From: Spirochaetaceae bacterium
GTDB taxonomy: Bacteria > Spirochaetota > Spirochaetia > Treponematales > Breznakiellaceae
NCBI GenBank assembly: GCA_031282435.1
Contig: JAITDS010000132.1
Location: 1-37,091 of the forward strand
Reading direction: 5' to 3'
Length of the DNA stretch: 37,091 bases
The notes under the pieces: generated by a model
Databases searched by the model: none
Told to the model about the DNA's origin: nothing
The model's input: the letters and a program-made list of their open reading frames with translations, nothing else
Made by a program: the position numbers and the translations under genes
Part shown: positions 1 to 37,091 of the stretch, piece by piece
Layout: every line of letters begins with the position of its first letter
Numbering within the stretch: position 1 is the first letter of the stretch

Positions 1-65
1 CGGATAAATTTTTTTTTATATAAAGTTTCAGTGGTTGGTTGGGGGGCCGCCGGGGGGGGGCCACC

Positions 66-178
66 CCCCCCCGCCCCCCCGGGGGGGGCGCCGCGGCCGG
101 AGCGACAGCGCAGCCCCGAAAAGCCCGGTTTTTGCCTGCCTCCGGCAGGCAAAAATGCGCCCAAATTCTGATTACCAG
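66..178 (+). ncRNA. Structured repeat element, copy A (5' part degenerate, G/C homopolymers)
   Basis: GGCCGGAGCGACAGCGCAGCCCCGAAAAGCCCGG, then hairpin TTTTTGCCTGCC-tcc-GGCAGGCAAAAA (129-155), then ATGCGCCCAAATTCTG-attac-CAGAATT; same scaffold as copies B, C and D. Confidence 0.6.
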
Positions 179-203
179 AATTCAGATATACTTCCCGTAA
201 GTC

Positions 204-250
204 AGCGCCCCTTTCTTGTAAACGGCAAAAGAGGAAAGCCGCTGGCGGCC
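204..250 (+). repeat. Dispersed ~48-bp GC-rich repeat, copy 1 (AGCGCCCCTTTCTTGTAAACGGCAAAAGAGGAAAGCCGCTGGCGGCC)
   Basis: Aligns by eye with 287-335, 16607-16656 (+) and 22779-22826 (-). Confidence 0.75.
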
Positions 251-286
251 TTGGCGGCTGGGCCGCAGTCTACAAGCGCGTATGCC

Positions 287-335
287 AACCGCCCTTTTCT
301 TGCTGAACGCAAAGGAGGAAACCCGCTGGCGGGCT
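287..335 (+). repeat. Dispersed ~48-bp GC-rich repeat, copy 2
   Basis: AACCGCCCTTTTCTTGCTGAACGCAAAGGAGGAAACCCGCTGGCGGGCT, close to copies 1, 3 and 4. Confidence 0.75.
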
Positions 336-378
336 GGTGGGCTGGCGGCCTTGACAGAGGAGAGAAATATCTGTACAT

Positions 379-394
379 TTGAATATATGTTCAA
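379..394. promoter_or_regulatory. Candidate ArsR/SmtB-family operator TTGAA-TATATG-TTCAA
   Basis: TGAA-N6-TTCA dyad typical of SmtB/CadC-type operators, ~33 bp upstream of the ArsR-family ORF start. Confidence 0.55.
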
Positions 395-426
395 CTGAAC
401 AGTTTAAATAAATTAAGGAGACAGTC

Positions 427-783
427 ATGAACGGTATAGACATCTGCGAGTGCGCGATTATTCATGAAGAAGTAGTAACAGAAGTAAGAAAACAAATGCC
501 GGACGAAGAAACCATGCTGGATTTAGCCGACCTGTTTAAAATGTTTTCCGACTCCACACGCGTAAAAATAATCTGCGCGTTACTGCTAAAAGAAATGTGC
601 GTATGCGACATATCGGCGCTTTTAGGAATGACAAAATCTTCAATATCGCATCAGCTGCGGTTGCTACGCCAAACCAAACTAGTAAAAAACAGACGCGAAG
701 GCAAAATAGTCTACTACACCCTCGATGACGAACACATACAAAACATACTCGATCAAGGACTGGCTCATGTAGGAGAATTATAA
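427..783 (+). CDS. ArsR/SmtB-family metalloregulator (CadC-like)
   Basis: 118 aa wHTH; N-terminal CEC, MCVCDIS motif, alpha-5 DDEHIQNILDQGLAHV; overlaps the ATPase ORF start. Confidence 0.9.
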   Translation: MNGIDICECAIIHEEVVTEVRKQMPDEETMLDLADLFKMFSDSTRVKIICALLLKEMCVCDISALLGMTKSSISHQLRLLRQTKLVKNRREGKIVYYTLDDEHIQNILDQGLAHVGEL

Positions 784-2813
784 TGGAAAACACAAAAACC
801 GCGCCGGGGATGACCCCCTGCTACTGTGAACATTGCGCCCGGACAAGCGCAATTATTGACGGCGATACAGCCCCCGGCAAGTCCGCTGCCGGCGGGAATT
901 TTTTCAACCTTTTTACATTACGTATAGCGGCGGGCAGTATTTTTTTCGTGCTTGGCCTGTTGCTGGAAGCGCAAATAATCCCGTCCGGCATCATTTCTTT
1001 TCACCAAACTTTTTTTCAAAACTTTTCACTAAGCGTTTCACCGGCCCTTATCGTCTGCATAGCGGCGTATATTTTAATCGGCTACGACGTAGTTCTGCGT
1101 TCCATAAAAAACATCAGTCGGGGACAAATATTTGATGAAAATTTTTTGATGACAATAGCGACATTCGGCGCGTTTGCGATAAAAGCGTATCCCGAAGCCG
1201 TTGCCGTGATGCTGTTCTATCAAATAGGGGAAGCGTTCCAAGACGGAGCGGTACGCCGATCACGAACTTCAATAGCGGCGCTGATGGACATAAGACCGGA
1301 CTATGCGAACCTCAAAGAAAACGGCGAAATACGCGCGGTTTCACCAAACGACGTGAGCGTGGGCAGCATTATAATCGTTAAACCGGGGGAAAAAATCCCG
1401 CTTGACGGCGTTATTGTGGAAGGCGCATCCTCAATCGACACCTCCGCGCTTACCGGAGAAAGTATGCCGCGTGATGTGGAGGCAGGCTGCGAAGTGCTGT
1501 CCGGCACAATCAACAAAAGCGGACTGCTCACCGTAAAAGTTACAAAAAGCGCAGGCGAATCGACTGTGGCGCGAATCCTTGAAATGGTGCAGAACGCCGC
1601 GCAAAAAAAATCAAAAGTGGAAAAATTCATAACAAAATTTGCCCGTTACTACACACCCGTTGTTGTAATCGCGGCGCTGCTGCTTGCGCTAGTACCGCCA
1701 ATCGTTTCCGGAAACATGGATTTTAGCCGCTGGCTGTACCGCGCCCTCGTATTTCTTGTAGTGTCCTGCCCGTGCGCGCTAGTCATCTCCGTACCGCTAA
1801 GTTTTTTCGGCGGCATAGGCGGGGCGTCAAAGCAAGGCATACTAATAAAAGGCAGTTCGTACCTTGAGGCGTTAAGCAACATTGATACGATAGTGTTCGA
1901 CAAGACAGGAACACTTACAAAAGGGATTTTCAAAATTGCCGGAATTGACACGGCGGGAACATATTCAAAAGACGAAGTCCTTTTTTACGCGGCGCACACG
2001 GAATATTTTTCCAAGCACCCCATTGCCGCCGCCATAACATCGGCTTTTCCGGACAAAGTTGACACGTCCATAATCGAAGGACTCGAAGAAATAGCGGGAC
2101 GCGGAGTTCGCGCAAATATAAACGGAAAAAAGGTATTGGCAGGCAATAAAAAATTGCTGGAAAACGGGAACGTGGAGTTTATGAGCTACACGGGAACAGG
2201 CGTATGCGTGTATATTGCGATTGACAACAAATACGCCGGACGCATAATCATAAAAGACGAAATTAAACCGGACAGCGCCGCCACTATAGCCGCGTTAAAA
2301 AAACTAGGCGTGCGTCAAACCACGATGTTTACCGGAGACACCGAAATGGAAGGCTCGCTTGTGGCCGGACAAATCGGAATAGACACACCGGTTACCGGCC
2401 TATTACCCGATGAAAAAGTAGAAGCCTTTGAAAAAATAGCCGGACTGCGAAAGTCGAAAGGCAGTCTTGTCTTTGTCGGGGACGGCATAAACGACGCGCC
2501 CGTACTAGCCCGCAGTGACGTCGGGATAGCGATGGGGGCGCGCGGCACGGACGCGGCCATCGAAGCGGCGGATGTCGTGCTTATGACGGACGAACCCGCA
2601 AAAATATGCGCCGCCGTAGCGATTGCCCGCAAGACACACCGCATCGTTAAACAAAACATCGTGTTTGCGCTCGGCGTAAAAGGCGTTATTCTGGGGGCGG
2701 GCGCGTTAGGCGCGGCTTCAATATGGCTTGCCGTTTTCGGCGATGTGGGCGTATGCCTTATCGCGGTGATGAACGCAATGCGGGCCGCAAGATACAAAGG
2801 CTTAAAAATATAG
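783..2813 (+). CDS. cadA: Heavy-metal translocating P1B-type ATPase (Zn/Cd/Pb type)
   Basis: SCPCALVIS (CPC), DKTGTLT, SKHP, GDGINDAP motifs; N-terminal CYCEHC; follows ArsR-family gene. Confidence 0.9.
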   Translation: MENTKTAPGMTPCYCEHCARTSAIIDGDTAPGKSAAGGNFFNLFTLRIAAGSIFFVLGLLLEAQIIPSGIISFHQTFFQNFSLSVSPALIVCIAAYILIGYDVVLRSIKNISRGQIFDENFLMTIATFGAFAIKAYPEAVAVMLFYQIGEAFQDGAVRRSRTSIAALMDIRPDYANLKENGEIRAVSPNDVSVGSIIIVKPGEKIPLDGVIVEGASSIDTSALTGESMPRDVEAGCEVLSGTINKSGLLTVKVTKSAGESTVARILEMVQNAAQKKSKVEKFITKFARYYTPVVVIAALLLALVPPIVSGNMDFSRWLYRALVFLVVSCPCALVISVPLSFFGGIGGASKQGILIKGSSYLEALSNIDTIVFDKTGTLTKGIFKIAGIDTAGTYSKDEVLFYAAHTEYFSKHPIAAAITSAFPDKVDTSIIEGLEEIAGRGVRANINGKKVLAGNKKLLENGNVEFMSYTGTGVCVYIAIDNKYAGRIIIKDEIKPDSAATIAALKKLGVRQTTMFTGDTEMEGSLVAGQIGIDTPVTGLLPDEKVEAFEKIAGLRKSKGSLVFVGDGINDAPVLARSDVGIAMGARGTDAAIEAADVVLMTDEPAKICAAVAIARKTHRIVKQNIVFALGVKGVILGAGALGAASIWLAVFGDVGVCLIAVMNAMRAARYKGLKI

Positions 2814-2874
2814 CCGCTTGATTTATGGGGAGGGGGCAAATAAAAATGAAGCGCTGCGCCGCAAAGCCGCGTTC

Positions 2875-3071
2875 AAATTCTGAACATCAAAATTTGGGCG
2901 CATTTCCAGCGCCAGAGGCGCTGGAAACCGGGCTATCCGCTATAATTAAATTTGACGGCGTTTTGCGCCGTCAAATTTAATTCCGCTTCTATCCCTTGCG
3001 CGGGCCAAACCGCTTTCAGCGGTTTGATTTTACGAGGTTTGCATTTTGCAAACCCGTTTGCTGGCGCAAAC
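2875..3071 (-). ncRNA. Structured repeat element, copy B, with an extended array of perfect hairpins
   Basis: Minus strand: GCGCAAGGGATAGAAGCGG, 17-bp perfect stem (2944-2982), ATAGCGGATAGCCCGG, 11-bp perfect stem (2903-2927), TGCGCCCAAATTTTG; extra hairpins at 3006-3026, 3036-3054, 3056-3071. Confidence 0.65.
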
Positions 3072-3245
3072 TCCAATTGATTACGTGATTACGAAAAGCG
3101 CGTCGGCCATTCTGTGTTTGCGCCCCTGCACTCTTGCCCCCGGCGCGTTGATTTTACCCGCCGTCCCCCGCCTCAAGGCAGGACGGCATTGGCTTGTTCC
3201 ATAGTGTTACTTCCGTTAAGGACCAGACGGGCAGACGACCGGGAG

Positions 3246-4808
3246 TTAATAGCCGTCTGACATAGCGCGGTTTTTGTCGCGTTGATAAAGCTCTTGATAG
3301 ATAAGATTGCGGTCTTTTAATTTTTCCTTTACCGCCTGCGTGAAAGGCATATAGCGCCAGAACGTACCCCGCACATCTTTATCAAGCTTTTGCGTGCCTT
3401 CACTTTCCTTAGTCATCCACATAATATAATCCTGAATAAAGTACGCCTTAACATCGCCTTTTAACTTTTGCGCCTGAAACCACTGATAGTAGTTTCCCGT
3501 TAAACCCTCCTCCATCCAGTAGAACGAGGCCTTTTCTTTCGCGACCTGCCAACGCAGATCCCCTACTGCGGAAAGCACCGCAAGCATAATATTTTTAGGA
3601 TACATAGGAATGGCGATACGCCCTCGGCTGGTTGCGCGGTTCGATTTATCAAACGGCTCCCAGCACATCCCAAAATCGCCGTAAGTAGGCAATAAAACTA
3701 CATAAGGCATTATACGGTTTGGTTTACCCTTGTAGTAACGTATGAAAGCCTCAGAATCGATACTCTCTACCCAAGCAAGCTGTTTAATTATATTTTCTTT
3801 GAACCCTATATTGTTTGGGGCAGGACGAAAAAATTCGCTTGTTAAAATGGGAAACGCGTTGCCTTGTCTGCCAACCGTCATCTTTGCCATTTGCCGTATC
3901 GAAGACATTTCCGTATCTATGGATTTAGTATCAATGGATACACTATCCGCGGCTCCGGCGGCTTCAAGTTTTTCGTTTATTGTTTCAAGATCTTCGCTGC
4001 TTTGTTCGAGATCTGTCATATATAAAGATGATTCACGGTCAATTTTCAAAAGCGTTTTTATAATATTTTGAATTTCGGTAAATGCGAGTTTTTGGTCTTC
4101 CGCATACGAGTCAAAAACTTCCGTAAAAAGATCATAATGGGAATGGCGCATAATAAGGTTTACGGCTTTTTGAAGTTGCTTTTCAAATTCTACACGCTCA
4201 GCCTGTTTTGCGCGCAATAAACCTTGGGAACCTTCAATCTTTCCCTTTGCTTTTTCGTACAAAGACAAGAGATGGGCGTTTGCGTTTTTATGAGCGGAAC
4301 CCGGACTAACCTCATCAGTAACGGAACATTTTATTTTACCGGAACCTATCGTAATTATCCATTCGTCAAGATAATAGACAGGCTGTTCCAAATCATTTTT
4401 AACAGGAACTTTCGAAAGCAAAGTTTTAGCTTCCGCATTCAGCATATTTGGATGAAGAACGCCGAAACGCAACAAAAATTTTATTGGATCCGCCGTTTTT
4501 GTGGTCAGCTTCTGCGCGGTTTTACCGATAAAATCCCAAAAAGCATTTATTAACTGCATTCGGAATATGGATTTATCTTTAAGATCTTTTGTTGTGGCGT
4601 ATTTCTGAAAGAGAGTATGCACACGCTGCATACAATCCCCGCCCTCCGAAAGCGCTATTTTGTAGTACGAGGGATCTTCAAATGCCTTGTGTCCGGTTTC
4701 TTCAAACATTTTTTCAATTGAGAAACCACTTTGACCTTGATCCGGTTCCGGTTTAGTGTCTTCTGTCTGCCCGGCATTCATATCCGGTACATTTTCTGTA
4801 TCATCCAT
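3246..4808 (-). CDS. Conserved hypothetical protein (treponeme-type, unknown function)
   Basis: Long ORF; start MDDTENVPDMNAG preferred over 4868 because the upstream codons overlap the MITE-like element. Confidence 0.75.
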   Translation of the reverse strand: MDDTENVPDMNAGQTEDTKPEPDQGQSGFSIEKMFEETGHKAFEDPSYYKIALSEGGDCMQRVHTLFQKYATTKDLKDKSIFRMQLINAFWDFIGKTAQKLTTKTADPIKFLLRFGVLHPNMLNAEAKTLLSKVPVKNDLEQPVYYLDEWIITIGSGKIKCSVTDEVSPGSAHKNANAHLLSLYEKAKGKIEGSQGLLRAKQAERVEFEKQLQKAVNLIMRHSHYDLFTEVFDSYAEDQKLAFTEIQNIIKTLLKIDRESSLYMTDLEQSSEDLETINEKLEAAGAADSVSIDTKSIDTEMSSIRQMAKMTVGRQGNAFPILTSEFFRPAPNNIGFKENIIKQLAWVESIDSEAFIRYYKGKPNRIMPYVVLLPTYGDFGMCWEPFDKSNRATSRGRIAIPMYPKNIMLAVLSAVGDLRWQVAKEKASFYWMEEGLTGNYYQWFQAQKLKGDVKAYFIQDYIMWMTKESEGTQKLDKDVRGTFWRYMPFTQAVKEKLKDRNLIYQELYQRDKNRAMSDGY

Positions 4809-4862
4809 AAAGTTTAAGAATATCAAAAATACGCATATATGACAAGACCGATGTCCGTTCTT

Positions 4863-4992
4863 GTTCACGGCGAGCGCATATAAAATCGTATCTCATTATC
4901 CTACAAAGAATTACAAACCATGCGCGAAACAATCCAAATGAGCTAATTCTTAAATCCTGTAAGAAATTATAAATTGATACGCGCTCGCCCTG
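4863..4992. mobile_element. MITE-like element, copy 1 (TIR CACGGCGAGCGCATAT / CAGGGCGAGCGCGTAT)
   Basis: Terminal inverted repeats; flanked by 8-bp direct repeat CCGTTCTT (4855-4862, 4993-5000); interior homologous to 32406-32491. Confidence 0.7.
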
Positions 4993-5294
4993 CCGTTCTT
5001 TCAGCAATTTAACATTATGAAAAATCGTGCCATAATAATGGATGGTACCGGGTATATTTGGGAAGTTAAGAGCCAATTATAGAAAAGGTCGGGAAGGAAC
5101 TGCCGGATAAGCGGCGGGAGGGGAACAACCGGAAGTACCGTTTGCCAGATGCGGTCAAGAGCGCGTTTGCTCTGTGCCGGCGGCGGACTTGAAAAATACT
5201 GATATTTGTATAAAAATAGAATAGCCATAGTTTATGGTTGCGGCTTCGTTAGTGGAAGCTCTAAGACATAAAGTTTTTTAATGAGGATTTAAAG

Positions 5295-6449
5295 ATGAAA
5301 ACTTTTAGCAGGATTTTGTTTGCGGCGGCGGTGTGTTTAGCGCTTCTCGCGGCGGGATGCGCGAAAAAAGACGTAATAAAGATAGGCGTGTTTGAACCGT
5401 TAACCGGAGCCAACGCGGGCGGCGGCGCTATTGAGCTGGAGGGCATAAAGCTGGCCAATAAACTCTATCCCGAAGTTACTTTGGGCGGTAAAACATATAA
5501 AATTGAGCTTGTTGTAGCGGATAACAAGTCGGACAAAGTTGAATCGGCAAACGCTGTCCAGCGGCTTATAACTAGCGACAAGGTGGCGTTGGTACTCGGT
5601 TCATGGGGTTCTTCCCTGTCTATCGCGGGCGGCGAAATAGCTAAAGACGAACACGTTCCTATTATAGGGCTTTCGTGTACGAATCCGCTTGTTACGTTAA
5701 GAAACGACTGGTATTTCCGCGTATGTTTCATAGACCCGTTCCAAGGAACCGTCATGGCCAATTATGCGTACAACGATATTGGGGCTAGGAACGCCGTTAT
5801 AGTGCGGGAAATTTCCAACGACTATTCCGTAGGTCTTGCCCAATACTTTACCGATAGATTCATTGATTTAACCGGAAATCCGGACTCTATTCTGGGTATT
5901 GTGGACTACAATACCGGAGATCAGGATTTTTCCGCCCAGCTTACTCAGGTTAAAGCGATGAATCCCGATGTGGTATTTGCGCCCGGCAACTTTACCGAGT
6001 CCGCCCTTGTTATTAAACAGGCGCGTGACCTTGGCATAGCGACACCGTTCATAGGCGGCGATACATGGGAAACAAATGAATTTTTGGATGTCGGCGGCGA
6101 CCGTGTAGAGGGTGTCATGTTTTCATCTTTCTATGATTCAAGTTATTCGAGCGGTGATGAGGACAGCATCGCCAGAACCTTCCTAACGGCGTATGTTAAA
6201 GACTATAACAAAGATCCCGCGGCTGTAACCGCTCTTGGTTTTGACGGCTACCTGTTAGCGCTTGACGCGATAACACGCGCAGGTTCCGCGGATCCTGCCG
6301 CGATACGTGACGCGATAGCGGCAACTTCAAATTTTGAGGGCGTAACAGGCGCGATTATTTTTGATGAAAACGGGGACGCTACAAAGCCCGCTTTCATAAA
6401 AGAGGTTAAGGACGGCAAGTTTGTGTTTCAAACGCTTGTTACTCCGTAA
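5295..6449 (+). CDS. livK: Branched-chain amino-acid-type ABC transporter substrate-binding lipoprotein
   Basis: Lipobox LLAAGC; IKIGVFEPLTG type I periplasmic-binding fold; first gene of liv-type operon. Confidence 0.88.
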   Translation: MKTFSRILFAAAVCLALLAAGCAKKDVIKIGVFEPLTGANAGGGAIELEGIKLANKLYPEVTLGGKTYKIELVVADNKSDKVESANAVQRLITSDKVALVLGSWGSSLSIAGGEIAKDEHVPIIGLSCTNPLVTLRNDWYFRVCFIDPFQGTVMANYAYNDIGARNAVIVREISNDYSVGLAQYFTDRFIDLTGNPDSILGIVDYNTGDQDFSAQLTQVKAMNPDVVFAPGNFTESALVIKQARDLGIATPFIGGDTWETNEFLDVGGDRVEGVMFSSFYDSSYSSGDEDSIARTFLTAYVKDYNKDPAAVTALGFDGYLLALDAITRAGSADPAAIRDAIAATSNFEGVTGAIIFDENGDATKPAFIKEVKDGKFVFQTLVTP

Positions 6450-6452
6450 GGA

Positions 6453-7346
6453 ATGACATTTAATCTATTTTTACAGCACATTTCTAACGCGCTTTCTTTG
6501 GGAAGCCTTTATGCGCTCATCGCCATTGGGTATACGATGGTATACGGTATACTGCGGCTTATCAACTTTGCCCATGGCGATGTATTTATGCTTGGCGCCT
6601 ATATCGCGTTTTACTGTATAACGATTTTTTTAATGCCTTGGTGGGCGGGTTTTATCGTCGCGTTTGGACTGACCGGGATTTTCGGCATAGCGCTTGAACG
6701 TGCCGCGTACCGCCCGTTGCGTTCCTCGCCTAAAATTTCTATAATGATAAGCGCGATAGGCGCTTCATTTTTGATGGAAAACCTTGCCACCGTCATCTTT
6801 GGCGGGCGGCCAAAGGGTTTCCCCATACCTGACGTTCTTAACCATCCGTTACAGCTTGGCCCCGTTAGCGTTTCGGCGGTTAGTCTGGTAATACCATGTC
6901 TAACGGCGGTACTGCTTGCCGTTTTGCTGCTGATAGCGCATAAAACAAAAACCGGAATGGCGATGCGGGCTCTTTCAACGGATATTACCGCCGCAAAACT
7001 GATGGCAATAGATGTAAATAAAATAGTTTCGTTTACATTTGGCACCGGCTCTGTACTTGCGGCTATAGGCGGCGTGATGTGGGCGATTAAATATCCGCAG
7101 CTTAACCCTACAATGGGCATGATGCCCGGCCTAAAATGTTTTATAGCCGCCGTTATCGGCGGTATAGGCAACATATCGGGCGCGGTGCTTGGTGGCCTCC
7201 TGCTTGGCTTTATAGAAATTATGGCTATAGCTTTTCTTCCTACTCTGACAGGATACCGCGATGCCTTCGCTTTTATCATGTTGATTATGGTACTGATGTT
7301 TAAGCCGTCGGGTCTGTTAGGAAAGCATCAAATTGAAAAAGTTTAA
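6453..7346 (+). CDS. livH: Branched-chain amino-acid-type ABC permease LivH
   Basis: ALIAIGYTMVYGILRLINFAHGD; polytopic; operon context. Confidence 0.92.
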   Translation: MTFNLFLQHISNALSLGSLYALIAIGYTMVYGILRLINFAHGDVFMLGAYIAFYCITIFLMPWWAGFIVAFGLTGIFGIALERAAYRPLRSSPKISIMISAIGASFLMENLATVIFGGRPKGFPIPDVLNHPLQLGPVSVSAVSLVIPCLTAVLLAVLLLIAHKTKTGMAMRALSTDITAAKLMAIDVNKIVSFTFGTGSVLAAIGGVMWAIKYPQLNPTMGMMPGLKCFIAAVIGGIGNISGAVLGGLLLGFIEIMAIAFLPTLTGYRDAFAFIMLIMVLMFKPSGLLGKHQIEKV

Positions 7347-7463
7347 GTGCCGGTATACGATGTTTTAATAGGGTTGTTCGGAAACTTCAAGTTTCTGATT
7401 TACGTTAAAAAAATTATAAAAAGGTTTGTAAGACAAGCGAGCGGATTGCCGGGCAAATATTAA
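7347..7463 (+). CDS. Candidate 38-aa small ORF (GTG start) between livH and livM
   Basis: VPVYDVLIGLFGNFKFLIYVKKIIKRFVRQASGLPGKY begins immediately after the livH stop and ends in the livM ribosome-binding region; not in the ORF track (<60 aa). Confidence 0.35.
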   Translation: MPVYDVLIGLFGNFKFLIYVKKIIKRFVRQASGLPGKY

Positions 7464-7469
7464 GGAATA

Positions 7470-8543
7470 ATGATGGACAAAAATAAAACACTTAAATTAA
7501 CTATCGCGGCAATTATATTTTTTTTGGCGTTTATAGCGATAGCCAACGCTGTTTTTAGTCCCTTCACACTGCGTATAATTAATTTAAGCGGAATATATAT
7601 AATACTTGCCCTTTCGCTCAATTTGTTGAACGGGTTTACCGGGCTTTTTTCGCTGGGTCATGCGGGTTTTATGGCTGTCGGCGCTTATGTCAGCGCTCTT
7701 TTAACAATGCCGCCCGAACAAAAGGCGATGAACTTTTTTTTGAAGCCTATCGCGCCGTTTCTTGCCAATGTAGAGCTTCCGTTTATTCCGGCGTTGATAA
7801 TCGCGGGCTCTGCCGCGGCGTTGCTTGGATTTTTGATAGGCGTACCGGTTCTTAGACTGCATGACGATTATCTTGCCATTGCCACTCTTGGTTTTTCAGA
7901 AATTATCCGCGTCGTAATAACGAATCTGCAAAATATAACAAATGGGGCGCTTGGCCTTAAAGGTCTGCCAAAATACGCTACAACATATACGGTATGGGCG
8001 CTTGTCGCATTAACAATTCTATTTATGATATCGCTGATAAACTCATCTTACGGCAGAAAATTTATGGCGATACGGGACAATGAAATAGCGGCGCAGGCAA
8101 TGGGTGTAAACGTTGCCAAAATGAAGATAGTCAGTTTTACTATTTCCAGTTTTATTGCTGGTGTAGGCGGCGCGCTGCTTGGATATTTTATGAACACCAT
8201 AGATCCTAGAATGTTTACTTTCAATTTGACATACAACATCATTCTAATTGTCGTGCTGGGCGGTAATGGCAGTATAACAGGATCGTGCATAGCCGCTGTC
8301 GCGGTAACTATAGCGATGGAGGCGCTGCGTTTTCTTGACGGTTCGCTGAATTTTATAGTGTTCCAGACACCGGGTCTGCCCGGTCTGCGTATGGTTGTAT
8401 TCAGTATGCTGCTTCTTATCGTTGTGATATACCGTCAGCAGGGATTAATGGGGAAAAAAGAATTTTCATGGGATATGCTTTTAAGCATCAAACAGCAGTT
8501 TGTTAGAAAAGGAAGGAGCCGGAATAATGCTTCTTTCAAATAA
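7470..8543 (+). CDS. livM: Branched-chain amino-acid-type ABC permease LivM
   Basis: LALSLNLLNGFTGLFSLGHAGFMAVGAY; operon context. Confidence 0.92.
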   Translation: MMDKNKTLKLTIAAIIFFLAFIAIANAVFSPFTLRIINLSGIYIILALSLNLLNGFTGLFSLGHAGFMAVGAYVSALLTMPPEQKAMNFFLKPIAPFLANVELPFIPALIIAGSAAALLGFLIGVPVLRLHDDYLAIATLGFSEIIRVVITNLQNITNGALGLKGLPKYATTYTVWALVALTILFMISLINSSYGRKFMAIRDNEIAAQAMGVNVAKMKIVSFTISSFIAGVGGALLGYFMNTIDPRMFTFNLTYNIILIVVLGGNGSITGSCIAAVAVTIAMEALRFLDGSLNFIVFQTPGLPGLRMVVFSMLLLIVVIYRQQGLMGKKEFSWDMLLSIKQQFVRKGRSRNNASFK

Positions 8544-9282
8544 CGTTACGATGCAGTTTGGCGGTCTTACCGCTCTCGACGATTTTTCTATAAAAGTTGG
8601 AGATAATGAAATTGTGGGGCTTATAGGACCTAATGGCGCCGGTAAAACCACAGTGTTCAATGTAATAACCGGTGTTTACGCCCCTACACGCGGAAGCGTT
8701 TTTTTTAACGGTAAAAAGATTTCAGGGAAAGCTCCGTATAAGATAACGGAGGCGGGGCTTGCGCGTACTTTTCAAAATATAAGACTGTTCAGCGAAATGA
8801 CGGTATTAGAAAATATTATGGTTGCGGCGAATTTACGCAGTCATACCTCGCTTGCCGCGGCGGTTCTTCGTTTTCCAAAATATTTAGCCGCTGAAAAAAA
8901 AGCGCGTAAATTATCGCTCGGCTTGTTAGATTCGATAGGTCTTATTGATAACGCGGACGACATGGCGGTATCGCTTCCTTACGGAAAGCAGCGCAGGCTT
9001 GAAATAGCGCGCGCTCTTGCGACATCGCCCAAATTGCTTTTGCTGGATGAACCCGCCGCCGGAATGAATCCGCAGGAAGCCCGCGATTTAATGAATTTTA
9101 TTTTGAATATAAGGCAAAAATATAATATAGCGGTTTTACTGATAGAACATCATATGCAGGTTGTCATGGGTGTTTGTGAACGTCTTTATGTTCTTGAATA
9201 CGGCATTACCATCGCGGAAGGAACGCCGCGTGAAATACAAAAAAATAAAAAAGTGATAGACGCATATTTAGGCGCGGATTAG
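8527..9282 (+). CDS. livG: ABC transporter ATP-binding protein LivG
   Basis: Walker A GPNGAGKT, LivG-type LLLLDEPAAGMNP; start at ATG 8527 (MLLSNNVTMQFGG). Confidence 0.92.
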   Translation: MLLSNNVTMQFGGLTALDDFSIKVGDNEIVGLIGPNGAGKTTVFNVITGVYAPTRGSVFFNGKKISGKAPYKITEAGLARTFQNIRLFSEMTVLENIMVAANLRSHTSLAAAVLRFPKYLAAEKKARKLSLGLLDSIGLIDNADDMAVSLPYGKQRRLEIARALATSPKLLLLDEPAAGMNPQEARDLMNFILNIRQKYNIAVLLIEHHMQVVMGVCERLYVLEYGITIAEGTPREIQKNKKVIDAYLGAD

Positions 9283-9291
9283 AGGAAGCAA

Positions 9292-9996
9292 GTGCTGATT
9301 ACAAAAGATTTATCGGTATATTACGGCGGAATCCACGCATTGCGCGGCGTTGACATAAACGTGGAAGACGGAAAAATCATAACGCTTATCGGCGCTAACG
9401 GGGCCGGAAAAAGCACTATGCTGAATAGTATTGTAGGTCTGGTAAAAAGTTCCGGGACAATTCTTTGGGATGATGAAAATATAGCGGGACGCGATACAAA
9501 AGATATTGTCGCGTCCGGCATGGTACTCGTGCCGGAAGGCCGTCATGTTTTTCCAAATTTAACTGTTGATGAAAACTTAAGTTTGGGCGCTTATTTTCGT
9601 AAAGACAAGGGGCGGATAAAACGCGACAGGGAGCGTTGTTTTGAACTTTTTCCGCGTCTAAAAGAACGTGTCCGTCAGAGCGCGGGTACTTTGTCCGGCG
9701 GCGAGCAGCAAATGCTGGCGGTGGGACGCGGTCTTATGGCAAACCCGCGCCTCCTTATGCTGGATGAACCCTCGCTGGGTCTTGCCCCGCTTGTTTCAAA
9801 AATGATTTTTGACATTATTCGTGAAATAAATAAACGCGGCACCACCGTCCTGCTCATTGAACAGAACGCGCGCGCCGCTCTTGAAGTTGCCGATTATGCG
9901 TATGTTTTGGAAACAGGTAAAATAACTATGCGGGATACCGGCGCGGCGCTACTTAACGATGAACGTGTACGCAAAGCCTATCTTGGCGAGGATTAA
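9292..9996 (+). CDS. livF: ABC transporter ATP-binding protein LivF
   Basis: GANGAGKS, LSGGEQQMLAVGRGLMANPRLLMLDEPSLGLAP; GTG start. Confidence 0.92.
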   Translation: MLITKDLSVYYGGIHALRGVDINVEDGKIITLIGANGAGKSTMLNSIVGLVKSSGTILWDDENIAGRDTKDIVASGMVLVPEGRHVFPNLTVDENLSLGAYFRKDKGRIKRDRERCFELFPRLKERVRQSAGTLSGGEQQMLAVGRGLMANPRLLMLDEPSLGLAPLVSKMIFDIIREINKRGTTVLLIEQNARAALEVADYAYVLETGKITMRDTGAALLNDERVRKAYLGED

Positions 9997-9997
9997 A

Positions 9998-11236
9998 ATG
10001 AAGTATTTATTGGCGGCGCCGTTTTTTTTAATGTTGTTTGGCTGCGCAAAATTGGACGGCGGAGCGGCGCTCCTTTTGACCGACAGGCCGGAATTCGCCT
10101 TTTACGCGGAACAGTTTAATACAAGTCAAAATAAATATAAAATTGAAGTAATATATCAAAATAATATTGCGGATAATATTTATAATACAAAAAAAACGCC
10201 GGATATAATTGTGGGAAGCTGGCTAAAAAGCGCCGCGACTATTAAAAATTGGCAGAGTTTGGAATTTCTGTTTAAGAAAGAACCGGATATTGAAAAAAAA
10301 TTTTATCCGTCATTGCTCGCATTAGGCAGGTTTGGCAAAAAACAATATCTTTTGCCGGTTTCATTCAATTTACCGGTTATTATTTTTTCAGAAAATAATA
10401 ACAAATTAGCGCGGGATTTATTTACGATAGAGTTGGAAGAAATAAAAAAACTTGGAAAGGATTTTAACGAAGAAAAAAACGGCGTATTTTCGCGGATGGG
10501 TTTTTCTCCGTTGTGGAACAATAATTTTCTTTTTGAAATAGCGGTAATTTTTAACGCCGCTTTCAAGGAAGGCAGTCCCATTGATTGGAATTCCGAAGAG
10601 TTAGACGAAGCTGTTAATTATGTACGCGGCTGGATTAACGAGGCTGACGGCGGAGTTAAAGCGGTGGACGATTTCTTTTTTAAGTATTTTTTTGATCCTC
10701 CGTCAAAACTTGTAATAAATTCGCGCATATTATTCGCGTATATGAAAAGTCCGGAATTCTTTACCATGCCAAGTGAAATCCAATCTATGCTGGATTTTCG
10801 TATGCTCTCCGGCGGAGGCTTTATTCCGGTTTCTGAAAGCGCCGTATACTATGGGATTTACAAAAGAACTAAGGCGCAAAAAGCGGCCCGCGCGTTTACT
10901 ATGTGGTTTTTTAATGAAGATACGCAGATGTCGCTGCTTCAAATAAGCAAAGAAAATCATCTTGCGGATACTATTTTTGGCATCGCAAACGGGTTTTCAG
11001 CGATGCGTACGGTTAACGAAACTATTTTTCCGCTGTACTATCCGGCTCTTTTAGGGCATATGCCGCCGGCTAATATGCTTTCCGCGCCGAACATCCTTCC
11101 TAAAAACTGGATGGAAATTAAAGAACGTGTTGTAATTCCATATTTGCGCGATGCCTGCCGCACGGCAAACGGTCTTCCGCTGAGGCAGCGTCTTAACGCT
11201 TGGATGCGAATAAACAACATTTCTTTTACTCCTTAG
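9998..11236 (+). CDS. Extracellular solute-binding-protein-like lipoprotein
   Basis: Signal/lipobox MKYLLAAPFFLMLFGC; family-1 SBP-like features (ARAFTMWFF); directly downstream of livF. Confidence 0.65.
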   Translation: MKYLLAAPFFLMLFGCAKLDGGAALLLTDRPEFAFYAEQFNTSQNKYKIEVIYQNNIADNIYNTKKTPDIIVGSWLKSAATIKNWQSLEFLFKKEPDIEKKFYPSLLALGRFGKKQYLLPVSFNLPVIIFSENNNKLARDLFTIELEEIKKLGKDFNEEKNGVFSRMGFSPLWNNNFLFEIAVIFNAAFKEGSPIDWNSEELDEAVNYVRGWINEADGGVKAVDDFFFKYFFDPPSKLVINSRILFAYMKSPEFFTMPSEIQSMLDFRMLSGGGFIPVSESAVYYGIYKRTKAQKAARAFTMWFFNEDTQMSLLQISKENHLADTIFGIANGFSAMRTVNETIFPLYYPALLGHMPPANMLSAPNILPKNWMEIKERVVIPYLRDACRTANGLPLRQRLNAWMRINNISFTP

Positions 11237-11251
11237 CCCCCCCCCCCCCCC
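11237..11251. repeat. Poly-C tract (15 C)
   Basis: Homopolymer immediately after the lipoprotein stop codon. Confidence 0.95.
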
Positions 11252-11314
11252 ACTGCTTTTTCAGGGTCAAGAATGTAAAAATCCGGAGGCATAGGGAAAA
11301 ACCGCCGTATCAAA

Positions 11315-14300
11315 TTATAAAAATTCACCGGCTAGGGCGTTTACGAATACACTTATATTTTTAGCTGAAAATGTTTTAAGCGGCAGAGTTTTATGTTTAG
11401 TTACAACACCGGTTCCGCCGTCATACATTTCCGCGTAAACTTCACCTTCGCGTATGCGCAGACGGAGGGACCAGCGGGCGCCGGACATTATATTAAAGCC
11501 CGCGCGGTTCAATATTTTCTGAAAAGTTTTAGGATTAAAACTCCCGCTTTCACCGGAGATTTCCAGACGGACGGGGAGACGGATACCGTTTTGACGAAGC
11601 GCTCCGTGATTCAAAGCGAACAGCCGGCCCGCCGCTTCCGAGACAAGCCACGCATCGTTTTTGGCTGTCAGAGCAATTCCGGTGTAGGCATCAGCGGTAA
11701 GATCCTTTTCCCAAACCGGGTCAAACCGGGAAAGCGCCTCGTTTAACAGCGCCACATTCCGCATCAGTTTTCCTTCTTCAAGCTGATACGACGGAGCGGC
11801 TTCCGGTATTAGTTCAAGCTCAAAATCTTCCGCCGCCCGCAGATAGAACAGAGCGCGGTCTTTATAATCATAAAATGCGTTGTAGTATTCGAGCAGCGCC
11901 TCAAGATGACGCTCGTCCGAGGCCGTTTCAAACGCGCCGGCAGAAAGCAGTGAATACTTTTGATGCAACAGTTTATGCACTCTATACTTGAAATAATATA
12001 CGGCGCGCAGCGCGATTCCGCGCGCAAAATCCGGCAAACCGTAACGCGCGGTGAGTTTTTCTTTTTTACCAAGTCCGTGGTACGCTTTGTAAAGAATTTC
12101 GTGTAAATCGCGCTTGTACTGATCCGGATCTATTCCGTAATTTAGCATCCAGTAGAGATTGTCTGACGACAGACAATCTTCAGCGTAAGCGCGCGCTTGT
12201 TCTAGGTCGCCTGAGCTTAAAAAAGCCTGAGCCAGACTTACTTTTGAAAGTTGTGATTTATCAATTTCATAAGATTTATTGTATTCGCTGAAAGTTTCAT
12301 CAAAATCAAGACGGCGCATCATAAGTTCGCCGCGGGCAAGATGTCCTGACGCGCGATCCGCCAGCAGTAAACTTGAAGTTGTGCTGTTAAAAGCGTCTTG
12401 ATAACGATAAAAACGGCTCTCTAGTATCGAAAGATTATAGTACGCTACAGACGCGAATTCTATATCGCCTAAATTAATCGAGCCGTTTACCGCGTCCAAA
12501 TAGTATCGTTTTGCGTCAATGTAGTTAAACATATCGGAGTATATAGTTCCAAGCGTCATGCAAAAATCAGGGTCGGCCCCTAAACGTTCAATAGCGTCTG
12601 TAAGCAATTTTTCGCCGTCCCGCAGTCTGTGAAGTTTAAAATACATCCAGCCAAGCGAACCTATGGCTTCGCGGTTTTTCGGGTCAAAGACAAGCAGGCG
12701 TTCAAGAAAACCGGCGGCCATTTTATTTTCGTTCAAATTACCGGCAGTCTGCGCAAGGCGGTACAGTAATTGGACATTATCCGGCAATAAGCTGTCCGCG
12801 ATTAAGAATTCGTCCATCGCAAGACGGTACAATTCACGGTTAAAATAAATATCGCCCAACCTAAGCGGAAAGCGGTAATCAACCGGGTATTCCGTTTTTC
12901 CCCGCGTATAAAGTTCTATGGCGCGTTCCCAAAATTCATTGTTTGCCGCGGCAAGCGCCTGAGTAAAAAGTTCTTCCGCGCCGTCATATTTTTCCTGCGT
13001 ATATGTTTTAGCGTTTGACGAAAATAAGAAAATACAAAAAATAATTACCAGCGGTTTTGCGGCGCCGCGCTTTTTTAATCTTTTAAAAAATGAGAAATGT
13101 TTTTTATACCATTTATTAAATAATTTATACATAGATGAGAATTCTCTTTCTTCGTTATCCGTGTAATATTCCGCGTATTTTGCGGAAGAAACATTATCGT
13201 ACAACACGCGAAGCGGAGCAGATGGGTCTCTTGTCATAATAAGGTCTATCCATTCACTTTCCGTTTCCGCGCCGCTCTTGCGAATACCGGCAAAACTCAA
13301 GCGGCGTTTAATATGCCGCCAAAGCCGTATAGTTTTTTTACGCGGATCGCGGGAAAAAATATAACGTATATAATATCCAAACCGCGTTACAATAACGGCG
13401 GCGGCTATTATGATAATTACTATATACGCAAAAGATTTTTTTATAAAAGCGGCGGCGCGTTCCACCGCGGCGCGTGGAATATTTTCATCTGCTTCCACCG
13501 CTTCTTTTATTTTTAGTTGGCCGTGATTATCAATGATTTCTTTCATCAAGCGTTCAAACAATTCCGGAGCTACGCCGCTTGAAAATTCAAACTCTTCATC
13601 CTCCGCAAGTTTTTCAGTCGTAGGGTCATACTCTATCCAGCCGAAACCGGGAAACCAAACTTCTACCCATGCGTGAGCCATGTTTGAGCGTACAGGATAA
13701 AAGTCCAATTTTCCTTCGTTTGGCTCGAGGAAAAAACCAACGGCAACACGGCAAGGTATGCCTATTGACCTCAGCAACGACGCAAACGCAAACGCAAAAT
13801 ACGAGCAGTAGCCTTTTTTTGTATCAAAAAGAAAATAGTCTAATTGATCGCCCGAAGGCGCTATGCCCGGTTTAAGACTGTAACGGTAATCACCGTATTT
13901 TAAATATTGATATATAAATTGAATTTTTTCCCAGTAGTTATTTGTTTTCGCCGTTATTTCTTCAGCCAGAGCGATAATTTTCTTCTCGCGTTCGGTTTTT
14001 TTATCTGCTGATTCGGAAAACTTTGTATAATATTCATAATTTTCGTCTGTTAGTTCTAACGCTTCGGCGCTATATCCGGCGGGAACCGACTGAATCAAGT
14101 CTATAGGCGTACAAATACTAACCATGCTGTTTACGGCGTAAGCTGATTTGAAAGAAGACGCATCCCAGTTTTCAAAAGGCAGTGTTTCAAGCGGTTCATT
14201 CATTGCTATAAAAGCTGAACCGTCAATATTAACAAGATAGTATTCTTGTCTAAGTTTTTCACGCGCCTCGCGCGCCGGTACATTGTATTCTTTTCTGCCT

Positions 14301-15325
14301 TGCGGAAGCTGTGAGCTTTGAGTTTCTTCATCAATTTTATCGTTGCGAAAAAATCCTATAGTTTTATCTTTTTCTTCTTTTGTGTTATATGCCGAAAGTA
14401 CAAAACGCCTCATCAAATAATGGTTGTCAGTAAAATTTCTGCCGTTATAAAAATCCAGTTCAAAATTATAATTGCCGTCCGTATCTATTGTTGATGGCAT
14501 TTCATCAATTACTGAATTACCGTCTTCAGTTTCGTATCTTGAATTTTTTCTTACTATAAAAATCAAATCGTCATTCATGCTTATTTCATTTTCTAGTCTA
14601 AGATAAGGCGCAAAATCAAAACTAAATAATTTTGGCTGTAATAGCCCGCCGCCTTGTTCAAGGGCGCGTTCCTGCAAAGGGCGTACAAGCATCGCGCCGC
14701 AGACAAAGGCTAGTAAAAACAAAACGGCAATTGAAACCGCGTAATCTTTTTTTTGCGGACGCATTTCAGGCGGCGAAGACAGTATCAGCGCGGCAAGCTC
14801 AAAGAAAACTATAAGCGCAAAAACTATAATTCGAAGCACGGGCAGGGTATAAATAGAAATGCTGTCCGCTATTGAAAAACTTGCTATCAGCAGAATACAG
14901 TCGGCTATTACCGAAAAACGCAGCGCTTTCCGTGTTTGCAGTGAAAAAAACGTGCTGAACGCCGCCCAGTAAAAGGGCGCTGTCGTAACAAATGCGTTAC
15001 GGTCATAATTCAACAGCAGTGAATCTAACAGTATTATTTTGTTTACGTCTGTATCTCCGCACAAAATACGCGGGATTGCTATAAACAACCGTACTACTAT
15101 TGGTATCAGAAATAAACTTATTATATACGGGATGAAGGAAGTTTTTCCGCTGACTGTTCTGGCGGCCAAGCGTCCCGCATAGCGTAGGTAAAGTATGAAG
15201 GCGCTCGCGAAAGCTCCAAGTATGGCCGCAATAAATACCGGCGTGTCGGAAAGGTTGGCGGCTATCAGATGAATTTGATAGAAAAATATATACAGAGCTA
15301 CGGAACGGCACAAAACGGCTTGCAT
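11315..15325 (-). CDS. Multi-domain membrane protein: TgpA-like N-terminal TM region + transglutaminase-like core + C-terminal TPR region
   Basis: KKGYCSYFAFAFASLLRSIGIPCRVAVGF...MAHAWVEVWFPGFGWIEYDPT catalytic C/H/D motifs; repeated TPR-like helices after ~residue 770. Confidence 0.8.
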   Translation of the reverse strand: MQAVLCRSVALYIFFYQIHLIAANLSDTPVFIAAILGAFASAFILYLRYAGRLAARTVSGKTSFIPYIISLFLIPIVVRLFIAIPRILCGDTDVNKIILLDSLLLNYDRNAFVTTAPFYWAAFSTFFSLQTRKALRFSVIADCILLIASFSIADSISIYTLPVLRIIVFALIVFFELAALILSSPPEMRPQKKDYAVSIAVLFLLAFVCGAMLVRPLQERALEQGGGLLQPKLFSFDFAPYLRLENEISMNDDLIFIVRKNSRYETEDGNSVIDEMPSTIDTDGNYNFELDFYNGRNFTDNHYLMRRFVLSAYNTKEEKDKTIGFFRNDKIDEETQSSQLPQGRKEYNVPAREAREKLRQEYYLVNIDGSAFIAMNEPLETLPFENWDASSFKSAYAVNSMVSICTPIDLIQSVPAGYSAEALELTDENYEYYTKFSESADKKTEREKKIIALAEEITAKTNNYWEKIQFIYQYLKYGDYRYSLKPGIAPSGDQLDYFLFDTKKGYCSYFAFAFASLLRSIGIPCRVAVGFFLEPNEGKLDFYPVRSNMAHAWVEVWFPGFGWIEYDPTTEKLAEDEEFEFSSGVAPELFERLMKEIIDNHGQLKIKEAVEADENIPRAAVERAAAFIKKSFAYIVIIIIAAAVIVTRFGYYIRYIFSRDPRKKTIRLWRHIKRRLSFAGIRKSGAETESEWIDLIMTRDPSAPLRVLYDNVSSAKYAEYYTDNEEREFSSMYKLFNKWYKKHFSFFKRLKKRGAAKPLVIIFCIFLFSSNAKTYTQEKYDGAEELFTQALAAANNEFWERAIELYTRGKTEYPVDYRFPLRLGDIYFNRELYRLAMDEFLIADSLLPDNVQLLYRLAQTAGNLNENKMAAGFLERLLVFDPKNREAIGSLGWMYFKLHRLRDGEKLLTDAIERLGADPDFCMTLGTIYSDMFNYIDAKRYYLDAVNGSINLGDIEFASVAYYNLSILESRFYRYQDAFNSTTSSLLLADRASGHLARGELMMRRLDFDETFSEYNKSYEIDKSQLSKVSLAQAFLSSGDLEQARAYAEDCLSSDNLYWMLNYGIDPDQYKRDLHEILYKAYHGLGKKEKLTARYGLPDFARGIALRAVYYFKYRVHKLLHQKYSLLSAGAFETASDERHLEALLEYYNAFYDYKDRALFYLRAAEDFELELIPEAAPSYQLEEGKLMRNVALLNEALSRFDPVWEKDLTADAYTGIALTAKNDAWLVSEAAGRLFALNHGALRQNGIRLPVRLEISGESGSFNPKTFQKILNRAGFNIMSGARWSLRLRIREGEVYAEMYDGGTGVVTKHKTLPLKTFSAKNISVFVNALAGEFL

Positions 15326-15346
15326 TGCTACATATTATAGCAAACA

Positions 15347-15739
15347 TCAGCCGCCAGCCGCCAGTCCGCGCATTGCGCCATACGAAATCATAAACATATT
15401 TTCCTCATACTCTGTTTTAATCTCATAATCCTTTGATAACCTGCGATTTGCCCGACTAAAAGTCCGTTCAACTCCCCGGCGTAACGGAAGAACTTCAAAA
15501 TCCGCTTTTATACGCTTTGAAATATCTACTCCAACTCCAAGCTGTTCTAAAGCCGTTTTTTTTTGAGGAGCCGACCCTTGCCGGTGTCGGAAGCCTCCCC
15601 TACGGACAGGATAAACCCTATGACACACTGGTTGCCGGCCACCATCATGTGCATCTTCTGGTTATGTCCTGAAATTATTGGTAACTACCCGGCACCTTTG
15701 TTATCGGTGGACCAAACCACCACCGGTATGGGGGGCGGG
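15347..15739 (-). pseudogene. Degenerate IS5-like transposase fragment
   Basis: Minus strand: RGVERTFSRANRRLSKDYEIKTEYEENMFMISYGAMR (IS5-type C-terminus) and, in another frame, HNQKMHMMVAGNQCVIGFILSVGEASD (IS5 core); stops/frameshift between them. Confidence 0.75.
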
Positions 15740-15774
15740 GCGAATTGATTGGGGGCTGCCCTCAATCAATTCGC
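15740..15774. repeat. Near-perfect palindrome GCGAATTGATTGGGGG-ctg-CCCTCAATCAATTCGC
   Basis: 16-bp stem (one G-T pair), 3-nt loop, at the upstream end of the IS5 remnant. Confidence 0.9.
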
Positions 15775-15899
15775 AATCATTTACGGGGAAGACAGAGTCC
15801 CTTTATGATTTACCGTTTACACAAAATTTGTTACAAGTCCCCTGGTCTTATAGACAAATGTACGTGAACCGTTATTTAATAGAGTTAAACGGAGGCTTA

Positions 15900-16463
15900 A
15901 TGTTTCTTTCAAATAAATTATCGTGTGTGCGGATATTTTTTGCGCCTGTTTTTTTTATCGTCTATTCTTTGGCACATAGCCTTGACGAATATGCGGTTGT
16001 TGTTTTGATTTGTTTATTGGTAGCGCTGGTTTTTGTAGAGTTTACGGACTTTCTTGACGGTTTTTTTGCTCGCAAATTTAATCAGGTCAGTGATACAGGA
16101 AAGTTGCTGGATCCTTTTTCGGACGCTTTTCTTCATATAAACATTTTTTTATGTTTTACTTTATATGGTTTAATGCCGGCTTTAATTTTTATTCTTATCC
16201 TTTATCGTGAGTTTCTTATGTTATTTCTGCGTATGCTTTCAATAAAAAAGGGTATAGCGGTTGCGGCGCGTATGGGAGGCAAATTCAAAACGGTCTTGTA
16301 CATATTATCTGTATTCTGCACTCTCATTCTCAATATTTTATCTGCCGCGGGTTTTGTTCATGCAATCGTTCTAAAACCCGTTCTTACTATTCTATTTTGC
16401 CTCTGTGCCGCCGCCTCGTACATTTCTTTCGTGGACTACATTATCCAATTCCGCCGCCTCTAA
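15900..16463 (+). CDS. pgsA: CDP-alcohol phosphatidyltransferase (PgsA-like)
   Basis: CDP-OH motif DFLDGFFARKFNQVSDTGKLLDPFSD; RBS ACGGAGG before ATG 15900. Confidence 0.8.
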   Translation: MFLSNKLSCVRIFFAPVFFIVYSLAHSLDEYAVVVLICLLVALVFVEFTDFLDGFFARKFNQVSDTGKLLDPFSDAFLHINIFLCFTLYGLMPALIFILILYREFLMLFLRMLSIKKGIAVAARMGGKFKTVLYILSVFCTLILNILSAAGFVHAIVLKPVLTILFCLCAAASYISFVDYIIQFRRL

Positions 16464-16606
16464 TAGGTATATCAGTAGGTTTCTGCCCTACGTTTACTTG
16501 AAAAGTGCGTTATCTTCTGAAGTCCGATACCCGCGCTTAACGCGCGGGCGCTTTGGCGAGTTTGGAAGGACAACTACCGGTTGTAAACCGGCTGACCAGC
16601 GGGAGT

Positions 16607-16656
16607 TAGCGCCCTCTTGTTTACCGAAAGCAAATGAGGAAACCCGCCGGCGGGCT
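16607..16656 (+). repeat. Dispersed ~48-bp GC-rich repeat, copy 3
   Basis: TAGCGCCCTCTTGTTTACCGAAAGCAAATGAGGAAACCCGCCGGCGGGCT. Confidence 0.75.
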
Positions 16657-18550
16657 AAAACAAATTTGCGAAGACCAATGAAATTTGAGGGACATAAGTA
16701 ATCAATAAAAGCACAATAAGCTGTATCAGTAGGAACGGAGCGACATAACGGCATATTTGTATAAACGGTTTTTTGAAACAATAGCTTGCTAAAAAAAGAT
16801 TAAGCCCTACAGGAGGCGTCAAAAATCCCGCTTCCATATTTATCAAAAATATCATACCAAGATGTATATGATTTATGCCGAAAACATCCGCAAGCGGAAC
16901 AATCAGCGGAAGCAGTATCAGTATTGCCGAGAAAATATCGATAAGACATCCCGCGATAAGCAGCATTAAATTTAATATCAGAAGAAACAGCCATTTCGAT
17001 TTAATGGCGGTCTGCGCCCAACGCGCAAAATTCTCAGGCGCCTGCGTATCAATAATGTAGTATGAAAGAGCCTGTGAAACGGCAAGTATGGCAAGTATAC
17101 CGCCTGTTATCGGCGCGGCTTTCGCAAAAACCTTACCTACATCACGCAGAGCTATATCGCGGAATATAAAAACTTCTACAATAAAAATATAAACAAGAGC
17201 CGCCGCGCCAATTTCCACAAGCGAAAGTATTCCGGAAAAATATCCGGCAATCAGCAGAAACGGCAACATTATTTCAAGAAAAGATTTTTTTAACGCCCCG
17301 GCGGCGCGTCTTACGCTGAATCTTTCCAAAGGCAGCTTCGTTTTTAATGAAATTATTATACCGAACAGTATCATAGAAATTGAAAGCAATAAACCCGGAA
17401 TTATGCCCGCCGCGAATAGTTGCAGGATATTAGTCTGCATCGTCGTGCCGACAAGTATCAGCGGAAGCGAAGGCGGAAAAAGCAACCCGATACTGCCGCA
17501 GGAAGTTAAAAGCCCTATAGAAAAAGCGCTTGTATATTTTGAATCATTATTCAATTCTCCGTTTTTATCGCCGTTTTTACCGGAAAGAACAGTATAAAGT
17601 ATGCCGCCCAGCGCAAGAATTGTTACGCCGGAAGCGCCGGTAAACGATGTAAAAAACGCGCATATCAATACGGTTGCCGCGATCATACCACCGGGGACAG
17701 GGCAGAATATACTGCGAAATGTTTCTACGAGCCGCTCCCCCGCCCTGCTTTCCGAAAGAAAAAAACCTATCAATGTAAACAGCGGAATCGCGATTATATT
17801 ATTCTGAGTAAGCGCGGTATAAATCTGATTCGATACAACATCAATTTCACCGCCTGAACTTTGAATCAACAGGAGTGAAATAGCGGAAATTATGATAAAT
17901 AACGGAGCGCCCGCGAAAGCCGCCATAATTATTAATATGACGGCGGGAGTTCTTACCGCCGATGAAAAGTTAATAAAAAAATCACTCACGCCCCACGCAA
18001 AATCCGGAAGGTTAAATTCCCAAATAAATTTGAATATAAGCGGAGTAGAAGCCGCGATACCAAGCAGAACCGGCGCTATAACGATTAGCCGCGCTTTACC
18101 ACGGAGCGGTATAAGACGCGCAAACCTGAAAGTCATTACGGTAAACGCAAGCGGCATTGCATAGGCAAAAAAACGGTCGGAAAAAATAAATATTTTATTC
18201 GGCGGGTTAAGCCCTATCTTAATAAAATCCGCCGAACAAAATGCCAGAATAACACTGATAAACGTGGAAATAAATCCGGTTACAACGGCAAGAAACGTTC
18301 TTACTTTTTGACTTTTTATATATTGAATAATGCCGATAGAAAGATGATTTTCATTTTTTGTAGCGATCATCGCGGAAAATAAAGCGGTAACAAGAAGTAA
18401 ATGCGTGGTAAAAAAAGCGGCGCTGTTCAGTGTAGTATGAAACACAAGACGCAACAAAGCGTTCACAAACAAACACAGCGCAATCAGAGCCAGCGCGGCG
18501 TTGCATATACCACTTTCAACAAAGCCAATACATTTTTCTATTTTTCGCAT
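16655..18550 (-). CDS. TRAP transporter fused small/large permease (DctQM; TatQ-M)
   Basis: Small N-terminal DctQ-like TM domain followed by DctM-like permease; next to DctP and TatT genes. Confidence 0.88.
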   Translation of the reverse strand: MRKIEKCIGFVESGICNAALALIALCLFVNALLRLVFHTTLNSAAFFTTHLLLVTALFSAMIATKNENHLSIGIIQYIKSQKVRTFLAVVTGFISTFISVILAFCSADFIKIGLNPPNKIFIFSDRFFAYAMPLAFTVMTFRFARLIPLRGKARLIVIAPVLLGIAASTPLIFKFIWEFNLPDFAWGVSDFFINFSSAVRTPAVILIIMAAFAGAPLFIIISAISLLLIQSSGGEIDVVSNQIYTALTQNNIIAIPLFTLIGFFLSESRAGERLVETFRSIFCPVPGGMIAATVLICAFFTSFTGASGVTILALGGILYTVLSGKNGDKNGELNNDSKYTSAFSIGLLTSCGSIGLLFPPSLPLILVGTTMQTNILQLFAAGIIPGLLLSISMILFGIIISLKTKLPLERFSVRRAAGALKKSFLEIMLPFLLIAGYFSGILSLVEIGAAALVYIFIVEVFIFRDIALRDVGKVFAKAAPITGGILAILAVSQALSYYIIDTQAPENFARWAQTAIKSKWLFLLILNLMLLIAGCLIDIFSAILILLPLIVPLADVFGINHIHLGMIFLINMEAGFLTPPVGLNLFLASYCFKKPFIQICRYVAPFLLIQLIVLLLITYVPQISLVFANLF

Positions 18551-18557
18551 TGGAATT

Positions 18558-19568
18558 TCAGTTCCTAATCTGTTCTAATACACTCTGTATATCATCGTAA
18601 ATTTCTTTATTAAATGTTTTACCCAAAAGCTGCGGCATCACGCGGTTTACATCATTAATCCATTCCTGCTCCTGATCAGGCGTACATTCATTAATTATAA
18701 GACCGTTTTTAAGCATAGCTTCCACGGCATCGTCTTCCATTTTCCTTACATTCTCATCATTTTGATTTTCTATTTCACGGCCAATATTCATGAGAGTACC
18801 TTTGTACTCATTTGGTATGCTGCGCCATGCCGCGCGGTTCATAACTATAGCGCCCATGAACGGCGCGATACGCAACGTGGACATATTTTTCGCTATACCA
18901 AACACTTGGGATACTGCCGCGTTTACCGGACTTTGAAATACGGCGTCAATCGAACCGCTGTTAAGGGACACAAGCACGTCACTCAAATTAGTCTCAACAA
19001 GCTGGTAACCCATAGTTCTAAAAGCATCGTTCAAAGAAGGCATATCGTTCCCCACGGCAAGTTTTTGTTTTTTCATGTCCGCCGGAACATACACCGGCTT
19101 ACGCGAAAAAAACCTAACCCAGCCCACTTTCGACCAAGCCAGCGTAACAAAACCCGCTTTATTTATTCCGTCCTCTAATTTCGTGCGCAGTTTACCAAGA
19201 ACCACATCAAGCTCATAATCGGTTCTTATCAGGAAAGGACAGCTAAGCGTTATAATATCCGGCGATATAAGATTCATGCCGGCTGAGGTAAAAACAGCGG
19301 CCTGTATCTGGTTAAGACGCAGCTTGCGTAAAACATCCGATTCCCCCCCAGCCACGCCGTTATGATATACAACAAGCTTTACCGCCCCGCCCGTCGCGGC
19401 GCTCCAGTCGGCAGCCATCTTGTTAAGCGCCGCGCCCCAAGGAGTATTTTCCGGCGCAAGCGAAGCAAGCTTAATCGTTACGGTTTTTTTCTGGGCCGCC
19501 AAATGCGAAATCACAGGCGAGAATAAAAAACAAAACGCCGCTATCAGCAAAAATAAAGTTTTTTTCAT
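18558..19568 (-). CDS. TRAP transporter substrate-binding protein DctP/TatP
   Basis: TVTIKLASLAPENTPWGAALNKMAADWSAATGG...; DctP family pattern. Confidence 0.9.
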   Translation of the reverse strand: MKKTLFLLIAAFCFLFSPVISHLAAQKKTVTIKLASLAPENTPWGAALNKMAADWSAATGGAVKLVVYHNGVAGGESDVLRKLRLNQIQAAVFTSAGMNLISPDIITLSCPFLIRTDYELDVVLGKLRTKLEDGINKAGFVTLAWSKVGWVRFFSRKPVYVPADMKKQKLAVGNDMPSLNDAFRTMGYQLVETNLSDVLVSLNSGSIDAVFQSPVNAAVSQVFGIAKNMSTLRIAPFMGAIVMNRAAWRSIPNEYKGTLMNIGREIENQNDENVRKMEDDAVEAMLKNGLIINECTPDQEQEWINDVNRVMPQLLGKTFNKEIYDDIQSVLEQIRN

Positions 19569-19579
19569 GGTTTATCACC

Positions 19580-20725
19580 TCAATTGTCTTCCGTGCCGCC
19601 GCAGGCAGCACCGGTATCGTCAATATTATCAATATTGACGGTATCATTAGTATCAATAAAATAAATATCCGCGTTATCCAAAAGATAACGGGCTTTACGC
19701 TGTGCCAGCACATTAAGAAGTTTATTTGACATATCTTTATTAACGTTGATACTCAACGCCTTATTCAAATTATATTTAAAATCTTGAAAATTTTGAGCCG
19801 GAATACAGGCCGCCTGCGCCCACGAAACATAGGGACTTGCGGAAAGGAAGCGCGTTTTTTCGAGAGCGCGCTTGTAATGTTCTTTCGCAAGCGCCAAATC
19901 ACCGCCCATAGAGGGCGGCAGCGATGCGTAATATAAAATAAAAAAGTCATCCAACGCGCCGTTGTTAAAATCAGGATCTAGGATATATGCGTACTGTATC
20001 AGTCTTGAAACTTCGCCGACTTTCATTCCGGTAGAAAGGTCCATAGGGTCAAGACTGAACGCTGAAAGAACCGCCGCCGTAAGCCAGTAAATATACGGCA
20101 CATCGTCTTTTGTAAGACTTTTAAAAACATCCGTCTCTCCCTCCCGCGCCGCGGCAATAACGCCGGGATGCCGGCGTTCCAGCCCGTCTTCCAGTATCTC
20201 CGCCCCGCGCAGATACATCAACCTTGCCTTTTTATACTCAGCCTCTCGCTCGGCGTACTTTTCCGGCGGCAGCATTGAAGCGGGACCTTGCACAAAGGCG
20301 TTTGCGTCCATCACATAGTACGAGCCGGTTTCAAGAATAAGTTTTTGGCTGTCAGGATTTTTTTTCAGCTTGGCTTCGTTTTTTTTTATGATGCCGGGCA
20401 GCATAGAAGCCACAAATTCAGGACTGGACCTCATGGCAATCTGCTGGGTTGTACACGAAAACAGCGAAACCCCGCAGATTAACAGTAAAAGCGCGTACCT
20501 GACGCCGTGAAACAAGTCCACGCCTTTAGCCAAGTCCGGGGCCGGGTCCGCGCCGCAAGGCCGGTTTACCCTGCGGGACACATACTTAGCTTTACGGGAC
20601 GCATTTACGCCGGAAACTCTGTTTGCGCCGTACCCGCGGCAATGAAGCTCCCCGCCGAAAGAAGGCAAGCGCGCGAAAGCGCCTGCGGATTTGCCGGCGC
20701 TTTCACCATTTTCGCCGTTTTTCAT
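19580..20725 (-). CDS. TRAP-associated lipoprotein TatT (T component); true start probably internal, near the lipoprotein signal ~20520
   Basis: Lipobox LLLLICGVSLFSC; TatT-like helical repeat sequence; order T-P-QM as in T. pallidum Tp0956-0958. Confidence 0.8.
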   Translation of the reverse strand: MKNGENGESAGKSAGAFARLPSFGGELHCRGYGANRVSGVNASRKAKYVSRRVNRPCGADPAPDLAKGVDLFHGVRYALLLLICGVSLFSCTTQQIAMRSSPEFVASMLPGIIKKNEAKLKKNPDSQKLILETGSYYVMDANAFVQGPASMLPPEKYAEREAEYKKARLMYLRGAEILEDGLERRHPGVIAAAREGETDVFKSLTKDDVPYIYWLTAAVLSAFSLDPMDLSTGMKVGEVSRLIQYAYILDPDFNNGALDDFFILYYASLPPSMGGDLALAKEHYKRALEKTRFLSASPYVSWAQAACIPAQNFQDFKYNLNKALSINVNKDMSNKLLNVLAQRKARYLLDNADIYFIDTNDTVNIDNIDDTGAACGGTEDN

Positions 20726-20727
20726 CG

Positions 20728-22500
20728 TTAATCCCCGATCATTTCTTTAATATCGCTTTTGATAGCGTCAAGTTTTTTCTGCGCCTCCAATCTTGCCGCG
20801 TTAAGCCCGCCCTCTCCTATGGGGGAGTGACAACTTGCGTAAAATTTTATTTTAGGCTCCGTACCGCTCGGACGCGCACTGACTAGGGTGCCGTCCGCCA
20901 GCCGGAATTGTAGTACGTTGCTTTTAGGCAGATTGATTTTTTCGCGGCGTTTAGGGTCGTGCGGGTATATCGTTACAGAATTTTCAATATCGCGTATCTG
21001 CTCAACTTCTATTCCCCCAAGCTTTGCCGGCGGTTTTTCACGGCAGCGCGTCATAATACCGTCCATGGTTTTTTGCCCTTCCGGTCCTTCAAAATACTTT
21101 GATACGCCCGTTTCCTGCCAAAAACCACATTTTTCATACAATTCGTTGAGCCTGTCAAGCAGAGTTTTCCCCTGCGTTTTCCAGTATATCAACATTTCGG
21201 TTGTAATTGCCGCCGCCGAGATTCCGTCTTTATCGCGCACTTCGTTTTCAATAAGATAACCGTAGCTTTCTTCACAGCCAAAAACTATCGTATTGTCAAT
21301 ATCGCCGGTCTCGCTCCGCCTCATTACATCGGCTATCCATTTGAAACCGGTTAAACATTCAATACAGTCCGCGCCGTAAAGTTTTGCGACCCGCGCCTGC
21401 ATTCCGGTTGTTACTATAGTATTTACCATCGCGGGTTTGGGCGGCGTTTTGCCAAATTCTTTCAGCGAAAGAAATATATAATCCGCGATTAAAGATCCAA
21501 GCTGATTTCCGGTAACAAGCACAAAATCTCCTCCGCTTTTCGCGGGAAGCGCTATACCAAAACGGTCCGCGTCCGGGTCGGTAGCCATTACCAAACTTGC
21601 GTTTTCTTTTTTACCAAGGTCTATCGCCATTTTCAACGCGGCGGCCTCTTCCGGGTTCGGCAGTACGACCGTAGGAAAATCGCCGTTTCCTTCGCGTTGT
21701 TCCGGTACGGTAATAACTTTGAGCCCTAAACTGCCCAGTACGCCTTCAACATGGAGCGCGCCGGTTCCGTGCAGCGGAGTGTAGACAATTTTAACTTCTT
21801 TGGCGTGCTGTTTTATTAGTTCCGGTCTAAACATATGACCTCGTATCATCGCTTCAAAAGGTTCGTCTATCTCTTTATCGATTATTTTAAGAAGCCCTTT
21901 ATCCAGGGCGGATTGCCTGTCTATCTCTTTAATTTCTTTGACGGCGTTTACCTCGTCAATTATACCTGTATCGTGCGGCTCTATTACCTGTGAACCGTCA
22001 TTCCAGTAGGCTTTATAACCGTTGTACTGAGCGGGGTTATGGCTGGCAGTTATCACTATTCCCGTATCCGCTTTCAGGAAACGGATGGCATAGGAAAGCT
22101 CCGGCGTGGGGCGCATTGATGAAAACAAATATGTTTTAATACCGTTTGCCGCTAGTATCAGCGCGGCGGCCTCCGCAAATTCCGCTGAAAAATGCCGCGA
22201 ATCGTACGCTATAACCGCCGAAAGAGTTCCGGCGCGGGCTTTGTCCGGGAACGCTTTAATAACGTAATTCGCGAGCCCCTGTGTGGCGGAACTTACTACA
22301 AAAGTATTCATGCGGTTGTACCCGCCGCCCATTACGCCTCGTAGTCCGCCTGTGCCAAACTCCAGCTTGCAATAAAAGCGGTCCAACAGCTCGTCCCAAT
22401 CTTTCGCGGCAAGCAGTTTCTCTATCTCAGTCTTGAAATGAACGTTTTTTTCTTTTTCAAGATATTCTTCAGCATATTTTATCAACGTGTTTCTATCCAT
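20728..22500 (-). CDS. Phospho-sugar mutase (phosphoglucomutase/phosphomannomutase)
   Basis: GTGGLRG, TASHNPAQYNGYK, DPDADRFG, RPSGTEPKIKFY motifs; start MDRNTLIKY. Confidence 0.93.
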   Translation of the reverse strand: MDRNTLIKYAEEYLEKEKNVHFKTEIEKLLAAKDWDELLDRFYCKLEFGTGGLRGVMGGGYNRMNTFVVSSATQGLANYVIKAFPDKARAGTLSAVIAYDSRHFSAEFAEAAALILAANGIKTYLFSSMRPTPELSYAIRFLKADTGIVITASHNPAQYNGYKAYWNDGSQVIEPHDTGIIDEVNAVKEIKEIDRQSALDKGLLKIIDKEIDEPFEAMIRGHMFRPELIKQHAKEVKIVYTPLHGTGALHVEGVLGSLGLKVITVPEQREGNGDFPTVVLPNPEEAAALKMAIDLGKKENASLVMATDPDADRFGIALPAKSGGDFVLVTGNQLGSLIADYIFLSLKEFGKTPPKPAMVNTIVTTGMQARVAKLYGADCIECLTGFKWIADVMRRSETGDIDNTIVFGCEESYGYLIENEVRDKDGISAAAITTEMLIYWKTQGKTLLDRLNELYEKCGFWQETGVSKYFEGPEGQKTMDGIMTRCREKPPAKLGGIEVEQIRDIENSVTIYPHDPKRREKINLPKSNVLQFRLADGTLVSARPSGTEPKIKFYASCHSPIGEGGLNAARLEAQKKLDAIKSDIKEMIGD

Positions 22501-22666
22501 CAGTACAAGAGCCTCCACTCTCCCCTATTATACAAATATTCAAAAAATATTGAACCCCACCGCCGGCCGGTTCTGGTTCAATGTAAAAAGGACATTGACT
22601 TTAGCCGCCGTCAGCCAACCCTATTTCTATCATTTTCCAATCCGTTAAATCCGCAGGCAATTAAAA

Positions 22667-22723
22667 GGGGGGCGCTATTTCCGGCATTGCGGCGCAAACC
22701 GCCCCTGCCGTTACGCGCCCCCC
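22667..22723 (-). terminator. Nested inverted repeat with T-tract on minus strand (GGGGGGCGC ... GCGCCCCCCTTTT)
   Basis: 9-bp outer stem plus nested CGGCA/TGCCG and GCGG/CCGC stems; followed by TTTTAATT on minus strand, downstream of mreD. Confidence 0.55.
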
Positions 22724-22778
22724 TGTCTACATCCCGCGCCGCCCGCAAGCGGGCTTAGGCGGTATTCCGCCACCCCCC

Positions 22779-22826
22779 GGCCCGCCGGCAGACTTCCTGC
22801 CTTGCCTTCAACAAGGAAAGGGCGTT
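22779..22826 (-). repeat. Dispersed ~48-bp GC-rich repeat, copy 4
   Basis: Minus strand: AACGCCCTTTCCTTGTTGAAGGCAAGGCAGGAAGTCTGCCGGCGGGCC. Confidence 0.65.
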
Positions 22827-22974
22827 ACCTCCCTAAGTCTGCCGCCCGCCGCCATTAAAGCGGCCGCCTTGACCTTAGCCGCTGTCTGCCCGCTCTTTAT
22901 GATTAACATAGTATCCCGCCCATAGCGACCCTCCCGCTTTTTCAGCATCGCGGATACTAAAAAGGAAGGGTGGG

Positions 22975-23475
22975 CTATTTTCTTTTTTGGATAAATTTGT
23001 TGAACATTTTTAGCAAGCCAAAAATTAGGGGGGCTAAAACCGCGTTCATGGCAAGTTCTACCCATAAAACAGGAGTGTTGAACGAATAGGCGGGGATGGC
23101 TCCGGCAAACAGAAAATTAAGCAACAATAGCAGACCCGCCTTTAACAAAGTTGCGCCCGCGCATAGGGCGGCAGGCAGGATTAGATTGTCAAGGAAGAAC
23201 GCCCCGTTCAAAACTCCGGTCAACGCCCCTATTACGGAGCGCACAAAAAGATTGAGGCCTAACGGCGCGTTAGATAAGAAATCCAGCAATAGACCCGAAA
23301 AAAAGCCCGAAAGCTGCCCCGTCATCATTCCGTTCATGTAAGCGGAAAATACTAAAATATCCAAAGCTATATCCGGCTTTGCGTAGAAATATATAGAAAG
23401 CGGCGAAAGCAGGGTTGATTGTAAAATTCCGGCGGCTGCTATGAATAAGGTCGTCCATATTATAGTCTTAGTCAT
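22975..23475 (-). CDS. mreD: Rod shape-determining protein MreD
   Basis: Small polytopic protein directly downstream of mreC with 4-nt overlap. Confidence 0.8.
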   Translation of the reverse strand: MTKTIIWTTLFIAAAGILQSTLLSPLSIYFYAKPDIALDILVFSAYMNGMMTGQLSGFFSGLLLDFLSNAPLGLNLFVRSVIGALTGVLNGAFFLDNLILPAALCAGATLLKAGLLLLLNFLFAGAIPAYSFNTPVLWVELAMNAVLAPLIFGLLKMFNKFIQKRK

Positions 23476-24326
23476 TCGCTTTTCCCTTCGATAGCAAAAA
23501 CATATTCAAGCCGTGAAAAATCTATAGCGCTTTCAAGCTCCAATTCTATTGAAGTTTCATATTCCAGAAATAGAATTTTACTAACTCTGCCAATTATTAT
23601 GCCGGCAGGATACACGCCGCCCATGCCGCTTGTAACTACAATATCTCCGGTATTTACATCATCCCGCGCTCTTTTTGTAATTGAGCGCATGAGTAACGGG
23701 TGCGCCGGACTCCCCTGCCCTTCTACAATCCCGTCATAACGCTCGTGCGCAAGGCGGGCGGACACAAAACATCTTTGGTCGTACAGAGGCATTACAAGAC
23801 TTTCCAATTGTCCCGTCTGTATTACTTTTCCGGCCAGCGCCTGCATTCCGTCCTGAAAGGCGATTACCGGCATATTGTTTTCAATCCCGTGCCGCTTTCC
23901 TTTATTGATTACAAAAGCCGAAAAAATATTATCAGGATCGCGTCCGGAAACTTCCACCGCTATATATTTGTATGACAGATTCTTTGAAAAATCTAACTGT
24001 TCGCGTAGCCGGTTGTTTTCCGCGCGTATTTCAGCGGCGCCGCGTTCAAGGTGTTCATAACGGGTAATACGTTCCAGCAATTTGTTGTATTCTCTTCGTA
24101 ACGCAATCAATTCTTTGGCGGAAAGCACGGTGCGCGACACGGCGGAAGAAACGGCGTAAACCGTTCCGCGTACGCCGGAAAACAGGGACAAGCCCGTATC
24201 CCTAATGTTGATTACAAAACTGCGTGTAGAAAATAACAGTAAAGAAAAAGAAACTAACATAAGCGCGGCAAAAACATAAACGTCGGCGCTTATACGCTTT
24301 TTTTGTTTACTGCTGGATCTTGGCAT
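23472..24326 (-). CDS. mreC: Rod shape-determining protein MreC
   Basis: Single TM + coiled coil + beta domain (GDIVVTSGMGGVYPAGIIIGRV). Confidence 0.9.
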   Translation of the reverse strand: MPRSSSKQKKRISADVYVFAALMLVSFSLLLFSTRSFVINIRDTGLSLFSGVRGTVYAVSSAVSRTVLSAKELIALRREYNKLLERITRYEHLERGAAEIRAENNRLREQLDFSKNLSYKYIAVEVSGRDPDNIFSAFVINKGKRHGIENNMPVIAFQDGMQALAGKVIQTGQLESLVMPLYDQRCFVSARLAHERYDGIVEGQGSPAHPLLMRSITKRARDDVNTGDIVVTSGMGGVYPAGIIIGRVSKILFLEYETSIELELESAIDFSRLEYVFAIEGKSE

Positions 24327-25357
24327 TATCTGTTAATGCTGTCGTAAATGTTGCGCGCCGTATCAAAACCATTTACATTGTCAAAATATTTTCCGGCGCC
24401 TAAAGCTACGCACTCAAGCGGGTTTTCCGCGAGTATTACCGGAACATTTGTTTCTTTCGAAATGAGTTTCGGCAGACCTTTAAGCAGCGAGCCCCCGCCG
24501 GTCATGACTATCCCCTGATCAACGATGTCCGCCGCCAGTTCGGGCGGGGTCTGACCAAGAGTTTTTTTAACTTCGTCAATAATTTGATTAACAGGATCTT
24601 GCAAAGCCTCGCTGACCTCAATGGAATCTATTTCAAGACGGCGCGGAAGACCGGTAATGGCATCGCCGCCTTTTATTTCAACTTTTTCTATCGTTTTATC
24701 CGGCGAAGCGTTGCCTATTTCTATTTTAAGTTTTTCCGCCATCTGTTCGCCTATTATTAAATTGTGTACGCTGCGGACGTGTTTAACTATCGCTTCATCA
24801 AACTCGTCGCCGCCCAAACGTATCGCGTTGCTTACAACCATGCCGCCCAGCGATATAACGGATATTTCCGTAGTTCCTCCGCCTATATCGCAAATCATGT
24901 GTCCAGCCGGCTCAAATATGGGAATGTTGGCCCCAATAGCGGCGGCGCGGCTTTCCTCAATTACCATAACATCCCGCGCTCCGCCTTTGTACGCGCACTC
25001 TTCGACAGCCCGCCGTTCAACTTCGGTAATGCAGGAAGGAATACCTATTATCATGCGCGGTTTGATTAACCGAAAATGATGCGGCAACGCTTTAGAAAGA
25101 AAATACCGTATCATTTTTTCCGTAGATTCAAGGTCGGCGATTACCCCGTCCCGCATTGGGCGGATAGCTATTATATTTTCCGGCGTTTTCCAAAGCATAC
25201 GCTTAGCGTCATGCCCTACGGCCATTACTTTTTTAGTCCCGCGTTCTACCGCGACAACTGAGGGTTCATTAACAACAATACCTTTTCCGCGTATATAAAT
25301 AAGCGTATTACAAGTACCCAAATCTATGCCAATATCCGATGATATAAAACCAAACAT
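24326..25357 (-). CDS. mreB: Rod shape-determining protein MreB
   Basis: [44 protein letters not shown]. Confidence 0.97.
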
Positions 25358-25373
25358 TCTACCTCCGATGAGA

Positions 25374-26330
25374 TTACATAGTAAGCCGCGCTATAGCCGG
25401 AGCGTATGCCGGATCTAGCCGCAAAACCTTTCGCCATTCGGCGCGCGCCTTCGTGTTTTCTCCACGCGCCGCGTATAGGACGCCCAACTCGTAACGAGCG
25501 TCCGGTTGTTCCCCACCCTCTCTCAAAATACTTAAATACTGCTGCTCCGCGCCTTCAGTATCGCCTTTTTTCAACAAAACTTTACCTAAAAGAAGTCTTG
25601 CCGAAGCTATCACCGAGAAATCTTTCGAGGTTTCAAGGCACTGTATAAGATAAGCGCGCGAGTTATCAGGCTCGTCAAGCTCAAGATACGAGCGGGCAAT
25701 AGCAAGCAGCAGAATATCGGAAGGGGGGGTGTCGGACTTTTCTTTATCCACAGGCACAAGCGCTTGGGAAAAAGATTCAACGCTTTTTCTATAATCGCCC
25801 AATTCCGCGTATGCAAGTCCTAAGTATTCCGGAATATCGTCCGCGCGGTATGAGAACGAAACCGCCTCTTCAAGATACTTAACCGCCAGATTCGCGTAAT
25901 CCGGCCCTTTGACAAAGTAGGCTTTACCGAGAACATAGCGTACCCGTCCGTTACGCCCGCCTTCTTTCCGCAAAAGCGCTTTACGCAGGGCCGCTATACA
26001 TTCATCATCATAATTTTGCATATCTTGATTGTTTATCTGGGCAATAGCAAGCTGATAGGCTGAGTAACCGCGCAACGACAGCAGAAAAAAATCCATTGGC
26101 TTTTCGATAAGCTGCCTCTCGCTTTCATCGTATACTTCTCTATATTCCCCGTTCCTCCAAAGCTGCGTTAAATCCTTGTACTTCTTTACCGAGTGATTCA
26201 GCGCCGTTATTAAAAACATGAGCGCCGCCGAAACAACGCATAACACAATCGCAAACATGACCAGCGCGCGTAGATTTCGCCGCTTGTGGTTATAGTGAAC
26301 ATGGTAAGAGTGTGCGCTTCGTAAAGGCAT
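25374..26330 (-). CDS. TPR-repeat membrane-anchored protein
   Basis: N-terminal TM helix and successive TPR-like repeats ([25 protein letters not shown]). Confidence 0.75.
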
Positions 26331-26450
26331 ACAGTTTATTAGAACCTCTTGGTGTTAAAAAGTCAACGTATTAAAAAGTCAACGATTCCGTTTTCGGGAA
26401 AATTCAAAGTTTTACATGGTTTCAACGGTGTATTAGCGGTATTTTTTTCA

Positions 26451-26581
26451 TTTTGGGCGCATTTTTACGCCGCTTTAGCGGCGCAAAAACCGCGCTTTTC
26501 GGGGCTCCGCTGTCGCTCCGGCCACACCGCCCCTACGGGGCGTCGTGTCTGCTTCGCACCCCTACAATCGCTTGCGCGGCC
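26451..26581 (-). ncRNA. Structured repeat element, copy C
   Basis: Minus strand: GCGCAAGCGATTGTAGGGG...CGCCCC-gta-GGGGCG...GGCCGGAGCGACAGCGGAGCCCCGAAAAGCGCGG TTTTTGCGCCGCT-aa-AGCGGCGTAAAAA TGCGCCCAAA. Confidence 0.65.
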
Positions 26582-26649
26582 TAAAAGCGTATGTTTGATA
26601 AACGTAGGGAGGTTTTTCATATTTGGAATCGGAATTGCTGTTAAAAAGT

Positions 26650-26800
26650 CAGGGCGGACGCGTATAAATTATCCTGAACTAGAGGCGAAAGAAGATTGAA
26701 ATAGCAAGCGTTCAATATATTCATTAGACCATGCCGTCCGGTTTCCCCGTCTATGACTATTATCCAGTTTCTCTTTCGTTTTTTATATGCTCCCGCCCTG
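26650..26800. mobile_element. MITE-like element, copy 2 (TIR CAGGGCGGACGCGTATAAA / CAGGGCGGGAGCATATAAA)
   Basis: ~19-bp imperfect terminal inverted repeats matching the family consensus; no coding capacity. Confidence 0.6.
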
Positions 26801-26908
26801 CTCCGGCGGACGGCTTGCGTGACACAAATAAACGGCGCATAATATACTCAAAATGAACCTCTTTGCCGCAGGGCGCGCGCTCTCGGTATCGAAAAAGGAG
26901 CGTAAAAG

Positions 26909-27958
26909 ATGGACGGCAAAAATATACGCGATATTATGCAAGCGTATTTGGACAACCTCACAAAACCGCGTGGAAGCTTGGGCAAGCTCGAAGATTATTG
27001 CATTAAAATGGCGCAGATACAAGGCAAAATTCCGCCAAAAATTGAAAAAAAAGGCGTATATGTCTTTGGGGGCGACCACGGAATTGCGGAGGAAGGCGTA
27101 TCGCTTTATCCAAAAGAAGTCAGCTTTCAGATGGCTATGAATATGCTTACCGGCGGAGCCGGCATAAACGCGCTTGCGGATGCTACCGCTTGGGATGTAA
27201 ATGTTATTGACTGCGGCATTGCGGTAGATTTTCCGCCGGATAATGTGTTAAACGCAAAAAACCGCTTAATACGCGCGAAAATCAACCATGGCAGCAAGAA
27301 TTTTTACAAAGAAAGCGCTATGACAGAAGAGGAAGTCGAGGCCTCAATCAATAAGGGTAAAGAATTGGCAGACGATGCTGAAAAACAAGGCTATAGTATG
27401 GTGGCAATTGGCGATCTTGGCATAGGGAATACCAGTACCGCCGCCGCGCTCTTAATAGCCGCCGGCATGGAAGCCGATTCAATTATCGACCGTGGCACAG
27501 GCATAAGCAATGAACAGCTTACACACAAAAAGCGCGTCATAAAAGAAGGCGTAGCCAAACGGCGTCCGGTAAAAAACGCTTATTCCATACTACAAGAAGT
27601 CGGTGCTCCCGACCTTGCCATGATGACAGGTTTCATACTGGGACTTGAAGGTCGTGGAATAGGCTGTGTACTCGATGGTTTTCCGGTAACGTCAGCGGCA
27701 TATATGGCGTATATGATAAATCCGAAAATTACGGAATACCTGTTTGCCGGTCATCTTTCAAAAGTCGCGGGACACAAAACCGTGTTATCGACTATGGGTC
27801 TTAACCCTGTTGTAAACCTGGAAATGCACCTAGGAGAAGGTACCGGCGCGGTAATCGGCGGTTTTATTATTGGACTTGGAGTTTCTTGCGCTCTTAATAT
27901 GGCAAATTTTGACAACACGGATGTTTCCGGCAAAGATGCGGAAGAACAGAAGTACTAG
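26909..27958 (+). CDS. cobT: Nicotinate-nucleotide-dimethylbenzimidazole phosphoribosyltransferase
   Basis: NLTKPRGSLGKLE, FGGDHGIAEEGVSLYPKEVSFQMAMNMLTGGAGINAL, GDLGIGNTSTAAAL motifs. Confidence 0.96.
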   Translation: MDGKNIRDIMQAYLDNLTKPRGSLGKLEDYCIKMAQIQGKIPPKIEKKGVYVFGGDHGIAEEGVSLYPKEVSFQMAMNMLTGGAGINALADATAWDVNVIDCGIAVDFPPDNVLNAKNRLIRAKINHGSKNFYKESAMTEEEVEASINKGKELADDAEKQGYSMVAIGDLGIGNTSTAAALLIAAGMEADSIIDRGTGISNEQLTHKKRVIKEGVAKRRPVKNAYSILQEVGAPDLAMMTGFILGLEGRGIGCVLDGFPVTSAAYMAYMINPKITEYLFAGHLSKVAGHKTVLSTMGLNPVVNLEMHLGEGTGAVIGGFIIGLGVSCALNMANFDNTDVSGKDAEEQKY

Positions 27959-28840
27959 CTACTCCTGAATCGCGTTTACAATGCGTAAAAAATCTTCGCA
28001 ACTCAGGTTCTCGGCGCGTTCCGTTGCGGGTATGCCGGCTGTTTTAAGCAACGTATCGCAACGTATTTCCGGCGGGACGCCGTCCGCCTGTTGCCGCGTT
28101 TTAATGAAAGCAAGCAAGTTGTTTCTTACTGTTTTGCGACGGGCGGCAAATAAAGCCCGCACAACGCGGTAAAAAAACGGCGTGTACCCTTTACGGCAGG
28201 CCGCATCTTTAAGTTCAAGACAAACCCCTTCCGATTCGACATTCGGGACAGGATAAAAACATTCTCCTTTCAAAATTGCGACAGATTTTACATTGTAAAC
28301 GGATGAACAAAGGACAGAAAAAGAAGAATAATCCCGCGAGGCTGGTTTTGCGGTCATACGGCGCGCGACCTCACGCTGAACCGTTAAAGTCATGCGTTTA
28401 AAAAAAACGCCATTCTCTATAAAATCGCCTATAATACGCGCCCCTATACAATACGGCAGATTTCCTAAAAGAAATTCCGCCCTCCCCTCCCCTTTCCATG
28501 TTTCCAGCACATCGCCTTTCACAATTAAAAAATTTTTTGACTGCGAAAATAATTCTTCCAATATTGAACAGAAACCACGGTCAATCTCGAAGGCTTTTAC
28601 ATGAGCGCCACATTTGAGTAATTCATCCGTCATCGCGCCGAGTCCCGCTCCTATCTCCCAGACAGTAGCACCTTTAGGCATGGCTAAAGATGCTACCAGT
28701 TTTTCACGCGCCCGGCGTTGTATTAAAAAATTCTGACCAAATTTTTTTAGAGCCTTGAGTCCCCGCTCTTCCAGAAAAGCGCTTATTGCGGAAGGCGAGT
28801 CATAGTTAGGCAAATCTTTCAAGATATATTCTCTTTTCAT
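27959..28840 (-). CDS. rsmA: 16S rRNA (adenine(1518)-N(6)/adenine(1519)-N(6))-dimethyltransferase
   Basis: KFGQNFLIQ, WEIGAGLGAMTDELL, GNLPYCIG motifs. Confidence 0.93.
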   Translation of the reverse strand: MKREYILKDLPNYDSPSAISAFLEERGLKALKKFGQNFLIQRRAREKLVASLAMPKGATVWEIGAGLGAMTDELLKCGAHVKAFEIDRGFCSILEELFSQSKNFLIVKGDVLETWKGEGRAEFLLGNLPYCIGARIIGDFIENGVFFKRMTLTVQREVARRMTAKPASRDYSSFSVLCSSVYNVKSVAILKGECFYPVPNVESEGVCLELKDAACRKGYTPFFYRVVRALFAARRKTVRNNLLAFIKTRQQADGVPPEIRCDTLLKTAGIPATERAENLSCEDFLRIVNAIQE

Positions 28841-30350
28841 GTATTATTTTACATACAATAATTGTGGCCACTGAAAGTATTATTGAGCTTACGGTATAAA
28901 ATGTAACATTAGAAATTGAAATCTGCGGGAAACGACCCGCGGTCTTTGCCGTTATTTCAAGCGTTGTGTATAAAATAGCAAGACCTTTCCCTATAATATA
29001 CGGAAAGAAAGGTAGAAAATGCAAAGTCAGATAAGCGATAGAGCCTATCATAAATATTGTGGTAAGAGGCACCAGTATGAGTCCCGCCACTATTCCTATA
29101 GGGGACAGTGACCCGAAAAATACCGCGCAGACTCCCATTGTGGCGATGAAGGCTCCTAGCGAAGCGGAAAGGGAAGACCCTATAAACTCCGGCAAACGGC
29201 CTCGGAACAACAACGCTATTCCCTGCCCCAAACTTAAGATACCGGCAAGGGCAAGATACGACAAAATGAATGAAATCGTGCCGCCAGAATCCGGATGCAT
29301 AATTATCTGAATAATAAATGAATACCCTAGTGTTAAAGCGGCGCTTGACGGCAGGGCAAAAATTATTGCAGTGGCTCCTAAAACATACATTATCGCCGCA
29401 CGAACAAGTGAGGGCAATACTCCGACTAAAAAAACATACACTAAGATAAAAATTGTTCCTACTAAGGCTGCGGTTTTCAAACCTAACGGTCTTTTTAGGA
29501 AGAATGCCAGAATGGATGAGACTATCGCAAGGTGCATCCCTGATAATGCCAGTATGTATGAAGACCCCGCATTGCTATATTGTTCCGATAATTCGCTATC
29601 AAGATTGTCCCTTATACCAAGCAGCAGCGCGAGCGCAAGTCCCCCCCAATTCTCGGACTGCGGAAAGGCCGCTATTAGAGCAAGCCGTATTCTTGTACGC
29701 CACTGGTCAAAGCGGGAAGCGGGACGGGTAATGTGAACAGATTTTGCCCGGAAAAGCGGGGGTTTGCTATAGCTTGACGAGGTATTCGCAAAACTACCTT
29801 CAATATAAATTTCACTACCTCTGCCGAATTCTTTAAGGCGCGGGATACTGCCTTCGGGAAAGAACACCGGAACATTTCCTCGCGCTGAAGTACGCAATCC
29901 TTTTTTCCCGTGCGATGCGCTTAGCTTAAGAGAGGCCATACCGCGCCCTGACGCCGTATTTCTCGGGTCGTCATACAATTTTCCGCTTATCGCAATAATA
30001 TTATCATTTTCCAAACCTAAAAATACACGCGAGTAATTATTAGCCGCCCCACGTCCGGCAATGCCCAACGCAAAGCCTAACGTAAAAAAAATACCGGCTA
30101 TATACGCTTGCTTGAAACGGTATCCTAGAACGGGCGCTTCCGGATTAGACCTAAAATGCAAGTCCAAGACTCGCAAAAGGCTCAGCAACGCGGTAAGTGT
30201 AAGCGCAAACGGAAAAATAATCCGTAAGGCGTTGTTCGAGGAGTATGCCGGAGCAAAGCCGTAGTATGCCGCGGCAGTACCGGCAAACGCAAAAAAAGGC
30301 GGTTTTATTGCAAAAACCGCGGAGAGAAATTTATCGTTTAAGTTATTCAT
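28806..30350 (-). CDS. ComEC/Rec2-like competence-domain membrane protein (no MBL domain visible)
   Basis: YILALSGMHLAIVSSILAF, LVRAAIMYVLGA competence-domain motifs; 514 aa. Confidence 0.85.
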   Translation of the reverse strand: MNNLNDKFLSAVFAIKPPFFAFAGTAAAYYGFAPAYSSNNALRIIFPFALTLTALLSLLRVLDLHFRSNPEAPVLGYRFKQAYIAGIFFTLGFALGIAGRGAANNYSRVFLGLENDNIIAISGKLYDDPRNTASGRGMASLKLSASHGKKGLRTSARGNVPVFFPEGSIPRLKEFGRGSEIYIEGSFANTSSSYSKPPLFRAKSVHITRPASRFDQWRTRIRLALIAAFPQSENWGGLALALLLGIRDNLDSELSEQYSNAGSSYILALSGMHLAIVSSILAFFLKRPLGLKTAALVGTIFILVYVFLVGVLPSLVRAAIMYVLGATAIIFALPSSAALTLGYSFIIQIIMHPDSGGTISFILSYLALAGILSLGQGIALLFRGRLPEFIGSSLSASLGAFIATMGVCAVFFGSLSPIGIVAGLILVPLTTIFMIGSIAYLTLHFLPFFPYIIGKGLAILYTTLEITAKTAGRFPQISISNVTFYTVSSIILSVATIIVCKIIHEKRIYLERFA

Positions 30351-30355
30351 GTATA

Positions 30356-31570
30356 CTATTTCTCTCCATCTTCACTCCCGCTTTGAGTCTCCCAGTTAAA
30401 AAAGTCTAAATCATGACTATCGTCATATTTTTCAAATTTATTTTGATGTTCATCACTAATGTTATTTGCGCCGGACCTAACCGGCTCTGATTTTACAGTG
30501 GAACCAGGCGGCTCAGGAATTGCCTGCCGGGTAGTTTTACTGCCGCTTCCAAGCGGGACAACGTCAGCATTGTCACTTACCATACCAAACATAACGCTAA
30601 AAATCTTGTTTTTTACGCTAACCGGTATAAGATCGGACTCAATATGCAATAGAGACGTATTTTTTTTTTCGTCATATTCAACGTTGCGTACTATTCCGCT
30701 GATTGAAAGAGCCGTATTGTCGATGACGAACTGAACTATTATGCGTAAACCGGCGGAAGCCGTGCCTCCCGCCATAAGTGCGCAACCGGAATCCGATATG
30801 TCCTCCAAATAGCATTTTATGCCGGGCATTATTTCAGGTTTCGTAGTGGAAGGTTTATCTTCGACTCTGTAAAGCATTGCTATTCTGTGCGTTTTGACCC
30901 GCAGGGATTTTCTGCTTTGTGTACGCAATAACTTATCAGAATGATCAAGCTTAAGCAACGGCGGATTGTTGGCGTTTATTTCATCAATGACGTTGGTCTC
31001 AAAGCAATATCCGGCATCGTTTTTTCTCCAAAAATATAATAATAGATGCTTCCCTTTCCATGAAAAATTTTGCGGGATATCTAAACTATCCGGGCGCTCG
31101 ATACTAATATAATCGGTTCTATTAATTATAATTTTTGATTTAAATGCCCCTACATTTAGGGCTACAACCTGTACGGTTTGAAGTTCATCAATATTACGGC
31201 TGCTGCTGATTCCGTTTTTATAAATAGGCCTATCCATTTCCATTTTTTTTCGGAAATCGTACAATTTTGCGAGAAATTCTTGGTTTTCCGGCAGAAATTC
31301 TGTCTGATTTTGTTTTATTTCTTGAATAAATTTTTTTATGCACTCATCTATCTGTACCTGCGACCAAAAAAGCGCCGCCGGATGTTCAATGCCGGAATGT
31401 TGAGCCAATTCTTTTAGCAGTTTTATGTCCGTGTCGCTAAAACCGGCTTCTTTACCTTTTGTATAAAACTGCACCCATGAAACGCCGCCGCCGGTTTTAT
31501 TCCTTTTAATAATAAAAAAAGCTGCCCCTATGCCGGATGCTATAATAAGCGCGATAATTACCGACATCAA
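30356..31570 (-). CDS. PilZ-domain membrane protein
   Basis: RTQSRKSLRVKTHRIAMLYR...CYLEDISDSGCALMAGG, PilZ-like RxxxR / D-S-xxG pattern; N-terminal TM. Confidence 0.7.
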   Translation of the reverse strand: MMSVIIALIIASGIGAAFFIIKRNKTGGGVSWVQFYTKGKEAGFSDTDIKLLKELAQHSGIEHPAALFWSQVQIDECIKKFIQEIKQNQTEFLPENQEFLAKLYDFRKKMEMDRPIYKNGISSSRNIDELQTVQVVALNVGAFKSKIIINRTDYISIERPDSLDIPQNFSWKGKHLLLYFWRKNDAGYCFETNVIDEINANNPPLLKLDHSDKLLRTQSRKSLRVKTHRIAMLYRVEDKPSTTKPEIMPGIKCYLEDISDSGCALMAGGTASAGLRIIVQFVIDNTALSISGIVRNVEYDEKKNTSLLHIESDLIPVSVKNKIFSVMFGMVSDNADVVPLGSGSKTTRQAIPEPPGSTVKSEPVRSGANNISDEHQNKFEKYDDSHDLDFFNWETQSGSEDGEK

Positions 31571-31615
31571 GCCGCTCCCGCTGGTTCATTTGATAATAAA
31601 TTGTTAAACTGAAGC

Positions 31616-32323
31616 GTGTATAATTTTTTTGACAATTTGTTTAAACACCCCTTGTTTATGCCGCTTATGCTATATATTTTACTTTTTTCCCCTGATGCCA
31701 GTTCGTTACAGATTTTATCCGACACTTTTACAGCGCCCGATATGTTATTTTCGGCATACGAGTCGCTTTTCCAAGTGTTTGTGTTTTATATTCCCGCTTT
31801 GGCCGTTGTCCTCTATTTTTCTTTTCAGGATACACCGGATTTACCGTTAAAACAAAGTCCCCGTTTGAACAGTCTTTTTATATCCAAACTTAATTTTTTT
31901 CTCTATGTGCTTTTCGGCACGGCAATATTGCTTTTAATAGGTGCTTTTATAGTCTTTATAGAAAACTTATTACCGGATCCCGGATGGTTTGGGGCTAATT
32001 TTACTCTGATAGAAGCGCCGAAGGGCTTGTTTACCATTTTGATAATGATATTATACTGCGTCTGCGCCGCATATTTAGAGGAGAGTTTTTTTCGTGTTTT
32101 TTTCTACCGCCGTATGCTCTTGTCAGGTATAAAGAAATTATGCGCCGTTGTCGTTTCCGCTATACTTTTTGCCGCCTGTCATTTATGGGAAGGTTTTTGG
32201 GGTATGGCGGACGCTTTTCTGTCCGGCATAGTTCTATCTTTTCTCTTTGAACGTAAAAAATCGTTAAATTGCATAGCTCTAAGCCATGCCTTGTACAATA
32301 TTGCCGTATATCTACTGCCATAA
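31616..32323 (+). CDS. CPBP-family intramembrane glutamic endopeptidase (Abi-like)
   Basis: EESFFRVFFYRRM, LFAACHLWEG, SHALYN motifs. Confidence 0.85.
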   Translation: MYNFFDNLFKHPLFMPLMLYILLFSPDASSLQILSDTFTAPDMLFSAYESLFQVFVFYIPALAVVLYFSFQDTPDLPLKQSPRLNSLFISKLNFFLYVLFGTAILLLIGAFIVFIENLLPDPGWFGANFTLIEAPKGLFTILIMILYCVCAAYLEESFFRVFFYRRMLLSGIKKLCAVVVSAILFAACHLWEGFWGMADAFLSGIVLSFLFERKKSLNCIALSHALYNIAVYLLP

Positions 32324-32368
32324 TAATTTGGTAATGCTCTAAGTCTTGCCTCTTAAAGGGGAGGAGGA

Positions 32369-32525
32369 CATTTCCATTGCGCTAAAACAGGGGGCATTTC
32401 TATTGGTAGCGCGGGCGCATATCAATTTATAATTTCTTACAAGACAAAGAATTAGCTCATGTGGATTGTTTTGTGCATGGCGCGCGCCCTGTTTCTATTG
32501 CGTCTTGACAGTCATTTCTATTGCG
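32369..32525. mobile_element. IS21-like terminal multi-repeat remnant, interrupted by a MITE-like element
   Basis: CATTTCCATTGCG, CATTTCTATTG, TTTCTATTGCGTCTTGACA, CATTTCTATTGCG at 32369, 32395, 32492, 32513; spacing resembles IS21-family terminal repeats (from memory). Confidence 0.55.
32406..32491. mobile_element. MITE-like element, copy 3 (short derivative)
   Basis: GCGCGGGCGCATATCAATTTATAATTTCTTACAAGACAAAGAATTAGCTCATGTGGATTGTTTTGTGCATGG homologous to minus strand of 4863-4992; flanked by 9-bp TTTCTATTG repeats. Confidence 0.75.
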
Positions 32526-32551
32526 TATTAACTGAAGAACAGACAACACTG

Positions 32552-32580
32552 TTGAATTTCCATTCCGGTTTTTGTATACT
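32552..32580 (+). promoter_or_regulatory. Candidate sigma70-type promoter of xylA: TTGAAT-N17-TATACT
   Basis: -35 at 32552-32557, -10 at 32575-32580, 17-bp spacer, ~57 bp upstream of xylA ATG. Confidence 0.6.
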
Positions 32581-32582
32581 AT

Positions 32583-32599
32583 ATTATGAATTTCATAAT
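32583..32599. promoter_or_regulatory. 17-bp perfect palindrome ATTATGAA-t-TTCATAAT overlapping the predicted xylA transcription start
   Basis: Exact inverted repeat placed 3 nt after the -10 box. Confidence 0.5.
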
Positions 32600-32636
32600 G
32601 CCGGATATTGGGATAGGGCTAATTTAAGGAGTTTTT

Positions 32637-33980
32637 ATGGCAGATTATTTTGTCGGACACAAAGAGTATTTTGCAGGTATAGGCAAAATAAAATACGAGG
32701 GAGCCAAGAGTGATAATCCTCTTGCTTTTAAGTATTACGATGCGGAAAGGCTGGTTGGCAACAAAAAGATGAAGGATCACTTGCGCTTTGCCATAGCCTA
32801 TTGGCACAGCTTTTGCGCTGACGGCACGGATCCGTTCGGCGCCGCGACCCACCCGCATCCTTGGGTTACGGATTCCAAAAGCGCCGCGGAGGCCGCGGAG
32901 CATAAACTTGATGCCGCTTTTGAATTTTTTACAAAGATGGGGGCGGAATTCTATTGCTTTCATGACCGGGATGTTGTGGCGGAAGGCGCTACTCCTGCCG
33001 AAAGTGAAAAGAATTTGCAAGCGTGGACGGCAAAGGCAAAGGAAAGGCAAAAGGCTACCGGTGTAAAACTCTTGTGGGGAACGGCAAACCTGTTCAGTAA
33101 TCCGCGTTTTATGAACGGCGGCGCGACAAACCCTGAATTCAAAGTGTTGGCGCTCGGCGCGTCTCAGGTAAAGGCCGCTATTGATGCCACGATAGAGTTG
33201 AACGGTCAGGGGTACACATTCTGGGGTGGCAGAGAAGGCTACATGAGCCTTCTTAATACCGACTTAAAACGTGAAAAAGAACATCTTGCCCGTTTCTTAA
33301 CGCTTGCCCGCGATTATGCTCGCAAACAAGGCTTCAAAGGAGCATTTTACATTGAGCCGAAACCCTGCGAGCCGACAAAACACCAATACGACTATGATAC
33401 GGAAACCGTGATAGGCTTTTTACGCTACTACGGTTTGGATAAAGACTTCCGCCTTAACATAGAAGCGAATCACGCCGAGCTTGCGGGACACGACTTTGCC
33501 CACGAGCTTGAGACGGCGGCGGCGGCCGGGATGTTAGGCTCAGTTGACGCGAACCGCGGTGATTACATAAACGGCTGGGACACGGACCAGTTCCCGTCCA
33601 GCTATTACGAGGCCGCTCTTGCAATGTTTGCGATACTTAAAGCCGGCGGTTTTACGACAGGCGGACTCAATTTCGACTCCAAGATTAGACGTAATTCCGT
33701 TGATCCCGCCGATTTGTTCGAAGCGCATATCGGCGGCATGGATACCTTTGCCGTGGGGCTTGTGATAGCTCAACGTATGCTTGACGACGGTAAGATACCC
33801 GCCTTTGTGAAAAAACGCTACGCATCCTTCGATTCGGGAGACGGCGCTAAATTTGAAAAAGGAGAATTTGATCTACCCGCGCTTGCCGGTCTTGTTAAGG
33901 AATATGGAAATATAGGTTTAACGAGCGGTAAACAGGAATACCTTGAAAATCTTCTAAACTCTTACCTGCTTGGGCTTTAA
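32637..33980 (+). CDS. xylA: Xylose isomerase
   Basis: FAIAYWHSFCADGTDPFG, FYCFHDRDVV, YIEPKPCEPTKHQYDYD, NIEANHAELAGHDF motifs. Confidence 0.97.
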   Translation: MADYFVGHKEYFAGIGKIKYEGAKSDNPLAFKYYDAERLVGNKKMKDHLRFAIAYWHSFCADGTDPFGAATHPHPWVTDSKSAAEAAEHKLDAAFEFFTKMGAEFYCFHDRDVVAEGATPAESEKNLQAWTAKAKERQKATGVKLLWGTANLFSNPRFMNGGATNPEFKVLALGASQVKAAIDATIELNGQGYTFWGGREGYMSLLNTDLKREKEHLARFLTLARDYARKQGFKGAFYIEPKPCEPTKHQYDYDTETVIGFLRYYGLDKDFRLNIEANHAELAGHDFAHELETAAAAGMLGSVDANRGDYINGWDTDQFPSSYYEAALAMFAILKAGGFTTGGLNFDSKIRRNSVDPADLFEAHIGGMDTFAVGLVIAQRMLDDGKIPAFVKKRYASFDSGDGAKFEKGEFDLPALAGLVKEYGNIGLTSGKQEYLENLLNSYLLGL

Positions 33981-33985
33981 ACGCC

Positions 33986-34031
33986 GCGCCGTAAACCTGC
34001 CTACAGGCAAGTTTACGGCGTACGGCTTTTT
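33986..34031 (+). terminator. Rho-independent terminator after xylA
   Basis: CGCCGTAAAC-c-TGCCT-ac-AGGCA-a-GTTTACGGCG, then GGCTTTTTA. Confidence 0.75.
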
Positions 34032-34066
34032 ATCCGCATGATACCAAGCGGTCTCTATAATGAACC

Positions 34067-34088
34067 ACCTCGCGGCAAGCCGCGAGGT
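34067..34088. repeat. Perfect palindrome ACCTCGCGGC-aa-GCCGCGAGGT
   Basis: 10-bp stem with 2-nt spacer. Confidence 0.85.
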
Positions 34089-34146
34089 ATCTTGTAGGCG
34101 TTGAAATTATTTATGTGGTTCGTTCTGCAAGGAAATTATTGAACAA

Positions 34147-34218
34147 TGGGGTCTAATACCATTTTTTATTTGGCGTTGCCAACTCGAACCGCCGCAAGCG
34201 GCGGGGTATTAGACCCCA
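34147..34218. repeat. Three-way-junction inverted repeat (72 nt)
   Basis: Outer 14-bp TGGGGTCTAATACC/GGTATTAGACCCCA; inner TTGGC-gtt-GCCAA (34170-34182) and CCGCCGC-aa-GCGGCGG (34189-34204). Confidence 0.85.
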
Positions 34219-34285
34219 CTGCGAATAAATACAAATTTTGCGCGTGAATGCCGGTATAAGACATTGGACGCGCTTTGATTGCGGT

Positions 34286-35551
34286 TCAGATGATTGTTCC
34301 GGGGTAAAGGACAGAGTTTTTTGGGACTACAATTATGCCGTCAATAATTGAACAATTTTCGTAGGTGCCATCGCTCCGGTTTATATTGTCTATGCCGATA
34401 CGGCAACCTTCGCCAATACGGACGTTTTTATCAATAATCGCGCCCTTAATGATTGCGCCTTTGCCTATGCCGACGTTTGGTATACGGTTTTCAGCATTGG
34501 CTAGTTTCTGCGCCTCCGTCTCGTAATAGTCCGCGCCCATACAGACAACACCGTTCAAACTAGCTCCTGATTCAATGATGGTACGAACTCCCACAATGGC
34601 GTTAGTGATAGAAGAATTAGTTATTATACAACCTTCCGCCGCTATAGACTGGTTCATGCTGCTAAAATTCATTTTAGAAGGAGGCAAATTGTACATCCGC
34701 GTATAAATCGGGCTTTCCTCATCATAAATATCAAACGAGGGTTTGATATTGGCAAGATTAAGATTAGCGTTGTAGAAGCTACTTATTGTTCCAATATCTT
34801 CCCAGTAACCTTCAAACGTATAAGCGTTTACTTTAAGCGTATTTATAGCCGCCGGAATTATTTCTTTACCAAAATCCGTAAGCGAATTATCAAGGCATTT
34901 ATGCATGGTATCCGCGTTAAAAACATAGATGCCCATAGACGCAAGATAACTATCGTTTTTGCCTTTTTGAAGTTCCGGCGGAGCTTTGAAATCGGAAATA
35001 TCTCTAGTAGGACCGGGTTTTTCCATAAATTCGGTGATTACGTTTTGTTTATTCGCTTTAAGTATGCCCAACTGACTGGCATCCTCCCGCGAAACAGAGG
35101 TACAAGCGATAGTTATAGCCGCGCCGGACTCGCAGTGTTTTTTTAGCATATCCCTTAGATCCATGCGGTAAAGCTGGTCGCCGGAAAGTATAATATAGTA
35201 ATCGGGACTATGTACTTTAAAATGGACTAGATTTTTACGTACCGCGTCCGCGGTGCCTTCGAACCAGCCGGAATGTTCCAAACTCTGTTCTGCCGCGAGA
35301 ACCTCTACAAAGCCCTTTGAAAAATGGTCAAAACTGTAAGTGTGTCCTAAATGGATGTGAAGCGAGGCTGAGTTAAACTGTGTAAGTATATATATCTGCT
35401 TTAAGCCGGCGTTTATACAATTGGACAACGGTATGTCTATAATCCGGTATTTGCCGCCAAAAGGCACCGCGGGTTTCGCTCGTGATTGTGTTAGCGGGAA
35501 CAGGCGTGTGCCTTTCCCTCCGCCAAGTATAATAGATAAAACTTCTGCCAT
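34286..35551 (-). CDS. glgC: Glucose-1-phosphate adenylyltransferase
   Basis: ILGGGKGTRLFPLTQSRAKPAVPFGGKYRIIDIPLSNCINAG. Confidence 0.97.
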   Translation of the reverse strand: MAEVLSIILGGGKGTRLFPLTQSRAKPAVPFGGKYRIIDIPLSNCINAGLKQIYILTQFNSASLHIHLGHTYSFDHFSKGFVEVLAAEQSLEHSGWFEGTADAVRKNLVHFKVHSPDYYIILSGDQLYRMDLRDMLKKHCESGAAITIACTSVSREDASQLGILKANKQNVITEFMEKPGPTRDISDFKAPPELQKGKNDSYLASMGIYVFNADTMHKCLDNSLTDFGKEIIPAAINTLKVNAYTFEGYWEDIGTISSFYNANLNLANIKPSFDIYDEESPIYTRMYNLPPSKMNFSSMNQSIAAEGCIITNSSITNAIVGVRTIIESGASLNGVVCMGADYYETEAQKLANAENRIPNVGIGKGAIIKGAIIDKNVRIGEGCRIGIDNINRSDGTYENCSIIDGIIVVPKNSVLYPGTII

Positions 35552-35707
35552 AAGAGCCTCTCCATTTTATATGATTAACCGGCTCGTAAATTAACTCCAA
35601 AAAACATCTGTTGAAACCGGCTCGAATTACCTATAACATTATCGGATAATTGTACCCTAGTATACATCACAAATTTAATAATCGTCTAGTACAACTCGTG
35701 GTAATTT

Positions 35708-35901
35708 CAGGGCGGGCGCATATAAAATCGAATTTTAGAAAAACAAAAAAGTCATGAAATGTTGAAAAAAAAACGCTTGGCTTTTATCATAGACACAGCG
35801 CAAGGGATAGAAGCGGTATGAAAACGCGGGAGCGTTTTCATAATAGCGGATAGCCCGGTTTCCAGCGCGAAGCGCTGGAAATGCGCCCCAATTTTATATG
35901 C
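35708..35901. mobile_element. Possible degenerate MITE-like element, copy 4, enclosing structured element D
   Basis: CAGGGCGGGCGCATATAAAATCG at left (35708-35730); ATTTTATATGC at right (35891-35901) is the exact reverse complement of 35718-35728; outer right TIR absent. Confidence 0.4.
35798..35890 (+). ncRNA. Structured repeat element, copy D
   Basis: GCGCAAGGGATAGAAGCGGT ATGAAAACGC-ggga-GCGTTTTCAT AATAGCGGATAGCCCGG TTTCCAGCGC-gaa-GCGCTGGAAA TGCGCCCCAA. Confidence 0.7.
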
Positions 35902-36096
35902 TGTCTTTTGAGCAAAGACATACCCGGACGCTTAAAAAAATCAAGACCCGCTAAGGTAAGGAAATATGCCTGTTTTTTGGAGGATATGACGGGCCTGCCT
36001 GCCAACCTGCTCCGGTTATCTTGAAAGTTCTTGCAAAATACCATGCATTTTGTTTTTCAAATGGAAGCGGGAAACCGCAAATTCCGAACAAGTCCG

Positions 36097-36774
36097 CTAT
36101 TTCTTTAACAAGGTAAAATGATTTTTTCTGAATGTTAAAAGGCCGGCGGTTTTCATGCGTCCAAGTTCGGAAGACATGGCGCTTCGGTCTACCGAAAGAA
36201 ATTCCGCCAATTCCTCGCGGTTAAACGGGATGTCGAAGCTGGAAGCGCCCGCCGCCTTCGCCTCCGCGGATAAATAAGAAATAAGTTTTTTTCTGGTGCT
36301 TCGCCGGGTTATATGCTGGATTTTATTTATAAGGGTTATATTTTTTCCGGCAAGCTCTTCAATCATATTATTTAAAATTCGTGTATGAAACGGGCAGGCC
36401 GAAGCGCATACAGAGTTTATTTTTTTAGCGTGAATAAAAAGCGCTTCGGTTCTTTCAACCGCTACGGCGCTCAATGGTATACGCCCGCTCTTGCCGCAGG
36501 CAAAGGCTTCGGCGAAAATTTCACCGGCGGCGATACGGACTATAATCGCCCTGTTTCCCCAGAAGTCGTCCCGTACCAAATGAACCGCGCCCGAAATGAC
36601 AATACCCATAGTGGATATTTCATCATTTTCCATAAAAATATAAGCGTCCTTCTCAAATTTCCGCGCCCGCGTGCGAAAACAATCCAGAAGTTTTTCAATC
36701 TCCGCGACTTTGACGCCGGCAAAAAGGCGGCAGTTAAGCAATGCCGGTACAAATTTTTGCATTTTCTCTCCCAT
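36097..36774 (-). CDS. Crp/Fnr-family transcriptional regulator (HcpR-like by context)
   Basis: cNMP-binding-like N-terminus and C-terminal HTH (FNREELAEFLSVDRSAMSSELGRMKTAGLL); divergent from hcp. Confidence 0.85.
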   Translation of the reverse strand: MGEKMQKFVPALLNCRLFAGVKVAEIEKLLDCFRTRARKFEKDAYIFMENDEISTMGIVISGAVHLVRDDFWGNRAIIVRIAAGEIFAEAFACGKSGRIPLSAVAVERTEALFIHAKKINSVCASACPFHTRILNNMIEELAGKNITLINKIQHITRRSTRKKLISYLSAEAKAAGASSFDIPFNREELAEFLSVDRSAMSSELGRMKTAGLLTFRKNHFTLLKK

Positions 36775-36808
36775 AATAAAAAAACGGCGTTAATAATTTC
36801 TCTGTTCT

Positions 36809-36822
36809 GTTGTAAAAACAAC
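36809..36822. promoter_or_regulatory. Candidate operator dyad GTTGT-aaaa-ACAAC in the regulator/hcp intergenic region
   Basis: Perfect 5-4-5 inverted repeat, Crp/Fnr-like half-site geometry. Confidence 0.4.
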
Positions 36823-36880
36823 CGATTTGACTGCTTTATAAATATAAGATTTATTTAACGATGTCAATGGAGGTTTCATA

Positions 36881-37091
36881 ATGACAAATATGTTCTGTTA
36901 TCAATGCGAACAAACCGCAGGCGGAAAAGCCTGCACGGGAAAGGCGGGAGTATGCGGGAAAACGGCGGAGGTCGCGCTGTTGCAAGATAAGCTGACCGGA
37001 GAGCTTATAACGCTGGCGAAAGTAGCAAACCGGCATAAGCCTTCCGCCCGTACTCTCAGACTCATGTTGGAAGGACTCTTCGCAACGGTTA
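36881..37091 (+). CDS. hcp: Hybrid cluster protein (Hcp), 5' part only; runs off the window
   Basis: MTNMFCYQCEQTAGGKACTGKAGVCGKTAEVALLQDKLTGELI; C-x2-C-x8-C-x6-C cluster; RBS GGAGG. Confidence 0.93.
   Translation, partial: MTNMFCYQCEQTAGGKACTGKAGVCGKTAEVALLQDKLTGELITLAKVANRHKPSARTLRLMLEGLFATV

What the first reader, a model, noticed from the sequence alone, without database searches (positions are those of the whole stretch)
2875..3071. Structured element copy B: constant linkers, perfectly paired variable stems, six tandem hairpins
On the minus strand, constant blocks GCGCAAGGGATAGAAGCGG, ATAGCGGATAGCCCGG and ATGCGCCCAAATT are separated by a 17-bp perfect stem (AATTAAATTTGACGGCG) and an 11-bp perfect stem (TTTCCAGCGCC). 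Three more perfect hairpins lie 5'. A further hairpin 3' (CAAATTTTGatgttCAGAATTTG) pairs through a U-G wobble only on this strand. Copies A, C and D share the linkers but have different stems, so selection appears to act on base pairing rather than sequence. From memory this resembles the orphan Flavo-1 RNA motif (Bacteroidetes, some Spirochaetes), whose function is unknown.
Basis: partly seen in the sequence, partly recalled or inferred. Interest (0 to 1): 0.8.

Follow-up and report, generated by a model that had tools for sequence, protein, structure and literature searches.

The report
Flavo-1-type three-way-junction repeat, ~246 copies
The structured element is real: it is one of roughly 250 scattered, base-paired intergenic repeats in a gut-type spirochaete that belong to the orphan "Flavo-1" family, whose conserved shape is a three-armed junction and which behaves like a small non-autonomous mobile repeat rather than a regulatory RNA of its neighbours.

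Summary
Copy B (core 2896-3001, minus) matches Rfam Flavo-1 (RF01705; 39.7 bits, E 4e-7), just below the 42-bit gathering score. Two other copies in the same genome exceed it. The conserved unit is larger than the Rfam hairpin: it is a three-way junction. Stem P0 (GCGCA/TGCGC) closes it, P1 is the Flavo-1 hairpin with conserved G/A-rich internal loops, and P2 is a variable hairpin. RNAalifold recovers this fold in 24 sequences from Spirochaetota and Bacteroidota, with changes on both sides of a pair in all three arms, far above controls. Plasmids of Moraxella (Pseudomonadota) carry it too. The genome has about 246 copies (reversed-pattern control 0), essentially all intergenic and random in orientation to genes and to GC skew. 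They are enriched between convergent genes and lie inside mosaic 250-490-bp units, some ending in a 14-16-bp inverted repeat without visible target duplication. No intact Y1 transposase or reverse transcriptase was found in this draft genome. Best reading: a REP/MITE-like non-autonomous repeat whose folded single strand is the conserved part. The enzyme that spreads it is unknown. In two other spirochaete lineages, copies sit on one strand inside RHS toxin/immunity arrays.

The parts
2896..3001 (-). Copy B core: three-way junction (P0 closing stem, P1 Flavo-1 hairpin, GG linker, P2 hairpin, then CC)
2997..3001 (-). P0 5' arm GCGCA
   Evidence: covaries with P0 3' arm across phyla
2898..2902 (-). 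P0 3' arm TGCGC
2930..2995 (-). P1 = Flavo-1 hairpin: GGG-A-TA-GAA-GC-GG / ATA-GC-GGA-TA-G-CCC base with conserved non-Watson-Crick internal loops, plus 17-bp variable apical stem (2944-2960 / 2966-2982)
   Evidence: Rfam RF01705 39.7 bits over 2922-3010; I18 perfect inverted repeat
2903..2927 (-). P2 hairpin, 11-bp perfect stem TTTCCAGCGCC/GGCGCTGGAAA, 3-nt loop
3056..3071 (-). 5' accessory hairpin 1 (GTTTGC/GCAAAC)
3035..3055 (-). 5' accessory hairpin 2 (9 bp)
   Evidence: module shared by other copies
3005..3027 (-). 5' accessory hairpin 3 (AAACCGC/GCGGTTT)
2875..2895 (-). 3' accessory hairpin, 9 bp with one U-G
35798..35888 (+). Copy D, full three-way junction, short P1
26455..26577 (-). 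Copy C, full junction with long alternative P1
26382..26638 (-). Whole repeat unit around copy C, bounded by inverted ends GCAATTCCGATTCC ... GAAAACGGAATCG
123..182 (+). Copy A, 3' half only (P2, P0 3' arm, 3' hairpin)

Best explanation
Copy B is one of about 250 copies of a non-autonomous interspersed repeat (REP/MITE-like) whose conserved core is a strand-specific three-way junction, of which the Rfam Flavo-1 hairpin is one arm. SHOWN: the fold, its covariation in a sample from two phyla, the copy number, the intergenic and orientation-neutral distribution, the mosaic flanks, and the shared inverted ends of some units. INFERRED: the element spreads by copying in trans by an enzyme not identified here that recognises the folded single strand (ssDNA or RNA). 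It is tolerated between genes, best between convergent 3' ends. The junction is kept because only copies that still fold can be copied again. Stem sequences drift freely as long as they pair, and arms are exchanged between copies by recombination.
For: P1 5'-arm pattern: 246 matches in 2.46 Mb (116 forward, 130 reverse), reversed control 0. Inverted end GCRATTCCGGTTTC: 117 matches against 3 in the control, bounding 251-490-bp units. Copy number is 0 to 38+ in congeners, 29 in one other genus, 0 in most of the family. 75 of 76 parsed copies are intergenic, with all gene-orientation classes (19/18/15/11) and no bias to the upstream gene (37:30, p 0.46). No GC-skew bias (0.011 +/- 0.007). Convergent intergenic regions hold 18 of 61 copies against about 10-15% expected (p 1e-5 to 4e-3), and regions with a copy are about 300 nt longer. 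72 of 72 P1/P2 combinations in this genome are distinct. The orthologous intergenic region of congeners is empty or, in G003, holds a degenerate copy in the opposite direction. Covariation is 95.4% paired, 72 both-side changes against 21.6 shuffled, score 0.455 against 0.166, with all slid controls far lower. In P2 arms, 20 G-T against 2 A-C mispairs among distinct sequences, p 1e-4, so the named strand is the folded one. In F. psychrophilum, Flavo-1 hits fall sense and antisense alike and many are not in transcribed regions (PMC9723704).
Against: No target-site duplication, so the unit ends are not proven transposition ends. No clean empty site in a close relative; congeners are only 71-77% identical. 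No enzyme found: Y1 transposase is only a broken remnant in this genome and does not track copy number, and no reverse transcriptase is present, although the assembly is a draft in 267 contigs. Copies are mostly 84-94% alike, so no burst is under way. P1 arms show no G-T over A-C excess (7 to 15; some of these are parsing errors in one sub-family).
Confidence: 0.6

Rival explanations
1. A functional RNA: an sRNA or 3'-UTR element that is transcribed, folds into the junction and binds a protein, present in many copies because it acts locally on each transcript (stability, processing).
For: Conserved internal loops (GAA or another GNA on one side, GGA on the other) and an invariant junction look like a recognition site. 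Covariation is strong. The named strand alone tolerates G-T in P2. Copies are enriched between convergent genes, i.e. near 3' ends. In oral-treponeme-like RHS arrays all copies are co-directional with the genes.
Against: Within this genome orientation to the upstream gene is random (37:30; tandem intergenic regions 18:15). No promoter-like or terminator-like site in 2750-3300. The F. psychrophilum transcriptome gave no consistent sense placement.
Confidence: 0.2
2. A site-specific recombination site of the integron attC kind, folded as single strand with a variable terminal structure.
For: Constant bases with a variable but paired terminal stem. Co-directional arrays between gene modules in G206, G029, G199, G255 and G126.
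Against: The conserved arms lack the attC R''/R' AAC...GTT triplets that define attC (definition as used in PMC3607928; arms). Scattered singly and in both orientations in G000. That paper found no integron in the termite-gut treponemes.
Confidence: 0.05
3. A Y1/RAYT-mobilised REP in the strict sense (GTAG-tagged hairpin moved by a HuH transposase).
For: Intergenic, hairpin-based, strand-specific, no target duplication, mosaic like BIMEs.
Against: No GTAG/CGTC tag at a fixed place beside the core. Y1_Tnp counts do not follow Flavo-1 counts: G000 (246 copies) has only a broken gene, G010 has 47 genes and 2 Flavo-1 hits, G021 has 29 hits and one broken gene, G029 none.
Confidence: 0.08
4. Perfect variable stems are a mutational by-product (template-switch correction of quasi-palindromes), with no selection on the fold.
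For: Stems are almost free of mismatches while their sequence differs between copies.
Against: The mispaired internal loops are conserved across phyla instead of being corrected (GGA in 125 of 128 parsed copies). P0, whose arms are about 90 nt apart and enclose two hairpins, covaries as well.
Confidence: 0.07

Closest known systems
Flavo-1 RNA motif (Rfam RF01705; Weinberg et al. 2010, PMC2864571)
   Same: P1 base with the same internal loops and pairs; window copy 39.7 bits, sister copies up to 42.9 in this genome and 45-62 in other spirochaetes
   Different: The Rfam model is 76 nt with unpaired flanks. Here the conserved unit adds a closing stem P0 and a second hairpin P2. The discovery paper's table lists Bacteroidetes; here also Spirochaetota and Moraxella plasmids
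REP / BIME / REPIN elements (Pseudomonas, E. coli)
   Same: High copy, intergenic, hairpin-based, mosaic modules, no target duplication
   Different: Three-way junction instead of a single imperfect palindrome; no GTAG tag; no matching RAYT
MITEs and BOX/RUP-like repeats
   Same: 250-490-bp non-coding units, some with 14-16-bp inverted ends, ~246 copies
   Different: No target-site duplication and no autonomous parent found
TD-2 RNA (RF03162) of treponemes
   Same: Also a repeated structured RNA found beside Flavo-1 copies in L222, L227 and L228
   Different: Different family, on the opposite strand to the neighbouring Flavo-1 copy in those three loci
Integron attC sites
   Same: Folded single strand with variable terminal stem; co-directional arrays in some treponemes
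   Different: No AAC/GTT core triplets; dispersed here

Membership tests
Flavo-1 (RF01705) | Score at or above the Rfam gathering score of 42 bits | tested here: inconclusive
   Window copy 39.7 bits, E 4.4e-7, below cut-off; copies at C105 42.9 and C202 42.6 in the same genome pass
Flavo-1 (RF01705) | Consensus P1 structure with GA-rich internal loops aligned end to end | tested here: met
   Model positions 1-76 aligned with no non-standard pair marked
Flavo-1 (RF01705) | Expression as an RNA | not testable with these tools
   No transcriptome; literature report ambiguous
REP/RAYT elements | GTAG or CGTC tag next to the palindrome and a Y1 (RAYT) transposase | tested here: not met
   Flank alignment shows no fixed tag; Y1 counts do not track copy number
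MITE | Terminal inverted repeats | tested here: met
   GCRATTCCGGTTTC 117 against 3 control, bounding whole units; but many copies lack one or both ends
MITE | Target-site duplication | tested here: not met
   Flanks of about ten end-bounded units show none
MITE | Autonomous element with the same ends | tested here: inconclusive
   None among listed end pairs, but the list was cut and the assembly is fragmented
Integron attC | R''/R' boxes with AAC and GTT | tested here: not met
   Conserved arms are GGGATWGNAGCGG / AGCGGAWAGCCC
Intrinsic terminator | GC-rich stem followed by a T run | tested here: not met
   0 in window 2750-3300, both strands
Retroelement-mobilised RNA | Reverse transcriptase in the high-copy genomes | tested here: not met
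   RVT_1 absent from G000, G003 and G021; draft assemblies

The most novel reading that the evidence does not exclude
Flavo-1 is not an sRNA family but the core of a new class of non-autonomous mobile element found in at least three phyla, recognised as a single-stranded three-way junction by an unknown trans-acting enzyme. In RHS toxin arrays the same junction is co-opted as the boundary at which toxin/immunity cassettes are exchanged.
Probability: 0.25. Interest if true: 0.8.

Novelty: new variant of a known kind. Interest (0 to 1): 0.55.

Why it matters
Flavo-1 has been listed as an RNA of unknown function since 2010. The extended three-way-junction architecture and the repeat-like, orientation-neutral distribution change the question from 'what does this RNA regulate' to 'what copies this repeat'. 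They supply a concrete structure, boundaries and genomes (about 246 copies here, few or none in most relatives) in which to look for the enzyme. The co-directional placement inside RHS toxin/immunity arrays gives a second, directly testable lead on how toxin cassettes are shuffled.

Tried and rejected
Rfam scan of the whole window at gathering threshold found nothing; the permissive local scan found Flavo-1. STnc250, Mahella-1 and SurA matches in the same scan are below their cut-offs and ignored. RAYT/Y1 transposase and reverse transcriptase as mobilisers: not supported. Target-site duplication: none seen. Orthologous empty site: synteny broken and congeners too diverged for a clean comparison. 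Replication-strand bias: none. Viral contigs: 20 pattern matches, 19 without the 5' half of the element and so rejected as unrelated; one full element, L215. Phage records: none. Integron attC: rejected on core triplets. The P1 G-T/A-C count is not informative, because one P1 sub-family is mis-sliced by my parser. P2 and P0 boundaries were chosen to maximise pairing, so on a plain MAFFT alignment are the cleaner test; those 24 sequences were themselves picked by patterns that require part of P1 and favour P0 pairing.

Full report
Observation. Folded as RNA it gives six hairpins at -93.5 kcal/mol, z = -8.3. The core 2896-3001 folds by itself into a three-way junction, z = -8.0: P0 (GCGCA/TGCGC), P1 = the Flavo-1 hairpin, GG, and P2.

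Family. The Rfam scan gives Flavo-1 RF01705 at 39.7 bits, E 4.4e-7, over the full 76-position model; the cut-off is 42. Across the genome (G000, 2.46 Mb, 267 contigs) 80 matches at E <= 0.001 were listed, two above cut-off, and none of 14 control genomes has any. A pattern for the 5' arm gives 246 matches against 0 for the reversed pattern, i.e. one per 10 kb. The two strands are used equally (116/130). Records with the same motif found in named genomes are MAGs labelled Spirochaetaceae/Spirochaetales (Cf509, Gx481) and Bacteroidota. That this is a gut spirochaete, perhaps from termites, is my inference from those names.

Architecture. I fetched the surroundings of about 70 copies and parsed 76 elements. 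Nearly all have the order P0a - A - P1 - GG - P2 - P0b - CC; one of the 76 (L019 5127) is probably a chance match inside a gene. Two P1 base types alternate: GGGATA...ATAGCCC and GCGATT...AAAGCGC, a G-C/C-G and a U-A/A-U exchange. Apical stems fall into many sequences, nearly all perfectly paired. The same order holds in other genera, in Bacteroidota (Foetidibacter, Sediminibacterium, Puia, Flavobacterium), with P0 GCGTT/AACGC, GCGTG/CACGC, GGGTG/CACCC and GCATT/AATGC, and in Moraxella ovis and M. catarrhalis plasmids. Over a 24-sequence MAFFT alignment the named structure has 95.4% paired cells (shuffled 79.8), 72 both-side changes (shuffled 21.6) and covariation score 0.455 (shuffled 0.166; slid versions 0.06-0.18). 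RNAalifold, without being told, predicts the same junction with 17 of 23 pairs compensated. Conserved mispairs (A.G; GNA opposite GGA) lie between the pairs and do not become paired. In the Rfam consensus line the flanks are unpaired, so P0 and P2 are an extension of that model. I have not seen the supplementary notes of the 2010 paper.

Which strand. Among 96 distinct P2 arms, mispairs are 20 G-T and 2 A-C. On the opposite strand the G-T mispairs would be A-C, so the named strand is the one that has to fold. P1 gives no such excess. This does not separate RNA from single-stranded DNA.

Distribution. 75 of 76 parsed copies are intergenic or overlap a gene end only slightly, in sequence that is 77% coding, and relative to the flanking genes all orientations occur. 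There is no GC-skew preference. Copies are over-represented between convergent genes (18 of 61 against 10-15%). Copy number swings from 0 to 38+ between congeners and is 0 in most genera of the family. In Spirochaetota at large, 20 of 247 genomes have a match (stricter filters). A transcriptome study of Flavobacterium psychrophilum already noted that Flavo-1 hits lie in sense or antisense without preference and often outside transcripts (PMC9723704).

The larger unit. Around the core lie shared modules: three 5' hairpins, two alternative 3' segments, and in part of the copies a common end GCRATTCCGGTTTC in inverted orientation at both sides (117 against 3 matches), giving units of 251-490 bp. 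Copy C of the window is such a unit (26382-26638). No target duplication is visible. Modules are reassorted: 58 P1 stems and 51 P2 hairpins form 72 different pairs in 72 copies. Best pairwise matches are typically 84-94% over 130-315 bp, so the family is not freshly amplified.

Mechanism. The data fit a non-autonomous repeat kept for its fold, not a regulator of its neighbours. What copies it is unknown. A Y1 transposase does not follow copy number, and no reverse transcriptase is present in the high-copy genomes. An integron attC is excluded on its core triplets. I put 0.6 on the repeat reading and 0.2 on a functional transcribed RNA.

RHS arrays. Since arrays grow by duplication, these copies are not independent, but two lineages show it. 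A role as the 3' homology block for cassette exchange is possible and untested.

Limits.

Noticed in passing
L220-L223 (G206:C1 2582001-2652000), L229-L232, L224, L225: Flavo-1 copies sit co-directionally inside long arrays of RHS-core/toxin C-terminus fragments and small putative immunity genes in two spirochaete lineages.
   Followed up: partly
L227 3034-3938, L228 3273-4064: Two Flavo-1 copies 0.75-0.86 kb apart flank a TD-2 RNA; in L227 they follow a formylglycine-sulfatase-like protein resembling a DGR variable protein and lie next to toxin-antitoxin-like small genes.
   Followed up: partly
G010, G023, G007 (genomes): Very high numbers of Y1_Tnp matches in relatives: 47, 22 and 19, unusual for RAYT-type genes, and unrelated to Flavo-1 copy number.
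   Followed up: no
L238 ~6000, L239 ~6000: Flavo-1 three-way junctions on MOBF plasmids of Moraxella ovis and M. catarrhalis, a third phylum for the motif.
   Followed up: partly
window 4918-4994 and 32405-32480; 4864-4891 and 35706-35733: Further dispersed repeat families: a ~76-nt block at 88-91% in opposite orientations, and TTCACGGCGAGCGCATATAAAATCGTAT-type blocks also seen beside other copies.
   Followed up: no
window 40-95: G/C homopolymer-rich stretch at the contig start next to half copy A looks like an assembly artefact at a repeat.
   Followed up: no
L215: One viral contig (IMGVR 3300010163_003561) carries a full Flavo-1 junction with an extended P1 loop.
   Followed up: no
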